DNA from: Haladaptatus sp. DJG-WS-42
GTDB taxonomy: Archaea > Halobacteriota > Halobacteria > Halobacteriales > Halococcaceae
Direction of reading: 5' to 3'
Length of the DNA: 64,000 nucleotides
Assembly (NCBI RefSeq): GCF_037198285.1
Contig: NZ_CP147243.1
Location: 434,001 to 498,000 of the forward strand
In this document: piece by piece, positions 1 through 64,000 of the stretch
How positions within the stretch are numbered: position 1 is the stretch's first letter
How the letters are laid out: every line of letters begins with the position of its first letter
Program-made: the position numbers and the translations under genes
Notes under the pieces: model-generated
What the model was told of the DNA's origin: nothing
Seen by the model: the letters and a program-made list of their open reading frames with translations, nothing else
The model's database searches: none

Positions 1-510
1 CAGCTCACGGCCATCGACGACTGTGCCGAGGTTGGCTCGGAGTTGGGCGTCCCCATCTGTGCGGACGGCGGCGTGCGCACCTCCGGCGATGCTGCGAAGG
101 CGCTCATGGCCGGGGCTGACACCGTCATGATGGGCAGTTTCTTCGCCGGAACCGACGAATCGCCGGGCGCGATTGTCACCCACGGAACCCAGCAGTTCAA
201 GCGCACCCGTGGGATGGCGAGTTCGGCCGCTGCGGACGCGCGGACGGACAAAGAAAGCAACCCGAGCGCAGACGAGGGCGTCGATGGACTGACGCCGTAC
301 AAAGGGCCGGTTGCGCCGCTCGTCAAAGAGTTCCTCGCGGGCGTTCGCTCTGGCGTGAGCTACTGTGGTGGGCACACCCTCACAGAGGCGCGCAAAAACG
401 CGGAGTTCATCCGCGTCGCCCAGAGCGCCCACGAGCGCGAGGGGGCACACGGGGTTGCACTCGACGTAGAACCGGCAGACGAACAGGCTCCCGTCCCGCC
501 ACTGCAGTAG
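1..510 (+). CDS. guaB: IMP dehydrogenase, C-terminal part (partial)
   Basis: The reading frame is open from base 1, so the N-terminus and the catalytic Cys loop lie outside the window. What remains is the C-terminal third of the IMPDH TIM barrel: the phosphate-binding [10 protein letters not shown] segment, the MMGS strand, the TRGM flap start, PYKGPV and the closing SGVSYCGG helix. IMPDH oxidises IMP to XMP, the first committed step to GMP, in the cytoplasm. GMP reductase shares this fold, but the VDGLTPYKG segment after the flap is more IMPDH-like. The stop is followed 64 nt later by the L21e start, with a new promoter between them, so guaB probably ends its own unit. Confidence 0.85.
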
Positions 511-537
511 CGCCGCCGGACGGAACGGGAACGCACG

Positions 538-545
538 TTTTATTA
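538..545 (+). promoter_or_regulatory. TATA box for the L21e operon
   Basis: The sequence TTTTATTA lies about 30 nt before the L21e ATG at 575, the spacing expected for a leaderless haloarchaeal transcript. No Shine-Dalgarno sequence is visible before that ATG. Confidence 0.55.
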
Positions 546-574
546 GTCCGACCGGATAAGATTGGCCCACGACT

Positions 575-865
575 ATGCCGAACTCACACGGGCCTCTCAG
601 TCACACCCGGCACAAACTTTCGAACAAACCACGAGAGCGCGGTACGTCGCCGCCACAGCGCTCGGTCCAGCAGTTCGAAGCTGGCGAGAAGGTGCACATG
701 CACATCGACCCATCCGTCCCGAAAGGACGCTTCCACCCACGCTTCAACGGCCACACTGGCGAAATCATCGAACAGCAGGGCCGCGCGTACAAGATCGAAA
801 TCAATGACGGTGGAAAGCGGAAAACCATCATCGCGAAGCCCGCTCACCTCCGCCGTCAGAAATGA
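575..865 (+). CDS. rpl21e: Ribosomal protein L21e (eL21)
   Basis: This 96-aa basic protein has the full L21e pattern: MPNSHGPLSHTR at the start, PERG-like KPRERG, an SH3-like barrel with HIDPSVPKGRFHPRFNG near residues 46-65 and GKRKTIIAKPAHLR at the end. It is a structural protein of the large ribosomal subunit. Length is typical of the family. The gene heads a tight operon: its stop overlaps the rpoF start by 4 nt (ATGA), so translation is probably coupled. The L21e-rpoF-DUF655-ksgA order is a conserved archaeal arrangement. Confidence 0.97.
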   Translation: MPNSHGPLSHTRHKLSNKPRERGTSPPQRSVQQFEAGEKVHMHIDPSVPKGRFHPRFNGHTGEIIEQQGRAYKIEINDGGKRKTIIAKPAHLRRQK

Positions 866-1218
866 CCATCTTCAAAGAAAAGCTCGACGAGGAGTATCTC
901 ACCATCTCCGAGGCGAAAGAACTCCTCGCCGACATCGAGATGGAGCGCGCCGCGGACGAAGAGCGTGAGATGCGCTACGAACTCGCGCGTGCAATCGAGC
1001 ACGTAAACCGCTTTGCCGTCCTCTCCGCCGAGGACGCAAACGAGCTCGTCGCAGAGCTTGAGGAGCTCGAGAAGGTCGCAGAGCCAACCGCGTACAAAAT
1101 CGCAGACCTCCTGCCACGCGACCGCGACGAACTGCGCGCCATCTACGCCCAAGAACGCTATGCGCTTTCGGGCGACGAACTCGACGAGATCCTCAACATC
1201 GTCTCGAAATACGTCTAA
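862..1218 (+). CDS. rpoF: RNA polymerase subunit F (Rpb4-like)
   Basis: This 118-aa acidic, mostly helical protein matches archaeal Rpb4: YLTISEAKELL near residue 12, a central acidic helical region and the HRDC-like C-terminus with ADLLPRDRDELRAIYAQERY near residue 85. Subunit F pairs with subunit E to form the polymerase stalk that helps open promoters and bind nascent RNA. The start overlaps the L21e stop. Its partner gene rpoE is not in the window, as is usual because E and F are encoded apart in archaea. Confidence 0.92.
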   Translation: MTIFKEKLDEEYLTISEAKELLADIEMERAADEEREMRYELARAIEHVNRFAVLSAEDANELVAELEELEKVAEPTAYKIADLLPRDRDELRAIYAQERYALSGDELDEILNIVSKYV

Positions 1219-1226
1219 GTGGCGAC

Positions 1227-1234
1227 TATTTAAG
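1227..1234 (+). promoter_or_regulatory. TATA box for the DUF655 gene
   Basis: TATTTAAG sits about 30 nt before the ATG at 1261, inside the short gap after rpoF. It suggests that the DUF655-ksgA-mscS-hemK2 part can be transcribed separately from L21e-rpoF. Confidence 0.55.
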
Positions 1235-1260
1235 TTCGCCACCGTCGTACGGTTTTTCAT

Positions 1261-1830
1261 ATGAGCGATACCGAGAGCGGTGATGTCACGACAGCCGTTA
1301 TCCTCGACTACCTCCCCCACGGAAAGAGTGGCGACGACCGGCCGAGCTATCAGAAGCCGGCTATCGCGTACGCGCTCACCGAGGCGACGTTCGACCTCGT
1401 TGAATGTACACTCACTGAGGGTGCAGACCTGAACATCGGTGACCGCGTCACAATCAAGCCACAGGACGAGCAGGTGGAGTCGGTAACGCACGTCGAGTAC
1501 GACGACCTGACGGGCGCGTCGCGCGCAGAACTCGAATACGTCGTCCGCGACATCGTCGAAAACAACGAACAGCGGTTCGTGGATTTCTACAACGACGCCC
1601 AGCCAATCTCGCTGCGCCTCCACCAACTCAACTTGCTTCCTGGCATCGGGAAGAAACTGCGCAACAATATCTTAGAGCAACGCAAACGCGGCCCCTTCGA
1701 GAGCTTCGAAGAGCTAGAAGAGCGCGTAAAGGGCCTGCATAAGCCAAAAGAGGTGCTCGTCGAACGCATCTTAGAAGAACTCCACGACGACGACCTGAAG
1801 TACAAGGCGTTCGTCCGCCGAGAGAACTGA
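1261..1830 (+). CDS. DUF655 family protein (HhH nucleic-acid binding)
   Basis: This 189-aa protein matches archaeal DUF655. The first ~80 residues form an S1/OB-like barrel (AVILDYLPHGK ... GDRVTIKPQDEQVESV). A helix-hairpin-helix region follows near residues 120-165 (LNLLPGIGKKLRNNILEQRK), which is typical of non-sequence-specific nucleic-acid binding. Its position directly before ksgA is conserved in archaea and suggests a role in RNA or ribosome maturation, but no biochemical function is established to my knowledge. It has its own promoter and lies 40 nt before ksgA. Confidence 0.85.
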   Translation: MSDTESGDVTTAVILDYLPHGKSGDDRPSYQKPAIAYALTEATFDLVECTLTEGADLNIGDRVTIKPQDEQVESVTHVEYDDLTGASRAELEYVVRDIVENNEQRFVDFYNDAQPISLRLHQLNLLPGIGKKLRNNILEQRKRGPFESFEELEERVKGLHKPKEVLVERILEELHDDDLKYKAFVRREN

Positions 1831-1870
1831 AGGCTTTAGATACGGGCGGCCGCCTACTCGCCTACAACCA

Positions 1871-2755
1871 ATGACGAACGCAGATGAGAACTCGACGCGC
1901 GCCGAACAGACCGGCCATCGACAGGCACGCGCACTCATCAAGCGGGCAGGCGTCCGCGCGGACACGAACCAAGACCAGCACTTTCTCGTAGACGACAGGG
2001 TTCTCGACAGGCTCCCGAGCCACGCGACCGAGGCGGGTATCGACTGCTCGCACGTGCTCGAAATCGGGCCCGGCGCGGGCGTCCTCACCGACCGCCTGCT
2101 TGCCGTTGCGGATAAAGTGACGGCCGTCGAGCGTGACAAGCGCTTCGCAGAATTTCTGCGTCGGGAATTTTCGGACGAAATCGAGGCGGGCAAACTCACT
2201 CTCATCGAAGGCGACGCCCTCGACGTGGAACTGCCAACAGACGTGACGGCCTCGATCTCGAATCTCCCGTACAGCGTCTCCAGTGAGCTTTCCTTCCGAT
2301 TGCTCCCGCGCGATATCCCACTCATCTTGATGTTCCAAAAGGAGTTTGCAGAGCGCATGGCCGCAGAGCCAGCCACCGACGAGTACGGCCGATTGTCGGT
2401 GACTGCGGGTCACTACGCCGACATCGAAGTTGTCGAGTCGGTTCCAAAATCCGCCTTCTCGCCGCCACCACAGGTCGAGAGCGCAATCGTCCGGGCGATG
2501 CCGCGAACCCCGGAGTACGAAGTGCCCGACGATGAGTTCTTTTTGAACTTCGTGACCGCGGTGTTCACCCAGCGGCGCAAGACGATGCGCAATGCGGTAC
2601 GGAACACGGCCCATATCTCACACCTCGGTGACCCGAAGGCCGTCGTCGCGGCGGCCGACGAAGAGCTGATGAGCATGCGCGCTGGCAAGGTCACCCCGGC
2701 ACAGTTCGCTGAACTTGCGACGCTCGCCTACGAGGTGGGCAACCCCGACGTATGA
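1871..2755 (+). CDS. ksgA: 16S rRNA dimethyladenosine transferase (KsgA/Dim1)
   Basis: This 294-aa Rossmann methyltransferase dimethylates two adjacent adenosines in the 3' hairpin of 16S rRNA late in small-subunit assembly. The SAM motif VLEIGPGAGVLTDRLL is near residue 63, followed by AVERD, GDALD and the family-specific catalytic NLPYSVSSEL near residue 130. The C-terminal helical domain (FSPPPQVESAIV ... FTQRRKTMRNA) is complete. The ATG at 1871 is preceded by a TTTAGATA sequence about 35 nt upstream. The gene ends in an ATGA overlap with the downstream mscS gene. Confidence 0.95.
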   Translation: MTNADENSTRAEQTGHRQARALIKRAGVRADTNQDQHFLVDDRVLDRLPSHATEAGIDCSHVLEIGPGAGVLTDRLLAVADKVTAVERDKRFAEFLRREFSDEIEAGKLTLIEGDALDVELPTDVTASISNLPYSVSSELSFRLLPRDIPLILMFQKEFAERMAAEPATDEYGRLSVTAGHYADIEVVESVPKSAFSPPPQVESAIVRAMPRTPEYEVPDDEFFLNFVTAVFTQRRKTMRNAVRNTAHISHLGDPKAVVAAADEELMSMRAGKVTPAQFAELATLAYEVGNPDV

Positions 2756-3942
2756 GCTTTCACACGCCCTTCCTCGTGTGGCTTGAATCGCTGTTTTTGA
2801 CTCCCGAGTCGAAAATCGCGGGGACGGTCGCCGTCGTCGTCGGGCTAGTCGTTGGTGGGTTGGTGTTGCGAAAAGCCGGAACTCTGCTCAAACAACGCTA
2901 CGGTTCGTGGCAGGTCGAAGTCGCCCAGATTACCGTCGGCGGCGCACTCATGACTGGGTCGGTGCTCATCTTGGTCAGCATCTGGGGGGCAACCGCTCAA
3001 GTCGTCTCCGCGCTCGCCGTGCTCAAACTCTCTGGTGAGGATAGCGTGTTGGTGCTGTTTACCGTCATCTTGTTCATCACGGCGGTTGCGCTCATGCGCG
3101 CGCTCAAACATCTGGTGGACAAGTTCGTCGACGAACACGATGCGGTCACCGACCACCAGCGACAGATGGCCAATCGTACGATGCAGGTCATCATCTTCGC
3201 GCTCGCGTCACTCGTCGCGCTCTCGTTGTGGGGTATCGACATCCAGAACCTCCTGCTCGGCGCTGGCTTCCTCGGCTTGGTGCTCGGGCTTGCCGCCCGT
3301 CAGACGCTCGGCTCCGCGCTCGCGGGCTTTGTCTTGTTGTTCAGCCGCCCCTTCGAGGTGCGTGATTGGGTTGAGATTGGCGACTATGAAGGAATCGTCA
3401 CGGACATCACCATTGTGAATACCCGCATCCGGACGTTCGACGACGAGTACCTCATCATCCCGAACGACCAGGTGACGGGCAACGAAGTGGTGAACAAATC
3501 GCGTCGCGGACGGCTTCGTGTCACCATAGACGTGGGCGTCGATTATGAGACGGACGTAGACCACGCCGTCGAAGTCACAACCGAGGCGATGAGTGGCCTT
3601 GACGAGATTCGCTCGGTGCCGAGCGCCCACGCCGTGCTCAAGTCGTTCGGTGATTCTGCGGTTATCCTCGAACTGCGCTTTTGGATTGATAACCCCACGG
3701 CGCGCAAGAAGTGGGACGCACAAACTGCGGTCATCAGCGCCGTAAAACGTGCCTTCGACGCCGAAGGCATCAAAATCCCGTTCCCACAGCGCGAACTCAT
3801 GGGTCGGTCTGAGGCAGGCGGTTTTCGCGTCAGCGACGAAGCCCCACCAACGACGGGCGTCGCTGAATCGGCGCCGACGGAAGCGGAGGCTGACGGTGGT
3901 GCTGACGATACGGACGCTGACGACACGGAGGACGAACAATGA
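2752..3942 (+). CDS. MscS-family mechanosensitive channel
   Basis: This is a 396-aa membrane protein. Four hydrophobic segments occupy about residues 20-40, 60-85, 95-118 and 140-160. They are followed by the Gly/Ala-rich pore helix (GAGFLGLVLGLAARQTLGSAL, ~165-190), the MscS beta domain (FSRPFEVRDWVEIGDYEGIV ... IPNDQV) and the alpha/beta C-terminal domain. The last ~50 residues form a very acidic disordered tail. Such channels release osmolytes on hypo-osmotic shock. It overlaps ksgA and hemK2 by 4 nt on each side, so it is embedded in an RNA/protein-modification operon, which is unexpected for a channel. Confidence 0.9.
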   Translation: MSFHTPFLVWLESLFLTPESKIAGTVAVVVGLVVGGLVLRKAGTLLKQRYGSWQVEVAQITVGGALMTGSVLILVSIWGATAQVVSALAVLKLSGEDSVLVLFTVILFITAVALMRALKHLVDKFVDEHDAVTDHQRQMANRTMQVIIFALASLVALSLWGIDIQNLLLGAGFLGLVLGLAARQTLGSALAGFVLLFSRPFEVRDWVEIGDYEGIVTDITIVNTRIRTFDDEYLIIPNDQVTGNEVVNKSRRGRLRVTIDVGVDYETDVDHAVEVTTEAMSGLDEIRSVPSAHAVLKSFGDSAVILELRFWIDNPTARKKWDAQTAVISAVKRAFDAEGIKIPFPQRELMGRSEAGGFRVSDEAPPTTGVAESAPTEAEADGGADDTDADDTEDEQ

Positions 3943-4517
3943 AAGACCTCGCAGAACGCCGCGGTGTCGAGACGGAGGTGTACCAGCCAGCCGAAGATTC
4001 GCAGCTGCTCGCTGAAGCGGCGGTGGCACACGTCACGCCCGACGACGTGGTGTTAGAAGTTGGGACCGGCTCTGGCTACGTGGCCGCCACTATCGAACAG
4101 GAAGTCGGTGCGCGCGTCGTCGGCTGTGACCTGAACCCCCACGCCTGCGAGCAAGCGCGCGAGCATGGGGTCGAAGCCGTGCGGATGAATCTGACCGACG
4201 GCTTTCGTGACGGCGCGTTCGACGTGGTGGTGTTCAACCCGCCGTACCTCCCGACAGACCCCGACGAAGCGGGCGACGATTGGATGGAAGTCGCACTCTC
4301 CGGCGGCGAGAACGGCCGTGAAGTTATCGACCCGTTTCTCGAATCGGTGGGGCGTGTGCTCGCGCCAGACGGCTACGTGCTGTTGCTCGTGAGCACGCTC
4401 ACGAATCTCGAAGCCGTGCGTGACACCGCCGCTGGCGTCGGCTTTTCAGCAGAGACTGTTCACGAAGAGTCCTACCCCTTCGAGCGGCTGACCGTCGAAC
4501 GACTCAGCAGAAAATAA
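3939..4517 (+). CDS. HemK2/MTQ2-type protein glutamine methyltransferase
   Basis: This 192-aa class I methyltransferase has VYQPAEDSQLLAEA at the start, SAM motif VLEVGTGSGYVAATI near residue 39 and the catalytic FNPPYLPTDP near residue 97 that defines the HemK/PrmC group. The short form without an N-terminal domain corresponds to archaeal/eukaryal MTQ2, which methylates the GGQ glutamine of release factor aRF1, in eukaryotes with a Trm112 partner. It closes the operon and overlaps mscS by ATGA. The substrate is inferred from the family. Confidence 0.85.
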   Translation: MKDLAERRGVETEVYQPAEDSQLLAEAAVAHVTPDDVVLEVGTGSGYVAATIEQEVGARVVGCDLNPHACEQAREHGVEAVRMNLTDGFRDGAFDVVVFNPPYLPTDPDEAGDDWMEVALSGGENGREVIDPFLESVGRVLAPDGYVLLLVSTLTNLEAVRDTAAGVGFSAETVHEESYPFERLTVERLSRK

Positions 4518-4544
4518 TAACTCAAAGTAATTTGTCGAAGTAGT

Positions 4545-4554
4545 AAATATTAAA
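4545..4554 (+). promoter_or_regulatory. TATA-like promoter of the metE pair
   Basis: AAATATTAAA lies about 30 nt before the ATG at 4581 within an AT-rich 63-nt gap. A second AT-rich stretch (CATATCTTTT, from 4561) is closer to the start. Confidence 0.5.
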
Positions 4555-4580
4555 CAGCAGCATATCTTTTAGCCGAGTGA

Positions 4581-5582
4581 ATGACAGAGTTCGTCGCTAC
4601 AACACCGGGGCTCTTCCCGCTGCCCGACTGGGCGAAAGATGAGCTATCTGACCTGAAAGGTCACCAGAAAGAAGACCTCGTCTCGGGGAACGAAGGCCCT
4701 GAAATCACGGCCGTTATCGACCGTGCCCGCACCGCCGTCATAGAAGACCAACAGAACGCTGGTCTCGACCGCACCGTCGAAGGCCAACTTCGGTGGGACG
4801 ACATGCTCGCCCACCCACTCGCCGTCCACGAAAACGTCGAAACCCACGGCATCGTCCGCTATTACGACAACAACAACTTCTACCGCGACCCCGTCGTCAC
4901 GGGCGAACTGACCTTCAGCGGCGACGTTGCAGCTGAACTCGACGCAACCGCAGAGCAAGCAGACAATCTGCAAGCGGTGCTTCCCGGCCCGTACTCGCTC
5001 TGTGACCTCGCAACGAACGAGTACTACGAAGACGACGCGACGTTCTTAGACGCCGTCTCTGAGTTCCTCGCGGGCGAAGTCGATGCGTTCCCGGAGACGG
5101 AGACGCTCTATCTGCTCGAACCATCGCTCGTGACGAACGCGCCAGGAGACGGCGATGACGCCCACGCGAGCGAAGCGATTGACGCCGTGGCAAGCGCGAC
5201 GGACGCAGACGTCGTTGTCCACACCCACTACGGCGCGCTCACCGAGAAAGTCCACGCACACCTCCTCGACGCCGACGTAGACGCAATTGGCTACGACTTC
5301 ATCTCGAACCACGAAGAGAACCTCTACAACATCAACGAGTACGGCACGAAATCCGCGATTTCGCTCGGTCTGCTCGACGGGCAGAACACTCTCGTCGAAA
5401 CGCCGGAGAAAATCAACGAGCGCGTCGATTGGGTGCTCGACAACACCCCCGCCGCCTCGTTCGACACCGTGTACATGACACCAAACACAGAGCTGTTCTA
5501 CCTGCCGGTGAACAAATACCAAGAAAAACTCGCCGCACTCGGCGAGGCGGCCGCCCTGCGCGCGGAGGTGACCACGGCATGA
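4581..5582 (+). CDS. MetE-like protein lacking the zinc ligands
   Basis: This 333-aa protein resembles the catalytic barrel of cobalamin-independent methionine synthase, with PGLFPLPDW at the start, ITAVIDRARTAVIEDQQ, the LPGPYSL segment and LYLLEPSL. The metal site is not conserved. The usual His-x-Cys is H214-T-H216 (VVHTHYG), and the distal Cys position reads TPNTELFYLP with Thr at residue 303. It is therefore probably not a zinc-dependent methyltransferase on its own. It overlaps the zinc-competent MetE by ATGA, which suggests a partner or substrate-binding subunit. That role is inference. Confidence 0.75.
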   Translation: MTEFVATTPGLFPLPDWAKDELSDLKGHQKEDLVSGNEGPEITAVIDRARTAVIEDQQNAGLDRTVEGQLRWDDMLAHPLAVHENVETHGIVRYYDNNNFYRDPVVTGELTFSGDVAAELDATAEQADNLQAVLPGPYSLCDLATNEYYEDDATFLDAVSEFLAGEVDAFPETETLYLLEPSLVTNAPGDGDDAHASEAIDAVASATDADVVVHTHYGALTEKVHAHLLDADVDAIGYDFISNHEENLYNINEYGTKSAISLGLLDGQNTLVETPEKINERVDWVLDNTPAASFDTVYMTPNTELFYLPVNKYQEKLAALGEAAALRAEVTTA

Positions 5583-6637
5583 CCCGTGAACAGTTCCGCC
5601 CCGCAGACCACCCGAACGAGAACTTCATCCTGACGACGGTCGTCGGGAGCTACCCGAAGCCAAAGTGGCTAGACCGCGTTCGCACCCTGTACCACGACGA
5701 GAACGCTGACTTTGACGACGATGACTGGGAGGAAGCGACCAACGACGCCTCCCGCCTCATCACCCAAGAACACGAACGCGCCGGTATCGACGTGGTCGTA
5801 GACGGCGAGATGCGCCGCACCGAGATGGTCGAGTACTTCGCCCACCGCATCGAGGGCTACGAGTTCAACGGCCCCGTAAAAGTGTGGGGTCACAACTACT
5901 TCGACAAGCCAAGCGTCGTCTCCGAAGTCGAGTACGACGAGACGTGGCTGGTCGAGGAGTACAAGTACACTGCAAGCGTCGCAGACCACCCGGTCAAGGT
6001 CCCAATCACCGGACCGTACACGCTTGCGAACTGGTCGTTCAACGAGGCCTACGAGGACGAAGAAGCGCTTTCCTACGACCTTGCAGACCTCGTGAACGAA
6101 GAAATCGAAAAGCTGGTCGAAGCCGGTGCGCGCTACATCCAGATCGACGAACCCGCCCTCGCAACGACGCCGGACGACCACGCCATCGTCGGCGAGTGTC
6201 TCTCCCGCATCGTCGCAGACATCCCCGAAGACGTGCGCATCGGCCTCCACGTCTGTTACGGCGACTACTCGCGTATCTACCCAGAGATTCTCGACTACCC
6301 CGTGGATGAGTTCGACTTAGAGCTTGCAAACGGCGACTACGAACAGTTAGACGTGTTCAAATCGGCTGAGTTCACGAAAGACCTCGCCCTCGGCGTGACA
6401 GACGCCCACGTCGCGGAAGTCGAGAGCGTCGAACAAATTAAAGCAAATATCAAGAAAGGACTCGAAGTCGTTCCTCCAGAGCAGCTCGTCGTCAGCCCCG
6501 ACTGCGGGCTGAAGCTCCTGCCCCGCGAGGTCGCCTACGGCAAGATGGCGAACATGGTAACCGCGGCCCGCGAAATCGAGGCCGAATTGGATTCGGGCGA
6601 ACTCGAACTCGACTGGGAACCGGTCAAAGCCGACTAA
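5579..6637 (+). CDS. metE: Methionine synthase, cobalamin-independent core type
   Basis: This 352-aa protein, from the ATG that overlaps the previous stop, corresponds to the C-terminal catalytic domain of bacterial MetE; the N-terminal half is absent, as in other archaea. All four expected zinc ligands are visible: H224 and C226 in GLHVCYGD, E248 in LELAN and C309 in SPDCGLKLLP. TVVGSYPKPKWL at the start is also typical. It should transfer a methyl group to homocysteine. Short core-MetE enzymes have been linked to methyl donors other than folate, so the donor here is open. Confidence 0.88.
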   Translation: MTREQFRPADHPNENFILTTVVGSYPKPKWLDRVRTLYHDENADFDDDDWEEATNDASRLITQEHERAGIDVVVDGEMRRTEMVEYFAHRIEGYEFNGPVKVWGHNYFDKPSVVSEVEYDETWLVEEYKYTASVADHPVKVPITGPYTLANWSFNEAYEDEEALSYDLADLVNEEIEKLVEAGARYIQIDEPALATTPDDHAIVGECLSRIVADIPEDVRIGLHVCYGDYSRIYPEILDYPVDEFDLELANGDYEQLDVFKSAEFTKDLALGVTDAHVAEVESVEQIKANIKKGLEVVPPEQLVVSPDCGLKLLPREVAYGKMANMVTAAREIEAELDSGELELDWEPVKAD

Positions 6638-6651
6638 CGCGGTCCGACTTT

Positions 6652-7464
6652 TCACTCCGGTTTCGTCGCCATCAGCGAAAACGTGAACGGCAGGTCTATT
6701 TCGAGACCGGGGACGTACCACCAGCCGTCGTCGGCTTGCTCCATCGATTCGAACATTTTGAACGTCCCAAAGGGGTGTTCGTGGACGAACTCGATGTCGA
6801 GTCCGGCAGCGAGGAGCGAATTGAAAATGTCGCTCATGCTGTGATACCACTGGTAGGTCGTCGGATTGTCGAACGACGCGTCCGGGGCGGCGTACGAGCC
6901 GTCTGCGTCGTAGCGTTCGGGGGTATTGTCGTGGAAGTACGGATAGTCGAACTGTGCCGTGCCGTCTGCGTCGAGAGCGGAGAGCGTACCCATGTACGGG
7001 TGGGCTTCTGCGATGTAGAACGTGCCGCCGGGCTCGAGGAAGTGGGCGATGAGTGCTGCCCACGCGCCGAGGTCAGCGAGCCAACAGAGCACGCCGTAAG
7101 ACGTGAACACGATGTCGAATTGTTCGTCGAGATGGCTCTGCAGGTCGTAGATATCCGCGGCGATGAACTCGGCGTCGAGGCCCGTTTCAGCTTGGAGTTC
7201 GCGGGCTTTTTCGATAGCTTGCTCCGAATAATCGACGCCGGTGACAGTCGCGCCGTCACGCGCCCACGAAAGTGAGTCAAGACCGAAGTGGCACTGGAGG
7301 TGGAGCAGTTTGCTCCCAGAAACGTCTCCGAGTTCCTCGCGCTCGAGCGACTGGAGTGACGACTCACCGGCGAGAAACGCATCGACATCATAAAAGTCAG
7401 TATCAGGATGCAACACCGCCCGTTCCTCCCAATTTTCCTTGTTCGCAGTGTGGAATTCGTCCAT
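6652..7464 (-). CDS. Class I SAM-dependent methyltransferase
   Basis: This 270-aa protein contains SAM motif I as LLHLQCHFGLDSLSWA near residue 52, the acidic loop VTGVDYSEQAIEKA near residue 75 and VFTSYGVLCWLADL near residue 120. The N-terminal WEERA and HPDTDFYDV and the late PFTFSLMATKP resemble a haloarchaeal small-molecule methyltransferase family. The substrate cannot be read. It faces the metE pair tail to tail with only 14 nt between stops. A link to methionine/SAM metabolism is suggested only by position. Confidence 0.8.
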   Translation of the reverse strand: MDEFHTANKENWEERAVLHPDTDFYDVDAFLAGESSLQSLEREELGDVSGSKLLHLQCHFGLDSLSWARDGATVTGVDYSEQAIEKARELQAETGLDAEFIAADIYDLQSHLDEQFDIVFTSYGVLCWLADLGAWAALIAHFLEPGGTFYIAEAHPYMGTLSALDADGTAQFDYPYFHDNTPERYDADGSYAAPDASFDNPTTYQWYHSMSDIFNSLLAAGLDIEFVHEHPFGTFKMFESMEQADDGWWYVPGLEIDLPFTFSLMATKPE

Positions 7465-7998
7465 GCCAAACTAAGCAACAGGAACGCTGTTAGCCGTTCT
7501 GCATCGAACGAGTTCCGGACAGACACACAAATGGCGTGTTTCACCCGGACGGTGCCTCTGTAGCAGTTTCCGTTTATCTCCCCTATCCCTTACCCGTAGG
7601 CATTCAGCCGTGCCCCCGAACGGCGAGAACGCCCTGTGTCGCCGTCGCGTGATGTATCACGATGGCGAGGCAGAATTGTTGCTGCCTGGCCCCCAACAGG
7701 ACACAAATAGTAGTTGGGCTGGAGTTGGCATAAATGTATCTGCGTTGATAAGTATTCGAGAGATTGGTAGTATAATAATCGGTTCCTGTGAAAACAGTAC
7801 ACGGTACTTTCGCCACGGGCGTTCGGAATATGACTGGAAAAATGTACGTTTTTTCAGAGACGTTCGGGACACTCTCTTCGGGTGCTACAGCGACTCCTGG
7901 GCGAATACGCACGGTTCGTGTCACTGTGAGATTTGAAGTGCGTCAGGCAGATGGCCGTTGCTCACCAGACTGTGAAAATGGAAAAAACCCGAACTGGC
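7465..7998. other. 534-nt intergenic region, partly AT-rich, no convincing gene
   Basis: This gap lies between the start of the methyltransferase and the 3' end of ndk, both minus strand. Its middle (about 7690-7870) is AT-richer than the flanks. Open frames on both strands (for example 7610-7936 plus and 7604-7924 minus) have unlike-haloarchaeal composition, many rare residues and no recognisable motif. They may be decayed sequence. The promoter of the methyltransferase gene should lie at the left edge and the ndk terminator at the right edge. Confidence 0.5.
7975..7990 (-). terminator. T-rich terminator after ndk
   Basis: On the minus strand the ndk stop is followed within about 12 nt by GGGTTTTTTCC and then a TTTTC stretch, the U-run pattern used for archaeal termination. 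It marks the end of the L7Ae-S28e-L24e-ndk unit. Confidence 0.5.
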
Positions 7999-8457
7999 TT
8001 ATTCGTACAGCCAGCCTTCGTTGATGCGCTCGTAGTCGACGAGTTCGTCCTCGTCGAAGAAGAGCGCGATTTCGCGTTCGTTTGCGCCCTCGTCCTCGTG
8101 GTCCGAGCCGTGGATGACGTTGCGGCCAAGGTCGAGGCCGAAGTCACCGCGGATGGTTCCCGGAGCGGAGTCGGCGGGGTCAGTTTCGCCCATCATACCG
8201 CGAACCTGTCGCGTCGCGTCCTGTCCTTCCCAGACCATTGCGAAGACTGGGCCGGAGGTGATGAACTCGACAAGCCCGGAGAAGAAGGGCTTGCCCTCGT
8301 GCTCGCCGTAGTGCTCGTGGGCGAGTTCCTCGTCGATCTGCATGAACTTGCCCGCGACGAGCTTCAGTCCGCGGTCTTCGAAGCGAGAGACGATCTCGCC
8401 GATGAGGCCGCGCTGGACGCCGTCAGGCTTGACCATCACGAAGGTGCGTTCGCTCAT
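7999..8457 (-). CDS. ndk: Nucleoside diphosphate kinase
   Basis: This 152-aa protein is a complete [21 protein letters not shown] at the start, [21 protein letters not shown] near residue 85 and the catalytic His in [22 protein letters not shown] near residue 115. It equalises NTP/dNTP pools by phosphate exchange through the histidine. An acidic DxxDEDE region near the end fits halophilic adaptation. It is the last gene of the ribosomal cluster L7Ae-S28e-L24e-ndk, an order shared by many archaea, and overlaps L24e by ATGA. Confidence 0.97.
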
Positions 8458-8768
8458 TCTTCAGTTTCCTCTTCTTCTGCCTCTGCGGCTTCGAGGTCGG
8501 GTGCAGCGTCTTCTTCTTCGTCGGCTGCTTGCTCTGCCTCAGCTTCCGCAGCGGCTTCTGCTTTCTCGCTGGCGCGTTTGTTGACGCCGCTCTGGCGGCG
8601 CCCTTCTTCGGTCCAGCGAACGTCGCGAGCTTCACGGCCGAGTTCGGCGTTCTTCTCGCACTTCGATGAGCAGTAGTTTACGGTACGCCCGTCGGTGAAG
8701 ACGAACATCGTCCCGGTGCCGGGCTCGATGTCGTCGCCACAGTAATCACAGTCTCGTGTGCGAACCAT
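8454..8768 (-). CDS. rpl24e: Ribosomal protein L24e (eL24) with acidic tail
   Basis: The first ~58 residues are a standard archaeal L24e zinc ribbon: [18 protein letters not shown] and YCSSKCEKN give the C-x2-C and C-x3-C ligands. It is a structural protein of the large subunit. The usual archaeal protein ends there; this one continues with about 45 residues rich in Glu and Ala. The tail is probably exposed on the ribosome surface and its role is unknown. The gene overlaps S28e by 1 nt and ndk by 4 nt. Confidence 0.95.
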
Positions 8769-8992
8769 TATTGGCCTCCAATGGAGTCAGCTTCACGAGC
8801 CGTTTCGCGCAGTTGCAGGATGTCGCCCTCGCGGACGGGACCAAGGACGTTTCGGGTAATGATACGGCCCTTGTTCGAGCCCTGCTGGATGCGGCACTTG
8901 ACCTGCATCGCCTCGCCGTGCATCCCGGTCTTGCCGACGACCTCGATGACTTCGGCGGGGGTGGCTCCGTCAGTATTCTCTTCAGCACTCAT
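8768..8992 (-). CDS. rps28e: Ribosomal protein S28e (eS28)
   Basis: This 74-aa small-subunit protein has the conserved [22 protein letters not shown] and the end motif [19 protein letters not shown]. The S1-like OB fold sits near the mRNA exit. The ATG at 8992 gives an eight- to ten-residue acidic extension ([10 protein letters not shown]) before the conserved part, common in haloarchaea. The stop overlaps the L24e start by one base. Confidence 0.96.
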
Positions 8993-9003
8993 CAACGGTC
9001 ACC

Positions 9004-9366
9004 TCAGCGGAGGTCCTCAAGCTTTCCGGCGATGTCCTCGACCTGGTCTGCGGCCTCACCGGCGTCGGTGATGGCTGCAGCCGCGCTGCCGACTTCGAGT
9101 CCGGCCGCGTGGCCGACATCGTCCTGGGTCTCAACGAAGAGGAATGGAATTCCCTTCTCGTCCGAAAGCTCTGGGAGGTGCATAACAATCTCCTCAGGCT
9201 GGACGTCTTCTGCGATGAAGACGAGTTGCGCGTTGCCGCGCTCGACAGCTTTCGTGGTCTCGTTCGTTCCTTTCTTTACAGCTCCCGTATCCCGCGCAAC
9301 TTCGAGCGCCTCGAGGGCAGACTCTTGGAGGTCGGCGGGTACATCGAAATCGACGTACACTGGCAT
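9004..9366 (-). CDS. rpl7ae: Ribosomal protein L7Ae (eL8), K-turn binding
   Basis: This 120-aa protein starts [10 protein letters not shown] and carries the L7Ae RNA-binding signature [19 protein letters not shown] near residues 31-50 and the late [16 protein letters not shown]. It binds kink-turns in 23S rRNA and in box C/D and H/ACA guide RNAs, and is a subunit of archaeal RNase P. The start is fixed by a strong GGAGGTGA at 9374-9381, seven bases before ATG, rare among the mostly leaderless genes here. The implied leader is nearly 100 nt, so the 5'UTR may hold regulatory structure. Confidence 0.96.
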
Positions 9367-9373
9367 AGTATGT

Positions 9374-9381
9374 TCACCTCC
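9374..9381 (-). promoter_or_regulatory. Strong Shine-Dalgarno of L7Ae
   Basis: On the minus strand GGAGGTGA precedes the L7Ae ATG by 7 nt. It rules out the upstream in-frame starts up to 9480 and shows a leadered transcript. Confidence 0.8.
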
Positions 9382-9476
9382 TGTACGTGGGCTCGCGCTC
9401 CCCTGCCGTAAGGGTCCTGAATGGCTAGGAGCATCATCAACCCCGCACAGGCTGTAACGCTCAGTAGAGAGTCCCA

Positions 9477-9484
9477 CCATAAAA
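9477..9484 (-). promoter_or_regulatory. TATA-like box of the L7Ae-ndk operon
   Basis: TTTTATGG on the minus strand is the best TATA-like sequence in the divergent gap with tmcA. It would give a transcription start near 9452 and a leader of about 85 nt. Confidence 0.4.
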
Positions 9485-9564
9485 GCGCTTTCAATGCGAA
9501 TACGCCATGCGACGGTGAGACACGCACAGAAACGCCCTTTTTCTCAGGGGCATTTTGTCACGAC

Positions 9565-11805
9565 ATGGACTCTCTCGTGGCCGCCCTCCGCGCCGAAGCC
9601 AGCAGTGCAAACGAGCGCCGACTGCTCGTTCTCGCTGGCGAGCGCGACGCGACGGTCACAGCCGCCGACAGCGCACTCCGTGAAGCCGACATCCCCCGCG
9701 ACGAAACCACGTTTCTCAGCCATCACGACGACCTTGCCTGCGAACGTGTCGCCCCTAAACGTGCTGGCTCCCTCCTTGGCACCACGCGAACCGCTGTCGT
9801 CATCGACGCCCACGACGCCTTCCGGCCGAACGCGCTCGGTCGTTCCGTGGGTGCCGTTTCGGGCGGCGGCCTCGTGCTCTTGCTCACGCCACCACTCGAC
9901 GAGTGGCCGAACCGACGAGATGGCTTTGATGATGGACTCGCGGTCCCGCCGTTCAGCCGCGAGGAGGTCACGGGCAACTTCAGAACTCGAACGGTCGAGT
10001 TGCTCAAAACACACCCCGGGGTCGCCATCTTCGACGCGGACGCAAACACCATCATCAAAGACGGCCTGACCGACCCCTTCGCGGCCCGACAACGCGAACC
10101 ACCAGCGCCACCGAAAACCCACGTCTTCCCCGCAAATGCCTACGCCCGTTGTCTCACCGACGACCAAGCAACGGCCGTCTATAGGTTTGAGCAACTCACT
10201 GAGCCGGACACCGCGCTCGTGGTCGAAGCCGACCGCGGTCGCGGAAAATCGAGTGCCGCCGGACTCGCCGCCGGGTCGCTCGCCGACGCAGGCGAAGACG
10301 TACTCGTCACTGCCCGGGCGTACGAAAGCGCAGCCGAAGTGTTCGCCCGAGCACGCGAACTGCTCTCTGCACTCGGTGTACTCGCTGACGTGAACCACCC
10401 GGCCAATCCCTCGCTGCTCACGACGACCACGGGCGGCCGCGTGCGATTCGCCAAGCCCGCAGAAGCGACTGACCTTCCGGAGAACCCGGACGTGGTCATC
10501 GTAGACGAAGCCGCTGCACTCCCCGTGCGCGTCCTCGAACGGTTCCTCGCCGCCTCCCGCGTGGCGTTCACCACGACCGTCCACGGCTACGAAGGCGCGG
10601 GTCGGGGCTTTTCGGTCAGGTTCCGCGACCGACTTGACGAGACCAACCACGACGTGACCGACGTGCGCCTCGACGAACCCATCCGGTACGCGCCGGGTGA
10701 CCCGGTCGAAATCTGGGCGTTTCGCACCCTCTTACTCGACGCACGTCCGGCGGTTGAGCCACTCGTTGAACACGCGACGCCCGAGACGGTCAGCTACGAA
10801 GCCTACACGGGCGAAGAACTCAGGCAGGACGAACACCTTCTGCGCGAAGTGTTCGGCTTGCTCGTCTACGCCCACTACCGAACCGAACCCGACGACCTTG
10901 CCCGCCTCCTCGACGCGCCGAACCTCTCCCTCCGGGTGTTGACCCACGAGGGCCACGTCGCCTGCGTCGCCCTCCTCGCCCGCGAAGGCAACCTCCCTGA
11001 AGCCCTCCGCGCAGAGATGTACGACGGTGGGAGAGTGCGCGGAAACATGCTCCCCGACGTGCTCACGAGTCAGGTCAGAGACGAGGACGCAGGAATCACA
11101 GAAGGGCTCCGCGTGATGCGGATTGCGACTCACCCGGCCGTTCGCTCACTGGGGCTTGGCTCACACCTGCTCGCAGAAATTCGCTGCGAGTTCGAAGAGT
11201 CACTCGACTGGCTTGGCGTTGGCTACGGTGCGACGCCCGAACTCATCGACTTCTGGCACCGAAACGGCTACCACACGGTATATCTCTCGACCGGGCGCAA
11301 CGACGCGAGCGGCGAGCACTCTGCGGTGATGCTCTGTCCCCTCTCTGCGGCGGGCCACGACCTCCACGACCGACACGTCCGGTGGTTCACCGAACGAACG
11401 CGGGACATGCTCTCTGACGTGCTTTCGGAACTCGATACCGACGTGGTTCGCGCGGCGATTCGAGCCACGGAGTCGGCCATCGCCCTCTCCTTCACCGACC
11501 GTGAGTGGCGACTGCTCGCGGGCGCGGCCTTCGGCCCCGGTATCTCTGAGGTCGCACCCGCTGCGGCGCGGAAGCTGGCGATGAAACACCTCGCAGACCC
11601 GGCGGATACAGCCCTGCTCACCGACCGCCAAGAGCGGCTGCTCGTCCGGAAGGTGCTGCAAGCAACCCACTGGCGAACCGTCACCGACGAGTTCGGCTTT
11701 CACTCGCCCGCCCACGCGATGCGCGAGTTGAGCGCGACGCTCCGCCCGCTCGTCTCCGTCTACGGCCCACCAGTCGCGCAACTCGAACGGCGGCGGTTCG
11801 ACTGA
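9565..11805 (+). CDS. tmcA: tRNA(Met) cytidine acetyltransferase TmcA
   Basis: This 746-aa multidomain protein acetylates cytidines in tRNA (and, in the Nat10/Kre33 family, rRNA) with acetyl-CoA and ATP. The order is an N-terminal DUF1726-like domain, a RecD-type helicase domain with Walker A DRGRGKSSAAG near residue 222 and Walker B VIVDEAAALP near residue 312, a GNAT domain (VMRIATHPAVRSLGLGSHLL near residue 518) and a C-terminal tRNA-binding region. The ATG at 9565 is chosen over an upstream in-frame start at 9421 because the family begins with MxxLVAALRAEA. It ends overlapping the DUF456 gene by one base. Confidence 0.93.
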   Translation: MDSLVAALRAEASSANERRLLVLAGERDATVTAADSALREADIPRDETTFLSHHDDLACERVAPKRAGSLLGTTRTAVVIDAHDAFRPNALGRSVGAVSGGGLVLLLTPPLDEWPNRRDGFDDGLAVPPFSREEVTGNFRTRTVELLKTHPGVAIFDADANTIIKDGLTDPFAARQREPPAPPKTHVFPANAYARCLTDDQATAVYRFEQLTEPDTALVVEADRGRGKSSAAGLAAGSLADAGEDVLVTARAYESAAEVFARARELLSALGVLADVNHPANPSLLTTTTGGRVRFAKPAEATDLPENPDVVIVDEAAALPVRVLERFLAASRVAFTTTVHGYEGAGRGFSVRFRDRLDETNHDVTDVRLDEPIRYAPGDPVEIWAFRTLLLDARPAVEPLVEHATPETVSYEAYTGEELRQDEHLLREVFGLLVYAHYRTEPDDLARLLDAPNLSLRVLTHEGHVACVALLAREGNLPEALRAEMYDGGRVRGNMLPDVLTSQVRDEDAGITEGLRVMRIATHPAVRSLGLGSHLLAEIRCEFEESLDWLGVGYGATPELIDFWHRNGYHTVYLSTGRNDASGEHSAVMLCPLSAAGHDLHDRHVRWFTERTRDMLSDVLSELDTDVVRAAIRATESAIALSFTDREWRLLAGAAFGPGISEVAPAAARKLAMKHLADPADTALLTDRQERLLVRKVLQATHWRTVTDEFGFHSPAHAMRELSATLRPLVSVYGPPVAQLERRRFD

Positions 11806-12278
11806 TGGACGCCCTCACCGTTCTCGCCTTTGGGTTGCTCATCCTCGGCGTCGTCGGCAGCGTCGTTCCGCTCCTACCCGGTGCGCCGACCTCGCTCGCG
11901 GGCGTCTACCTCTACTGGTGGCACTCGGGGTACGCAGAACCTACCTTACTCGCACTCGTCGGATTGACAGTCCTTGGCCTCACCGCAATGACGTTCGACT
12001 ACCTCGGAGGCGCGGTGGCCGCCAAAGTGAGCGGCACGTCGTGGAAAGTCTCCGCGCTCGCGGGACTCATTGGCTTCGCGCTCCTGTTCGTCCTTGGCCC
12101 GCTCGGCATCTTCCTCGGCGTTGCAGGAACCGTGTTCGCCTTCGAATACCGCAAACACGAAGACGTAGACCAGAGCGCGCGGGCGGCGATGTACACGACC
12201 ATCGGCATCCTCGCCTCTGCGGTGATGCAGGTGCTCCTGACCACATCGATGCTTGTCGCGTTCATTCTCGTTATCTGA
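11805..12278 (+). CDS. DUF456 family membrane protein
   Basis: This 157-aa, almost wholly hydrophobic protein has five likely membrane segments and the DUF456 pattern GVVGSVVPLLPGAPTSLAGVYLYWW near residue 15 and LGPLGIFLGVAGTVFAFEY near residue 103. Glycine-zipper repeats are conspicuous. No biochemical function is established for the family. It is translationally coupled to tmcA by a one-base stop/start overlap. Confidence 0.85.
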   Translation: MDALTVLAFGLLILGVVGSVVPLLPGAPTSLAGVYLYWWHSGYAEPTLLALVGLTVLGLTAMTFDYLGGAVAAKVSGTSWKVSALAGLIGFALLFVLGPLGIFLGVAGTVFAFEYRKHEDVDQSARAAMYTTIGILASAVMQVLLTTSMLVAFILVI

Positions 12279-12309
12279 CCCACGGAAGGATTGTTACCGT
12301 GGCCCACTA

Positions 12310-12483
12310 ATGCCCGCCATGCGACACTGTGACGAATCCGGCTGTCACGAGCGCGCGGCCGTTCGCCTCCACATCCCGTGGGCCGATAGAAAAGACGTCT
12401 GTACGGCGCACGCTCGGGCGATGGTGCAACGCGACGGCATCGTCGCAGAGCCCCTCCCGGGCGCGGAGAAACACTGGGTGTAA
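12310..12483 (+). CDS. Small Cys/His protein, putative zinc binder
   Basis: This protein is about 54-57 aa and starts at 12310 or at the ATG at 12319. It reads RHCDESGCHERAAVRLHIPW followed by VCTAHARAM; CxxxxC/H plus CxxH suggests a single small zinc site. A similar haloarchaeal mini-protein family exists, but I cannot name it. It lies between DUF456 and the convergent gltX with almost no spacing. The conserved Cys/His pattern and matching composition support it as a real gene. Confidence 0.6.
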   Translation: MPAMRHCDESGCHERAAVRLHIPWADRKDVCTAHARAMVQRDGIVAEPLPGAEKHWV

Positions 12484-12489
12484 GTCAGT

Positions 12490-14205
12490 TCAGGGGTGCG
12501 TGTAGTAGACGAGCGACTCGTCGTCGCCGTGGGCATCGACGCGGACGAAGCCGATGCGCTCGAACTGAATCACGTCGTCTACGGCTGTTTCTGTGAAGTC
12601 CGGTTCTGCGTGGCCGGACACGTCACCGTCCATCGTCCGCATCGTGACGGGGACGCTCGCGTCTGCTGAGACCCAATGGATGACATCGACGCCCTCCTCG
12701 CGCACCGCAGACAGGTCGTTACTGAGGTATTCGAGCGCGTCGCGGGTGTGCTGGAACAGGCCGAGGCCCTTGAGCCAGACGCGTTCGCCGTTTGCGGGCA
12801 CGTCGTCGGCTTCGATGAGAACTGCACCCTCGACAGGGATGTCGCGTTTCCCGCGGTCTTCGTGGTCGGGGTGGAGCGGTGGGTGACCGACTTCAGGCGC
12901 ACCGACGACGGGGAGTTCCTGTCCGTCACGGACGAGGAAGTAGCGGTTTGCCTGGTCGTCTACGAGCGCGCGGTTGTTCGCGTAAATCGAACTCATGGCG
13001 AGGTCGACGTTGCTCGTAGACGTGCCGAGTTGAATCATCGCGTCGGTGATTGCCTCGCCGCGGATACCGCGACGGCGGACACTCTTCAGTGTCGGTGCGC
13101 GCGGGTCGTCCCAGCCGTCGAGTTCGCCGTCCGCGATGAGTTGCTTGATAGTCGAGGTGGACATCTTCACGTCGTAGGCGTCTATCTGGACGTGGCCCCA
13201 GTGGATGACCTCAGGATACTCCCAGCCGAAGTAGTCGTAGACGAACTGCTGGCGCTTTGCCGAGTCCTGGAGGTCGATGCCGCGGATGATGTGCGTGACG
13301 CCCGTGAGGTGGTCGTCGATACCAGATTGGAAGTCGAGCATCGGCCAGCAACGGTAGTCTGCAGCCTCCTCACGCGGGTGTGGCGTATCGACCATGCGGA
13401 AGGCAACGAAGTCGCGCAGCGCTGGATTTTTGTGTTCGATGTCCGTCTTCACGCGGAGCACCATCTCACCGGCGCTGAACTCGCCTGCCACCATCTGTTC
13501 GAACTCGTCTTTCGTGGTCTCCACGTCCTTGTCGCGGTGTGGACACGGCTTGCCTGCGTTCTTGAGCTCTGAGAAGGCCTCGCCCGTACACGAGCAGGTG
13601 TACGCACCGCCCATCTCGATGAGGTCGCGGGCGTGGTCGTAGTAGATGGGCACGCGGTCTGAGGCGCGCATCACGTCGTCCGGCTCGAAGCCGAGATACT
13701 CAATGTCCCCTAAGATGGCGTCGTAGGCGTCTAAGTCCGGCCGCTTGGTCTCCGGGTCGGTGTCGTCGAATCGGCAGACGAACCACCCGTCGTACAGTTC
13801 CTTATACGTCCCGATGACCGCGGGCATCCGCGCGTGGCCAAGGTGCCACGGGCCGTTCGGATTGGGCGCGGTGCGCATCCGAATCTCGTCGTACTCTGCT
13901 GCGTTTGGGAGGTCGGGGAGCACTCGGTCGTCTGCCTCGTCCTCTGCGTCGAGTTCTTCGAGCCACTCGGGGGCGAGGACGGCGAGGCGCTCGCGCTTTT
14001 CTTCCGTCGAGGCGCTGTTCACCTTCGCGACGATTGGGCCGATGATGCCCGGAATGTCGCCACCGTGCGGGCGGAACTCAGGGTTCTCGCCCATGAGGGG
14101 ACCCATGATGGCTCCCACATCGGCGTCGCTCTCGTGTTTGACGGCGTTGATGAGCGCGTGTTTCTCGGCCTCCTCTTCGATTTGCTCGCGGAGATCCTCG
14201 TCCAT
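12490..14205 (-). CDS. gltX: Glutamate--tRNA ligase, archaeal type
   Basis: This 571-aa class I synthetase has a ~100-residue helical N-terminal extension as in archaeal/eukaryal GluRS, then RTAPNPNGPWHLGHAR (HIGH motif, near residue 112), the catalytic Rossmann fold and the KMSTS-equivalent DVKMSTSTIKQL near residue 348. A beta-barrel anticodon domain follows, typical of the archaeal GlxRS branch. Cys/His residues in CSCTGEAF and CPHRD may bind zinc. It charges tRNA-Glu and, in haloarchaea, likely mischarges tRNA-Gln for the GatDE route. It is the last gene of the superoperon, 70 nt after idsA. Confidence 0.95.
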   Translation of the reverse strand: MDEDLREQIEEEAEKHALINAVKHESDADVGAIMGPLMGENPEFRPHGGDIPGIIGPIVAKVNSASTEEKRERLAVLAPEWLEELDAEDEADDRVLPDLPNAAEYDEIRMRTAPNPNGPWHLGHARMPAVIGTYKELYDGWFVCRFDDTDPETKRPDLDAYDAILGDIEYLGFEPDDVMRASDRVPIYYDHARDLIEMGGAYTCSCTGEAFSELKNAGKPCPHRDKDVETTKDEFEQMVAGEFSAGEMVLRVKTDIEHKNPALRDFVAFRMVDTPHPREEAADYRCWPMLDFQSGIDDHLTGVTHIIRGIDLQDSAKRQQFVYDYFGWEYPEVIHWGHVQIDAYDVKMSTSTIKQLIADGELDGWDDPRAPTLKSVRRRGIRGEAITDAMIQLGTSTSNVDLAMSSIYANNRALVDDQANRYFLVRDGQELPVVGAPEVGHPPLHPDHEDRGKRDIPVEGAVLIEADDVPANGERVWLKGLGLFQHTRDALEYLSNDLSAVREEGVDVIHWVSADASVPVTMRTMDGDVSGHAEPDFTETAVDDVIQFERIGFVRVDAHGDDESLVYYTHP

Positions 14206-14275
14206 TGGGTGAGCGTTCGCTGTGGCGGGTCAAAACTACGTTGAAAACGCGCGGAAAATCGGGGCGCGTCGGTGC

Positions 14276-15316
14276 TCAGTAGCCGCGGTCGATGAGGTAG
14301 TCCGCGATGTCGAGCAACAGGTCGTGGGCTTCGTTGTCCGGAAGCACGTCGATGCGGGCCTTCCCGTCTGCGACGAGTCGCTCTGCGGTCTCTCGTGCAT
14401 AGTCGATAGAGCCCGACGCCTCGAGCGTCTCGACCGCCGCGTCGATTTCTGCCTCTGAGACACCCTCGACCGAGTCCGTGGTGACGAGCGAGTCAACGTC
14501 CACACCGTGCTGGCGGGCGTGGAGCGTGATAATCGTCTGCTTGTTCTCGACGAGGTCGCTCCCGCGTTGCTTGCCGAGTTTCTCACTTGGAACGGTGAGG
14601 TCGAGCAAGTCGTCTTGAATCTGGAAGGCGCGGCCAACGTCGAGTCCGTAGCCGTAGAGGGCTTCGACAGTCTCGTCATCTGCGCCAAGCAGGATGGCCG
14701 GGATGGCCGTCGCCGCGGCGTAGAGGACTGCCGTCTTCTGCTCTGCCATCTCCAGATACTCCTCCGGAAGCACATCCGTCCGCGTCTCGAAGGCCACGTC
14801 AAGCGCTTGGCCCTCGCATATCTTGGTGCAGGTCGTCGCGAGCATCGAGAGCGCGCGTACAGAGCGGTCTGCGGGCGCACCCGTTTCGAGCATAAACTCA
14901 AATGCCTTCGAGTAGAGCGTGTCACCCGCGAGAATCGCCGTCTCCAAGTCGTATGCGCGGTGGACAGCCGGTGCGCCCCGACGCAGGTCGTCGTCGTCCA
15001 TGATGTCGTCGTGAATCAGCGTAAACGACTGGATGACTTCGATACTGACGGCTGCTGCCATCAGGTCGATGGTGACGCCGTTGAGCGTCGGGAACTCGCG
15101 GTAGTCCGTCTGCTCCGGGTTCACATCCACGAGCGCCTCGCCGACCAGCAACAGCATGGCCGGGCGCAGTCGCTTACCACCGGCATCGAGCAGGTGGCGC
15201 GACGCCTTATAGAGGCGTTCGGGGCTAGTGACCGGCAAGTCCTCGCCGATAGCCGCATTTACGAGGTCGCGGCGGGCGGCGATTGCGTCTGTGACTGCCA
15301 TGTTCCGCATATCCAT
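14276..15316 (-). CDS. idsA: Geranylgeranyl/geranylfarnesyl diphosphate synthase
   Basis: This 346-aa trans-polyprenyl synthase condenses IPP with allylic diphosphates to C20 or C25 chains for archaeal ether lipids. KRLRPAMLLLVGEAL is near residue 50, the first aspartate-rich motif is DDIMDDDDLRRG near residue 103 and the second is DDLLD near residue 240. The start may be the ATG at 15316, 15310 or 15301 (MAVTDA). It directly abuts the rnj stop. Chain length cannot be fixed by eye. Confidence 0.93.
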   Translation of the reverse strand: MDMRNMAVTDAIAARRDLVNAAIGEDLPVTSPERLYKASRHLLDAGGKRLRPAMLLLVGEALVDVNPEQTDYREFPTLNGVTIDLMAAAVSIEVIQSFTLIHDDIMDDDDLRRGAPAVHRAYDLETAILAGDTLYSKAFEFMLETGAPADRSVRALSMLATTCTKICEGQALDVAFETRTDVLPEEYLEMAEQKTAVLYAAATAIPAILLGADDETVEALYGYGLDVGRAFQIQDDLLDLTVPSEKLGKQRGSDLVENKQTIITLHARQHGVDVDSLVTTDSVEGVSEAEIDAAVETLEASGSIDYARETAERLVADGKARIDVLPDNEAHDLLLDIADYLIDRGY

Positions 15317-16663
15317 TTACTCGACCAGTTGGATGATGTTCCCGTTGCGCGTGACGTGCAGGTCACGGCCCATCGTGTAGCCCTCGTTTTCGGCGAGGTC
15401 GACGTACGGCGCGAAGCCTTTCATGTCCTGGTGGGCCGGGATGACGTGCTGTGGTTGGAGCGTGCGGAGCATCTCGTAGAGGCCTTCCTGGGACATGTGC
15501 CCGGAAACGTGGACGTCGTCGTAGATGCGTGCACCCTGCATGCGCAGGAGTTTCTCAGACTGATAGCGCTGGCCTTCGTTGGTTGGCTCCGGGATGACAC
15601 GCGCAGAGAAGACGACTTTGTCGCCTTCTTCCAGTTCGTACGGCGTCTCGCCGCGACCCATGCGCGTGAGCATGGCGCGTGGCTCGCCCTGGTGGCCGGT
15701 CACGATCGGCAGGAAGTTCTCCTTGCCCTCTTTCATGATGCGCTTGAACGTGCGGTCGACCGACTTGCGGTGGCCGTACATCCCGAGGTCGTCTGGGAAG
15801 TCAACGAAGTTCAGGCGCTCTGCGGTGCCCGAGTACTTCTCCATCGAGCGACCGAGCAGGACTGGCTGGCGGCCGATGTCCTCTGCGAACTCGACGAGCG
15901 ACTTCACACGCGCAACGTGCGAGGAGAACGTGGTAGCAACGATGCCGCCGTCGTAGTCCTCCATGCTGTGGATGACGTCTTTGAGGTGTTTGCGCGCGAC
16001 GGACTCACTCGGCGTGCGGCCCTTGCGACCGGCGTTCGTACAGTCTTCGATGTACGCGAGGACGCCGTTTTCGGAGTTGGCAATCTCGCGGAACCGCTTC
16101 ATGTCGATTGGGTCGCCGAGCACTGGCGTGTGGTCCATGCGCTTGTCGAGGCCGTAGACAACCGCACCCTCCGGGGTGTGGAGGACGGGGTTGATGGCGT
16201 CGATGATGGAGTGGGTGACGTTGACGAATTCGAGCTCGACTTCCTCGGAGATGGACATCGTCTCGCCAGGGTCCATCTTGATGAGGTCGTTTTGGACGCC
16301 GAACTTCTCTTCGCCCTCGATCTGCTGTTTGACGAGTTCGATTGTGAACGGCGTCGCCACAATCGGGGCGTTGTAGCGGTGGGCGAGCTTGCTGATTGCG
16401 CCGATGTGGTCAAGGTGACCGTGGGTCGGGACAATTGCTTTGACGTCTCCCTCAAGGTCGCTCATGACACGGTCGTCCGGAATCGCACCCATGTCGATGA
16501 GGTCTAAGCTGTGCATTCGTTCGGTCTCGACGTTGTCGTGAATCAGGACCTGTGAAAGGTTGAGGCCCATGTCGAAGATTACAACGTCGTCACCTGCGCG
16601 GACGGCAGTCATCTGCCGACCGACTTCTTCATAGCCGCCTATCGTAGCAATTTCAATTTCCAT
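15317..16663 (-). CDS. rnj: Archaeal ribonuclease J
   Basis: This 448-aa metallo-beta-lactamase/beta-CASP nuclease starts [20 protein letters not shown]; an upstream in-frame ATG at 16747 adds only non-conserved sequence. The zinc motif [11 protein letters not shown] is near residue 77, THSIIDA near residue 140 and the beta-CASP motifs near [12 protein letters not shown] (~310) and [10 protein letters not shown] (~390). Family members degrade RNA 5'-to-3'. Its place between ipk and idsA is conserved in many archaea and does not imply a metabolic role. Confidence 0.93.
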
Positions 16664-16830
16664 GGTTATAGCTCCGAGCGGAGCCCTCCAACCAGACGGT
16701 TCTGCATGAGCCTCCGGCGGGTCCCCGCCGAACGCCCACAACCGCACGAGGTGGACGGCTTGCTGTCTCGGTTACGGAACGGTACGAACTCGGGTCTTAA
16801 AAAGAACGTGGAATGGTGGGGCGCGTGAAC

Positions 16831-17577
16831 TCAGTCGCCCCGGCCGTCGATTCGCGTCCCCGGGGCCTCTCCTGCGAGAAACGCGGCGAGACCATCAAGG
16901 CCGAAGATGTCGGCGGGCGCACCGAGTTCGAGCAGTTCACGGACCTTCTGTGCCATACCACCAGACACGTCCGTCGTCTCACTTCCGCCGAGTGCTGGTG
17001 CGACCGACTCGAAGTCCGTGATTTCGGTGATGACGTTTTTCGATTCGTCGAGTACGCCAGGCACGCCAGAACAGATGCCAACGCGGTCTGCATCAAGCGA
17101 TTGGGCAAGTGCGGTCACGATTTCGTCGCCGCTCACGACGGTCACGCCCTTGCCTTCGTGAGCGATGACATCGCCGTGGAGCACGGGGACAAAGCCCTCT
17201 GCGAGCAGCGTTTCGACGGCCGTCGTGCAGAGCGTGAGCGCCCCCTCAGCGTCCCGCGACGCCGTAGAAAGCGTATGTACTGGCACAGCGGGCACGCCCG
17301 CTTTGTTCAGGCGGTGGACGACGACCTCGTTCAGGCGCTTCATCGCCTCGTGGATATCGAGGACGGCGTCCGGGTCGTGGGTGCCGTCGGTGGTCGAAAC
17401 GTCGTACTTGCTCGCGTGGTGGTGGCCAAAGCTCCCGCCGCCGTGGACGAGAACGAGCCGTGACACGTCGGCGTCTGCGAGCATGCCAACTGCCTTTCCG
17501 AGGCGAGGGTCGTGGATTTTCTCTACGCCCTCTTTCTCGGTGATGACGCTTCCGCCGAGTTTGAGCACCGTCGTCAT
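16831..17577 (-). CDS. ipk: Isopentenyl phosphate kinase
   Basis: This 248-aa amino-acid-kinase-fold enzyme phosphorylates isopentenyl phosphate to IPP, the last step of the archaeal alternative mevalonate pathway. KLGGSVITEK is at the start, and VHGGGSFGHHHA near residue 45 contains the family-defining His that contacts the substrate. VVSGDEIVTALAQ is near residue 147. It overlaps mvk by ATGA. The pathway also needs a decarboxylase, not in this window, and an IPP isomerase, also absent here. Confidence 0.95.
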   Translation of the reverse strand: MTTVLKLGGSVITEKEGVEKIHDPRLGKAVGMLADADVSRLVLVHGGGSFGHHHASKYDVSTTDGTHDPDAVLDIHEAMKRLNEVVVHRLNKAGVPAVPVHTLSTASRDAEGALTLCTTAVETLLAEGFVPVLHGDVIAHEGKGVTVVSGDEIVTALAQSLDADRVGICSGVPGVLDESKNVITEITDFESVAPALGGSETTDVSGGMAQKVRELLELGAPADIFGLDGLAAFLAGEAPGTRIDGRGD

Positions 17578-18566
17578 GGTTCCTCCACGCGGACGCCTTC
17601 GGTGTCGAGTTCGGCGCGGAAGGCATCCTCACAGCCCATGGTAAAGCGAAGCGCCGTCGCCGTTGCGTCCGTCTCGTCGAGTGCGACGATACAGCCGCCG
17701 CCACCGGCTCCCGTGAGTTTTGCACCGAGCGCATCGGCGTCGCGGGCGGCCCACACCATCGTATCGAGCGAGCGCGAGGAGACGCCAAGCGCTTCGAGCA
17801 GGCCGTGATTGAAGTTCATGAGTCGGCCGAGTTCCTCGATGTTACCGTCTGCCAACGCCTGTTCGCCGTGGCGAACGATGTCGCCAATCGCGGTCACGGT
17901 GTTCGCGGCGAAGTCGTACTCCTCTCTGAGTTTGCGAACCCCCGCGACGAGCACGCCCGTGTCGCCCGCACCGCCGTCGTAGCCGATAACGAACGGGAGG
18001 TTCTCGGGCGCTTCGATGGTTCGACAGTCATCGCCTTCGACGCGCACCGCCCCACCCATCGCAGAGCAGAACGTGTCCGCGCGCGACGCCTGCCCGTCTT
18101 GGACGTCGAGTTCGACCTGATAGGCGCGGTCTGCGAGTTCTTCGTTCGTGAGTTCCACGCCAAGTTCGCGCGTGGCGGCGTCGATGGCCGCGACGACTAC
18201 CGCGGCAGAAGAGCCGAGGCCCGCACCGAGGGGAATCGCGCTTTCGATGGTGATGTCGAAGCCAGCGTCTGGCTGGTTTGCTGCGTCTCTTGCCTGTGAA
18301 ACGGCGCCATCGATGTAGCCCATCGCGGCGCGAACGAGGCCGCTCGGCACGTCGACGTCCGGTGCGCCGCCCGCATCGCCGCTGTACTCGACGGTGAACC
18401 CATCGAGGGTGAGGTCGGCTGCCTGCACGCGAAGGCGGCCGTCATCGCGGGCGTCTACGGTCACTCGCGCTCGGCGTTCGATAGCACAGGGGACGGCTGG
18501 TTCCCCGTACACGACGGCGTGCTCACCAAAGAGATAGACTTTGCCTGGAGCACTTGAAACGGTCAT
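17574..18566 (-). CDS. mvk: Mevalonate kinase
   Basis: This 330-aa GHMP kinase starts VSSAPGKVYLFGEHAVVYGEPAV, has the ATP loop PLGAGLGSSAAVVVA near residue 114 and ends with KLTGAGGGGCIVAL near residue 282. It makes 5-phosphomevalonate, committing mevalonate to isoprenoid lipids, carotenoids and quinones. A TTAT-like sequence about 27 nt before the ATG suggests that the mvk-ipk-rnj-idsA-gltX block has its own promoter, because an oppositely oriented Nudix gene separates it from rps2. Confidence 0.95.
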   Translation of the reverse strand: MTVSSAPGKVYLFGEHAVVYGEPAVPCAIERRARVTVDARDDGRLRVQAADLTLDGFTVEYSGDAGGAPDVDVPSGLVRAAMGYIDGAVSQARDAANQPDAGFDITIESAIPLGAGLGSSAAVVVAAIDAATRELGVELTNEELADRAYQVELDVQDGQASRADTFCSAMGGAVRVEGDDCRTIEAPENLPFVIGYDGGAGDTGVLVAGVRKLREEYDFAANTVTAIGDIVRHGEQALADGNIEELGRLMNFNHGLLEALGVSSRSLDTMVWAARDADALGAKLTGAGGGGCIVALDETDATATALRFTMGCEDAFRAELDTEGVRVEEP

Positions 18567-18660
18567 TACCTATTCGAGGGTGCGAGGCATAACAGTAGTT
18601 GCGAATTTACCCGTCGCGCATCCTCACATTTCAATAGTGATGGCCGCAATCCCTGCAGTT

Positions 18661-19224
18661 ATGTCAATCACCGCGCGAATGCGTCGCCACGTAGAGGAGA
18701 CGATTCGCCGGTTCGACGCGGCCTACGGCACCTACGAAATCGTCGAGAAGGAAGAGACGTGGCCCACCGGGCGCTACGATGGAGCCGCCGCCCACTTCGA
18801 GGAAACCGGTGACCTCGGCGGGGCGGGCGTCTGGCTCTCGAACCGTGATGGCGAAGTGCTGCTCATCCGACGAGTAGACGATGTCGCGTGGACCGCGCCG
18901 GGTGGCTACATCAACCCCGATGAATCCTACGAAGAAACCGCCCGCCGCGAAGTACGTGAGGAGACGAGCGTCGAGTGTTTGCTCACCGGACTCAACCAAG
19001 TCCACGTCACGGCCGTTACCGACGAAGCCGACCCCAGCCGACCAGAACTGTTCAATCTCTCTGTTGTGTTCGACGGCCAGCACCTCTCGGGGTCGCCAGA
19101 GGCCGATGCAGACGAAGTCGAATCGGCGCGATGGTGGGACGTGCTCCCAGAAAAACTCCACCATCCAGAGCTCCACCAACTGCCGCTCCCCGAGCCAACG
19201 CCGTCGCTCACGGACGAAGAATAA
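18661..19224 (+). CDS. Nudix hydrolase
   Basis: This 187-aa protein carries a perfect Nudix box GYINPDESYEETARREVREE near residues 81-100 (G-x5-E-x7-R-E-V-x-E-E) that coordinates metal for cleavage of a nucleoside-diphosphate-linked substrate. The N-terminal ~55 residues (RMRRHVEETIRRFDAAYGTY) form a helical extension of a type frequent in haloarchaeal Nudix proteins. The start at 18661 is preferred; the ATG at 18640 is possible and fits a TATA-like element near 18602-18610. The substrate is unknown. It is the only plus-strand gene inside the minus-strand superoperon. Confidence 0.85.
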   Translation: MSITARMRRHVEETIRRFDAAYGTYEIVEKEETWPTGRYDGAAAHFEETGDLGGAGVWLSNRDGEVLLIRRVDDVAWTAPGGYINPDESYEETARREVREETSVECLLTGLNQVHVTAVTDEADPSRPELFNLSVVFDGQHLSGSPEADADEVESARWWDVLPEKLHHPELHQLPLPEPTPSLTDEE

Positions 19225-19242
19225 GAAACGAAAAAGGGCAGC

Positions 19243-20019
19243 TTAAATCTCGCTCTCGAAGTCGTCGAGGGCGTAGGACGGCTCTGCGCCGCGGCGGTCG
19301 AGCGTCTCGTTGGCAAGCAGCCAGTAGACGACCGACAGCGCTTTGCGACCCTTGTTGTTCGTTGGGACGACGAGGTCTACGTTGCTGGTCGAGTTGTTGG
19401 AGTCGCACATTGCGATGACCGGGATACCAACGGTGATGGCCTCTTTTACGGCCTGACTGTCACCGATTGGGTCGGTCACCACGACGACGTCCGGCTCGAT
19501 GTAGCCTGCGTAGTCGGGGTTGGTCAGCGTTCCGGGGATGAAGCGGCCCGTGCGGGCACGTGCGCCGACGGCGTCGGCGAACTTCTCTGCCGGGAAGCGA
19601 CCGTACTGGCGACTGGAGGTCACCAGAATCTGTTCTGGGTTGTAGCCCGCAAGGAAGTCCGCAGCGGTGCGGATGCGCTCGTCTGTTTTCGAGATGTCAA
19701 GGACGTACAGACCGTCGTCACGGACGCGGTGAATGAACCGCTCCATGTACTTGGTCTTCTGCTGGGTACCGATGTGGACACCAGCGGCGAGGTAATCCTC
19801 GACCGGGATGAGGAGGTCTGCCTCCTCCTGGTTGTCCATTACGTCCTCGTCAAGCACGGGGCTCTCTTCTTCGGCCTCTGCGGCCGGCTCTTCGTCATCT
19901 GCCTCTCGGACGTCCGTGTCGGGGTCGACCTCGGGTTCCGCACCGGCCTCGCCGGTCGGCTCCGTGTCGATCTCCTCCTCGGCCGCCTCGAGGCCTTCTT
20001 CTTGTTCGTTATCGCTCAT
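19243..20019 (-). CDS. rps2: Ribosomal protein S2 (uS2) with long acidic N-terminus
   Basis: The protein has 258 aa; residues ~65-258 form the S2 domain ([61 protein letters not shown]). About 65 residues before that are mostly Asp, Glu and Ala, longer than in typical archaeal S2. The tail probably serves solubility or assembly in high salt. The gene overlaps the eno stop by ATGA and converges on the Nudix gene with an 18-nt gap. Confidence 0.96.
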
Positions 20020-21212
20020 GCGTTTGCCTCGATTCGGATGAGTTCGTTGAGTTTTGCAGTGCGCTCGCCGCCAACGGCACCGGTCTTTACGAACGGTGCG
20101 TCGGTCGCGACAGCGAGGTGTGCGATCGTCGTGTCCTCTGTCTCACCACTGCGATGGGAGATGACCGGGTCGTACCCGTTTCGGACGGCGAGTTCGACGG
20201 CGTCGAACGCGTCACTCAGCGTGCCAATCTGATTTGGCTTGATGAGGATGCTGTTTGCCGCGCCCATGTCGATGCCGTCGGCGAGTCGCTCGGTGTTGGT
20301 GACGAACAGGTCGTCCCCACAGATGAGCGTCTGGTCGCCGACTTTCTCGGTGAGCGCTTTGAAGCCGTCAAAGTCGTTCTCGTCGAGGGCGTCCTCGACG
20401 TACACGAGGTCGTAGTCAGTGACGAGGGAGGCGATGTAGTCTACTTGTTCGTCAGGCGTGCGCGTGACGTCTCCGTAGTGGTACTCGCCGTCTTCGAACA
20501 GTTCGGATGCGGCCACGTCGAGGCCGAATCGAATCTCGAAGCCAACGTCGTCTTCGACCGCGTCGGTTGCTTCGGCCATGATGTCGAACGCTTCGGCATC
20601 GTCAATCGACGGCGCCCACGCGCCCTCATCGCCTTTCGCTGCCGCAACGCCGCGTGCGGAGAGCAGTTCTTTGACCGTGTCGTGAACTGCCGCGTTCGCA
20701 AACACTGCGTCCTCGACGCTCGGTGCGCCGACGGGGGCCGAAAGGAACTCCTGGATGTACGTCGCGTCGGTGGCGTGTTCACCGCCGCCGATGACGTTGC
20801 CGAGGGGGACGGGGAACGAGTTTCCGCGGAACGTTCCACCGAGATGCTGGTAGAGGGGCGCGCCGAGCAAGTCGGCGGCCGCCTTTGCCGCGGCCATCGA
20901 AATGGCAACGGCGCTGTTTGCACCAAGCTCGGAGAAGTTATCCGTCCCGTCTGCAGCGCGCAGTGCTGCGTCAACGCTGCGCTGGTCGCCTGCGTACACC
21001 TTCCCGACGAGTCGGGGGATGGCGTGTTCCCGGGCGGCCGCGATGGCCTCTTCTACGGGGAGTTCGATGGCTTCGAATTCGCCTGTGCTCGCGCCACTTG
21101 GGGCGGCCGCACGGCCGAATCCGCCGCTCTCGGTGCGCACGTCTGCTTCGACCGTCGGGTTGCCCCGGGAGTCGAGAATCGCGCGTAAGTGAACCTCGGA
21201 GATGAGTGTCAC
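20016..21212 (-). CDS. eno: Enolase
   Basis: This 398-aa enzyme interconverts 2-phosphoglycerate and phosphoenolpyruvate. Conserved parts are [14 protein letters not shown] near residue 12, [11 protein letters not shown] near residue 37, the metal ligands in [11 protein letters not shown] (~282) and GDDLFVTN (~308), and [18 protein letters not shown] near residue 361. The start is a GTG at 21212 that overlaps the rpoK stop as GTGA; upstream in-frame ATGs would run through rpoK. A glycolytic gene inside this ribosomal operon is a conserved archaeal feature. Confidence 0.96.
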
Positions 21213-21394
21213 TGCTTTGCACCTCGATTGACAGTGAAAGGCAGGACACCGGCGTCGAACTCCTCGGCTGCGATGAGAATCGGTTGGGATTCGTCCGTCT
21301 CGATGAGTACGGGCGCGCCGTACGACACCTGCAGGGCGCGTGCCCCGAGGATGCGTGCTTTTTCGTACCGGCTGTATCGTTGCATGGATATCAC
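21209..21394 (-). CDS. rpoK: RNA polymerase subunit K (Rpb6-like)
   Basis: This protein of about 61 aa has the RpoK signature [23 protein letters not shown] near residues 9-31. It helps assemble and stabilise the largest polymerase subunit. A GTG at 21394 overlaps the rpoN stop (GTGA); an internal ATG at 21385 is the alternative and would give 58 aa. I prefer the GTG because the next gene, eno, uses the same GTGA junction. Confidence 0.93.
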
Positions 21395-21585
21395 TGGTAT
21401 GGGGCGACGACATCGACGAGGTCGCGGTGCGACACTAGCATGCGCCGACAGCAGAATCGGTCCAGCCCGAGGTCGTCGAGTACTTGTTCGGGGTCTTCAT
21501 CGCCATCTAAGGCGCGTGCTTCGAATTCTTCCCAGTGTTCGCCGACAACTTTGCCGCACGTGAAACACCGGACTGGTATCATCAT
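21391..21585 (-). CDS. rpoN: RNA polymerase subunit N (Rpb10-like)
   Basis: This 64-aa zinc-bundle protein has the invariant CFTCGKV near the start and [12 protein letters not shown] near residue 42 (C-x2-C ... C-C). It anchors subunits D and L in the polymerase assembly platform. Two adjacent ATGs (21585, 21582) are possible starts. It overlaps rpoK and follows S9 by 12 nt. Confidence 0.96.
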
Positions 21586-21597
21586 GGCGTGGTCACC

Positions 21598-21993
21598 TCA
21601 GCGGTAGGACTTCTGGTAGCGGGCACGAGCGCCAGGCCCGCCCCACTTCTTTGGTTCAGACTGGCGAACGTCGTTCACCAGCAGGGAACGGTCGAACTCC
21701 ATGAACGCGTCGCGGAGTTCGGCGTCCGCAGAGTGCTCAACCAGTCCACGCGCGATGGCGGTGCGGACTGCGTCGGCCTGTCCGACGACGCCGCCGCCTT
21801 GCACGTGCACTTCGATGTCGACCGAGTCGCGCAGGCCTTCGGAGATGCGGAACGGCTCCAGCATCTTGAGGCGGGCGAGCTCTGGTTCGACCAGTTCGAC
21901 TGGCTGGGAATTGATACGCACACGACCCTCGCCTGCTTTGACCGTTGCACGGGCGATGGCCGTCTTCTTCTTACCACTCGTATTCGTTACCAT
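21598..21993 (-). CDS. rps9: Ribosomal protein S9 (uS9)
   Basis: This 131-aa protein starts with [22 protein letters not shown] and ends with the conserved C-terminal tail [17 protein letters not shown], which reaches toward the P-site tRNA. Its start overlaps the L13 stop by 7 nt, and the L13-S9 pair is conserved across all domains. Confidence 0.97.
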
Positions 21994-22424
21994 GTGACGT
22001 TGGCCCCCAGTTTTTCGCTCACTTCGCCCAGTTGGACGAAGCGAATGTTCGATAAGCGGTCGAGCGACGTGCCTTCAAGCACTTCGCCGTCTTCGTCGTA
22101 CGGGTTACCCACGTAGACGCGGACGGATTCGAGCGCCTCGCGGCCACGCTGCGTTTTGTATGGCAGCATGCCGCGGATGGCGCGCTTGAAGATCATGTCG
22201 GGACGCTTTGGGTAGTATGGGCCCTGGTCAGAGCCGATCTCTGCGCGTTTTTCGTAGACCGAGAAGATGTCCTCTCGGCCGCCAGTGATGATGGTTTCTT
22301 CTGCGTTCACCACGGCAACGCGCTCGCCGTCTAAGGCGAGCTGGGCGACCTGACTGGCCACCCGACCCATGATGCAGTCGCGGGCGTCGACGATGACGTC
22401 GACGTCAAATTCGGCTGCGCTCAT
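21987..22424 (-). CDS. rpl13: Ribosomal protein L13 (uL13)
   Basis: This 145-aa large-subunit protein has [22 protein letters not shown] near the start, [29 protein letters not shown] in the middle and VRVYVGNPY thereafter. Archaeal length and features are normal. It is coupled to L18e by an ATGA overlap. Confidence 0.97.
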
Positions 22425-22771
22425 TGAATCACCCGGATGTTCGTTCCGTTGGGGTTCTGTTCTAGAATCTGTTCCAGCTTGACTGGCTCACCGACTTGCT
22501 TGATCTTCGTCTCTGCGGACGACGAGAAGTCGACTGCAGCGACGGTGACCGACTTTTGAAGGACACCACTGCCGAGCACCTTACCGGGTACAACGACGGT
22601 TTCGTCCTCTTTGGCGTACCGCTCGATACGGCCCAGGTTGACCTCTGCGTGGTTACGCCGGGGCTTTTCGAGTCGGTCAGCAACATCGCTCCAGATGTCG
22701 GCACCCGAATCACGGGCGGTCGACTTCAGGTCGGCGATGAGACTGGCGAGCCTCGGATTCGTCTTACTCAT
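22421..22771 (-). CDS. rpl18e: Ribosomal protein L18e (eL18)
   Basis: This 116-aa protein starts [19 protein letters not shown] and continues with the conserved [21 protein letters not shown] and [21 protein letters not shown]. It is an archaeal/eukaryal large-subunit protein. It begins 26 nt after the tRNA-Leu 3' end, so the same transcript must be cut by tRNA processing. Confidence 0.96.
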
Positions 22772-22797
22772 AATATCGCTCCTGATGGAAAACTGAG

Positions 22798-22882
22798 TGC
22801 AGGGGGCAGGATTTGAACCTGCGGACTCCTACGAGACAGCGCCCTGAACGCTGCGCCGTTGGCCTGACTTGGCTACCCCTGC
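22798..22882 (-). tRNA. tRNA-Leu (anticodon CAG)
   Basis: This is an 85-nt class II tRNA with acceptor GCAGGGG paired to CCCCTGC (22799-22805) and discriminator A. The T arm contains GGTTCAAATCC, a long variable arm is present, and the anticodon loop TTCAGGG gives CAG, reading CUG. No intron is seen and CCA is not encoded. It sits inside the ribosomal operon between rpoD and L18e; a tRNA-Leu in this place is known from other haloarchaea. Confidence 0.95.
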
Positions 22883-22906
22883 TCGCATGCATGTGTTTTG
22901 GGTTGG

Positions 22907-22988
22907 CCTTCAAACCTGTTTCGATTGCACACCCGGTCCTGCCGGTGGTTTTGTGGGCAGGCGTCCGGGTTTGAATGTGGTTTGAAGG
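22907..22988 (-). other. Long imperfect hairpin between rpoD and tRNA-Leu
   Basis: The 82-nt element has a perfect 10-bp outer stem (CCTTCAAACC at 22907-22916 with GGTTTGAAGG at 22979-22988) and two inner stems: ACCCGG/CCGGGT (22931-22936, 22965-22970) and CCTGCC/GGCAGG (22938-22943, 22956-22961), closed by a 12-nt loop. GGTTTGAA occurs twice (22968, 22979), so two outer pairings compete. It starts 24 nt upstream of the tRNA 5' end and could be a processing signal, an attenuator or a small RNA. Confidence 0.6.
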
Positions 22989-23002
22989 GATCATTGGTCT
23001 GC

Positions 23003-23749
23003 TTACAGTTGGACTGCTTCTTCGAGTTCTGCGGCGCGGTCGCCGAGACTGTCGGCGGCGGCGAGGACGAGGTCTGCGACGGTGAACGACCCGTCGGTTT
23101 CGACGTCGAACACGAACGCGTTCGGGACGTCGGTGACTTCGACTTCCTTGCCGGGATACCGCTTCGAGAGGTCGTGGTCGAACTCCTCAGTGCCGACCAG
23201 TTCTCCGTCTTCTTCGATTACACCACGAAGGATGTTCGGTTCGTCATCTTCGAACTCGCCTGCGTCGCCGACGACTTCGACACGCTGGAGGTGTCGGTAG
23301 CCAACGGCCACCCCACCTTGGAACTTCGCGTGGGATTTGCCGGTGTCGAGAACCGCGTCGGCCTCGAATTCGAGGCGCTGGCTCTCTTTGAGTTCGACGA
23401 TGGGGACGTTCTGGTCTGCGGGCTGGACGAGGTCGTCCGCCGAGACGAGGTCGCCCGAGTAGGCCGTTGCCGGACCTTTCACGTCGAGGCTCAGAGTGAC
23501 GGTGTCACCGAGCTCGAACTCACCGATTGGCGAGGTGAGCGGGACGAGGCCCAGTCGCAGGGCGATCATCTCGTCGAACATCACACTCGAGTTCTCGATG
23601 AACCGAACCGTGTCGATCGACAGCGTGGGCACGTCCGTAATCATCGCGCGGCGGATGCCGTTTGCGAATGCCGGGGTGACCCCACGGACGAGGAATCGCG
23701 ACCTGCGATCCGTGTAGTCGATGAACTCCACTTCGTAGTCGACAGCCAT
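23003..23749 (-). CDS. rpoD: RNA polymerase subunit D (Rpb3-like)
   Basis: This 248-aa protein forms with subunit L the alpha-like assembly platform of RNA polymerase. Signature parts are [41 protein letters not shown] near residue 27 and [15 protein letters not shown] near residue 57. Some archaeal D subunits carry a ferredoxin-like 4Fe-4S insertion; this protein has no cysteine at all, so it cannot hold such a cluster. It follows S11 with a 2-nt gap. Confidence 0.96.
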
Positions 23750-23751
23750 TG

Positions 23752-24138
23752 TTAGAACCCGCTGTTCTTAGGGGCACGAGTGCCGTCGTGCGGAATTGGC
23801 GTTACGTCTTCGATGCGGCCGATTTCGAGGCCGGCACGGGCAAGCGCGCGGATGGTCGCCTGTGCGCCGGGGCCTGGGTTCTTCTGGAGGTTGCCACCGG
23901 GGCCGCGCACGCGGACGTGCAGGCCAGTGATACCAGCGGCGTGAATCTCCTCTGCAACCGTCTCAGCCATCTGCATCGCCGCGTACGGGGATGCTTCGTC
24001 ACGGTTCTGCTTGACCACGGTACCACCGGACGATTTGACAATCGTCTCAGCGCCCGTCTGGTCGGTTACCGTAATGATGGTGTTGTTGAACGATGCGTAG
24101 ACGTGGGCAATGCCCCATTTTTCTTCTTCAGAACTCAT
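23752..24138 (-). CDS. rps11: Ribosomal protein S11 (uS11)
   Basis: This 128-aa protein is complete: [69 protein letters not shown] and the C-terminal [13 protein letters not shown]. It lies on the platform of the small subunit. It overlaps S4 by ATGA. Confidence 0.97.
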
Positions 24139-24665
24139 TGTTGGTCCTCCGAACGCTCAGGGTGCAGGTCGTCTGCAAGTGGGCTGGTCTCGTCGAACGC
24201 GACCGAATCCTCGTCTGTGACCGACACCTTCGCCGATGGCGCGGTGACGCGGCTCCCGTTCACGGTGACGTGACCGTGGACGATGAACTGACGGGCCTGC
24301 TTTGGCGTGTGACCGAGGCCTTTGCGGTAGGCAATCGTCTGGAGACGACGTTCGAGCACGTCGTTCACGTCGAGACTCAGGACGTCGTCAAGGCTGTCGT
24401 CCTCAGAGAGGACGCCGATGCGCTTGAGACGGGCGAGGAACTGGGAACCGCGCTCGGTTGCGAGTTCCGTGTCGCCCTGCGTCTGCCCGAGCAGTTCGCG
24501 GGCTTCGCGGCGGTAGTTACGCAGTTCCGACTGCGCCTTCCAGAGTTCTTCTTTGTTCTTCAGGCCGTAGCGACCGGCGAGCCCGTGCTCTTCGGCGATG
24601 CGCTCGCCCTGGAACGGGTGGTTCGGGGTTTCGTAGAACTTCGTGTTCTGTCCGGGAAGCGACAT
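24135..24665 (-). CDS. rps4: Ribosomal protein S4 (uS4)
   Basis: This 176-aa archaeal S4 starts with [20 protein letters not shown], has [13 protein letters not shown] and carries the S4 RNA-binding domain ([35 protein letters not shown]) near residues 103-137. It is a primary binder of 16S rRNA in small-subunit assembly. It starts 3 nt after the S13 stop. Confidence 0.97.
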
Positions 24666-24668
24666 TTA

Positions 24669-25160
24669 TTACTCCTCCTCCTGTTTGATGGCTTCGATGT
24701 TGACACCGATGGTCCCCTCCGAACGCCCCGTGGACTTGGTGCGCTGACCGCGGACTTTCTGTCCGCGCTTGTGGCGTGCGCCCTTGTAGGAGTTGATCAT
24801 CTTCATCCGGTTGATGTCACGCGTTCGCGTGAGGTTCACGTCGTTACCGGTGATGTGTTTCGTCTCGCCCGTGTAGAAGTCGCTCTGACGATTCGTGAGC
24901 CACACTGGCACTTCGTCTGCGTACTCCTCTACGAGGGAGACAATCGATTCAATCTCATCGTCCTCGAGGCGGCCGAACGTGGAACGTCGGTCGATGTCGG
25001 CTTTTTTCGCGATGATGCGGGCCGTCCGTCGGCCAATGCCGTTCATCTCACTCAGTGCACGCTCGATGCTCTTCGTACCATCGAGGTCTGTCTGTCCGAT
25101 CCGAACGAAGTATCTGATGTCGTCTTGTTCTTCGTCCGTGGTGGGTTCTTCTGCACTCAT
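24669..25160 (-). CDS. rps13: Ribosomal protein S13 (uS13)
   Basis: This 163-aa protein contains RYFVRIGQTDLDGTKSIERAL, GIGRRTARIIAKKADID and the C-terminal YKGARHKRGQKVRGQRTKSTGR. It sits at the small-subunit head and contacts tRNA. The ATG at 25160 is chosen because upstream in-frame sequence overlaps tRNA-Ser. Its leader holds two hairpins. Confidence 0.96.
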   Translation of the reverse strand: MSAEEPTTDEEQDDIRYFVRIGQTDLDGTKSIERALSEMNGIGRRTARIIAKKADIDRRSTFGRLEDDEIESIVSLVEEYADEVPVWLTNRQSDFYTGETKHITGNDVNLTRTRDINRMKMINSYKGARHKRGQKVRGQRTKSTGRSEGTIGVNIEAIKQEEE

Positions 25161-25178
25161 TGTTGCTGAATGGTTGAT

Positions 25179-25221
25179 GAAGCAACTTCGTTGCTTCGGT
25201 CGAAAGTGTCCGTTTTTGGAC
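25179..25221 (-). other. Two hairpins between tRNA-Ser and rps13
   Basis: GAAGCAAC/GTTGCTTC forms a perfect 8-bp stem with a 3-nt loop (25179-25197), and GTCC/GGAC encloses a 6-nt T-rich loop (25208-25221). Both are in the transcript between the tRNA 3' end and the rps13 start, so they may shape processing or S13 translation. Confidence 0.5.
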
Positions 25222-25229
25222 GTTCGAGA

Positions 25230-25314
25230 CGTCGTGGCGGGGATTCGAACCCCGGAGGCTTGACGCCACAGAGTTAGCAACCCTGCGCCTTGGGCCAGAC
25301 TTGGCTACCACGAC
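25230..25314 (-). tRNA. tRNA-Ser (anticodon GCT)
   Basis: This 85-nt class II tRNA has acceptor GTCGTGG paired to CCACGAC (25231-25237) and discriminator G. The D arm is TAGCCAAGTCTGGCC, the anticodon loop TTGCTAA gives GCT (reads AGC/AGU), a long variable arm follows, and the T arm has GGTTCGAATCC. No intron; CCA not encoded. It heads the ribosomal superoperon. Confidence 0.95.
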
Positions 25315-25397
25315 CTGCGCTCAGTATCTTCGCCCAGTTGGACTCGGGGCCTATGCCCCTACAGCTATTCGCTTACACTGGTACAAATCCGGTTAGG

Positions 25398-25405
25398 GTA
25401 CTTAA
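25398..25405 (-). promoter_or_regulatory. Promoter of the tRNA-Ser/ribosomal superoperon
   Basis: TTTAAGTA on the minus strand matches the haloarchaeal TATA pattern. A start about 26 nt downstream leaves a ~60-nt leader before tRNA-Ser. The gap 25315-25544 otherwise shows no gene. Confidence 0.55.
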
Positions 25406-25544
25406 ACACAACGAAAGCAACCCGACCGACCGTCATGCTGTCTCACGGCAAACACGGGTGAAAATAGCCAGACGTTCCTCGAATCGTTCGCTACTAGAAC
25501 AGTCCCAATTTTAAACAAGAAACAGGGTTTGAGCAGGCCGGCAC

Positions 25545-26516
25545 TCAGACGCCGACCGTCTTCTCGGGGAGGTACTTCTCGTTTACCACCCACTCACCAT
25601 CTTCTTCGACGAGATACTCGCCGTAGTACGGCACGCGATTCGCCACGACTTCGCGGAACGCCGAACGAATCTCGGCTTTGGTCATCTCACCCATCGGCCG
25701 AAGGTCGTCGTTTCGGTTGAGACACCCCTTCAGATATCCTTCGTGCGTCACGCGCACGCGATGACAGTTTGCACAGAAGCTCTTGTTCCCGACCGGGTCA
25801 ACGATTTCGACCATGCCCTTCCCGATATAGTAGCGCTTTCTCCCGTGCATGTTTCGGCGTTCGATGCGGTCTGCCTGCTCTGCGAGCCAGTCGTGAACCC
25901 GCCCGATGTCGATAGCCCACTCGTCGTGGCCAGTCAGTTCCGGCATGTACTCGATGAGCTGGAGTTGCAGACCCTCGTTTTCAGCAACGTGGTCTACCAT
26001 CTCAGGGACGTAACCCGCTGTCTGCTTGAACACGACCATGTTCAGCTTCACGGGGTCGAGCCCGGCGTCGAGCGCCGCTTGCACGCCTTCGAGCACGCGG
26101 TCGTAGGCACCACTTTTCGTAATTTCCGCAAACTCCTTCGGGTCGAGGGCGTCCTGTGAGACGTTCACCCGCGCGAGACCAGCTTCTTTGAGCGCCTCCG
26201 CCCGTCCTGGTAAAAACGTCCCGTTCGTCGTCAGCGACACCTCCATCGAGTCGGGTGTGCGCCGGATAATCTCCTCTAAGTCTTCGCGCAACATCGGCTC
26301 CCCACCCGTGAACTTCACCTTCTCCACCCCAAACTCCGTTACGACCTCCAGAAAGCGAACCACCTCATCCGCGCTCATCTCGTTTTCTTGCGGATCCATC
26401 GGCCCGCGCGTGTCCCCGAGCCCCTCGTTGTGGCAGTAGACACAATCAAAATTACACCGGTCGGTCAGCGAAATCCGCACACCGGATACCTCGCGGCCAA
26501 AATCGTCCGTGAGCAT
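25545..26516 (-). CDS. moaA: GTP 3',8-cyclase MoaA (molybdopterin synthesis)
   Basis: This 323-aa radical-SAM enzyme performs the first step of molybdenum cofactor synthesis. The CxxxCxxC cluster is in [15 protein letters not shown] near residue 19, GGEP is near residue 69, and the C-terminal second cluster is visible as [19 protein letters not shown] (C-x2-C-x13-C) near residue 243. The start at 26516 ([12 protein letters not shown]) fits a TATA-like sequence at 26539-26546; an in-frame ATG at 26525 adds only three residues. Confidence 0.93.
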
Positions 26517-26538
26517 ATGACACACTTCTCGTGCGTCC

Positions 26539-26546
26539 GCATAAGT
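26539..26546 (-). promoter_or_regulatory. TATA-like box of moaA
   Basis: ACTTATGC on the minus strand is about 27 nt before the 26516 start, suggesting a leaderless transcript. An inverted repeat GTAAC-8 nt-GTTAC (26570-26587) lies just upstream and could be an operator. Confidence 0.4.
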
Positions 26547-26703
26547 TGGCGGGGCAAATCGGCTACAGTGTAACCATAAACAGTTACGTCTTCAGGTGTC
26601 TTGCAACGAGAGCACGTTTCGAATCCACGTGTGAACCGACACAACTCCGAATCGGTCTGGGCCTTCACAAGCCTTATCGCCCCGTCACGATGTACGTGCG
26701 ACC

Positions 26704-27741
26704 ATGGACAAAGCGGACATCCTCGACCTCCTGCGACGGGTAGACGACCCTGATCTCGGCGACGATATCGTCTCGCTGAATCTCGTAAACGAGGTCACTA
26801 TCGACGCAGACGACACCGTCCACATCTCACTCGCGCTCGGTGCACCCTACTCTCCGAACGAAACAGAAATCGCCGCTCGTGTACGCGAAATTCTCGCAGC
26901 AGAAGGCATTGAGCCAGAACTCACCGCAGACGTAGACCGTGGTATCACCGCAGAAGAAAGCATCCTCCCGAACGTCAAGAACATCATCGCCGTCGCCTCC
27001 GGCAAAGGCGGCGTCGGGAAATCCACGGTCGCCGTGAACCTTGCCGCTGGCCTCTCCCAGATGGGCGCGCGCGTCGGGCTCTTCGACGCGGACGTGTACG
27101 GCCCGAACGTTCCGCGGATGGTCGGCTCGGACGAACGCCCGAAAGCCACCGCCGAGGAGAAAATCGTCCCACCCGAGAAATTCGGGATGAAGCTGATGAG
27201 CATGGCCTTCCTCACTGGCCAAGACGACCCAGTCATCTGGCGCGGCCCAATGGTCCACAAACTGCTCACCCAACTCTGGGAGGACGTCGAATGGGGCCAC
27301 CTCGACTACATGATTATCGACCTGCCACCCGGCACCGGCGACACCCAACTCACCCTCCTCCAAACCGTCCCCGTCACCGGCGCAGTCATCGTCACGACCC
27401 CACAGGAGGTTGCCCTTGACGACGCCCGAAAAGCTCTCCGGATGTTCGGCAAACACCAAACACCCGTTCTTGGCATTGTCGAAAACATGAGTTCCTTCCG
27501 CTGTCCAGACTGCGGCAACGACCACTCCATTTTCGGCGAAGGCGGCGGCGAGCGCTTCGCAGAGGAAGTCGAGATGCCGTTCCTCGGGAAAATCCCACTC
27601 GACCCGCGCGTCCGCACGGGCGGAGACGAAGGCAAACCCGTCGTGATGGACGAAGACTCAGCGACCGGCGACGCATTCCGTGAGTTCACGGAGAATACTG
27701 CCACGAACGTCGGGGTTCTACTTCGCCGACGGATGCAATAA
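26704..27741 (+). CDS. Mrp/Nbp35-family Fe-S carrier P-loop ATPase
   Basis: The 345-aa protein joins an N-terminal MIP18/DUF59-like domain (residues ~1-85, ILDLLRRVDDPDLGDDIVSL) to a ParA-type ATPase with deviant Walker A ASGKGGVGKSTVAVNLA near residue 98 and the DADVYGPNVPRM motif. FRCPDCGN near residue 265 gives the CxxC that bridges a 4Fe-4S cluster between subunits. Family members carry clusters to apo-proteins. A CCTTATCG element lies 28 nt upstream. A 69-aa protein follows after 2 nt. Confidence 0.93.
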   Translation: MDKADILDLLRRVDDPDLGDDIVSLNLVNEVTIDADDTVHISLALGAPYSPNETEIAARVREILAAEGIEPELTADVDRGITAEESILPNVKNIIAVASGKGGVGKSTVAVNLAAGLSQMGARVGLFDADVYGPNVPRMVGSDERPKATAEEKIVPPEKFGMKLMSMAFLTGQDDPVIWRGPMVHKLLTQLWEDVEWGHLDYMIIDLPPGTGDTQLTLLQTVPVTGAVIVTTPQEVALDDARKALRMFGKHQTPVLGIVENMSSFRCPDCGNDHSIFGEGGGERFAEEVEMPFLGKIPLDPRVRTGGDEGKPVVMDEDSATGDAFREFTENTATNVGVLLRRRMQ

Positions 27742-27743
27742 CC

Positions 27744-27953
27744 ATGGTCGAACCGGACACCGAGCGGATGGACACGCTCCGCGAAATCGCAGACGAGGTG
27801 CGCGACGGGTCGGACGAAGCCGACAAGATTTCGGCGCTCCTGTACCGCGTAAGCGACCTCTACGACCCAGCCGAGGAGACCACACCACAGGACATCTACC
27901 TCAACATGAAGTTCATCCTGCAAGTGGTCGAACGTGGCACGTTAGAACGCTAG
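27744..27953 (+). CDS. Small acidic conserved-looking protein next to Mrp
   Basis: This 69-aa protein is predicted to be all helical: RMDTLREIADEVRDG, DEADKISALLYRVSDLYDP and DIYLNMKFILQVVERGTLER. No cysteine and no membrane segment. I do not recognise a named family. Starting 2 nt after the mrp stop, it is almost certainly co-translated and may be an accessory to the Fe-S carrier; that is inference. Its last 4 nt overlap the convergent gene. Confidence 0.7.
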   Translation: MVEPDTERMDTLREIADEVRDGSDEADKISALLYRVSDLYDPAEETTPQDIYLNMKFILQVVERGTLER

Positions 27954-28891
27954 AGCCAGCGTTTTAGCAACGCGAATCCGACGAGCAGTGCGCCACCAAA
28001 ATACGCCAGTGGAACGTCGTAGAACGACTGCCCACCACTCACCTGCATCGCCAAACTCTGCTGGCCTGATTCATTTTCGTAGGTGTACGGGTCCGACGCC
28101 CATGGTGGCATCCCAGGCTCGTACGATTCGTTCCACATGCTGGTGTTCTTCCCGGCTTGCCCGACAAAGCCAACCTGGTCGTACGCGGTGGACTCATCAG
28201 ACATGTTCTCGTCATAGAGGCGGGCTTCGCCTTTAATGACAGAGCCGCGTTCGTCGAGGAGTTCTACTTTGATTGTTTTGTTGCCGTAGGGGCCGGGAGA
28301 TGCGAGGTAGAAGCTCCCCTCTGTTCCAGTGGTGTGAACCAGTAAGCTCGCACCATAGAGTTGATTTCCAGGATTCTCTATGGTCACATAGGCAACTGAC
28401 GAGGGTTCTCCATCGACCGTTCCATTTGCAATTCGAACGTTCGTGATCTGTGGAGAGGGTATTTCAGGCGAATTGGCCGCATCAATGGGATAGGTTACAT
28501 AGAAATTTGTCGAATTTTCGAATGTTGCGAACGTGATTTCATGTTCGTTTTTTTGAACGTTGAATCCCTGGGTGATGTTCCATGAGTGAGACCAAGTTTC
28601 GCCTGGTGCGATTTCAAATGAAGATTTGTTAAATATTCGCTCATCTACCTCAACGAGAGCACCTGTAGAGACTGTCCGACTAGTGGGGTTATATGCAGTT
28701 GTTGATACTATTCGAGTTGATTGATTAAACGAAACCTCAAATCGAATTCCTTCGAACGAAGTTATCACTCTAACGTCATCGTTTGAATCGCCTCCATTCA
28801 TGGCTGTAATTAGTGGGGAAGATCCACTTACAGCAGCCACTGGCGCTGCACAAAGCGCCAAAGTAGCGACGACAATAGCAAGTCGTTTCAT
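27950..28891 (-). CDS. Secreted, C-terminally anchored protein of unknown function
   Basis: This 313-aa protein has a Sec signal (RLAIVVATLALCAAPVAAVS) and one C-terminal membrane helix (about 291-310, ending LLKRWL), so most of it should face outside. The middle is beta-rich with at least a dozen N-x-S/T sequons (for example FNKSS, WNITQ, ENSTN), compatible with N-glycosylation. It is AT-richer than its neighbours. It lies 56 nt downstream of the 1120-aa PKD protein on the same strand, and the pair probably works together at the cell surface. No known family recognised. Confidence 0.75.
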   Translation of the reverse strand: MKRLAIVVATLALCAAPVAAVSGSSPLITAMNGGDSNDDVRVITSFEGIRFEVSFNQSTRIVSTTAYNPTSRTVSTGALVEVDERIFNKSSFEIAPGETWSHSWNITQGFNVQKNEHEITFATFENSTNFYVTYPIDAANSPEIPSPQITNVRIANGTVDGEPSSVAYVTIENPGNQLYGASLLVHTTGTEGSFYLASPGPYGNKTIKVELLDERGSVIKGEARLYDENMSDESTAYDQVGFVGQAGKNTSMWNESYEPGMPPWASDPYTYENESGQQSLAMQVSGGQSFYDVPLAYFGGALLVGFALLKRWL

Positions 28892-28947
28892 TAATAGAGA
28901 ATATTATCTTACTATTACTTATTTAATTAACGTTCTAAATTCAAATA

Positions 28948-31900
28948 TTATACACAATGACGGACTGCCCCTGATTGTGTATTACAATTTCCTGTCGAAC
29001 CACCATTCGACAACGAATCGATGATTTCTTGTTTCGATTTTGCGCCAGAAGCACGATAGGTTTGCGTCGAATCTTGTGAAACCACTCTCGTTTTCTCGCC
29101 AGTTTTTGAGCTACGATATTCGACAACGTGGTCATTCGTGACCGTGGCAGTGGTCTCGATGACATTTGCTTCGTCGCCGTAGTGGTCGTACCACGCATCC
29201 GTAACACCGATCTGTTTTGTCATTACCCACTCAGTCGTGGGTTCAGTGTCGCCGATGCGATACTCACTAGAGAGCTTTGAGAGTGACTTTGCAGTGGCTG
29301 GATTCGTAGTTGTTTTGTAATGTTGCCATTCGTACTGCGCCGATTGTGAGAGAACGGTACGCTCGGCGATATACGACGTTGTCGTCTCCTGATGTTGCTC
29401 TTCGTATCGATACTCGTACTGCGTTTCGTAGTCTGCAGAGTCGATTTTCTCTTTCCGAGTGTCCCCCGTGAAATCGTCTCCCCACGAACGCTTACTTGTC
29501 GCCCAGTAGGTTTCTGTTTCTTCGTCGGTGTAGGTGTAGCGCTCGCGGGACGGAAGACAAATCCCATAACCGATACAGCGCGATGTGGTTCGGTACCCGG
29601 TGCGTTCAACGGTGTATTCGTGCTCGTACTCTTTGAGGAGTCTGTAGTCTGCGTCGTCCACTTTGACCTGCCGTGTATTACCAGTAAATTCGCCACGGCC
29701 GCTTTGACTATCTCGCCACTCCGTTTCAACGGTCGTCCAGCGCTCGATATGGCTCGAAGTTCCTGCAGTACTCCAACTTGGATTTGACCGAAGGAACACG
29801 TCTCGGTATCGACGAGTCCCGAACGATTCCGTCTGCGTCGTGTATTGTGCGTCTTGAATTTTCTCCAGATGCTCAATCGTGTACTCGGTTCCCGTGTTCG
29901 ACTCTCGTGTGACCGTATACCCATCAGCGAGACGGGCATCACGAGAACTTTCTGAGAGTGCCGTCACTTGCCGAATCCGTGGCTTCTGGACGTGATACGA
30001 GACGTTTGAGACAGAGATATTGGTGGGGTAGATTCGTGATATGTAGAGGGTATTTACCTCGGGAATTTCCGCCGTTGAGTGAGCACGTTCTGGGTTTGCT
30101 TCATTGTAAATTACAACCTCTGTCTGTTCCCCATTTGTTAGCTCAGACGCTGGTATTTCGATTATCGCAGTTCGCCACTCCGAACGTAGCTCATCCGTAT
30201 CGTACGTTCCATTTTCAGCGGCTTTCTGTGGGTCGTAGACCTTTCGATTCCATGAGACAATGGTTTCGTCGGCTCCAACTACGTCAACCCCGAGTGAAAC
30301 ATTGTACGTACTCTTGGTGAATTTGAACGGTGCAGACTTAACTCTAAATCTAACCGTCTCGTTGGCGAAGTATGGTCCGGTCGAAATTTCTTCTATTTCA
30401 CCTACGTTCGGTGCAAAGTAATCGTGGAAATTGTATGAGCGAGACTCGGTATTATCTAACCGGTCAATTACTGTGATCTTCGCAAGTTCGAAAGAATCAA
30501 ACTTGGCTGTAGAGTTATCCGCTGTGATTGGGACTGCGCCTTGAGACCAGGTATAGCGCAATTTTGATCCGTCAGGGTCGAACGAATTGCTTGCATCAAC
30601 GACGATACCCCAATCAGGCTTATAGAAGCCAGTACCGTCATAGATTACTTCAATACGGAGTTCCGGGTCGCTTGGAGTGATTTCAAGTATATTCGAAGTA
30701 GACCCGCTGAAAATTTCTGAGTTTGAACTGCGCGTAGACACAGACCATGTTTGCTTTATCTCAAACGTTCCAGGAACATTGGCAGCCCAATAAGAATGAA
30801 TTGTAAGGACGTCAGTTTGTGGATTATAGTCGCGAATACGGCGATAATCACTTTGTTGTAATTCAAACTTTTCCGAATTTTCATAGTGGCCACTAGACAC
30901 ATCGAAATCATCCGGGTCGACGCCGTTCAAGTCCACCTCCAACACATGATGTGCTGCGTAGCGACTGGCATTGATTCGGGTATGGTACGAATCGACTGGT
31001 GTATTCACAAACTCGCTACTGAGAACAACCGGTTTGCCGACTGGTGTGACGACTTGGGAAGTAGTCGAAACCTGCCCCTTCGAATCCACAGCTCTGACGG
31101 TAATGGTTTGATTCTGTTGTGTTGTTACACGCTCGCTGAATCGAAGATCGAGCTGCGCTCCACTATTTGGATTGGCCAGTCTGGTTGCTTGCATCGAGGT
31201 TGAATCTATTTGTGTGCCATCTACGGACACTGACACAGACTCGAGGTTTCCGTATGCGTCCGACCCGGAGGCAAGCCCAGTAATCGACCCGAACCATTGC
31301 AGCTGTGAGAGTGTGACGTTTGGCTGTGGGTCAGCAACAACGCGGGTTGTTGAATCGTCGAATCGAGCGATGTTCTCAGAGCCATCGGTGTACGTGACGA
31401 TTGCGAAAAGCGAGTGGTCACCCGGAGTCCACGTCAGGTTCTGTGTTGTGCCAGTGGCGGTGACAGTACCGTCTTTGTACCAGGACACGCGGTCGACCGC
31501 GTTTGCAGTGCCGGTCAGCGTGATCGAATAGGAACCACGGAGTGGGCGCGCACCAAGAACGGTCTGCGGGCCAGAAATCGTGGGAGTGCGACCAGACGCG
31601 AGAGACCGTGGCGGTGTGTTGGCTTCATCCGACGGAGACTTGCCATCAGTGGTGTTTCCACCGCCCGACGAGGGTACGGAGGTTGCCTGAATCGCCCATG
31701 TATCAGAGGCGGTCAACCCATCGTGGTCGTATACGGTCGCACGAACGGTGTGTGAACCAATCGTTCCAAAGGTTGTAGACAGCGTATTCGTTGGCTGTCC
31801 AGCAGAGAGTGAACGATTCGTAACAACTCGGCCGTCGACCGTCCATACAATATGAGAAAGTGGGGCACCTCCCCGCGAGATGGTTGCATTGGTTGTGGCA

Positions 31901-32310
31901 GCAGTTCCGGCTTCGATAGTCTGCACACCAGCGAGTGTCACGTCTGGTGGATTTCCTGTTTCGACGGTGATATAGAGCGTATCAGTCCGCTTCGCGCCCG
32001 CATCGTCGGTGACGGTGACTGAGACAGTGTATTCGCCAGTTTGGGTGGGGCGAAATTCAGTGCGCGCGCACGAGCGACAGCGCGGAGCGAGGAGTGTCCC
32101 ATTCGGAGCGTAGATTTCCCAGTCGTAGGCAGTAAGTTGCCCGTCTGGGTCGCGTGAGCCGGTCGCGTCGAGTTGGACAACAGTGCCACGCGAAACAGTC
32201 TGATCGAGACCTGCATCTGCGAGTGGCGCTTCGTTCGTCGGTGACAGAGCGACCACCGGTGAAATGAGCGACAAGACGACCACGATAGCGAGAGCGACTG
32301 AGCGTATCAT
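28948..32310 (-). CDS. Large secreted PKD-domain protein with Tyr/Thr-rich repeats
   Basis: This 1120-aa protein has a Sec signal (residues 1-22) and a clear PKD domain at ~28-115 (ADAGLDQTV, LDATGSRDPDGQLTAYDW). More Ig/PKD-like modules follow to about 700, including SFDPDGSKLRYTWSQG near residue 585. The C-terminal third holds four spaced copies of K-[IV]-x-x-A-x-Y (ends at Y823, Y889, Y961, Y1041) in Tyr/Thr/Glu-rich sequence; two carry F-T-G-x-T-R. Close Cys pairs occur at 78/81, 912/918 and 1109/1119. There is no C-terminal membrane helix or sorting motif. Probably a surface or adhesion protein; function unknown. Confidence 0.8.
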   Translation of the reverse strand: MIRSVALAIVVVLSLISPVVALSPTNEAPLADAGLDQTVSRGTVVQLDATGSRDPDGQLTAYDWEIYAPNGTLLAPRCRSCARTEFRPTQTGEYTVSVTVTDDAGAKRTDTLYITVETGNPPDVTLAGVQTIEAGTAATTNATISRGGAPLSHIVWTVDGRVVTNRSLSAGQPTNTLSTTFGTIGSHTVRATVYDHDGLTASDTWAIQATSVPSSGGGNTTDGKSPSDEANTPPRSLASGRTPTISGPQTVLGARPLRGSYSITLTGTANAVDRVSWYKDGTVTATGTTQNLTWTPGDHSLFAIVTYTDGSENIARFDDSTTRVVADPQPNVTLSQLQWFGSITGLASGSDAYGNLESVSVSVDGTQIDSTSMQATRLANPNSGAQLDLRFSERVTTQQNQTITVRAVDSKGQVSTTSQVVTPVGKPVVLSSEFVNTPVDSYHTRINASRYAAHHVLEVDLNGVDPDDFDVSSGHYENSEKFELQQSDYRRIRDYNPQTDVLTIHSYWAANVPGTFEIKQTWSVSTRSSNSEIFSGSTSNILEITPSDPELRIEVIYDGTGFYKPDWGIVVDASNSFDPDGSKLRYTWSQGAVPITADNSTAKFDSFELAKITVIDRLDNTESRSYNFHDYFAPNVGEIEEISTGPYFANETVRFRVKSAPFKFTKSTYNVSLGVDVVGADETIVSWNRKVYDPQKAAENGTYDTDELRSEWRTAIIEIPASELTNGEQTEVVIYNEANPERAHSTAEIPEVNTLYISRIYPTNISVSNVSYHVQKPRIRQVTALSESSRDARLADGYTVTRESNTGTEYTIEHLEKIQDAQYTTQTESFGTRRYRDVFLRSNPSWSTAGTSSHIERWTTVETEWRDSQSGRGEFTGNTRQVKVDDADYRLLKEYEHEYTVERTGYRTTSRCIGYGICLPSRERYTYTDEETETYWATSKRSWGDDFTGDTRKEKIDSADYETQYEYRYEEQHQETTTSYIAERTVLSQSAQYEWQHYKTTTNPATAKSLSKLSSEYRIGDTEPTTEWVMTKQIGVTDAWYDHYGDEANVIETTATVTNDHVVEYRSSKTGEKTRVVSQDSTQTYRASGAKSKQEIIDSLSNGGSTGNCNTQSGAVRHCV

Positions 32311-32342
32311 ATCGGAATTGTCAGAAATTACAAACGCTATAG

Positions 32343-32350
32343 TTTATAAA
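32343..32350 (-). promoter_or_regulatory. TATA box of the PKD-protein gene
   Basis: TTTATAAA (minus strand) in an AT-rich gap, 33-40 nt before the ATG at 32310. The gap 32311-32494 also must hold the promoter of the small plus-strand gene at 32495; CATTTTTA near 32463 is the candidate. Confidence 0.5.
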
Positions 32351-32494
32351 ATTTAACATTCGCGTATTATTTAATTTACAGTGTTTAGACCAATTCTTGG
32401 GAGAGTTATCGAAGAGAGAAATGTACGTCGGAAAATCGGACACTGCGCAAGGATATTCCGCTCATTTTTACCCACCCGCCCCTACCGATGAGGT

Positions 32495-32680
32495 ATGTCT
32501 GTCTACCGCGGGATTCTCTTCCGGGCATTCGTCGCGGGTGTCATCGCGTTCGCGTTGGCGACGGCAATCGGGATGCTCACCAAAGATTTTGCAGCGAGTT
32601 TTCCAAGCGGGCTTGGCGTCGGAATTGGAGTTGCGCTCTCGATTGCCCTGACCGGCCTCTGGCTCGCCCGCGGTGGGTGA
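32495..32680 (+). CDS. Small two-helix membrane protein
   Basis: This 61-aa protein has two hydrophobic segments (about 8-27 and 40-58) joined by a short loop (TKDFAASFPSG). It starts at the ATG that follows GAGGT, with a T-rich element about 30 nt upstream. The family is unknown to me. Hydrophobic architecture and promoter spacing support it. It precedes the nfu gene, which has its own TATA box. Confidence 0.6.
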   Translation: MSVYRGILFRAFVAGVIAFALATAIGMLTKDFAASFPSGLGVGIGVALSIALTGLWLARGG

Positions 32681-32719
32681 TAAATCGGGTAAAACAGGCC
32701 GCTTACGGGGGCGAAACGC

Positions 32720-32726
32720 TATATTT
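32720..32726 (+). promoter_or_regulatory. TATA box of the nfu gene
   Basis: TATATTT about 25 nt before the ATG at 32748; it fixes that start over the in-frame ATG at 32673. Confidence 0.55.
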
Positions 32727-32747
32727 CCAGACTCCCTCCGTTCAGCC

Positions 32748-33080
32748 ATGAGCACAGAGACGCAAGCGACAGAAGACGACGTGCGAGAACGCATCCGGTT
32801 GTTCATGATGCGAAACTTCCCGCAGATTCAGATGCACGGTGGGAGTGCAGCGATTCAGGACTTAGACCTCGAGAACGGTGAGGTCTCTATCTCTCTGGGT
32901 GGGGCGTGCAGCGGTTGTGGCATCTCTCCGATGACGGTGCAGGCGCTCAAACACCGCCTCGTCGCTGAGATTCCAGAAATCAACGCGGTCCACGCCTACA
33001 CCGGGATGGACAGCGCGCCGAGCATGCCGTCCTTTTCTGGACAGGATGATGACGAGAACCGCCCACAAGCACCCTTCTAA
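32748..33080 (+). CDS. NifU-like (Nfu) Fe-S scaffold protein
   Basis: This 110-aa protein is a stand-alone NifU C-terminal domain: LFMMRNFPQIQMHGGSAAIQ near residue 20 and the cluster-binding GACSGCGISPMTVQAL (CxxC) near residue 52. Such proteins assemble or pass 4Fe-4S clusters as dimers. The Gln/Asp-rich C-terminal tail is extra. Together with mrp 5 kb upstream and an IscA protein at 52.2 kb, the window carries several Fe-S delivery factors, though they are not one operon. Confidence 0.9.
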   Translation: MSTETQATEDDVRERIRLFMMRNFPQIQMHGGSAAIQDLDLENGEVSISLGGACSGCGISPMTVQALKHRLVAEIPEINAVHAYTGMDSAPSMPSFSGQDDDENRPQAPF

Positions 33081-33112
33081 ACGCCTTTCTATGTTCCGGC
33101 TATACACCGGTT

Positions 33113-34054
33113 ATGAACGATACGAGAGCGCGCGTGCTGGCTGCGCTCGCAGACGGCTCGCTCTCCGGGCCTGAGCTCGCCGAAAAGCTCGAGATTTCGC
33201 GGGCGGCCGTCTGGAAACACGTCGAAGCGCTTCGCGAGGCCGGATTCGTAATTGAGAGTGATGGAGACGGCTACGTTCTCACGGAAATTCCCGAATACGG
33301 CGGCCCCGCCGTCGAATTTGGCCTCGACGCCCCCTACAGCATCGAATATCACGAGTCGATTGATAGTACGAACCGGCGGGCGCGTGAGCTGGCCAAAGAG
33401 GGCGCAGAAAACGTCGTCGTGCTCGCAGACGAGCAGACAGGGAGCCGCGGGAGACTAAATCGCGACTGGCAAGCACCCGCCGGTGGCGTCTGGATGAGTC
33501 TCGTACTCCGGCCCGAACTTCCGACAGCTCATGCGCCCCTGTTGACGCTCGCTGCCGCCGTTGCAGTCACAAAAGTTGCACGAGAGGCGGGCGTCGAAGC
33601 CGTCATCAAGTGGCCAAACGACGTGCTTGTTTCGACAGCCGACGGCGAGAAGAAGCTCTGTGGCATCCTCACTGAGATGGCGGGTGAAGCAGACCGTGTC
33701 TCGTGGGTCGTCGTCGGCATTGGCATCAACGCAAATTTGGATGCAGACGAGATTCCAGAGACAGCGACGAGCCTCCAGCTAGAAGGTGAAACGGTAAACC
33801 GCCGAATCGTGGTGCAGCGCGTTCTTGAGGAGTTTACTGTCCTCGCAGCCGATACGGACGCAATCCTGCCTGCGTGGCGTGAATATGCGCTCACGCTCGG
33901 CCAGTATGTGCGCGTAGAAACGGCAAACGGCGACGTACTCGGCGAGGCAGTGGACGTAGAGTTCCCGGGGACGCTGGTGTTAGAAACAGAAGACGGCACG
34001 GTCCGCATTTCGGCGGGTGAGTGCGAGCACCTCCGGCCGGTTCAGTCGCGCTGA
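33113..34054 (+). CDS. birA: Biotin--protein ligase BirA with HTH domain
   Basis: This 313-aa protein has an N-terminal winged helix (residues 1-60, LADGSLSGPELAEKLEISRAAVWKHVEALREAG), the catalytic domain with SIDSTNRRARELA near residue 83, the biotin/ATP loop GSRGRLNRDWQAPAGGVWMSL near residue 110, KWPNDVL near residue 163 and a C-terminal SH3-like domain. It attaches biotin to carboxylase carrier proteins and, by the HTH, may repress biotin or carboxylase genes. Its last bases overlap the convergent uspA by 13 nt. Confidence 0.93.
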   Translation: MNDTRARVLAALADGSLSGPELAEKLEISRAAVWKHVEALREAGFVIESDGDGYVLTEIPEYGGPAVEFGLDAPYSIEYHESIDSTNRRARELAKEGAENVVVLADEQTGSRGRLNRDWQAPAGGVWMSLVLRPELPTAHAPLLTLAAAVAVTKVAREAGVEAVIKWPNDVLVSTADGEKKLCGILTEMAGEADRVSWVVVGIGINANLDADEIPETATSLQLEGETVNRRIVVQRVLEEFTVLAADTDAILPAWREYALTLGQYVRVETANGDVLGEAVDVEFPGTLVLETEDGTVRISAGECEHLRPVQSR

Positions 34055-34482
34055 GAGGTGACGCGGACGGTCAACACCGGAGTATCGGACGTTCGCACGA
34101 CTTTTTCTGCCACACTCCCCAGCAGCAGGCGGTCGATACCGCCCCGACCGTGGGTACCCATGAATATCAGGTCACAGTCCTCATTTTTCGCATAACGGAC
34201 GATTTCTTTACTCGGTGAGCCTTCGAGGAGAACACGCGTTACCGGAACGCGGCCGTCGATGAGTTCTTCCAGCCTGTCGAGTGCCGTATCGCCCTCGTTC
34301 GAGAGCATTTCGCTCACGCCGTCCCACGAGGTTTCCATCGGTAAATTCGCGAAACTCGCCGTGTTGATGACGTAGACAGCGTGAATTGTGGCATCGTGGA
34401 CCTGTGCGAGTTGCACGACTTGTTCGACGACGCTGTCAATGCCGTCAGAACCATCCGTTGGAACGAGAATGCGCTCGTACAT
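34042..34482 (-). CDS. Universal stress protein (UspA family)
   Basis: This 146-aa protein has MYERILVPTDGSDGIDSVVEQ at the start and the nucleotide-binding motif GTHGRGGIDRLLLGSVAEKVVR (G-x2-G-x9-G-S) near residue 112, so it likely binds ATP. The ATG at 34482 is the family start; the upstream extension to 34572 is not conserved. The AT-rich upstream gap (34483-34639) contains its promoter. Confidence 0.9.
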   Translation of the reverse strand: MYERILVPTDGSDGIDSVVEQVVQLAQVHDATIHAVYVINTASFANLPMETSWDGVSEMLSNEGDTALDRLEELIDGRVPVTRVLLEGSPSKEIVRYAKNEDCDLIFMGTHGRGGIDRLLLGSVAEKVVRTSDTPVLTVRVTSQRD

Positions 34483-34639
34483 CGTGTTAGTCGATAACAC
34501 ATTCAGTCCGACGACTCTTAACTGTTGTAGCGACGGTGACGGTTGAGACTTGTAGATATATTTGAAAACCAAAAAGTTTGGCTCTGGTCGAGCAGTTGTC
34601 AGAAGCTATATTCCAAATTTGTAACCTGTTGCCACGCGG

Positions 34640-35653
34640 TTAGAGATGGACGGATTTTACGTCGCTCGCGCCAGCTCGCCGGACGACGGCTCTGACGACG
34701 TCTTTGGCACCGGTGAGGTTATCAGAATCACCGTCGAGCACCTGCAACTTTGCTGGTCGGCCCGTTTCGAGCACACCGTAGTCGAGACCAGCGATTTCGG
34801 CCCCGTTGATAGTTGCCATCTGCAACACGTCGGTCGCGGACACGTCTGCGAGTTTCGCGGTGAACTCCATCTCGCGGAACATCGAGGGGCTGTTGAGCAT
34901 CACGTTGTCCGTGCCGAGGGCAACCGTCGTTCGCTCGCACCACTCTGCAATTGGTGGGATACCGACGTTCGTGACGAGGTTCGACCGCGGGCAAACGACG
35001 ATTGGGATATTGTTGTCTTCGACCCGTTCAAAGTGAATCGGCTGCGGGTGTACCATGTGGACGAGAAAATCCGGGTCTAAGTCGAGCGCCGGGTTGATGT
35101 CGAGTTCGTCGCGTTCACCCGCGTGGATGCCGAACAGCTTGCCCGCTTCCCGTGTGGCAGTTCGTTCGCTCCCAAATTCCGCGTCTCTCGCGCCGCTCGC
35201 ACCGTAGCCGTCGCTGGCGTCCATCGCCGCAAGCTCTTCACGACCGAGGATGACGGGTTCGACCGGCTGGGCGCTCGCGGCTTCGCGGAGCGCTTCGACG
35301 CCGTCCGTGCCGCCTTCGCGGAATTCGATGAACGCCGCGGTCCCGGTCTGTTGCATAAAGGAAATCGACCGGCGCATCGCGGCGATGAGTTCCTGCTGGT
35401 CTGCGGCTCTGAGCAGGCGGTGTTTCAGGCCGTCCGGTGGGGCGACGAGTTCGTCCAGTGAGAGGCCGCCGCCGGCTTCTTTCGCAATCGAGTCGCCGAT
35501 GTGGGTGTGGGCGTTTACGAACGCCGGGAGGATGATGTCTGTCGAGTCCGTGGGTGCTTCTTCGATAGCGGTGATTTCGCCGTCTTCGACGACGAGTCGC
35601 CCTTCGATGGGGTCGAACGACCGCCCGCGCAGAATCGTCCCTGTGAGTTCCAT
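34640..35653 (-). CDS. Metal-dependent amidohydrolase/deaminase
   Basis: This 337-aa member of the amidohydrolase superfamily shows PAFVNAHTHIGDS (HxH, residues ~43-55), a metal His in GIHAGERDE near residue 190, HMVHPQPIHF near residue 215 and the Asp in LGTDNVMLNSPSM near residue 265, the arrangement of cytosine/guanine/ATZ-TRZ deaminases. The substrate is unknown; a nucleobase-like or pterin compound is plausible. An in-frame ATG at 35674, directly after the HD gene stop, is an alternative start. It is probably cotranscribed with the HD phosphohydrolase. Confidence 0.8.
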   Translation of the reverse strand: MELTGTILRGRSFDPIEGRLVVEDGEITAIEEAPTDSTDIILPAFVNAHTHIGDSIAKEAGGGLSLDELVAPPDGLKHRLLRAADQQELIAAMRRSISFMQQTGTAAFIEFREGGTDGVEALREAASAQPVEPVILGREELAAMDASDGYGASGARDAEFGSERTATREAGKLFGIHAGERDELDINPALDLDPDFLVHMVHPQPIHFERVEDNNIPIVVCPRSNLVTNVGIPPIAEWCERTTVALGTDNVMLNSPSMFREMEFTAKLADVSATDVLQMATINGAEIAGLDYGVLETGRPAKLQVLDGDSDNLTGAKDVVRAVVRRAGASDVKSVHL

Positions 35654-35675
35654 AGACGAGTGATTCGAGGCCATC

Positions 35676-36899
35676 TTATTCAAACTCGTCAAGTCGCGCG
35701 TGGATGCCGTGGCGCACGTCTTGGACGAGCGCGCCGTCGATGTCGAGCCCAAGTTCTCTGACGGCAGCGTTTCCGACGCGTTCTGCGACCGACGCTGGCG
35801 CATAAACGCCAAAACGCCACTGGTCGCGTTGGGCGGTTTCGAGCGCGCCAACGAGTGTCGATTGCTGGTCAAGTGGGCGGATTTCCCCGTTCACGATGAC
35901 CCGTGTCGAGGACTCTTTCATCTTCGGTCGGGACGGAATGTCGAGGAGCACTTCGTCTACATCAACTTCGGCTTGGACCGCGATTTCCGTCTCCCACTCG
36001 TGGATTTGCTCGCGGCTTGCGTCGATGACGTCGTCGGCAACGTCGCGCATCTCCGCCCAGATGCCGCGTTTGTAGAGGTCGCGGTAGCTGAGGCGGTCTG
36101 CGAAACCGCGGGTTCCGTCGAAGGTGCGGAGCGCGACGATGAGGTCGTGGTCGTCCATCCGGCGAAGAGTTTCGGGCGTGACGACGTCGTTTTCGAGCAG
36201 GTGTTCGGTCGCGCGCCGGAGCATCGTCTTCCCGATACGAGCGACGTGGTGGTTGTAGACGGTCGGATTCATCAACGCTCGCGCGAGCAGCAGACTCTCT
36301 GCGGTCTGGACGTTTCCCTCTGCAAGGACGAGTTCGCCGTCGACGAAACGGAGTTCGCGGACGAGTCGGCCGTGGTCGATTGTGCCGTAGGGGACGCCCG
36401 TATGGTGGGCGTCGCGCAGGAGGTAGTCCATGCGGTCGACGTCAAGTTCGCCCGAGACAACTTGGCCAAGTTCGCCGTCGCCCGCGACGAGGTCTGCGAC
36501 CTTGTCTGGGTCGAGGTCGTGGGCTCGAAGGATGTCGCCGACGGTCCCCGTGTCGAGCAGTTCGTGCACGTCGTCGTGGTACTTGCCCGTGTGGTGTTCG
36601 ATGATGGATTCGATGTTGTGCGAAAACGGCGTATGACCAACGTCGTGGAGTAAGGCAGCTGCCCGAACGCGTTCGGCCTGTCGGCCTTCGACACGCAGGT
36701 GGCGCAGGGCTTGGGTGGCGAGGTGGTAGACGCCGAGGCTGTGTTCGAATCGTGAGTGGTTCGCAGAGGGGTAGACCAGCCCCGCCGTGCCCAACTGCTT
36801 TACGTGGCGTAACCGCTGGACTTCCGGGGTGTCGAGTAAGTCCTGGGCAACGCCCGCCACCTCGATGTGGTCGTGGACGCTGTCCTTTATATGCTTCAT
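35676..36899 (-). CDS. HD-domain phosphohydrolase (dGTPase/SAMHD1-like)
   Basis: This 407-aa protein starts MKHIKDSVHDHIEVAG. HSRFEHSLGVYHL near residue 48 and AALLHDVGHTPFSHNIES near residue 81 supply the H...HD metal ligands, with the last Asp in VDRMDYLLRDAHHTG near residue 155. Similar archaeal proteins hydrolyse (d)NTPs. The ATG at 36899 is chosen; longer frames to 37112 run into the divergent antiporter promoter. It may act in nucleotide salvage together with the downstream amidohydrolase. Confidence 0.85.
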   Translation of the reverse strand: MKHIKDSVHDHIEVAGVAQDLLDTPEVQRLRHVKQLGTAGLVYPSANHSRFEHSLGVYHLATQALRHLRVEGRQAERVRAAALLHDVGHTPFSHNIESIIEHHTGKYHDDVHELLDTGTVGDILRAHDLDPDKVADLVAGDGELGQVVSGELDVDRMDYLLRDAHHTGVPYGTIDHGRLVRELRFVDGELVLAEGNVQTAESLLLARALMNPTVYNHHVARIGKTMLRRATEHLLENDVVTPETLRRMDDHDLIVALRTFDGTRGFADRLSYRDLYKRGIWAEMRDVADDVIDASREQIHEWETEIAVQAEVDVDEVLLDIPSRPKMKESSTRVIVNGEIRPLDQQSTLVGALETAQRDQWRFGVYAPASVAERVGNAAVRELGLDIDGALVQDVRHGIHARLDEFE

Positions 36900-37025
36900 A
36901 CGCCCCCGTTCGGCGGCTTGGTACAAAACATCGCGGCCGAGAGAATCGCCGGGGAACTGGCAAGTCGTGTACACTGTGACCACACAACATTCAATTCGAT
37001 GAGGTTTAGCAGGAAAAAATAGGCA

Positions 37026-37035
37026 GATTAAAACC
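37026..37035 (+). promoter_or_regulatory. TATA-like box of the antiporter gene
   Basis: GATTAAAACC lies about 28 nt before the ATG at 37059 in the divergent gap with the HD phosphohydrolase. Confidence 0.5.
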
Positions 37036-37058
37036 GGCACACTGGTTAGCCCGGCTTG

Positions 37059-38657
37059 ATGCCTAGTGACAAACAAGCCGGGTCTGACGAGCTCGATGAG
37101 ACCCTCCGCCAAGAGTTGGCAGAGGGGTCATCAGCCCGATCGGGTCCAACCTTAGAGTTCTACGGAGGGAAGTGGATGAGCGCCCTTCCGATTGGATTGT
37201 TCATCGTGTGGGCCATCTTCCAAAGTGGCCTTCTCGGAATCGGTGACACGACAGGACTTTCGATTGGGATGCTCGTCTCCCTGACCGTCGGGATGCTGTT
37301 CGTCAAAGGCGACTGGAAAGAGTACGCGAACGTCATCTTCGAGGGCATGACCCGCCGCGTCGCGGCGACCGCCATCGTCGCGTGGCTCTGGGCAGGTATG
37401 TTCGCCCAGACGCTCCAAGACGGCGGCTTCGTGGACGGCCTTGTGTGGGCCGCACAGGTCATGCCTGTGAGCGACGCGCTCTTGCCCCAACTGTTCCCCG
37501 CCGTGACGTTCATCCTCGCCGCATTGCTCGCAACCGGTATCGGAACGGGATACGGGACGACCATCGCCTTCACTGGCCTGTTCTTCCCCGCTGGCCTCCT
37601 GCTCGGGGCGAACCCCGTGCTCCTGTTCGGCGCAATCCTCTCCGGCGCGGTGTTCGGGGACAACCTCGCACCCGTGAGCGACACGACCATCGTGAGCGCC
37701 GTCACCCAGGACTCAGACATCGGTGGCGTCGTCGCCTCCCGGTTCAAGTACGCCTTCGTGGCCGCCGCGCTGGCGTTCACCGCGTACATCATCATGGGCC
37801 TGTCGATGCCCGGAATCGACATCGGGCAGAACGCCCAACAACTGCTCGAAGCGCAGAGTAATCCGCTCGGCCTCGTCCACCTCATCTCGATGGGCGTCGT
37901 CATCGTGACGGCAATCCGCGGCCGCCACATCGTGGAAGCCATCTCGTGGGGTATCTTCACGGCCATCGCCGCGAGCCTCGCGTTCGGGCTTGCCTCTGTT
38001 CAAGACATTCTCGTGTTCAACGCGCCCGAAGGCGCACCGTTCGCCGCCATGCTCGACGTGCTTCCGTTCGTCCAAGTCGTCGAAGAAGGGACGGGCGTCG
38101 CCGGCAGCCTCGTCACTGGGGCCTCTGGCTTCTTCCCGCTCATCGTCCTGACGCTGCTCATCGTCGCCGGTGCGCAGGTCATGATTCGCGGTGGTGGCTT
38201 CGAAGCCCTCCAGAACCTCCTGCTCAACGTCGTCGCCACGAACGTCCGGCGCGCGGAGACGACGATGGTGCTCGGCACGGCCTCCGTGAACGCGATGATC
38301 ACGATTAACACCGCGGCTGAAATCGCCATTGCGCCGTACATCTCGCGCATGGGCGAGAAGTTCAACATCAACGGCTACCGCCGAGCGAACATCTTAGACG
38401 CGAACACCTCCGCACTCGGGTACATCTTCCCGTGGGCAGGTGGCGTCCTCGTCGGCGTAACCCAGATGGAGCAACTCGCCGCAAACAACGGCGAATTTGC
38501 GTGGTTTACCCAAGAGATGGTCGTGAACGCCATCTCCGTGGTGCCGTTCGTCTTCCACGGCTGGTTCCTCGTCGGCGTGTTCCTGCTCGCTGCGCTCACC
38601 GGCTACGGGCGCGAATACATCCCAGATCGTGAATCGAAGGAGGTGGCTCGCGTATGA
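37059..38657 (+). CDS. NhaC-family Na+/H+ antiporter
   Basis: This 532-aa protein has about 11-12 membrane helices. It starts with a short acidic cytoplasmic segment, then FYGGKWMSALPIGLFIVWA. NhaC-type signatures include GTGYGTTIAFTGLFFPAG near residue 155 and SGAVFGDNLAPVSDTTIVSA near residue 195, which carry the polar residues of the ion path. Predicted to exchange sodium for protons, or dicarboxylates/amino acids in some relatives. Its stop overlaps a small TRAM-like gene by ATGA. Confidence 0.9.
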   Translation: MPSDKQAGSDELDETLRQELAEGSSARSGPTLEFYGGKWMSALPIGLFIVWAIFQSGLLGIGDTTGLSIGMLVSLTVGMLFVKGDWKEYANVIFEGMTRRVAATAIVAWLWAGMFAQTLQDGGFVDGLVWAAQVMPVSDALLPQLFPAVTFILAALLATGIGTGYGTTIAFTGLFFPAGLLLGANPVLLFGAILSGAVFGDNLAPVSDTTIVSAVTQDSDIGGVVASRFKYAFVAAALAFTAYIIMGLSMPGIDIGQNAQQLLEAQSNPLGLVHLISMGVVIVTAIRGRHIVEAISWGIFTAIAASLAFGLASVQDILVFNAPEGAPFAAMLDVLPFVQVVEEGTGVAGSLVTGASGFFPLIVLTLLIVAGAQVMIRGGGFEALQNLLLNVVATNVRRAETTMVLGTASVNAMITINTAAEIAIAPYISRMGEKFNINGYRRANILDANTSALGYIFPWAGGVLVGVTQMEQLAANNGEFAWFTQEMVVNAISVVPFVFHGWFLVGVFLLAALTGYGREYIPDRESKEVARV

Positions 38658-38887
38658 GTTTCCTCTCTGACCTCTTTCGGACTTCGACGCCGTCGTTCGA
38701 CCCCGGCGACGAGTTCTCGGTGTTCATCACCGGATTCAACCACAGCGGTGCCGTCGCCCGCGTTGGTGACACCATGCTCTACGTCGATGGCGCGACGCAG
38801 GCACACGTAGACCAGAAAGTCACGGTTCGCGTCACCGCCTTCGACGAAAGCACGCACGAAGGCGAAGCCGAACTGCTCGACAACTAA
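38654..38887 (+). CDS. Small TRAM-like beta-barrel protein
   Basis: The 77-aa protein reads as a TRAM/OB-like barrel: [49 protein letters not shown], in which GDEF...GxxxARVGD...VxGA...QKVTVRV matches the TRAM pattern that binds RNA in archaea. The N-terminal [14 protein letters not shown] may be amphipathic. Translational coupling to a Na+/H+ antiporter is unusual. Assignment is by pattern only. Confidence 0.65.
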
Positions 38888-38911
38888 CTTCTCCCGCCTT
38901 TCGAGGGCAGT

Positions 38912-38919
38912 GTTTAACC
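38912..38919 (+). promoter_or_regulatory. TATA box of the cofD operon
   Basis: GTTTAACC about 28 nt before the cofD ATG at 38943; fits a leaderless start. Confidence 0.55.
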
Positions 38920-38942
38920 CACCGGCCAGTCACCACTCTGGC

Positions 38943-39932
38943 ATGGTCACGTTTCTCGCAGGCGGCACGGGAACACCCAAGCTTCTCTCGGGTGCCGATG
39001 CCGTCTTTTCGCCCGCAGACACCACCGTCGTCGGCAACACCGGCGACGACGTGGAACTCGGCGGCCTCCTCGTCTGCCCCGACATTGACACCGTCCTCTT
39101 CTCGCGAGGCGGCGTCCTCGACACCGAACGGTGGTGGGGCATTAAAAACGACACCGAAGAGACGAATCGCGCGCTCCACGACCTCGCAGAAGACGCGGGC
39201 TTCGCTCCCGGTCCGCGCTATCTCCCCGCCGACACACAGACCGACGGCAGACGACTCGCTCGCTGGCGACGATTTTCTGGTGTCGGTGAGTTCATGACCA
39301 TCGGAGACCGCGACCGCGCGGTACACATCACCCGGACGAGCCTCCTCGACGAAGGCCACTCGCTGACCGAAGTCACACAGACGCTCGCAGCCGCCTTCGA
39401 CGTAGACCTCACGGTCCTGCCGATGAGCGACGACCCCATGGCGAGCATCATCCACACAGACGAAGGCGAAATGCACTTTCAGGAGTTCTGGGTCGGTAAA
39501 CGTGCCGAACCGGAAGTCGAGCGCGTGGAGTTCCGCGGAGCGGAGGACGCCCGCGCGACGCCTGCCGTCCTCTCAGCCCTCGAAAATCCCGTCGTCATCG
39601 GGCCGTCGAATCCCGTCACGAGCATTGGCCCGATGCTCGCCATCCCCAAAATCCGGGACGCACTCGCGGAGACAACGGTCGTCGCCGTCTCGCCATTCAT
39701 CGAAGACACGGTATTCTCCGGGCCTGCGGGCGACCTCATGGCTGCGTCGGGCTTCGACCCGAGTACGGCGGGCGTTGCAGAATCCTACCCGTTCGCGGAT
39801 GCGTTCGTCCTCGACACCGACGACGACACCCCACTCGACCGCCCAACCGTGAAAACGGATACACGCATGGATACGCAAGCGGACGCCACCCGCGTCGCAG
39901 AGGCCGTCGCCGCCGCGTTGGAGGTGGCCTGA
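38943..39932 (+). CDS. cofD: 2-phospho-L-lactate transferase CofD (coenzyme F420)
   Basis: This 329-aa protein starts with [17 protein letters not shown] (GGTGxxKL nucleotide loop) and has [19 protein letters not shown] near residue 31 and [16 protein letters not shown] near residue 220. CofD joins the lactyl-phosphate (or PEP-derived) moiety to the deazaflavin Fo to give F420-0. F420 serves as a hydride carrier; haloarchaea are known to make it. It heads a run of four tightly packed genes. Confidence 0.94.
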
Positions 39933-40667
39933 ATGTTCGAACCGCGTGTCGCGCTCGCCAGCCTTTCGGGAGAGTCGGACGCCGCGTGGGCGCGCGAGGG
40001 GTCTGCCAACGCCGGAGCCGCGTTCCTTGGTGGCGTTTCTCTTGACGAACAGACGCGCAATGCGGCCAGCAAACTCGTCGCCCGTGACCGAACCGAGTTC
40101 CTCCCGGACGACCCGCTCGCGTTCATCGACGGAGAGTTGGCTGCCCTTGCAGACGCGGCGCTCGTGCCTGCAGTGAACGTCCGAACCGTCACGACCGAAC
40201 CACTCCACGAGGCTGCACAACTGTGTGTTTCCCACGACGCCATCCTCGAACTCAACGCCCACTGCCGACAAGCCGAGATGTGCGCGGTGGGCGCAGGCGA
40301 AACGCTCCTTGCGGATACCGACCGACTCTGTGAGTACGTTTCTGTGGCAGCAGAGACGGGCGCGACGGTGAGCGTAAAGGTTCGCGCCGAAGTCGAAGGC
40401 GTCAACCTCGAGGAGACGGCCAAACGAGTTGACGCCGCCGGAGCCGACATCCTCCACGTCGATGCGATGGACTCAGAGGCCGTCATCGCGGAGGTGGCCA
40501 AGTCCGACCTGTTCATCATCGCCAACAACGGCGTGCGCGGTACGGAGACCGTGAGAGAGTACGTCGCCTACGGTGCGGATGCGGTGAGCGTCGGGCGGGC
40601 GAGCGACAATCCGACGGTCATGGCACGGGTTCGCCACGCGGTCGACCAGTTCGGAGGTGCGCGATGA
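39933..40667 (+). CDS. Dus-like TIM-barrel flavoprotein, short form
   Basis: This 244-aa protein resembles the FMN barrel of dihydrouridine synthases. LELNAHCRQAEMCAVGAGETLL near residues 105-126 aligns with the Dus LNxGCP motif, keeping the Asn and catalytic Cys (C111) but not the Pro; VSVKVRAEVEGVN and FIIANNGVRGTETV follow. The C-terminal tRNA-binding helical domain of Dus (about 70-90 aa) is missing. It starts directly at the cofD stop and overlaps the CitG-like gene. tRNA reduction is possible but another flavin reaction is as likely. Confidence 0.7.
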   Translation: MFEPRVALASLSGESDAAWAREGSANAGAAFLGGVSLDEQTRNAASKLVARDRTEFLPDDPLAFIDGELAALADAALVPAVNVRTVTTEPLHEAAQLCVSHDAILELNAHCRQAEMCAVGAGETLLADTDRLCEYVSVAAETGATVSVKVRAEVEGVNLEETAKRVDAAGADILHVDAMDSEAVIAEVAKSDLFIIANNGVRGTETVREYVAYGADAVSVGRASDNPTVMARVRHAVDQFGGAR

Positions 40668-41494
40668 GAACCCCTGCACAGAACGCCGAACTCGCCTTGC
40701 TCCTCGAAGTGGCCAGTACGCCAAAACCGGGCAACGTAGACCGTCACCGTGATTATGATGACCTGCGCTTCGAGCACTTCCTCGCCGGGGCCGTCGGGGC
40801 GCAAAACGGCCTGCAACTGGCCGCCGAGGGCGAGCCACTCGGCCACGCCTTCGAGCGAGCGGTGTCGGGCATGGCGGAGCAACGCGGCGGCAACACCCAG
40901 TTCGGGGCGTTGCTCTTGCTCATCCCGCTCGTACAGGCGTCGACCGGTGAGTTCTCGCCAGCGGCGACTCAGCGTCTCGTGAGAGAGACGACGATTGAGG
41001 ACGCAGCGAACTTCTACCGCGCGTTTGAGCACGTGGACGTGTTCGTGAGCGACCCCCCAGAAGACGCAGACGACCTCGACGTGCGCCGTGGCTCACAGGC
41101 GATTCCGACGCTCGAAGCCCGCGACGTTACGCTCTACGACGTGATGGAGATGAGCGCCGAGGGCGATGGTGTCGCCCGCGAATGGACGACCGGCTTCGAA
41201 CGCTCGTTTGCGGGCGCAGAGCGCCTGCGCCAGTTGTCGGGGCCGATTACCGACCGCACCGCGACCCTGTTCCTCGAACTACTCGCCGCCGAACCGGACA
41301 CGTTCGTCGAAAAACACCACGGCGAAAAGGTGGCTGCCGAGGTGAGAGAGCGCGCCCAAGCCTATTTACGGCGGAAAGCAGACCCTGAGAAATTGGCAGA
41401 CCAGTTCGTCAAAGAGGGCATCAATCCGGGAACCACTGCTGATATCGTGGCCGCGGCGCTGTTCATCGCGCTCGAACGAGGCCTGCAGGTATGA
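40664..41494 (+). CDS. CitG-like triphosphoribosyl-dephospho-CoA synthase family protein
   Basis: This 276-aa all-helical protein shows the CitG/MdcB signature EVASTPKPGNVDRHRDYDDL near residue 15, AVGAQNGLQL and MAEQRGGNTQFGALLLLIPL near residue 70. In bacteria the family makes the prosthetic-group precursor of citrate or malonate lyase. No lyase genes are here, and archaeal members are thought to do something else; homologues occur in tetrahydromethanopterin-related gene sets (from memory). It overlaps the genes on both sides by ATGA. Confidence 0.8.
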   Translation: MRTPAQNAELALLLEVASTPKPGNVDRHRDYDDLRFEHFLAGAVGAQNGLQLAAEGEPLGHAFERAVSGMAEQRGGNTQFGALLLLIPLVQASTGEFSPAATQRLVRETTIEDAANFYRAFEHVDVFVSDPPEDADDLDVRRGSQAIPTLEARDVTLYDVMEMSAEGDGVAREWTTGFERSFAGAERLRQLSGPITDRTATLFLELLAAEPDTFVEKHHGEKVAAEVRERAQAYLRRKADPEKLADQFVKEGINPGTTADIVAAALFIALERGLQV

Positions 41495-42054
41495 CGTGGC
41501 CAGTCGAACTGCGCGGCGTGACCGAATCGCTCGTCACGACGCACGGGCCGAACGGGAAGTGGAACGTCGCCGCGCTTGGCCTCCACGCTGGGTCGCCGGT
41601 GACCGCGCGCACCTACGGGCGGACGCGCACATGGCGCAACTTCCACGAGGAAGGCGAGGGCTACGTCCAGTTTCCGACCGACCCTGTGGACTTCGTCGAT
41701 GGCGCGCTCTCGGTGTACGAGGTTGGCGACCCGGTTCTCGACAGCGCGGCGGCGTGGGCGCGCGTCGAAGTCGAGCAGGTCGATTCGATAGAGCAGGGGG
41801 ACATCACCGTCGAAACGTGGGCGTTAACGCCGCTCGAGTCGAAAGTCGAAGCAGAATCCGTACCGACCATCAATCGCGGGTTCAACGCGGTCATCGAGGC
41901 AACAGTGGCCGCCTCACGCCTCGACGTGCCCGAATACGACACCAAAACACTCACAGCACGGCTCGAATATCTGGCCGACGTGGTTGCGACGTGCGGTGGG
42001 CCACGGGAACACGAGGCACTCAATCGCCTGCAATCGCACGTTTCGTGGGAGTGA
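41491..42054 (+). CDS. DUF447 family flavin-binding-like protein
   Basis: This 187-aa protein matches DUF447 with a split-barrel FMN-binding look: GVTESLVTTHGPNGKWNVAALGLH near the start, TRTWRNFHEEGEGYVQFPTDPV near residue 45 and PTINRGFNAVIEATVAASRL near residue 123. No reaction is established. The coupling to the CitG-like gene (ATGA) suggests both act in one pathway. Confidence 0.8.
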   Translation: MTWPVELRGVTESLVTTHGPNGKWNVAALGLHAGSPVTARTYGRTRTWRNFHEEGEGYVQFPTDPVDFVDGALSVYEVGDPVLDSAAAWARVEVEQVDSIEQGDITVETWALTPLESKVEAESVPTINRGFNAVIEATVAASRLDVPEYDTKTLTARLEYLADVVATCGGPREHEALNRLQSHVSWE

Positions 42055-42063
42055 GAACGAACG

Positions 42064-42070
42064 TTTTTAG
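42064..42070 (+). promoter_or_regulatory. TATA-like box of S17e
   Basis: TTTTTAG about 29 nt before the ATG at 42096, so S17e is likely expressed independently of the DUF447 operon. Confidence 0.5.
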
Positions 42071-42095
42071 TCGCTGAACGGGGAACCAGACGGTA

Positions 42096-42281
42096 ATGGC
42101 AATCAAACCCGCCTACGTCAAGAAGACCGGTCACCAACTGATGGAGCAGTACCCAGACGCCTTCAACACGGACTTCGAGCACAACAAGGACACCGTCGAA
42201 GAACTCACCAACATTGAGTCCAAAAGCGTCCGTAACCGCATCGCCGGGTACGTCACGCGCAAAATCAAGACCGCCGTATAA
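42096..42281 (+). CDS. rps17e: Ribosomal protein S17e (eS17)
   Basis: This 61-aa protein has IKPAYVKKTGHQLMEQYPDAFNTDFEHNK and SVRNRIAGYVTRKIKT, the complete short archaeal eS17. It is a small-subunit protein present only in archaea and eukaryotes. S17e next to asd is a common archaeal gene pair. Confidence 0.96.
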   Translation: MAIKPAYVKKTGHQLMEQYPDAFNTDFEHNKDTVEELTNIESKSVRNRIAGYVTRKIKTAV

Positions 42282-42405
42282 GCCGTTCTCATCTCTCCGC
42301 GTTCCCCCTCGTAGAGTGCCTGCTGTCGCTCGATTGACAGCCGTGTGTATGTAACACATGCAGGTTCCACAATTGTTTTGAAGGGCCCTCTCTCTACGTC
42401 AGGTG

Positions 42406-43440
42406 ATGACTGTCAAGGTAGGCATTCTCGGAGCCACCGGTGCCGTAGGGCAGCGGCTTATCCAACTCTTAGAACCGCACGACCAGTTCGAAATTGCCGC
42501 GCTCACCGCAAGCGAAACCAGCGCGGGTAGAACGTACCGAGACGCTGCAAAGTGGCGCGTGAACACCCCAATTCCAGACTCCGTTGCAGACCTCACCGTC
42601 TCCGACACGACGCCCGACGACGTCCCGGACGACGTTGACCTCCTGTTCTCTTCGCTTCCGTCCTCCGTCGGCGCGGCCGTCGAAGAAGGCTTCGCGCAAG
42701 CGGGTTACATCGTCTCCTCTAACTCCTCTAACTGGCGGATGGCCGCAGACGTGCCGCTCATCATCCCCGAAGTGAACGCAGACCACCTCGGCCTGCTCGA
42801 AGTCCAACAGGACAATCGCGGCTGGGATGGCGCAATCGTGAAGAATCCGAACTGCTCGACGATTACGTTCACCCCGACGCTCGCCGCGCTCGCAGACTTC
42901 GGCTTAGAGCGCGTCCACGTCGCCACCCTCCAAGCCGTCTCCGGAGCGGGCTACGACGGCGTCACGTCGATGGAAATCATCGACAATGCCATCCCGCACA
43001 TCGGCGGCGAAGAAGAGAAGTTAGAGACCGAATCACGCCGCCTGCTCGGCGAGTTCGACGGCGCGGAAGTCTCGCTTCACGACGTGGAAGTGTCTGCCTC
43101 GTGTAACCGGATTCCGACGCTCGACGGCCACTTAGAGAACGTCTGGGTCGAAACCGCAGACGAACTGACCCCGGAGGCGGCGGCGACCGCGATGACCGAA
43201 TATCCCGGCCTCGACCTTCCGCTGTCGCCCGACCCGTTCATCCACGTCTTTGAGGACGACGAACGACCACAGCCACGCCTCGACCGCGACCTCGGCGACG
43301 GCATGAGCGTCTCCGTTGGCGGGCTGGCTGAATCTACGTTTGGGTTGCAGTACAACTGTCTCGCGCACAACACCATCCGTGGGGCCGCAGGCGCGAGCGT
43401 GCTGAACGGCGAGCTTCTTCTCGATAAAGACTATCTCTGA
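42406..43440 (+). CDS. asd: Aspartate-semialdehyde dehydrogenase
   Basis: This 344-aa enzyme reduces aspartyl phosphate to aspartate semialdehyde for threonine, methionine and lysine. VKVGILGATGAVGQRLIQLL is at the start, SSNSSNWRMAADVPLIIPEVN near residue 105, the active Cys is in NPNCSTITFTPTL near residue 148, and HDVEVSASCNRIPTLDGH near residue 226. The length fits the archaeal/fungal subgroup. The ATG at 42406 is used; a GTG lies one codon before. It supplies the homoserine branch that ends at the MetE encoded 36 kb away. Confidence 0.95.
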   Translation: MTVKVGILGATGAVGQRLIQLLEPHDQFEIAALTASETSAGRTYRDAAKWRVNTPIPDSVADLTVSDTTPDDVPDDVDLLFSSLPSSVGAAVEEGFAQAGYIVSSNSSNWRMAADVPLIIPEVNADHLGLLEVQQDNRGWDGAIVKNPNCSTITFTPTLAALADFGLERVHVATLQAVSGAGYDGVTSMEIIDNAIPHIGGEEEKLETESRRLLGEFDGAEVSLHDVEVSASCNRIPTLDGHLENVWVETADELTPEAAATAMTEYPGLDLPLSPDPFIHVFEDDERPQPRLDRDLGDGMSVSVGGLAESTFGLQYNCLAHNTIRGAAGASVLNGELLLDKDYL

Positions 43441-43478
43441 AAGAAAGAAGGGCGTTCCGTGTTCATGTATTGACCCCT

Positions 43479-43493
43479 GTTCACGGCGTGAAC
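43479..43493. repeat. Small inverted repeat after asd
   Basis: GTTCAC-GGC-GTGAAC, a perfect 6-bp palindrome in the 240-nt gap between the convergent asd and hydroxyacid dehydrogenase genes. It may be a terminator hairpin or operator; there is no T-run directly after it. The rest of the gap shows no gene. Confidence 0.35.
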
Positions 43494-43680
43494 GTTGAAC
43501 AGTGAATGAGTATATCGTCTGTTCGATTGTAGTAGAAAATGCATCCGATTGCAATTGGGGGATTGTGGCCGGATTGCTCTGCACGTGTATCGCGGTTTCC
43601 ACAGTTCAGAAGGGGTAGGGAGTCGGGTTCAGTGTCTCTAGCAACGCAGGACATCGGAGAAACCTTGGGGGAGGTCTGCT

Positions 43681-44649
43681 CTAGATGACCTGGTTTTTAA
43701 GGGTGTTGCCAACTCCAACGTCGGATATTCGGTTGAGATTTCTTGCCACAATTGCAGCGACTCTATCGTAGTAGGCAGGCGTATACCCGGAGTTATGCGG
43801 CGTGATGAGTACATTCGAGAAGCCCCAGAGCGGATGGTCTTCTGGCAACGGCTCTGGGTCGGTCACGTCGAGGGCTGCCCCGCGAAGCTTGCCGAGGCGA
43901 ATGGCGCGAACCATCGCATCCGTCTCCACGACGGGGCCGCGGGCAACGTTCACTAAAACCGCCGCTGGTGGCAGCGTCGCGAACGCCTCGCGGTCGATAA
44001 GCCCGCGCGTTTCATCGGTGAGCGGGCAGGCGAGCACGAGGTACTCCGTCCGCGCGAGTGCCTCGTGGAGGTTATCGAAGCCGAACACTTCGTCGGTCGG
44101 GCCGCCTTTTTCCGGTGTGTAGCGGATACCGAGGGTTTCGACGCCGAAGCCCTGCAGGCGTTCGACGACCGCCTGCCCAATCGCACCGAGGCCGACGATG
44201 GTGATGGTCGAGCCTTTGAGTTCGCGAGTTTTGTAGTGTCGCCATTCGCGTTCCTGCTGGCGACGCCATCCTTCGGGGAAACGCCGGGCGAGCGCGAGCA
44301 TCGACGCGACGACGTGTTCGCCGATGTTTGGGCCGTGAACACCGGAGGCTGTCGTGACGGCGATGTCTCTGGCTTCGAGTTTGTCGAGCGGCAGATGATT
44401 GTAGCCTGCGAAAACGCACGCGAACAGTTCTAAGTCTTCTGCGGCGTCTAACAGGTCGTCGTCGATGACGCCGCCGGTTGCGACCGTGGCGTGTTTGATG
44501 AGCGTCCGCTCTTCTGCGGGCGTCTTCGCCACGGCGATGTCGGCGTCTGGGAGTTGTTCGCGAAGGGCGTCTGCGTACTGTTCTACGGGCATCCCGTGGA
44601 CGCACCGGCGAAGCACCAGCACGTCGGGTGAACGGGTCAGTGTGACCAC
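43681..44649 (-). CDS. D-2-hydroxyacid dehydrogenase
   Basis: This 322-aa NAD(P)-dependent enzyme has the nucleotide motif IVGLGAIGQAVVERL near residue 150, the catalytic Arg in VNVARGPVVETDAMV near residue 235, Glu in DVTDPEPLPEDHPLW near residue 262 and His in ITPHNSGYTPAYY near residue 286. Relatives include haloarchaeal D-2-hydroxyacid dehydrogenases and phosphoglycerate dehydrogenase; the lack of a C-terminal ACT domain argues against full-length SerA. The upstream crotonase runs the same way with a 42-nt gap. Confidence 0.9.
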   Translation of the reverse strand: MVTLTRSPDVLVLRRCVHGMPVEQYADALREQLPDADIAVAKTPAEERTLIKHATVATGGVIDDDLLDAAEDLELFACVFAGYNHLPLDKLEARDIAVTTASGVHGPNIGEHVVASMLALARRFPEGWRRQQEREWRHYKTRELKGSTITIVGLGAIGQAVVERLQGFGVETLGIRYTPEKGGPTDEVFGFDNLHEALARTEYLVLACPLTDETRGLIDREAFATLPPAAVLVNVARGPVVETDAMVRAIRLGKLRGAALDVTDPEPLPEDHPLWGFSNVLITPHNSGYTPAYYDRVAAIVARNLNRISDVGVGNTLKNQVI

Positions 44650-44691
44650 CGCGTGTGCATACGCCGTGATTTTCGCCCCCTCGTATTACGA

Positions 44692-45480
44692 TTACCGACC
44701 GACGAACTCCGCAGGCGATTTCTCGAAGAAGGCGTCGTGGCCGCGCGCGAAGTCGTCTGAGGTTGCCAGCCCGGAGATGCGCTCCAGTTCGGACGTGAGC
44801 TGTTCAGAAAGCGTGTTGTCGAAGCTCTCGTGGAGCAAGGCGCGGGTTTCTGCGTAGGCCGCCGTCGGGCCGCTTGCGAGACCCGCGGCGAGGTCTGCGA
44901 GGTGGGCTTCGAAGTCGTCGTCTGCGACTCGTTCCGTTGCAAGGCCGAGCGAGACCGCTTCCTCGCTGCCGACAGGTTCGTCGCGCAGCGTGAGGCGCTG
45001 GGCTTCTCTGAGGCCGACGAGTCGCGGGAGGAAGTAGGTCGAACCGCCGTCGCCAGACAGGCCAATGCGCGGGTAGGCGAACTCGAAGCGCGCCGATTCG
45101 GCCGCGAGGACGATGTCGCCACAGAGCGCGAGGCCGAGGCCGCCGCCCGCGACCACGCCGTTTACGCCCGTGACGACGGGCATCGGGGCGTTCACGAGCG
45201 CAGTGACAATCGCGTGAAGGTCGGTGGCGAGGTGCCGGAGGCGTTTTTCATCACTTTCGTCGCCCGAGAGCGTGCCGAGGTCTGCGCCGGTACAGTACGT
45301 GCCCCCGCTTCCCGTGAGGACGAGACAGCGCACGTCGTCGCGAGCGACGGCGTCGTAGGTGGCTTCGCGCAACTCGGCAGCCATCTTGCGGTCGAGTGCG
45401 TTGTGCGCGGCCGGTCGGTCTAATCGAATCGTGCAAACTGCATCGTCGTCGGTGACGGTTACGTATTCGAACTCGGACAT
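44692..45480 (-). CDS. Enoyl-CoA hydratase/isomerase (crotonase) family, PaaG-like
   Basis: This 262-aa crotonase has the oxyanion-hole parts HNALDRKMAAELREA (~26) and TYCTGADLGTLSGD (~61), and ALVNAPMPVVTGVNGVVAGGGLGLAL (~94). The two glutamates used by hydratases are absent: the PEI position reads YPRIG (R138) and the second is R162. An Asp is present in LSGDGGS (D144), the pattern of PaaG-type isomerases. It more likely isomerises an acyl-CoA double bond or ring epoxide than hydrates it. Start at 45480 (MSEFEYVTV). Confidence 0.85.
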   Translation of the reverse strand: MSEFEYVTVTDDDAVCTIRLDRPAAHNALDRKMAAELREATYDAVARDDVRCLVLTGSGGTYCTGADLGTLSGDESDEKRLRHLATDLHAIVTALVNAPMPVVTGVNGVVAGGGLGLALCGDIVLAAESARFEFAYPRIGLSGDGGSTYFLPRLVGLREAQRLTLRDEPVGSEEAVSLGLATERVADDDFEAHLADLAAGLASGPTAAYAETRALLHESFDNTLSEQLTSELERISGLATSDDFARGHDAFFEKSPAEFVGR

Positions 45481-45814
45481 GGCAAAGAGAGGGCAGGCCA
45501 GCCCCAAAACTGTGCCGTCACTCAGTTCGCCCGCTAGCGGTTCGGGCCATCATTTTGGAGGACGGTTCGTGTCGAGGAGTCCAGTCAGGCTCTCCTTCGT
45601 TGGGGTAATCCCAAAGACGCGAACGAACTCGAGTGCGACACACCGTGGATATTGGTATCTGAGGGATAATCGGTGAACTGATTGCAAGTAGAACAGTCAA
45701 TATCTGTGGAATAGTCCGAAGCAGTCCGGGAGAGTCGGTGGTGTGGGGAGGTTTTCGTCACACCTGACGGGGCAAAGGGTCAGGAATTTAACCCCGCCAT
45801 GCGCGGGTATTGGT
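45481..45814. other. 334-nt divergent intergenic region
   Basis: This gap lies between the divergent crotonase and geranylgeranyl-reductase-family genes. The right end holds AATTTAACC (45785-45793), a TATA box 24-30 nt before the ATG at 45815. No coding frame with haloarchaeal character is visible. The crotonase promoter should lie in the left part. Confidence 0.5.
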
Positions 45815-47182
45815 ATGAAGCGAGTTGACGTTGCGATAGTCGGCGGGGGGCCTGCTGGCTCCTCGGCCGCAAAGGCGGCGGCAGAACGAGGTGCCGACGC
45901 CATCGTTTTAGAGAAGGGGGTACCCCGTGCAGACCGCGAGCAACTCGGCCCGGATTCGACCGACGCCGCGGGGATGCTCGACTACTGGATCGACCTGATG
46001 GACATGGAGCCCTCTGAGTTCCCTGAAGACGTTATTCTCTCTCGTCTCGACGGCGCACAGTTCATCGGTCCAACCGAGAAGTTCACCCTCCAGAAAACCG
46101 GCATCCCGGCGAAGTACGACGGCTTTGGCTTCTGTTTCCACCGCGCTCGATTCGACGACTGGCTGCGCGCCGAAGCCGAAGAAGCCGGTGCCGAATATCG
46201 CGTGAAAGCCGCCGTCCGGAACGTCGAAACGACGCTTGCCGGTGGCCCGAAACACACGCTCACGCTACGCGATGGCTCAGAAATCGAAGCCGAGTACCTC
46301 GTGCTCGCAGACGGGCCACAACGCCAGGTCACGATGGACACCGTAGACCAGTTCATGCCCGCTGGCCGCTCCGTGGCCGACTATCTCGGCCCGAAAAAGG
46401 CAAACCACATCGCGTATCAGGAACACCGCGAGTTCCCCGAGGAGTTAGTCGAGCGCAACCTCATCAAGTTCTGGTGGGGGCTCATCCCCGGTCACACAGC
46501 GTATCCATGGGTGTTCCCGAACGACGGGACCGTCCAGCGCGTGGGCCTCACCATGCCGATTGGCATGAATCTTGAAGATGTGCAGTACCCACACGAGTAC
46601 AAACTGCTGCGCCACGACGACACGCAGATTCCGGCCGGTCGTGTCTACCTCCGACGGCTGCTCGAAATGCTCTACGGCGACGAGTACGACATCGAGGACG
46701 ACTTCCCGCTCGTCGAAACTCGCGGCAAGAACAAGGGCACGGAAGCCTACCCAATCTCTTCGACACGCCCAATCGATTCCCCCGTGGCCGCGAACATCGC
46801 CGTCACCGGCGGCGCGATGGGCGGCACGTCCCACTTCCACGAAGGCGGCGACCACGTCGCCGTCCGCACGGGCAAACTCGCGGGTGCAATGGCCGCCGCA
46901 GGAACGCTCAACTCCTACAACACGGCGTGGAAGCGCGCCCTCGGGAGCGAAATCCTGCGGAGCGTTGCGATGGCCGACTACGTCACCGATTTCACACCCC
47001 GCGACTGGGACAAGACGTTCGGCACGCTCGATCGCATCTTAGACCGCGGCGGTTACACAACCACACAGGCGCTCTCCTCGGGCGTCGCCGGGATGAAACT
47101 GGCCGCAAAGTACCGCAAAATCAAGCTCGGCTATCGGAACCACTCCTACGTGCAGATTCACGAAGACGAGTACACGGCGTAA
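45815..47182 (+). CDS. Geranylgeranyl reductase family FAD oxidoreductase
   Basis: This 455-aa flavoprotein starts VDVAIVGGGPAGSSAAKAAAERGADAIVLEKG (FAD Rossmann motif) and contains the family hallmark YPWVFPNDG near residue 231 (the YxWxFP pattern) and the second FAD loop PVAANIAVTGGAMGG near residue 325. Family members saturate isoprenoid chains of archaeal lipids or chlorophyll/quinone side chains. At this divergence it could be a lipid reductase or a FixC-like oxidoreductase. The start at 45815 is fixed by the TATA position. Confidence 0.85.
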   Translation: MKRVDVAIVGGGPAGSSAAKAAAERGADAIVLEKGVPRADREQLGPDSTDAAGMLDYWIDLMDMEPSEFPEDVILSRLDGAQFIGPTEKFTLQKTGIPAKYDGFGFCFHRARFDDWLRAEAEEAGAEYRVKAAVRNVETTLAGGPKHTLTLRDGSEIEAEYLVLADGPQRQVTMDTVDQFMPAGRSVADYLGPKKANHIAYQEHREFPEELVERNLIKFWWGLIPGHTAYPWVFPNDGTVQRVGLTMPIGMNLEDVQYPHEYKLLRHDDTQIPAGRVYLRRLLEMLYGDEYDIEDDFPLVETRGKNKGTEAYPISSTRPIDSPVAANIAVTGGAMGGTSHFHEGGDHVAVRTGKLAGAMAAAGTLNSYNTAWKRALGSEILRSVAMADYVTDFTPRDWDKTFGTLDRILDRGGYTTTQALSSGVAGMKLAAKYRKIKLGYRNHSYVQIHEDEYTA

Positions 47183-47187
47183 AAAGG

Positions 47188-47195
47188 GTTTAAAC
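47188..47195 (+). promoter_or_regulatory. TATA-like box before a candidate RNA gene
   Basis: GTTTAAAC lies just after the upstream stop codon. No open reading frame follows, but a structured region begins about 25-30 nt downstream. Confidence 0.45.
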
Positions 47196-47216
47196 CGGCG
47201 GCCCGCTAACATCCGT

Positions 47217-47400
47217 TTGCGTGCCATTAGTCCCCGCCCGAGCGTACCTGTTCAGGGTGCAATGACTGTGCGGCGAACCCAGGCACGCGACATACGGAGA
47301 ATCCGCCATTCGGCGGCGCCTGACACGAGGGTTTCCCGGTTGACGCGGCACGCCGCCTCGGGATGATACCGGCCGTTAGTGTCTCGGGCGACACTGTCTC
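47217..47400 (+). ncRNA. Candidate structured non-coding RNA
   Basis: The segment begins at the distance expected from the TATA-like box and can fold into several GC-rich elements. A closing stem GCGTGCC/GGCACGC (47219-47225, 47282-47288) encloses GGGT/ACCC. CCGCC-ATTC-GGCGG (47303-47316) and GCGG-CACG-CCGC (47345-47356) follow, the latter inside CCGGT/ACCGG with TGAC and GATGAT strands that look kink-turn-like. AGTGTC/GACACT (47378-47395) closes the 3' end. No SRP or RNase P core motif is visible. It lies between two convergent genes. Confidence 0.45.
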
Positions 47401-47433
47401 CATTCGAAACGATTCAGTGAGTGGCTACTGTGT

Positions 47434-48633
47434 TCAGAACTCGCCTGCGATGATGTCTGCGACGCGCTGGCGGTCGAACAGTTTCGTATCTCCGTCTTCT
47501 TCGCCGAACACGTCCGGGTAAAGTTGTTGTGCGCCGCGTTCGGTGAGGAACAGGTTATGAATCGGTCCTTGGAACAGGTAGCCACCGCGGTACACCTGCT
47601 CGTTTTGGACGGCGGTGAGTTCGCGTGCCAGTGAGTGCTCCTGCATGAACGCGAGCACCGTGTCGCGGAACTCGGCCGCACTCTTGCGCTCGTGGGCGCG
47701 CAGCATGATGACGTCCGGGTCGATTTCGAGCATCGTCTCGTAGTCGATGCGCCCGCGGTCGGTCGTGCTGAGGCCTTGGATACCCGTGCCTGAGAGCGCG
47801 TCGCTCACGCCGAGGTCGCGCCACTGTTTCTTGCTCGTGCCCTTGTCGTTCAACCGGTAGGGTGAGAACTCCTCGGGTTCGTTGCTTCCCTCGTACACCA
47901 GCAACACGTTCGGCCGGTCGTCTGCGGGTGGCAGTTTGGTCTGGATATTGGCGATGAACGCGTTGTGGAGTTCCGCGAACGCCTCGTAGCGTTCCTGTTC
48001 GCCGAACAGCTGGGCCACTTTCTCGAAGGCTTCGTACAGCGTGTAGTAGCGGTAGTCGTGCCAGTCGTCCTCGCGGCGGAAAATGAGATTCCCGAAGAAG
48101 GGGCCGACGTTTTCCGTGATTTCGGCCACGTCCTCCTCGCTCCAGTCGAACCAGTTTATCAGCATTTGCGGGTCCATCACGTGGACGTCGTTATCGAGTT
48201 CGTAGAAGATCTCCTTCGACATCCCCGCCTCGCCGAGGTCGTTCGCTTCGAGCATGTCGCGGTTTACGCTCACGCCGGGGAGTTCGTCGTACACCTGCGT
48301 GTAGTAGCGACCCGACCCGCCGATGCCCGTCATCCCATCGCCTTTGCCGAGGGCGACGCCCATGTCCGCGTAGCCGCCGTCGTAGGCGACCCATTTCTCT
48401 GGAACCGACTCGAACGTGAGTTCACCGACTGGCTCCATCGAGGCGGTGTAGCTGCTCGACTCGGTTTCGGTCGTCTGCCCGGCGGTGGCCGTGTCACTCG
48501 CCGCCGATGTCGTGGTCTCTGCTGGCGTGTCACCCGTACAACCCGCGAGCAGACCAGCGCCGAGCAGCGCGCCGCCGTAGGTGATGAAGTTTCTCCGCGT
48601 CGGTGCATCTCGTGATTCCTCAGTGCCCGTCAT
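47434..48633 (-). CDS. ABC transporter substrate-binding lipoprotein, iron/siderophore type
   Basis: This 399-aa protein starts with a Tat lipoprotein signal: RRNFITYG (R13, R14) and lipobox LLAGC (C32), then a Thr/Ser-rich linker. The body looks like the periplasmic-binding fold of Fe3+-siderophore/BtuF proteins (PEKWVAYDGGYADMGVALGKG, IDPDVIMLRAHERK, LTAVQNEQVYRGGYLFQGP). It would capture a metal chelate outside the cell. No permease or ATPase gene adjoins it. Two DtxR-like palindromes overlap its promoter, so iron control is likely. Confidence 0.85.
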   Translation of the reverse strand: MTGTEESRDAPTRRNFITYGGALLGAGLLAGCTGDTPAETTTSAASDTATAGQTTETESSSYTASMEPVGELTFESVPEKWVAYDGGYADMGVALGKGDGMTGIGGSGRYYTQVYDELPGVSVNRDMLEANDLGEAGMSKEIFYELDNDVHVMDPQMLINWFDWSEEDVAEITENVGPFFGNLIFRREDDWHDYRYYTLYEAFEKVAQLFGEQERYEAFAELHNAFIANIQTKLPPADDRPNVLLVYEGSNEPEEFSPYRLNDKGTSKKQWRDLGVSDALSGTGIQGLSTTDRGRIDYETMLEIDPDVIMLRAHERKSAAEFRDTVLAFMQEHSLARELTAVQNEQVYRGGYLFQGPIHNLFLTERGAQQLYPDVFGEEDGDTKLFDRQRVADIIAGEF

Positions 48634-48636
48634 GGT

Positions 48637-48652
48637 TTTAGGCCCACCTAAA
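48637..48652 (-). promoter_or_regulatory. DtxR/Idr-type operator, proximal
   Basis: TTTAGG-CCCA-CCTAAA is a perfect 6-bp inverted repeat that matches the TTAGGnnnnCCTAA core bound by DtxR-family iron-dependent repressors. It lies 4-19 nt before the ATG at 48633, over the expected transcription start. Confidence 0.75.
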
Positions 48653-48672
48653 CCAACATAACTGTGTCGATT

Positions 48673-48688
48673 TTTAGGCCAACCTAAA
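48673..48688 (-). promoter_or_regulatory. DtxR/Idr-type operator, distal
   Basis: TTTAGG-CCAA-CCTAAA is the second near-identical palindrome, centred 36 bp upstream of the first. Together they bracket the likely TATA region (TTATG near 48658). Confidence 0.75.
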
Positions 48689-48787
48689 TTCTTGTAGCAG
48701 CGTGCGTGCAGCTGAGCCGTGGCTTGTTTCGACCCAACCCCGGAGCGAAACGTTATCCTCACTTGCCCGTCTTCTCACACCCACTCG

Positions 48788-49003
48788 ATGAACCAACAGC
48801 GCTTCGTCACACTCGCGGCGCTCGCCTTTGGCTTGATTCTGGTGAGCTTCATCATTCTCGGCTTCTCGCGGCTCGTCCTCCCGTTCAGAACGGCGCGCGT
48901 GCTCGCCGCGCCGACGACGTTTGCGGCCTTTTTACTCGTCCTTTACCTCCTCGTGCGCGGCGTCCTTTCTGCACTCGGCATCGCCAAAATCCGCGAGGAG
49001 TGA
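48788..49003 (+). CDS. Small two-helix membrane protein
   Basis: This 71-aa protein has hydrophobic segments about 8-28 and 40-62 (FVTLAALAFGLILVSFIILG; FAAFLLVLYLLVRGVLSALG). Start at 48788. No named family recognised. It precedes the HTH membrane protein on the same strand by 83 nt and could be its partner or an unrelated stabiliser. Confidence 0.6.
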   Translation: MNQQRFVTLAALAFGLILVSFIILGFSRLVLPFRTARVLAAPTTFAAFLLVLYLLVRGVLSALGIAKIREE

Positions 49004-49086
49004 AGCCTCAAATCGTCGTTGGAACACTCAAAGACCCATTTGAGCTATGCGAAGGGCCTTTTGCTGGGGTGGCGTACAGTGTGGTA

Positions 49087-49725
49087 ATGGCCCGCTTGCT
49101 CCCACTGCGGGCGGACCCGGAAATTTCCCCGGGTGACCCGCGATTGGTGGACGTAGACAGCGAGGCGGCAGACGAGGTGTTCGAGGCGCTCGCTTCGCGC
49201 ACCGCCCGCCGAATTCTCGCCGTCCTCTACGACGATGCCCGCACACCCACAGAAATCCGCGAGGAAGTGGGCACGTCGCTCCAGAACGTCCACTACCACC
49301 TCGACAAACTCCAGAACGCCGGGCTCATCACACCCGCGGGCACCGGCTACTCTGAGAAGGGCAAGGAGATGACCGTCTTTGCGCCGACCAACGAGTCGGT
49401 CGTGCTGTTCGCGGGCGACGAACGCCAACAGTCACTGCTGCGGGGCGTGCTTACCCGACTCGTCGGCGCAATCGTGTTGCTCGCTGGGGCGACTCTCGGC
49501 CTCCAATACGCCCTCGCAAACTGGTTCGTCCAGTCAGGTGGCGCGGAGACGGCGGGAGCCGATGCCGCCACAGACGGCGCGATGGCGGCAGAAGAAGCCG
49601 CGAGAACCACCGCCACGGCCGCCGCCCAAACTGGACCCTTCTTAGACCCCGCGCTCGCCTTCTTCCTCGGCGGGTCGTTCATCATCCTGCTCGCCATCTC
49701 GTGGTGGGCCTACCAGCAAGCCTGA
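49087..49725 (+). CDS. Membrane-anchored winged-helix transcription regulator
   Basis: This 212-aa protein has an ArsR-like HTH at residues ~30-85 (VFEALASRTARRILAVLYD, TPTEIREEVGTSLQNVHYHLDKLQNAGLI), a beta wing, then two membrane helices (about 122-142 and 187-207) separated by an Ala/Thr-rich segment outside or between them. It may sense a membrane or external signal directly. Targets are unknown; the adjacent iron-uptake gene and small membrane protein are candidates. The start may be the GTG at 49081. Confidence 0.8.
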   Translation: MARLLPLRADPEISPGDPRLVDVDSEAADEVFEALASRTARRILAVLYDDARTPTEIREEVGTSLQNVHYHLDKLQNAGLITPAGTGYSEKGKEMTVFAPTNESVVLFAGDERQQSLLRGVLTRLVGAIVLLAGATLGLQYALANWFVQSGGAETAGADAATDGAMAAEEAARTTATAAAQTGPFLDPALAFFLGGSFIILLAISWWAYQQA

Positions 49726-49764
49726 GTGGAAACCGTTTTTCCCGTCTCGCCCGAAGCCTCGGGC

Positions 49765-51036
49765 ATGGACCCTACACCCGTCGCCGACCTCGGCCCGGAC
49801 GCGCGTCGCGCCCTGTTCGCGCGCGATGCGGGCATCGACGAGATTCGAAGCGACGTTGCAGACATCGTCTCTCGCGTCCGCGACGAGGGCGACGTTGCCC
49901 TGCGCCAGTTCTCAAAAGAGTTTGATGGCGTAGACGTTGGCAACCTCGACATCACCGACCAAGCAGAACGCGCCGCAGAAGCGATTGACGACGACATCCG
50001 CGACGCTATCGAGACGGCAGCGGCGAACATCCGTGCATTCCACGAACGCCAACTGCCAGAAGACTGGCGCGTGAGCGACGACGGCCGCGAACTCGGCCGT
50101 CGCTTCCGTCCGCTCGAACGCGTCGGCGTCTACGTCCCCGGGGGCGCGGCGGCCTACCCGTCGAGCGCGCTGATGGGCGTCATCCCCGCACGGGTCGCGG
50201 GCGTCGACCAAGTCGCCGTCGCCACGCCTCCGGCGAAGAAGGTAAACCCGGTGACGCTCGCTGCCATCCACATCGCTGGGGCGGATGCGGTCTATCAAGT
50301 TGGCGGCGCACAGGCCATCGCCGCGTTCGCCTACGGGACGGAAACCCTCCCTCGCGTTGAGAAAATCGCCGGGCCGGGCAACAAGTGGGTCACGGCGGCG
50401 AAAGCCGAGGTGCGCGGTGACGTGGAAATCGACATGCTCGCGGGGCCGAGCGAATTGCTCGTCGTCGCAGACGAAACGGCGAATCCGCGATTCGTCGCCG
50501 CAGACATGCTCGCCCAAGCAGAACACGACCCGAACGCCGCGGTCGTGACGGTCACCGACAGCGAGGAACTCGCCGCAAACGTAGCAGAAGAACTCGAAAA
50601 ACAGGCGAGCGAGCGCGAACGCGAGGACATCATCCACGAAGCGCTCGAAAACGACGCGAGCGGCCTCTTCGTCGCCCGCTCGATGTCAGAAGCCATCCTG
50701 TTCGCAGAGGAGTACGCCGCAGAGCACCTTTCGATTCAGGCCGACGACGACGAGTCGATTCTCAACCGGATTGCGAGCGCCGGAAGCGTCTTCCTCGGGC
50801 CGTACACGCCCGTGGCTGCTGGCGACTACGCCTCGGGGACGAACCACGTCCTGCCGACCAACGGGCAGGCGAAGGTCACGGGCGGCCTCTCAGTGGACAC
50901 ATTCATGCGCTCGACGACTGTTCAGCGCCTCACGTCTGCGGCACTCTCAGACCTCTCACAGACCATCACGACGCTCGCAGAGGCAGAAGGCCTCGAAGCG
51001 CACGCAGAGAGCGTCCGGACGCGACTTCAGGACTGA
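49765..51036 (+). CDS. hisD: Histidinol dehydrogenase
   Basis: This 423-aa zinc enzyme performs the last two oxidations of histidine synthesis. PLERVGVYVPGGAAAYPSSALMG near residue 116, VYQVGGAQAIAAFAYGTE near residue 176, KIAGPGNKWVTAAKAEV near residue 200, DMLAGPSELLVVAD near residue 225 and the late GTNHVLPTNGQAK near residue 365 are all present. No other his genes are nearby, as usual in haloarchaea. The last 10 nt overlap the convergent lipoprotein gene. Confidence 0.95.
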   Translation: MDPTPVADLGPDARRALFARDAGIDEIRSDVADIVSRVRDEGDVALRQFSKEFDGVDVGNLDITDQAERAAEAIDDDIRDAIETAAANIRAFHERQLPEDWRVSDDGRELGRRFRPLERVGVYVPGGAAAYPSSALMGVIPARVAGVDQVAVATPPAKKVNPVTLAAIHIAGADAVYQVGGAQAIAAFAYGTETLPRVEKIAGPGNKWVTAAKAEVRGDVEIDMLAGPSELLVVADETANPRFVAADMLAQAEHDPNAAVVTVTDSEELAANVAEELEKQASEREREDIIHEALENDASGLFVARSMSEAILFAEEYAAEHLSIQADDDESILNRIASAGSVFLGPYTPVAAGDYASGTNHVLPTNGQAKVTGGLSVDTFMRSTTVQRLTSAALSDLSQTITTLAEAEGLEAHAESVRTRLQD

Positions 51037-51605
51037 GCGTTCGGGTTGCGCGGGAGTTCGAGTTCGAGAAACCCCTCGCCGGTGGAGGTTTTGAACAGCC
51101 GATTTTCATGGGAGAGCGAGAACTGCGTCCGGATACGGACGGGGAGCGCTTCTGGCATCCGGTCTGCCTGCAACCGAAGCTCGATGCCGAGCGAGCCACG
51201 TCCGACTGGGCCGACCTCGGGTACGTCGATGATGGTTCGTTCCGCCTGTGCACCGCGCCCGAACGTCATTTCGGGCCAGGGACTCGCCTCGGGGCGGTCG
51301 AGCGAGACGACGACGCGCGGGCCATTTGGGGTAGACGGAGCCAATATCTCGTAGCGGAAGGAATCGAGGTGCGTACCCTCGCGGTGCCAGATGTTGAGCC
51401 ATAGCCCAAAGCGCCCGTTTTCTGGGTCAAAGTGGCGTTCGGTTGCTGACACCGTGGCGGTGCGCTCGCCGTTATCGAAAAAGGTGAGCGCGGCTCCGTC
51501 CTCGTTCGGCAACCGCTTCCAGTCGAGGTCGTTCGACCCGAGACAGCCGGCCAGCGGGAGGGCGCTCGCCCCGGCGACGGTGGCGAGCAGGTGGCGGCGG
51601 TTCAT
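51027..51605 (-). CDS. Tat lipoprotein of unknown function
   Basis: This 192-aa protein has a Tat lipoprotein signal (NRRHLLATVAGASALPLAGC, lipid Cys C21). The mature part is beta-rich with FRYEILAPSTPNGPRVVVSL and VGRGSLGIELRLQADRMP; no catalytic motif is recognised. It is probably displayed on the outer membrane face. The start is supported by the twin-arginine at residues 3-4. Confidence 0.75.
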   Translation of the reverse strand: MNRRHLLATVAGASALPLAGCLGSNDLDWKRLPNEDGAALTFFDNGERTATVSATERHFDPENGRFGLWLNIWHREGTHLDSFRYEILAPSTPNGPRVVVSLDRPEASPWPEMTFGRGAQAERTIIDVPEVGPVGRGSLGIELRLQADRMPEALPVRIRTQFSLSHENRLFKTSTGEGFLELELPRNPNAQS

Positions 51606-51707
51606 GATACTATTCTAACTAGAACGGGTAAGTGTTTTCCGTTCACTTACACCCCGTACACAATCGAATTACCCTCAGCAAGCGTCTATATTTGCGGAGA
51701 AACACCA

Positions 51708-52172
51708 ATGCAATCATCTGCATCTATCGACATCGCCCAGCCGGTTCAGGACGTGTACGCCTACATCTCGTCCGTTGAGAACATGGCGAACTGGGTGGAT
51801 GGCGTGAGCAACGTCCAGCACGTTTCCGGCGAGCCCGACGAAGAGGGCGCGACGTACACGAGCGACTACACCTACGGCGGCAGAACGACGGAGATGACCT
51901 ACGAGATTACCACCGCAGAGCCGCCAAACCGCTTTGCGATGGTCGGGACGGGGCCGTTCCCGTTCGAAGGTGAACTCCTGCTCACTGCGACGCCGTCAGG
52001 GACGCGCGTGACGAACACCATCGAGGCGGGTGCAGACGGTCGGTTCACGAAGGCGATGTTCACCGTGTTTCGGCCGGTGATGCGCCGGATGATGGCACGC
52101 CAACTCGGGAAGGAACTCGCAATTTTAAAACGCCACCTCGAATCGGCGTCGCCGAGCGAAGTAGCGGCCTGA
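51708..52172 (+). CDS. SRPBCC (START/Bet v1-like) family protein
   Basis: This 154-aa protein is a helix-grip fold: QSSASIDIAQPVQDVYAYIS at the start, MANWVDGVSNVQHV, GATYTSDYTYGGRTTEMTYEI and a long C-terminal helix. Such proteins bind hydrophobic ligands (polyketide cyclase/CoxG-like). Ligand unknown. Start at 51708; the upstream frame is not conserved in character. Confidence 0.85.
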   Translation: MQSSASIDIAQPVQDVYAYISSVENMANWVDGVSNVQHVSGEPDEEGATYTSDYTYGGRTTEMTYEITTAEPPNRFAMVGTGPFPFEGELLLTATPSGTRVTNTIEAGADGRFTKAMFTVFRPVMRRMMARQLGKELAILKRHLESASPSEVAA

Positions 52173-52214
52173 TCCGGCGTCAGCGTTAACACCCTGGAAC
52201 AAGAATCTACTGTC

Positions 52215-52580
52215 ATGAGCACAGGTACGGCCGAACACGGTGCTGAGACGTTCATCGAGGTGACCGAGCAGGCGGCAGAAAAAGCGCTCTCGCTCATCGA
52301 AGGCGAAGGTCTCGAAACCGACGAGGCAGGACTGCGATTGTACGTCCAGCAAGGCGGCTGTGCTGGCCTCTCCTACGGGATGCGCTTTGACAACGACGCC
52401 GAAGAAGATGACCGTGTGTTCACCCACCACGGGCTTCGGATTTTCGTCGACCCGGCGAGTATGAACTACATTCAGGGAAGCGTCTTGGACTTCGAAGACG
52501 GCCTGCAAGGGGCGGGCTTCCACGTCGAAAATCCGAACGTGGTGAGTGAGTGTGGGTGTGGCGAAAGCTTCCGTACCTGA
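52215..52580 (+). CDS. IscA/ErpA-type Fe-S assembly protein (HesB family)
   Basis: This 121-aa protein has FIEVTEQAAEKALSLIEGEG, the first cysteine in LYVQQGGCAGLSYGM near residue 51 and the C-terminal ECGCGESF, the three-Cys arrangement of A-type carriers that deliver clusters to targets. It starts 27 nt after a GTTAACA element and converges on the dodecin gene with no gap. Confidence 0.92.
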   Translation: MSTGTAEHGAETFIEVTEQAAEKALSLIEGEGLETDEAGLRLYVQQGGCAGLSYGMRFDNDAEEDDRVFTHHGLRIFVDPASMNYIQGSVLDFEDGLQGAGFHVENPNVVSECGCGESFRT

Positions 52581-52781
52581 TTACTCTTCGAGCCGGAACG
52601 CCACTTCGACCGTCGCCTGATACTGCCGTCCCTCGACTGATGCGATTTCGACGCCAAGTTCTTCGACTTCAATCCACTGGACGTTGTTGAGCGTCGCCTC
52701 CGCGCGGTCTACAGCGTCGTCTACTGCCTTATCGAAACTCTCTGTACTGCTGCCGATGAGGGTAATTTTCTTGAAAACCAT
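52581..52781 (-). CDS. Dodecin (flavin storage)
   Basis: This 66-aa protein reads [42 protein letters not shown]...[13 protein letters not shown], a typical dodecin. The Trp in VQWIEV stacks on flavins in the known haloarchaeal dodecamer that stores riboflavin. Length is normal. The ATG at 52781 is chosen over a longer upstream frame. Confidence 0.93.
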
Positions 52782-52833
52782 CCCACCGCGTACAAAGCCC
52801 CGCAAGCGGGTTAAATGTATGGGCAGTGTTAAC

Positions 52834-53595
52834 TTAGCTCCCCCGGGACTGTCGCGGTCGAATCCCGCGTGAGCGAACGCGCCCAACGAGCTGCTGGCTC
52901 AGGCGGCGAATCCGCCCGGCTTTCACCACTAGCATGGCGACCGTCTCGACCCAACTCAGTCGAAGGACGTCGAACGGGAGACAACCCCTGAGTCGGGTCG
53001 AAAGCGGTACGGAGTCAAGTTCCCACCAGTCAGCGTCGGCTTTGCCGTGACGATACGATTTCTCCCAGTACTGGCGCACAGAGGTGGCAAAGTAGTGTTC
53101 GACCATCATCTCCGGGACGTAGTAGATTTGGAACTGCTCGCTGATTCTCCTGCCAAGTTCGGTCTCCTCGTGGCCGTGGTGGAAGATTTCGTTGAACCCG
53201 CCAACGGCGTCGATGACTTCTCGACGCATGGCCATGTTACAACCCACGATGAGGTCGGTCGGCTTCTCCTCGTCACCTTGGTCGTACCATGGCAGGCGCT
53301 TGTGGGTGATTGGGGCGTCGGCTGGCTGGAACACCCGACCGGCGACGACGGGGTGGCGGTCGAGTGCGGCACTCACTGCCGCTAAATAACCCGGGCGGGG
53401 AATCGAGTCATCGTCCAGAAAGACGAGTTTGTCCGCCTTCGCTCGCTTGATAGCCTCGTTTCTCGCCCGCGATGCGCCCTTATCTCCCCGGACGACGACC
53501 TCGTAATCCGTGAACGCTTGGCGTGAAAGCGCCTGCACGCACGGCACGTCTTCAGGCGAAAGCAACGTTGGAATGATGATACTGAGTTCGACCAT
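52834..53595 (-). CDS. Family 2 glycosyltransferase
   Basis: This 253-aa GT-A glycosyltransferase has [19 protein letters not shown] at the start, [26 protein letters not shown] near residue 41 (the DDD metal-binding region), [22 protein letters not shown] near residue 115 and [10 protein letters not shown] near residue 141. It could add a sugar to an S-layer glycan, lipid or exopolysaccharide; the acceptor is unknown. The C-terminal Arg-rich tail may touch the membrane. Confidence 0.88.
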
Positions 53596-53769
53596 GCGCG
53601 AGATACTGTCCGTACGAGAGAGACGACGTTCGCGTATTTAGTCCTATGCGAAAATTGATATAACCACACTCAGCAAACGCTGATTTCGGCCAAATGCTCG
53701 ATAAAATACAGGAATGCGGACAGTCTCAGAAACCAGATAATTGACGACGTTTCGGCAATTCCGTGTATT

Positions 53770-54435
53770 TCACTCGGACGTCCGCAAATCGAGACGCATG
53801 CGAACGGCGTCAACGACGCCCGTGAGGTGGGCGGTTCCCCAGACGGCGACGACGACCGCGCCAATCGTATCGAAGATGAGGTCTAACATCGTGTCCTCTA
53901 AGCCGTACTGGGTGAGGACGCCGGGGATGCCGAGCAGGCGCGCCGTCTGGTCTAAGGTGAACTCGATGACTTCCCAGAAGACGCCAAAGGCGAGCACGAA
54001 CAGCAGGATGTAGACGAACATGAACTTCGGCGGGAGCGAGATGCTGTCTGAGTGTTCGTCTATCGCCCGTGCGGTGGCGTAGCCAACGGCGGCGACGATT
54101 GAGGACGAAAGCGCGTGGGTAAGGTGGTCCCACCACCAAACGCTCCGATAGAAACTCCCGATTTCGCTGCCGGGAATCCCGACCGTGCCAAGTGCGTGGA
54201 GGAAGACAGCGGCTGTAATCCAGAGTGTGAGTCCGGCGTCCATCGGGATGTTGTAGTCGCGTTCGAGGAGCGGCGGCAGTTGCACGACGAGCAGGGCCAC
54301 GGCGGTGTTCACCATGATGCCGCCGTTTCGCCGTTCGATTCCGATGAAGAACATCCCGACGAGGAGCACCTGCATGACGTGGGTGAGCTGGCGCTGGCGG
54401 TGTGCTGAGATACCGAGGCGTTTTCGCAGATTCAT
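53770..54435 (-). CDS. Multi-spanning membrane protein (YjdF/DUF2238-like)
   Basis: This 221-aa protein has about six hydrophobic helices. WWWDHLTHALSSSIVAAVGYATARAIDEHSD near residue 124 and VLAFGVFWEVIEFTLDQ near residue 168, followed by DTMLDLIFDTIGAVVVA, match the DUF2238/YjdF pattern; conserved His, Glu and Asp in membrane segments may bind an ion. Function unknown. It begins in a one-base overlap (TGATG) with the stop of the upstream membrane protein. Confidence 0.75.
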   Translation of the reverse strand: MNLRKRLGISAHRQRQLTHVMQVLLVGMFFIGIERRNGGIMVNTAVALLVVQLPPLLERDYNIPMDAGLTLWITAAVFLHALGTVGIPGSEIGSFYRSVWWWDHLTHALSSSIVAAVGYATARAIDEHSDSISLPPKFMFVYILLFVLAFGVFWEVIEFTLDQTARLLGIPGVLTQYGLEDTMLDLIFDTIGAVVVAVWGTAHLTGVVDAVRMRLDLRTSE

Positions 54436-55040
54436 CACCGTACCCCGCCTGCGTCGTCTGGTTTGTGAACCTCGATTGGAGCGCGACGACGGAAGTAGAG
54501 GTCGAACACAACGCCCGCGAGGACGCCTGCGGCCGTCGACCAGACGAACTCCCACATGAGCGCTTCTTCGCTCACGAGAAAGCCGGTGCTGAGATACAGG
54601 TCAGCAACCCAGCGAGTGACCGCCCACACGCCCGCCGCGGCCATGGTTGCGATGATAACGAACAGGATCGCAAAGCCGTGGGTCATTTCGACGGGCGTGA
54701 ACACGTGGAGTTCAACGGCGACGATGAGCGCGAGTGCGGCCACTGAGAGGTACGTTGCGAGTTGGCCAGTCACCGGAAGCGTCGCAAACGCCCGGCCAAA
54801 CATCGGTAAGACCGCGAGCACGAGAACTTCCCACGGCAACATCGCCCGAGGATTGCGGTACGCAAGTGCCGGAACGAGCGCGAGCGCCACCACACCGGTC
54901 GCAAACAACGCCCACAGAAGGTCGCCGCCAAGCAGACTTTCGCCGACGACGACGAGCACAAAGCCGACTAACAACCACGAAAGCAGGGCGTTGAGACTTG
55001 CATCCTCAACGACACTTCCGAGTTTACCCGTCCGAGCCAT
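54435..55040 (-). CDS. Multi-spanning membrane protein, partner of the YjdF-like protein
   Basis: This 201-aa protein has about six helices, with PWEVLVLAVLPMFGRAF near residue 69, AVELHVFTPVEMTHGFAILFVII near residue 107 and WEFVWSTAAGVLAGVVFDLYFRR near residue 163. The HxFTPVEMTH and membrane Glu/Asp resemble those in the next gene, so the two may be distant paralogues forming one complex. No activity is known. Confidence 0.7.
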   Translation of the reverse strand: MARTGKLGSVVEDASLNALLSWLLVGFVLVVVGESLLGGDLLWALFATGVVALALVPALAYRNPRAMLPWEVLVLAVLPMFGRAFATLPVTGQLATYLSVAALALIVAVELHVFTPVEMTHGFAILFVIIATMAAAGVWAVTRWVADLYLSTGFLVSEEALMWEFVWSTAAGVLAGVVFDLYFRRRAPIEVHKPDDAGGVR

Positions 55041-55078
55041 GGGAATCTGTAGACAGCGCAGGCGTTAGTAACCTTCCC

Positions 55079-56023
55079 TTAAATTGCCAAATAGGCGACG
55101 CCGTAGCCGACCACAGCGAGGGTAATCGCCGCAAGGCCAGTCACCGTCGCGTCGAGAACGTGGGCTTCGGTGAGCGCCCAGTTCGTTGGCCGCCGTGGAC
55201 GGACGCCGACCGCACCGAGGGCAAGGACGCTGAACACGAAGTGGTAGGACGTATCGAGCGTTGGCGCGGGCAACAGCACGGCCGCAGCCGCATAGCCACC
55301 GCCGAGGGTTGCCCGACGGTTCAAATACGAATTGAGCGACCGACCGTCGAGCGAGAGATACACGAACAGCGCGAGCCAGATGGTTGCGAGTTCGATGAGG
55401 AACGCTCCAAGGAGGTGCATCGTCGGGTCGGGATGGAGTGTCACGCGCCCCGCCAACACCGTCACATCAAGCGGATAGAGCAAGCGCGGCGCGCTCCCGG
55501 TGAACAGGTCGCCGAAAGGATGGCTCAAGAAGCCAACGAGCGCCGTCGCACAGAGCGCGCGCGGAGAGAGCGATGCCCACCGTCGCATGCCAAGCGTGAC
55601 AGCGATGGCGGCGACGACGAACGCGAGCATCACGGCCGCCCCGAGCAGTCCGCTCTGAGTGAAGGCGGCAGCGATGAGTCCGGTGAACACGGCGCCTGCG
55701 GCGAGAACTGCCCACCATGCTCCGGCGTCGGCGCGCCCCAACAGGAAAACGCCGACGGCCGCGATGACGCCGACGAGCAGCGAATGGGTGACCACGCGGT
55801 GGACGAGCGTGCTGGTCGCCCAGAACGCTTCGGTGGCGTCGAGCACGCCAGTTGCACTCGACTGGAGCAGACCGAACACGGCGTAGCTCATATCCACGTC
55901 GGGGACGGTGGCGAACGCCCCGGCCGCGATACTGAGCGCCAGCGCGCGCTCTCGGGAGCACCCATATCGCGTGGCGAGGGCGGCCGCGATGGCGAACGCG
56001 ACCATCGCATGACCGATGAACAT
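55079..56023 (-). CDS. Membrane-bound metal-dependent hydrolase (DUF457/YdjM-like)
   Basis: This 314-aa polytopic protein starts FIGHAMVAFAIAAALATRYG and has the characteristic PDVDMSYAVFG near residue 41, HRVVTHSLLVG near residue 74 and LSHPFGDLFTGSAPRLLYPL near residue 165. These His/Asp clusters are the supposed metal ligands of the family, which includes E. coli YdjM. Catalysis is unproven. The C-terminus is more hydrophobic than in YdjM. Confidence 0.85.
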   Translation of the reverse strand: MFIGHAMVAFAIAAALATRYGCSRERALALSIAAGAFATVPDVDMSYAVFGLLQSSATGVLDATEAFWATSTLVHRVVTHSLLVGVIAAVGVFLLGRADAGAWWAVLAAGAVFTGLIAAAFTQSGLLGAAVMLAFVVAAIAVTLGMRRWASLSPRALCATALVGFLSHPFGDLFTGSAPRLLYPLDVTVLAGRVTLHPDPTMHLLGAFLIELATIWLALFVYLSLDGRSLNSYLNRRATLGGGYAAAAVLLPAPTLDTSYHFVFSVLALGAVGVRPRRPTNWALTEAHVLDATVTGLAAITLAVVGYGVAYLAI

Positions 56024-56065
56024 TGTGACAAACTGCGACGAGAAGCGATATAAGCTTCTCGGGGG

Positions 56066-56614
56066 TTACGTCTCGTCGTCTAGCTTCGTCCACTTCTGCT
56101 CGATGTCGCCGTTCGCGCGAACGACGGTGTTTCCATCGACCGCAAGGCGCGTTTTCCTGAGTTCGATGGATTTGACGACGCCTTCTATGTCACCGGCTTT
56201 CACCCTGTCACCTGGCATGAAATCTGGGTCACGAAGCAGGTAGACACCCGCGACGGCGTCTTTTATCATCCCCGAGAGGGCATACGAGACGCCGAGGGCG
56301 AGGAATCCCGTGGCCGTGCCGAGCGACGAGGCGATGACCGTGAGACCCACGATGGAGAGAAACGACAGCGCGACGCCGAACCACAAAAACACGGCGACAA
56401 CGGTGGCGATGAACTGGCGGTAGACCGGCGAGTCACCGACGATGGTGCGTTTCAACACGGCTTTGACCACGAACATGAGCAGCTGGACGAACACCCCCGC
56501 GATGACGAGAAACACGAGGCCGCTGATGAGGTTTGGCAGCGCGGTCGTCAGGTCGGCGACGAACTGGTCGAGGGCTGTCTGCACCAGTGACAGTCCCGAT
56601 TGCAGGAGAATCAT
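56066..56614 (-). CDS. Short MscS-like protein lacking the C-terminal domain
   Basis: This 182-aa protein has two to three helices (about 30-52, 70-95, 100-118), a pore-like segment GFLALGVSYALSGMIKDAVAGVYLL and the MscS beta domain (PDFMPGDRVKAGDIEGVVKSIELRKTRL, NTVVRANGD), then stops. The alpha/beta cage domain of full MscS is missing. It may be a minimal channel or a subunit of another one. Confidence 0.8.
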   Translation of the reverse strand: MILLQSGLSLVQTALDQFVADLTTALPNLISGLVFLVIAGVFVQLLMFVVKAVLKRTIVGDSPVYRQFIATVVAVFLWFGVALSFLSIVGLTVIASSLGTATGFLALGVSYALSGMIKDAVAGVYLLRDPDFMPGDRVKAGDIEGVVKSIELRKTRLAVDGNTVVRANGDIEQKWTKLDDET

Positions 56615-56704
56615 TTGGTGCTACCACGGTCGCCCGGTCATTAACTTCCGGGGGCGACTGCCGTCTTGGACATCCTTTTTTGTGTGCCCTGTGAACGCAC
56701 TCCT

Positions 56705-57883
56705 ATGAACCGACCAGACGTCACAGAACTTCTGCCCCCTGAACGAACGCTCATGGGTCCCGGCCCGAGCGACGTCCACCCCCGCGTCCTGAAGGCGATG
56801 AGCACGCCACTCGTTGGCCACTTAGACCCCTATTTCATCGAAATCATGGACGAGGTGCAGGACTTGCTTCGCTACACCTTCCGCACTGACAACCAGTGGA
56901 CGATTCCGGTGAGTGGAACCGGCTCTGCGGCGATGGAAGCCGCAATCGGCAACGTCACCGAACCCGGCGACACCGTGCTCGTCCCGACCAACGGCTACTT
57001 CGGCAGCCGGATGGCTTCCATGGTTCGCAGAGCAGGCGGCTCTGTCGTCGAAGTCGATGCGCCGTGGGGCGAACCGCTCAACTCCGCAGACGTAGAAACC
57101 GCCTTTGCAGAACACCAACCAGACGTATTCGGGTTCGTCCACGCGGAGACGAGCACGGGCGTCCTCCAGCCGGAAGTCTCACAACTCACGGACATCGCCC
57201 ACAGCCACGATGCGCTCGTCATCGCCGACACCGTCACGAGCCTCGGTGGCGTCGAACTGCGCGTCGATGAGTGGGGCGTGGACGTGGCCTACTCCGGGCC
57301 ACAGAAGTGCCTCTCGTGTCCGCCGGGGGCGAGCCCGCTCACGCTCAACGACCGCGCGATGGACAAGGTGCTCTCCCGTGAGGAAGACCCCCGCTCGTGG
57401 TATCTCGACCTTTCGCTCTTGCAGGGCTACTGGGGCAACGACCGCGCGTACCATCACACCGCGCCCATCACGAACGTCTACGGCCTGCGCGAGGCGCTCC
57501 GACTCGTCGCAGAGGAGGGCATCGAAAATCGCTGGGAACGCCATCGGCATGTCGCAGGCGGGCTGAAAACAGGCATCGAAGCGATGGGCCTCGAAATGAA
57601 CGCCCCAGATGAGTACTGGCTTCCGAGCCTGAACGCGGTACGCGTCCCCGGCGGCGTCGAAGCGGGCACAGTCATCTCGCGGTTGCTCGCAGACTACGAC
57701 ATCGAGATTGCGGGCGGGCTTGGCGACCTCGCGGGCGAAATCTTCCGCATCGGTTGTATGGGTCACTCGGCTCGACCGAAAAACGTGATTGCGCTCCTCG
57801 GGGCGCTCGGCAGCGTCCTCGAAGACGCAGATGTGGACGTTGACGTCCCCGCTGGACTCGCCGCCGCGAATTCGGCGCTTTAG
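56705..57883 (+). CDS. Class V aminotransferase, alanine/serine--glyoxylate type
   Basis: This 392-aa PLP enzyme starts near [29 protein letters not shown], has [21 protein letters not shown] near residue 69, the PLP Asp in [14 protein letters not shown] near residue 174 and the Schiff-base Lys in [17 protein letters not shown] near residue 197. The family includes alanine-glyoxylate, serine-pyruvate and ureidoglycine-glyoxylate (PucG) enzymes; the exact pair cannot be read. The ATG at 56705 is chosen as the family start. Confidence 0.9.
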
Positions 57884-58197
57884 GCGAGCGGTGCGGGGCC
57901 AACGACGGGGTGGATGACCTCATAGTCGTCGTCGGCCACGCTGATAATCGCCCAGTCATAGTCGGGTTTTTCCGAAAGCAGGCGGCGGCGAAGCGACGAC
58001 GCCGTTCGTTCCCACGTCACGAAACAGCGCAATGTGCCGGTCGTTGGGAGCGCCCCGTCGCCCGCGGTGGCTGTGACGTTTACTGTCCGCCACTTGCGCT
58101 CTGCTGTGAACTCGGTACCTGACCCGGACACGGTGTATCCGAGGCTGGTGAAAATCGACCTCGCCTCCTCGACTGGTGGCATGGTAACAGTCGCCAT
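57880..58197 (-). CDS. Conserved-looking haloarchaeal protein of unknown function
   Basis: This 105-aa alpha/beta protein has MPPVEEARSIFTSLGYTVSGSGTEFTAERKWRTVNV and LRCFVTWERTASSLRRRLLSEKPDYDWAIISVADDDYEVI. No membrane segment or metal motif. It appears to be a haloarchaea-restricted small protein; no function known to me. Its end overlaps the convergent aminotransferase by 4 nt. Confidence 0.7.
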   Translation of the reverse strand: MATVTMPPVEEARSIFTSLGYTVSGSGTEFTAERKWRTVNVTATAGDGALPTTGTLRCFVTWERTASSLRRRLLSEKPDYDWAIISVADDDYEVIHPVVGPAPLA

Positions 58198-58273
58198 TCG
58201 ACAGTGAGTAACACGGCGTGCCTCTTAACTGTTCGGCCCGTCGTGGAAATCGCAAGAAGGAGACGCCGTGTAA

Positions 58274-58513
58274 CTATTCGTGAGCCGCGTCCCACTCGTC
58301 AGCTTTGTGGATGTTACCGCAGTCGTTGCATTTGATGCGGCCCATCGAATCCATGGCCGTGTTGAGCGAGTCGCAGTGCGAGCAGTAAAAGCCCCAGCGG
58401 TTTTCGCCATCGTCAGTCTCGTAGACGACGAGGAACGGCCCTTTCGACCCGCGCTCTGCCTCAGTCTCGGTTACGTAGAGCGTCTCGCCACTGTCGGTCG
58501 CTATCGCATCCAT
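58274..58513 (-). CDS. DUF5816-type zinc-ribbon protein
   Basis: This 79-aa protein has FYCSHCDSLNTAMDSMGRIKCNDCGN near residue 42, a C-x2-C ... C-x2-C zinc ribbon, followed by KADEWDAAHE. The whole matches the haloarchaeal DUF5816 family, whose role is unknown. The divergent nucleotidase gene starts 80 nt away. Confidence 0.8.
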   Translation of the reverse strand: MDAIATDSGETLYVTETEAERGSKGPFLVVYETDDGENRWGFYCSHCDSLNTAMDSMGRIKCNDCGNIHKADEWDAAHE

Positions 58514-58593
58514 GTATGGTAGTTTCGCTCGCCCCGGATAAAGAAGTACCCAATCCCGAAGTCGTTATCACAGGCGGCCTACATGCACCGTCA

Positions 58594-59952
58594 ATGACGG
58601 TGCGTCTCCTCCACTACTCCGACATCGAGAACATCTACGACGACCCAGAACGCGCGGGGCGACTCGCCGGACTCGTCAACGCACGCAGAGACGAGGACAC
58701 GCTCGTTCTCGGAACCGGTGACAACACCGCACCGGGCGTGCTCTCGCTCGTTACGGAAGGGAGACAGGCACTCCCCCTGTTTCGCGCAATCGAACCGGAC
58801 GCAGAGACCTTCGGCAACCACGACTTCGACTACGGCCCCGACGCCACCCGAGACGTGGTTCGCGCCTCGCCCCAGACGTGGGTGAACGCCAACACGTGGG
58901 ACGGCGACGACCTGTTCGGCGCAGACGTGGGCGTGGTTCCGCACACCGTCGTCACGGTTGGTGACACGCGCATTGGCCTGTTCGGCGTGACAGACCCCGC
59001 GACGCCGTCGCTCACGCCGCGGGCCGCCTCGCTCACCTTTTCAGACCCCATCGAAGCCGCCGAGAACGCCGTGTCCGCGCTCGAAGCAAAAGGCGTAGAC
59101 CACATCGTCGCGCTCTCGCATCTCGGCGGCCGCGACGAGGAACTCGCCGTCTCCGTGGACGTAGATGTGATTCTTGGCGGCCACATCCACACCGAGCGAA
59201 TCGAACGCATCGACGGGACGCTGCTCACGCGCCCCGGCGTCAACGGCGAGGTACTTCTTGAAGTCGAACTTGGCGAGAAAGCCGTGACCCGCCACGAGGT
59301 TGCAGACGGCCCCAAAGACGGCGTGGTGACCGATTCCCTGCGCGACTTGCTGGCTGATGCGGGCGTTCACGAGGTTGTTGGGCACGTAGACGACCCACTC
59401 GAACGCTCAGAGCGAACCGCCTTTCGCGGCGAGAGTCGCGTCGGAAACTTCGTCGCAGACGCCTATCGCTGGGCCGGAGACGCGGACGTTGGCCTCCAAA
59501 ACTCCGGTGGGATTCGCTCTGGGCCAGCGATTGCGGGCGACGTGACGGTGCGCGACCTCATCAGCCTCGTCCCGTTCGATGAAGCCGTTGCGGTCGTGGA
59601 ACTCACCGGCGACGAATTGAACGCCGTCTTCGAGCAGGCAAACGGCGGCAACGTGGACTTTGGCGAACCACACTGGTGGCACGGCCACGTGAGCGGCGCA
59701 CAGCTCACCTACGACCACGCAGCAGGCGAGTTGGCGTCCGCAACAGTCAGCGGCGAGCAAATCGACCCGACGGAGACGTACACCCTCGCAACGACCGAGT
59801 ACCTGCTCCACGCCTCCCACGAGTTTCCCGCGCTCTCTGCTGAGTTGCAGGTCGCTCGCCTCGACACCCAGTACGAGGTGCTCGCAGACTTCGCCCGCAC
59901 AGAAGGCGTCGCGCCCACGGTCGAGGGAAGAATCAGCAGAACTGGCGTATAA
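58594..59952 (+). CDS. UshA-type 5'-nucleotidase/metallophosphatase, no signal peptide
   Basis: This 452-aa protein has the calcineurin-like N-domain, with LLHYSDIENIYDD near the start, TFGNHDFDYGPDATRDV near residue 71, VALSHLGGRDEELA near residue 171 and LGGHIHTE near residue 192, and the 5'-nucleotidase C-domain (ESRVGNFVADAYRWAGDADVGLQNSGGIRSG near residue 281). Bacterial UshA is exported; here no signal peptide exists, so it should act on nucleotides or sugar nucleotides inside the cell. The ATG at 58594 is the family-consistent start. Confidence 0.9.
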   Translation: MTVRLLHYSDIENIYDDPERAGRLAGLVNARRDEDTLVLGTGDNTAPGVLSLVTEGRQALPLFRAIEPDAETFGNHDFDYGPDATRDVVRASPQTWVNANTWDGDDLFGADVGVVPHTVVTVGDTRIGLFGVTDPATPSLTPRAASLTFSDPIEAAENAVSALEAKGVDHIVALSHLGGRDEELAVSVDVDVILGGHIHTERIERIDGTLLTRPGVNGEVLLEVELGEKAVTRHEVADGPKDGVVTDSLRDLLADAGVHEVVGHVDDPLERSERTAFRGESRVGNFVADAYRWAGDADVGLQNSGGIRSGPAIAGDVTVRDLISLVPFDEAVAVVELTGDELNAVFEQANGGNVDFGEPHWWHGHVSGAQLTYDHAAGELASATVSGEQIDPTETYTLATTEYLLHASHEFPALSAELQVARLDTQYEVLADFARTEGVAPTVEGRISRTGV

Positions 59953-59990
59953 GCAAAAGGTTGAGGCCCCTTGCGTGTGTCTCACCGATA

Positions 59991-60395
59991 ATGACGCTCG
60001 TCATCGTTCCTGTCCGGTATCCGCTGACTGAGCACTCTCACGCCACCGTCGAGAAGGCGATTCAGGTGGCAGACGAGCTAGATGCAGACCTCACCGTGTT
60101 GCACGTCAATCTCTATCAGGCGAGTCGCCACGTCTCGCGGGCGGACTTGAAAGCCACCGTCGAACGCGAGTTCGGCCGCCTCCCTCGCGCCCGCTACGTC
60201 ACCCGCGACGGATTCCTTATCGAAGAGACTATCCTCGATGAAGTGGCCGCAGAGGGCGCAGACGTGGTCGTTATCGGTCGCAAACAGGTGAGCCGCTGGC
60301 GGCGCATGGTTCGGACGCTCATCGACGACCCGGACATCGAACACTTCCTCAACGAAAAGCTGGATTGTAAAGTGATTACCGCGTCTACTGCTTGA
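59991..60395 (+). CDS. Universal stress protein-like, ATP motif missing
   Basis: This 134-aa protein has the UspA alpha/beta fold (LVIVPVRYPLTEHSHATVEKAIQVADELDADLTVLHV ... ADVVVIGRKQVSRW). The G-x2-G-x9-G(S/T) nucleotide loop is replaced by a basic segment (RKQVSRWRRMVRTL), so it probably does not bind ATP. Its end overlaps the convergent MscS gene by 11 nt. Confidence 0.8.
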   Translation: MTLVIVPVRYPLTEHSHATVEKAIQVADELDADLTVLHVNLYQASRHVSRADLKATVEREFGRLPRARYVTRDGFLIEETILDEVAAEGADVVVIGRKQVSRWRRMVRTLIDDPDIEHFLNEKLDCKVITASTA

Positions 60396-61344
60396 GCCGG
60401 TCTTGCGTCGAGACGTTGAGTTCGCCACTCGTCTCGTCGAACACCATGTGCGAGTGGGGGTATGGAATTTTCACGTCGGCGTCTTCGAGCCGTGCCCAGA
60501 CGTTCTCCTGCACCTTCGACCGAGCGGTGAGCAGTTTGTACGGCTGTTTCACCCAGTAGCGGAGCCGAAGGTTAATTCCGTGGTCCGCGAAGGTTTCGAT
60601 GTAACACGTTGGCTTCGCCGGATACCGCGCACTCCCGATGCGAATATCTGGACCGCCTTCGATGACTTCATCGACATCAGCGGCCGCTTGCTCCATGATT
60701 TGCCGCGCCTGTTTCACGTCGCCCTCGTAGGTGACAGTCATATCGAGGGAGAGCCGCGTCCGCTCGTCCTCTGCGGAGTAATTGATGACGTCGCGGTCGC
60801 GAATCTTCCCGTTCGGAATGACGAGAAAGGTGTTGTCGAGCGTGAACACCTTCGTGTAACGAAGGGTGATGTCTTCGACGAAGCCCGTCTGCCCGCGGTC
60901 GACGATTTCTATCATGTCGCCAATCTCGTAGGCTTGGTCTGTAAGGACGAACAGCCCGTTTACGATGCTCCCGATGATGGGCGCGAGGATGAAACCAACC
61001 GCGGCGGAGAACACCGTGACCGAGAGGGTGAGATCTGATACCTGAAGGCCAAGAATGTAGATGGCGAGCAGCCCAGCAGCCACCATGATGGCCGTCTGCA
61101 CCGACCGAAGGATGGTTCGGGTGATGCTTGGGCGACGGAATCGGCGGGCGACCCGACGGCTGAGTAGTTGCAACAAGGTGCGCGAAATCACGTAGGCGAC
61201 GACGAGTACGAAAATCGCGGCGATGACTCTGAAAACGATGGGTGGGATGAATCTGGTGACCCCATCTACGACCGACGTTACCCACGGCGGTGTGGCCGTC
61301 TCATTACTTTGGAGGAAAAGCCATCCCAGTCTCGTCATGTTCAT
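60385..61344 (-). CDS. MscS-family mechanosensitive channel
   Basis: This 319-aa protein has about three to four helices (residues 30-60, 85-105, 108-135), the pore helix SVTVFSAAVGFILAPIIGSIVNG near residue 107, the beta domain (YEIGDMIEIVDRGQTGFVEDITLRYT, VIPNGKIRDRDVINYS) and a full C-terminal alpha/beta domain ending in PYPHSHMVF. It is a standard small MscS. It is the third MscS-like gene in the window. Confidence 0.92.
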   Translation of the reverse strand: MNMTRLGWLFLQSNETATPPWVTSVVDGVTRFIPPIVFRVIAAIFVLVVAYVISRTLLQLLSRRVARRFRRPSITRTILRSVQTAIMVAAGLLAIYILGLQVSDLTLSVTVFSAAVGFILAPIIGSIVNGLFVLTDQAYEIGDMIEIVDRGQTGFVEDITLRYTKVFTLDNTFLVIPNGKIRDRDVINYSAEDERTRLSLDMTVTYEGDVKQARQIMEQAAADVDEVIEGGPDIRIGSARYPAKPTCYIETFADHGINLRLRYWVKQPYKLLTARSKVQENVWARLEDADVKIPYPHSHMVFDETSGELNVSTQDRLKQ

Positions 61345-61421
61345 TCCGATACTGGCAGGCGAAAAAAGGGTTGCGCACGACTCGCGGTAACGCCTAAGCG
61401 ACTAGCGCGTGAGTGTTCACC

Positions 61422-62171
61422 ATGGACTACCGCATGCCACCTGCCTTAGAGCGCATGTTCAACGTTACCCAAGACGAGCAGCCAGCGTCGACGCTCATCG
61501 CTGGCTTTTCACAGCCCGGCCTCGCGGGGCTGACGGCCGTAGATTACCTCGTCGAGCACTTGGACCTGCGCCAAACTGGCTACATCACGACTGACCAGCT
61601 CCCCTCAATTACGCCGTTTAACGAAGGGCGGCCCCGCCACCACACGCGGCTGTTCACCCGAGACGACCTCGACGTGACGTTCCTCGTCGGCGAGCTGTTC
61701 GTCCCCGTCTGGGCGGCAGACTCGTTCGCCCAGTCGATTCTCCAGTGGGCAGACGAAAACGGCGTAAGCGAAATCGCCCTGCTCTCTGGCGTTCCGATTC
61801 CCCACGGCCCCGACGACCACCGCACCTTCTACATCGCAACCGATGACTACCGGGAGCGACGGCTCACTGACGATGCGGTCACACCGATGGTAAACGGCTA
61901 TCTCGACGGCGTAAACGGGAGCATCATCGAACGTGGGATGGATTCCTCGCTCGCGGCGTGTGTTTTCACCACGCCCGTCCACGGGCAAGCACCCGATGTG
62001 GAAGCAGCACTTCGCCTCTTGGATACCGTGAGTCAGGTGTACGACCTCACCGTCGATACCGAACCGCTCGAATCGTTCGCAAAGGCCGTCCAGCAACACT
62101 ACGCAGACCTCGCAAACCGCTTAGAACAGGTCGAACAGCAGGCCAAGCCCGAAGACCGGATGTACATGTAG
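61422..62171 (+). CDS. Proteasome assembly chaperone family (PAC2) protein
   Basis: This 249-aa protein contains STLIAGFSQPGLAGLTAVDYLVEHLD near residue 28, FLVGELFVPVWAADSFAQSILQWADENGVSEIALLSGVPIPHGPDDH near residue 88 and a C-terminal helix. This matches the archaeal PAC2/COG2047-like family related to proteasome chaperones. A direct proteasome role is not shown in archaea. ATG at 61422 chosen; a GTG lies three codons upstream. Confidence 0.85.
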   Translation: MDYRMPPALERMFNVTQDEQPASTLIAGFSQPGLAGLTAVDYLVEHLDLRQTGYITTDQLPSITPFNEGRPRHHTRLFTRDDLDVTFLVGELFVPVWAADSFAQSILQWADENGVSEIALLSGVPIPHGPDDHRTFYIATDDYRERRLTDDAVTPMVNGYLDGVNGSIIERGMDSSLAACVFTTPVHGQAPDVEAALRLLDTVSQVYDLTVDTEPLESFAKAVQQHYADLANRLEQVEQQAKPEDRMYM

Positions 62172-62172
62172 C

Positions 62173-62655
62173 CTAGAAGAAAATCGGGTACCAGAGGTTG
62201 GTGGCAAGCCCCATCCAGAGGCCGTAGACGAGCCCGAACAGGACGTGGACGAGGAAGTATCGAAGCGCCTGCCCTTCGGTGAGTTCGACGTGTATCAGGC
62301 CAACGGCAACGGCGATCACTGAGATGCCGTAGAACACCATTCCAAAGACGATGCCCGTAAGCATTGCTTCGGGGAAGGTGTTGTAGTACGCCGGGTTGTG
62401 AAAGCGGATGACATTCCAGAGCACCCACGGAAAGCCAGCGGCGAGTGTGGTGCCAATCAGAAACAAGAGGATGATTGGCCCGGCGTACTGCGACCCGAAC
62501 AGCAAGCGACCGCCGGTGAGGCGATTCCAGAGTTCTGTCGTTGGAAACGGCAACTCACCGCGATAGTTTAAAAAAGAAACCGTCATGACGAGTGTTGCGG
62601 CGAACCCGCCTGCCACGGCGACCAGCGTAATTGGCTGTGGCGAAAACATCGGCAT
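62173..62655 (-). CDS. Four-helix membrane protein of unknown function
   Basis: This 160-aa protein has hydrophobic segments about 8-30, 55-80, 95-120 and 128-155. It contains TTELWNRLTGGRLLFGSQYAGP and HVLFGLVYGLWMGLATNLWYPI. No family recognised; similar proteins in haloarchaea are annotated only as membrane proteins. The start at 62655 excludes a long upstream extension. Its stop is 1 nt from the convergent PAC2 stop. Confidence 0.7.
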   Translation of the reverse strand: MPMFSPQPITLVAVAGGFAATLVMTVSFLNYRGELPFPTTELWNRLTGGRLLFGSQYAGPIILLFLIGTTLAAGFPWVLWNVIRFHNPAYYNTFPEAMLTGIVFGMVFYGISVIAVAVGLIHVELTEGQALRYFLVHVLFGLVYGLWMGLATNLWYPIFF

Positions 62656-62774
62656 ACTAGACAGTCTGTGTGAACGCCCATAGTAAGCAACTGCCTTCGT
62701 CGCGGTAAGCGGTGAGTAACCGCCACACATCCCCGCCCAGTAGCTATTTCTGCCTGAGTCGTGAGGCGTGACCT

Positions 62775-63419
62775 GTGCACCCATTTCGTGCTGTGCTGTT
62801 CGATATGGACGGCGTAATTGTCGATTCACAGAAGTATTGGTCAGGCTACGAACACGACCGCATCTTCCCACAGGCGGTCTCTGGTGACATTGAGCCGGAA
62901 GACATCACGGGGATGAACGTCGAAGACCTCTACGACCATCTCGACGCAAACTACGAGACGAAGCTTTCGAAGGCAGCTTTTCTCGACTGCTACGACGAGA
63001 CGGCGACGCGCGTCTACCGCGAAGACGCCGCGCTCATGGACGGGTTTCACGACCTCGTCGCCGCGCTCCGCGAACAGGGCATCAAAATCGCGCTCGTCTC
63101 CTCCTCACAGCGCAACTGGATTGAGCTGGTACTCGACGAGTTCGATTTAGGTGACGCCTTCGACCGCGTCGTGAGCGCCCAAGATATCGACGCGGCGAGC
63201 AAGCCCGCCCCAGACATTTTCCACCACGCAGCAGCGTTGCTCGACGTATCACCAGAAGACTGCGTCGTGGTCGAAGATTCGACCCACGGTGTCGAAGCCG
63301 CCGTGACCGCTGGGATGTACTGTATTGGCTATCAAAACGAAGGTAGCGGACAAGACCTCACGAAAGCCGACGAGATAGTACCGTCGCCAGCCGACCTCAG
63401 ACGGGCGTTACTCGATTAG
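62775..63419 (+). CDS. HAD-superfamily phosphatase, beta-PGM-like
   Basis: This 214-aa protein has motif I FDMDGVIVDSQ near residue 9, motif II LVSSSQRNW near residue 107, motif III SKPAPDIFHHAAALL near residue 141 and motif IV VVVEDSTHGVEAAVTAGM near residue 160, with a helical cap between (subclass I). It is close to phosphoglycolate phosphatase/beta-phosphoglucomutase-type HADs. The start is GTG at 62775; the next ATG would remove part of motif I. It overlaps the convergent eIF2B-like gene by 4 nt. Confidence 0.9.
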   Translation: MHPFRAVLFDMDGVIVDSQKYWSGYEHDRIFPQAVSGDIEPEDITGMNVEDLYDHLDANYETKLSKAAFLDCYDETATRVYREDAALMDGFHDLVAALREQGIKIALVSSSQRNWIELVLDEFDLGDAFDRVVSAQDIDAASKPAPDIFHHAAALLDVSPEDCVVVEDSTHGVEAAVTAGMYCIGYQNEGSGQDLTKADEIVPSPADLRRALLD

Positions 63420-64000
63420 AACTGTTGGGTGCCGTGGTCGGTGATGACTGACTCGATGAGGCGGATTGGCGTCGCGTCGTAGGCCGGATTTTCGAGTTTG
63501 AACCCTTCTGCGGGTTCGAGCATGACCTCACTGCCGGAGCGAATTTCGTTTTCGAACACGAAGCCGTCTTCGATGATTTTCGCTCGTGACCCGACGACGA
63601 CCACTGGAACGCCGACGTCTGCTGCGGTTGCGGAGATGGGGAACGTCCCGACGCGGTTGTAAAACAGGTCGCCGACAATGCAGTCCATCCCGAAGAACAC
63701 GGCGTCACACTCAGGGAGGAAGTGGCCACAGGCGCTGTCAACGATAAGGTGTGTTTCGACCCGGTCGATACCCGACAGGACGCGCGCCGTCTTACGACCG
63801 AGATAGCGTGGGCGGGCCTCGGTGACGTAAACAGTGAGGTGTTTGCCCTCTTTTGCCGCCTGTTCTACGGCTTCGAGGACGGTCGACGAGTAGTCGTGGG
63901 TGAGAATCGTCATCCCATCTTCGAGGTGCGAAGAAGCGTTGGCTGCGGCCCGGTCTTTTGCCTTCTCGACTTGGCTTACGACCTCGTCGATAGCGGCGAG
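63416..64000 (-). CDS. eIF2B-like / ribose-1,5-bisphosphate isomerase family (partial)
   Basis: The frame runs off the right edge, so the N-terminus is missing; 194 residues remain. LTHDYSSTVLEAVEQAA, VYVTEARPRYLGRKTARVL, SACGHFLPECDAVFFGMDCIVGD and FYNRVGTFPISATAADVGVPVVVVG are typical of eIF2B alpha/R15P isomerase/MtnA relatives; the Asp in GMDCI fits the catalytic Asp of R15P isomerase. In haloarchaea such an enzyme feeds ribose from nucleotides toward ribulose bisphosphate. The missing Cys region prevents a firm call. Confidence 0.8.
   Translation of the reverse strand, partial: LAAIDEVVSQVEKAKDRAAANASSHLEDGMTILTHDYSSTVLEAVEQAAKEGKHLTVYVTEARPRYLGRKTARVLSGIDRVETHLIVDSACGHFLPECDAVFFGMDCIVGDLFYNRVGTFPISATAADVGVPVVVVGSRAKIIEDGFVFENEIRSGSEVMLEPAEGFKLENPAYDATPIRLIESVITDHGTQQF

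Follow-up and report, generated by a model that had tools for sequence, protein, structure and literature searches.

The two genes described here lie next to each other on the minus strand of a 64-kb window, by which we mean the whole stretch of Haladaptatus sp. DJG-WS-42 DNA that was analyzed (64,000 nucleotides). The upstream gene encodes a large secreted protein and the downstream gene a smaller, membrane-anchored partner (Table 1). Both open reading frames were found where an earlier note on this DNA had placed them, and as that note had also said, genes for Fe-S proteins stand on both sides: on one flank an Mrp/NUBPL-type carrier, after which comes a short gene that shares a few bases with the end of the small gene, and on the other flank a NifU-like protein. 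The genome to which the window belongs contains one copy of the pair.

Table 1. Features of the gene pair and its flanks, in window coordinates.
Feature	Position	Strand	Basis or remark
Large secreted protein, 1120 aa (upstream gene of the pair)	28948..32310	-	ORF and homologues
Signal peptide, residues 1-26	32233..32310	-	Hydropathy
First PKD domain, residues 26-116	31963..32235	-	PKD_4, E=1e-14
String of PKD/Ig-like domains, residues 26 to about 730	30121..32235	-	AlphaFold2 strands, Foldseek multi-Ig matches, self-similar profiles
Orphan C-terminal beta domain, residues 740-1092 (~350 residues)	29035..30093	-	Very long strands
Long beta-hairpin, residues 888-937	29500..29649	-	Length-quantised across the family
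Hairpin tip, cysteines 912 and 918	29557..29577	-	Kept in 33/39 sequences
C-terminal tail with cysteines 1109 and 1119	28948..28986	-	Kept in 32/39 sequences
Intergenic gap, 56 nt, AT-rich	28892..28947	-	
Small membrane-anchored partner, 313 aa	27950..28891	-	ORF and homologues
Signal peptide of the small protein	28820..28891	-	Hydropathy
First Ig-like domain, residues 39-133	28493..28777	-	AlphaFold2, pLDDT mostly over 90
Second Ig-like domain, residues 148-254	28130..28450	-	AlphaFold2, Foldseek
C-terminal transmembrane anchor and basic tail, residues 293-313	27953..28015	-	
Segment absent in two same-genus genomes	27955..32455	.	
Mrp/NUBPL-type Fe-S carrier (flank)	26704-27741		
69-aa gene after the Mrp/NUBPL carrier	27744-27953		
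NifU-like Fe-S protein (other flank)	32748-33080		

We searched 392 Halobacteriales genomes with sequence profiles, using residues 425-1100 as the query for the large protein. Only strong matches were counted as carriers; the other matches represent weak PKD or Ig similarity. The large protein was found in 66 genomes and the small protein in 65, all of which are among the 66, and in the sole exception (G032) the contig ends inside the large gene. The two proteins thus co-occur, as the reading in the earlier note required, and that they form a true pair is well supported. Named carriers include Halorussus, Haladaptatus, Halegenticoccus, Halomicrococcus, Halobium, Haloprofundus, Halomarina, Halorubellus, Haloparvum and Halobacterium bonnevillei. 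In a phylum-wide sample the C-terminal domain of the large protein was present in 12 of 393 genomes, all Halobacteriales; one weak match outside this order contained two stops and was taken as chance. Near a contig end in genome G260 there is a second homologue of the small protein (L179:6026-6736), so this genome may carry the pair twice.

Gene order and strand are identical wherever both genes could be read, and the genes are neighbors that often overlap, which indicates that they form an operon. The intergenic distance ranges from -43 to +56 nt in the 35 loci in which both ends could be measured on the longest ORFs, and the gap in the window is the largest of these. On this sequence evidence, a single operon appears likelier than the separate promoters that had been proposed for each gene, although the window's strain may have an additional promoter in front of the small gene.

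The two ORFs have a GC content of 51.7% and 49.3%, compared to 61.4% in the remainder of the window, and it is inside the cassette that GC content, taken in 1-kb windows, reaches its minimum for the 64 kb, in agreement with the earlier description of it as AT-richer than its surroundings. The third codon position is likewise low in GC. In all 19 named relatives examined, the cassette lies 8-16 GC points under its flanks, and because AT-richness was seen in every one of them we regard it as a trait of the pair rather than the mark of a recent import. A foreign island as the cause of the AT-richness was rejected: the pair is AT-rich at its own locus in each of these relatives, the gene trees track taxonomy, and the Mrp-MoaA neighborhood is common to several genera. 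Among IMG/VR contigs and phage and plasmid records, a search for a viral or plasmid origin returned only PKD similarity.

Among 20 loci compared, one of them the window, the pair adjoins the Mrp gene and MoaA at 13 and KorAB at 14. At loci L095-L113, the pair is located between KorAB and the Mrp-MoaA-ribosomal/rpoD genes, in an order that is stable over many genera. In genome G035, the position next to KorAB, which elsewhere is often taken by the pair, is occupied by a PKD protein related at its N-terminus only (L175:5355-7465). In a tree of the large protein, taxonomic families form single clades, except for one family that requires two changes; the small-protein tree agrees less well with taxonomy. 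Pairwise distances in the tree of one protein correlate with those in the tree of the other (r=0.84), as would be expected for any two vertically inherited neighbors. Since the trees follow taxonomy, we read the pair as old and, as far as can be judged from sequence, mainly vertically inherited, with many losses.

The window's own genus includes two genomes from which exactly the 4.5 kb at 27955-32455 is missing; unrelated AT-rich DNA of 608 and 549 bp, with short ORFs, stands there instead. The flanks in these genomes are 88-95% and about 76-91% identical to those of the window. The pair is therefore dispensable and not essential. The short AT-rich ORFs at this site (L120:8296-8823 and L121:7790-8339) differ between the two genomes, and one of them encodes a 175-aa multi-helix protein without a Pfam match. 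The site beside Mrp seems to be one at which insertions vary.

The earlier note had described both proteins as exported and beta-rich, with an anchor on the small one only, and these points were borne out. Each protein has an N-terminal hydrophobic signal, AlphaFold2 models of both are rich in strands, and a C-terminal hydrophobic segment was found in 63 of 64 relatives of the small protein but in none of 66 relatives of the large one. The PKD domains that it had seen in the large protein are also real: the first one matches PKD_4 with 54.8 bits, above the curated cut-off of 27, a PKD match was obtained for 39 of 39 relatives, and C78 and C81 of this domain are kept in 33 of 39 sequences. The AlphaFold2 model of the large protein is only moderately confident (mean pLDDT 77, with a low pTM of 0.35) and was used for secondary structure and not for packing, and whole-model Foldseek matches were generic multi-Ig chains. 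The orphan domain at its C-terminus contains predicted strands of 20-31 residues. This region gave no Pfam family above cut-off across 39 members and no sequence relative in the PDB, and the whole protein had no PHROG match. Two far-apart segments of this domain, residues 813-830 and 980-995, co-vary in length among the family members (r 0.98), a possible sign of strand pairing over long range.

Within the orphan domain, a segment flanked by two conserved anchors has a C-x(4-5)-C motif at its center and comes in discrete lengths. Its left and right arms measure 40/35 (n=38), 24/19 (n=10), 38/33 (n=7) or 26/21 (n=2) residues, such that the left arm is exactly 5 residues longer than the right in all 57 sequences that have the tip cysteine pair. 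On a tree built without the hairpin columns, these arm-length classes change at least five times. Thr/Ser residues alternate along both arms (left, 41% vs 7%; right, 64% vs 13%), and pairing the tip cysteines sets a register in which the Thr-bearing faces of both arms fall together; cross-strand charge pairing in the hairpin was tested and showed no enrichment. A long antiparallel hairpin with a disulfide at its tip, as predicted from these regularities, explains both the arm and the Thr patterns. It is a rare case in which a shape can be read from sequence alone, because both arms change length together. The cysteine pair is missing from nine sequences: in four of them the segment is 59 residues long with a turn-like center, and in the other five most of it is lost, and so the hairpin is not needed for the core role of the protein.

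The model of the small protein is confident (pLDDT 84) and shows a flexible linker between the two Ig-like domains and the C-terminal helix. Foldseek matched these domains to tandem transglutaminase-type barrels, which we take, from the model, as fold similarity only. The protein contains 10 sequons where 3.4 are expected from composition, an approximately threefold enrichment that is seen in most of 38 relatives, and positions 273, 131, 229 and 254 are kept in 29-36 of the 38. The earlier note had listed sequons as a feature shared by both proteins; this holds for the small one, whereas the large one, with 14 against 10.7 expected, is near expectation.

We propose that the pair constitutes a two-component surface complex, in which the small protein anchors a large rod equipped with a spike for contact or adhesion; we would give this reading about an even chance. 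Both proteins would leave the cell via a Sec-type signal. Its C-terminal helix would keep the small protein in the membrane, and the two, probably N-glycosylated, Ig-like domains would be displayed from there. The large protein, having no anchor of its own, would be retained at the cell by binding to the small one, an idea that fits the family-wide anatomy of the two proteins. Its PKD/Ig beads would form a long rod, and the Thr-faced, disulfide-tipped hairpin of the orphan domain could act as an adjustable spike. The spike would presumably point outward, with rod and spike touching something outside the cell. A role in adhesion or cell-cell contact is plausible, while we found no specific support for mating or a pseudopilus, which had been suggested as well. 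If the spike is a contact device, its reach may depend on the length of its arms. A more elaborate version, in which the Thr-faced hairpins of several copies join into a shared beta-structure that forms a tube or spike through the S-layer from a membrane-held base, its length stepped by the matched arms, is a long shot.

An alternative is that the pair is an envelope scaffold that would strengthen the S-layer and membrane or set their spacing through the hairpin, without binding other cells. The conserved sequons and short anchored stalk of the small protein would suit this role, as would the long strands and stepwise hairpin lengths of the large one, but only a minority of genomes carry the pair, it is absent in close relatives, and neither PGF-CTERM nor an S-layer family was matched, which makes a scaffold unlikely. 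We think it quite improbable that the pair is a substrate-binding or receptor complex, with the large protein capturing a polymer or ligand and the small one presenting it at the membrane. Solved relatives of the PKD domain do belong to collagenases and cellulose-binding proteins, and the Ig-like domains of the small protein resemble enzyme accessory domains; however, PKD is a generic extracellular fold, and the common neighbors include no gene for a transporter, secreted enzyme or binding protein. That the large protein is instead a secreted antagonist of rival cells and the small membrane protein gives the producer immunity, an arrangement known from polymorphic toxin systems, is likewise improbable, since the order of a large upstream and a small downstream membrane gene, the patchy presence (66 of 392 genomes) and the presence or absence among same-genus genomes are outweighed by a C-terminal region that is conserved family-wide rather than swapped, a single fixed downstream partner, taxonomic families that form single clades, and the lack of any toxin-domain match.

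As a surface complex for contact, the pair would be of interest because few proteins for haloarchaeal recognition or adhesion are known and the process is poorly understood. It is a compact, clearly bounded and strictly paired candidate that could be removed as a unit. Carrier genera that can be cultured include Halorussus, Haladaptatus, Halobacterium and Haloprofundus, among others, and same-genus genomes with and without the pair exist in nature. Our literature searches returned no paper on the pair.

Several known systems were compared to the pair. No enzyme family was matched in Pfam, NCBIfam, PHROGs or PADLOC; the earlier note had named such a match as one that would refute its candidate surface system. 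Sequence profile searches gave no family match to archaeal fusexins. With regard to a type IV pilin-like fibre, which would have a prepilin-type signal peptide and N-terminal helix, Pfam gave no pilin match and, by hydropathy, the signal looks like a plain Sec type. Polymorphic toxins have an exchangeable C-terminal toxin domain; the 39 members examined here have one conserved domain, with no Pfam match above cut-off. Haloarchaeal S-layer glycoproteins, as generally known and as described in part in PMC8640222, resemble the small protein in being exported, with sequons, Ig-like domains and one C-terminal anchor. The pair differs from them in that it is not universal, has its anchor and rod on two genes, and is without PGF-CTERM: PG[FWY] occurs within the last 60 residues of 0 of 66 large and 1 of 64 small proteins, and no PGF-CTERM (archaeosortase) family match was found. 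Its absence in most of the 392 genomes argues against a general S-layer lattice role.

CARDB and transglutaminase C-terminal type Ig domains match the fold of the two tandem barrels of the small protein, but with about 10% identity, a low TM-score over the whole chain and no Pfam match; Pfam CARDB did not match any of 38 small-protein members at E 0.1. Secreted PKD-repeat proteins of Haloarchaea and Methanosarcinales (pfam18911 type) have N-terminal PKD domains like the large protein, and several from haloarchaea share its residues 2-230, but these relatives are without the C-terminal orphan domain and have no small-partner match nearby. Haloarchaeal secreted proteins of 480-940 aa at L173, L174, L176, L177 and L178 have their ~230 N-terminal residues in common with the large protein and differ in their C-terminal parts, again with no match to the small partner in their vicinity.

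In the VARTIG modules of Thermococcales, for which the paper describing them reports no close counterpart outside that order, the operon opens with a large secreted Ig protein, and genes for smaller membrane proteins, part of them Ig-bearing, come after it (PMC8416519). They are characterized by a hypervariable, recombining C-terminus and by changing downstream genes in islands (PMC8416519), whereas the haloarchaeal pair has a conserved C-terminus, a fixed partner (65 of 66 genomes) and mainly vertical descent. Although the pair does not have the variability that defines them, VARTIG modules are the nearest described system, and the two are built on a similar plan.

Follow-up and report, generated by a model that had tools for sequence, protein, structure and literature searches.

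Two palindromes around the promoter of a binding-protein gene

The window (the whole stretch of DNA analysed, 64,000 nucleotides, G000:C1:434001-498000 of a 2.78 Mb chromosome) carries on its minus strand a gene, P0001 (47434..48633, ATG at 48633), for a Tat/lipobox substrate-binding protein of 399 aa. Its match to Pfam Peripla_BP_2 (2e-18) agrees with an earlier note on this DNA, which had assigned the promoter to a binding-protein gene, and by its sequence P0001 is a predicted binding lipoprotein of the Fe-siderophore type; its closest relatives are found in Haladaptatus and Halogranum, with 76% identity at best among 40 relatives, and these relatives place the source of the DNA among the haloarchaea.

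Read along the minus strand, the region before P0001 consists of a distal palindrome (TTTAGGCCAACCTAAA, 48673..48688), the spacer AATCGACACAGTTATGTTGG, a proximal palindrome (TTTAGGCCCACCTAAA, 48637..48652; neither palindrome is assigned a strand), the bases ACC and the ATG (48633), the proximal site ending 3 bp before the start codon. Both palindromes are exact copies of TTTAGG-N4-CCTAAA and their start-to-start distance is 36 bp; the earlier note had placed them correctly. It had also matched them to the core recognised by DtxR-family repressors, and both sites do contain, without mismatch, the DtxR/IdeR-type core TTAGGN4CCTAA, which PMC8464063 proposes as a redefined 14-bp IdeR/DtxR consensus after a single dimer was found on a half site. 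The exact pattern TTTAGG-N4-CCTAAA occurred in none of 100 dinucleotide shuffles of the window, and with up to two mismatches allowed, at least two matches were present in 7 of the 100.

Between the palindromes, and on the same strand as the gene, are a BRE-like CGACA (48665..48669), to which the distal site is directly upstream, and a TATA-like TTAT (48658..48661), which is separated from the start codon by the proximal site. These compare with the CGAAA (BRE) plus TTWT (TATA) that PMC4983044 proposes as the haloarchaeal promoter consensus, and both stand at the positions seen in a logo of 39 promoters (below). The centre of the TATA-like element is 26.5 bp upstream of the P0001 ATG, which fits a leaderless start, and the start codon follows the proximal site by only 3 bp, implying that the predicted P0001 transcript is leaderless; PMC4983044 gives 72% of Haloferax volcanii protein-coding transcripts as leaderless. 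The pair was said in the earlier note to bracket the promoter, and BRE and TATA do lie between the sites here and in the logo. Of its two more detailed placements, that of the distal site on the upstream side holds, while the proximal site, which was said to cover the transcription start, lies between TATA and that start and not clearly over it.

A spacing of 36 bp is 3.43 helical turns, so dimers bound at the two sites would sit on nearly opposite faces of the DNA and cooperativity by contact is not the obvious reading. Cooperative dimers, which the earlier note had thought possible, are accordingly doubtful if direct contact is meant, and since 3.43 turns is the main spacing, a contact model based on helical phasing was not retained. 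The sites may cooperate through the DNA, as PMC8464063 argues for IdeR.

Sites across the genome and the genes behind them

Scanning the genome for the palindrome, a check proposed in the earlier note, gave nine exact sites (none with the reversed control pattern) and four with one mismatch, and the sites other than those at P0001 mark siderophore and iron-uptake genes. When up to two mismatches were allowed, 23 sites were found with the true pattern versus 53 with the reversed control; two-mismatch sites are not above the control and were dropped, so weight is placed only on the exact and one-mismatch sites. Seventeen stretches were fetched around sites, seven of which (L035-L041) surround two-mismatch sites and were inspected as reading frames only.

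The exact and one-mismatch sites mark ten promoters. Like that of P0001 with its exact twin sites 36 bp apart, the promoter of a diaminobutyrate aminotransferase and decarboxylase has an exact pair (93309 and 93344, 35 bp apart), and that of a FecCD permease and ATPase has an exact site at 1870160 and a one-mismatch site at 1870196, again 36 bp apart. Single exact sites precede a ferric-type ABC operon of SBP_bac_6, permease and ATPase genes (19790), an RGP-family gene (PF03214; 21020), a metallo-beta-lactamase-fold gene followed by an adenine deaminase gene (572649) and a GNAT gene (984134), and single one-mismatch sites precede genes for a glycosyltransferase (12881), a gluconate dehydrogenase subunit (65493) and a ZIP transporter (1423466). 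Half of the ten promoters, that of FecCD included, serve metal uptake or siderophore synthesis genes, the placement at iron-uptake promoters that characterises a DtxR/IdeR-type operator; the other five (GNAT, metallo-beta-lactamase fold with adenine deaminase, RGP, glycosyltransferase and gluconate dehydrogenase subunit) have no obvious iron role. There are two FecCD permeases in the genome, and the orphan binding protein of the window would most naturally pair with the one that has the twin sites.

Some of the less obvious targets have counterparts elsewhere. The RGP-family gene is directly upstream of the ferric-type ABC operon, and both have a site of their own (G000:C1:18602-20999, L025). 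Exact sites separated by about 1.2 kb are met again in G003, G011, G014, G020, G059, G109, G203 and G211, and in five genomes RGP-like genes stand behind pairs spaced 26, 29 or 43 bp. Adenine deaminase-like genes stand behind sites in two distant genomes (G000:C1:572649-575512, L028; and L128) and might be under the same control as the sites' other targets.

Conservation of the pair and of its geometry

An exact site is present in 285 of the 293 genomes of the order (254 of the 255 of good quality). Two cores 6–36 bases apart (N6-36) were found in 185 of the 293, with none for the reversed control, and two cores 37–67 bases apart (N37-67) in 24. Spacing was measured in 28 genomes chosen for having pairs, which gave 87 pairs in the 0–30 range, and the 75 listed ones were fetched. 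In 69 of these 75 the centre-to-centre spacing is 34–37 bp (exactly 36 in 47), and the remaining six are at 26 bp (one), 29 bp (three), 33 bp (one) and 43 bp (one); the N31-61 range yielded two pairs in the same 28 genomes. Such clustering is practically impossible under a uniform spread over 31 gaps, a statistic to be read with the fact that the promoters are not independent, many belonging to orthologous binding-protein genes.

As a check independent of the motif, the 40 relatives of P0001 were fetched by protein similarity alone and up to one mismatch was allowed per site. Thirty-one of them have a pair at 34–37 bp (22 at 36 bp, and three each at 34, 35 and 37 bp) with the proximal site in the same position before the ATG. 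The other nine comprise one 26-bp pair, five single sites and three relatives with no site, two of which apparently come directly after another binding-protein gene while the third is a fragment that matches from residue 276 onwards. No pair arose in 200 rounds of block-shuffling the sequences upstream of 39 of these loci, all but the fragment. That the palindromes are chance occurrences without function could be argued from the two-mismatch forms, which are no commoner than their reversed control, but with no exact site in the shuffled windows and with spacing and position conserved in 31 of 40 relatives we consider it extremely improbable. The same layout recurs before haloarchaeal iron genes, which suggests a standard iron switch whose geometry is unusually fixed.

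Automatic choice of start codons was poor (4 of the 106 pairs had no orientation and several rows had an internal start), and the promoter logo was therefore restricted to the 39 of the 106 pairs that satisfied a strict rule: spacing of 34–37 bp, ATG 3–12 bp after the core and a frame no shorter than 140 aa. With the promoters lined up by their proximal sites and numbered from the TTAGG there, the logo has C at -18 (35 of 39), G at -17 (33 of 39) and an A-rich run to -14, which together are CGAAA-like, followed by TTWT at -10 to -7, and the ATG comes mostly 4–5 bp after the 14-bp core. From these positions the two sites flank BRE and TATA and leave both free. Among 21 promoters with a spacing other than 36 bp, 14 keep the register of the proximal site (three of them with scores below zero), five follow the distal site and two follow neither, so pinning of the core promoter to the proximal site is only a tendency; two genomes are counted twice.

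Archaeal activators can act about 40–55 bp before the start, and the distal site lies at about that distance. Conceivably the proximal site represses and the distal one serves activation by the regulator, in its apo or metal-loaded form; in all seven Haloferax relatives there is one mismatch in the distal site and none in the proximal site, as if their roles differed. Both sites in the window have the same core, however, and we regard such a division of labour as very unlikely.

Other spacings were also met with. Of the pairs at the first 28 loci listed in the N6-36 range (27 of these loci belong to family f17), 13 have a spacing of 20 or 21 bp, or two turns. Where the frame could be resolved, the f17 pairs at this spacing (L044, L048, L050, L051, L053, L055, L056, L058, L059, L065 and L067) stand 2–3 bp before a gene for a ~150-aa protein of unknown function. 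Several genomes of the f17 genus g20 have a recurring ~53-bp pair with a conserved AATTGAAAAGTATTTC stretch in its spacer.

Candidate regulators and proposed mode of repression

The earlier note had named absence of a DtxR-family gene from the genome as grounds for giving up its reading, and the genome has two genes, and only two, that score above the cut-offs for PF01325 as well as PF02742. The first, P0002 (G000:C1:217788-218480, minus strand, 230 aa; PF02742 1.5e-31, PF01325 3.8e-20), has the make-up of a DtxR-family protein, with Fe_dep_repress and Fe_dep_repr_C domains and a C-terminal FeoA/SH3-like domain. It aligns over its length with the solved IdeR, SloR and ScaR, and its metal ligands are kept. 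Met10 and Cys102 of IdeR are metal ligands, and manganese regulators have acidic residues in their places. P0002 does not have the Met10 and Cys102 type of ligands of an iron-specific, IdeR-type regulator: its Asp8 and Asp101 align with these two residues, and SloR and ScaR are also acidic there, so it is the target genes alone that point to iron as the effector.

The repressor could thus be the same and the metal sensed in vivo be manganese, or both metals, with the iron genes part of a broader divalent-metal regulon. In favour of this are the Asp at the Met10 place and the acidic residue at the Cys102 place, as in SloR and ScaR; the best NCBIfam match of P0002 is an MntR model, although below cut-off, and a ZIP transporter has a one-mismatch site. 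The exact-site targets that can be identified, on the other hand, are siderophore and ferric uptake genes, and the annotated genes adjoining exact sites include no manganese-specific transporter. We judge this reading unlikely.

The promoter of P0002 itself has the weaker variant TTTAGA..TCTAAA and not TTTAGG..CCTAAA. Thirty P0002-orthologue loci were collected, one of them without a start, and among the 29 scored, 14 carry, shortly upstream of the start codon, a TTTAGR-type palindrome that matches at 10 or more of 12 positions (mean of the shuffles 0.12), the other 15 falling below that level. The palindrome of the P0002 promoter (TTTAGACGCGTCTAAA) occurs a second time at G000:C1:1280375-1280390 (L033), between DoxX-family and DUF7471 genes. 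A P0002 relative is present in every one of 80 genomes compared, and exact sites in 79; G101, the only good-quality genome without a site, has a relative that is 41% identical versus at least 52% in the other 79, a case that counts as a single event. Six lower-quality genomes, 58–89% complete (G127, G001, G018, G042, G016 and G025), lack exact sites although they encode a P0002 orthologue of 52–59% identity, so the two are not strictly coupled; in G032 (71% complete) both are missing.

The second candidate, P0003 (G000:C1:2336941-2337399, L034; 152 aa), is SirR-like and is encoded downstream of genes that we take, from their first residues, to be suf-like. There being two palindrome types (TTTAGG..CCTAAA and TTTAGA..TCTAAA) and two DtxR-family genes in the genome, P0003 could bind the TTTAGG sites and P0002 only the TTTAGA variant in its own promoter. 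In P0003, however, three of the four primary ligand positions are taken by Gln, Lys and Ser, and it looks unlike a normal metal-activated repressor; G101 keeps SirR-like proteins yet has no site, and palindromes upstream of P0002 orthologues that combine the two kinds of half-site, such as TTTAGG..TCTAAT, suggest that one protein reads both types. This assignment of the two regulators is in our view very unlikely, and P0002 is likely the protein that binds the TTTAGG sites.

The interpretation in the earlier note holds up for the most part. We conclude that the palindromes are probably operators of a metal-activated DtxR-family repressor, most likely P0002, that caps the core promoter in metal-replete cells. 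One repressor dimer would then occupy each site, the proximal dimer between TATA and the leaderless start and the distal dimer directly upstream of BRE, and the two would close off the core promoter at either end, so that RNA polymerase, or TBP/TFB, could not assemble there. On a fall in iron the metal would leave the repressor, the DNA would be released and P0001 would be made, its likely co-induced partners being the FecCD permease and ATPase, the siderophore-precursor enzymes and the ferric-type ABC transporter. We infer repression and the step that is blocked from the position of the sites and from the example of MDR1 of Archaeoglobus fulgidus. This archaeal metal-dependent regulator has several operators at and after the start. 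According to PMC2995911, it works by excluding RNA polymerase from a preinitiation complex.

The sites share the core TTAGGN4CCTAA and iron-uptake targets with the IdeR/DtxR operators of Actinobacteria; the usual actinobacterial site spans 19 bp, with two dimers bound to opposite faces of it (PMC8464063), whereas the window promoter has 14-bp cores twice, 36 bp apart, around BRE and TATA. Halobacterium Idr1 and Idr2 and Haloferax Idr, SirR and TroR are haloarchaeal DtxR-family regulators of iron homeostasis (PMC11349517), and the portions of the literature on haloarchaeal Idr, SirR and TroR regulators that were searched say nothing of twin sites kept at a constant distance. DtxR-type operators in front of iron-uptake genes are of a known kind. 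Leyn and Rodionov 2015, reportedly a comparative study of archaeal DtxR regulons, lies outside the literature searched, whose accessible parts make no mention of a fixed bracket around BRE and TATA, and this bracket may be undescribed.

Tentatively, and with clearly less confidence than in the operators themselves, we propose a module that could be haloarchaea-wide: two single-dimer DtxR-type sites 36 (34–37) bp apart, on nearly opposite faces and with only the BRE/TATA core between them, before leaderless iron genes. Repression would be by capping of the core promoter, possibly with TBP/TFB already bound, and not by covering of TATA or by dimer contact, and spacings of 20/21, 26/29 and ~53 bp would be gene-specific versions. 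This gives a testable rule, in which a DtxR-type core is fixed in position relative to the haloarchaeal core promoter, that could be used to predict haloarchaeal iron regulons from sequence alone, and it raises the question of how a repressor in archaea can shut off a TBP/TFB promoter while leaving TATA free.

As to P0003, it carries a CPDC...C tail and may sense something else, perhaps an Fe-S cluster.
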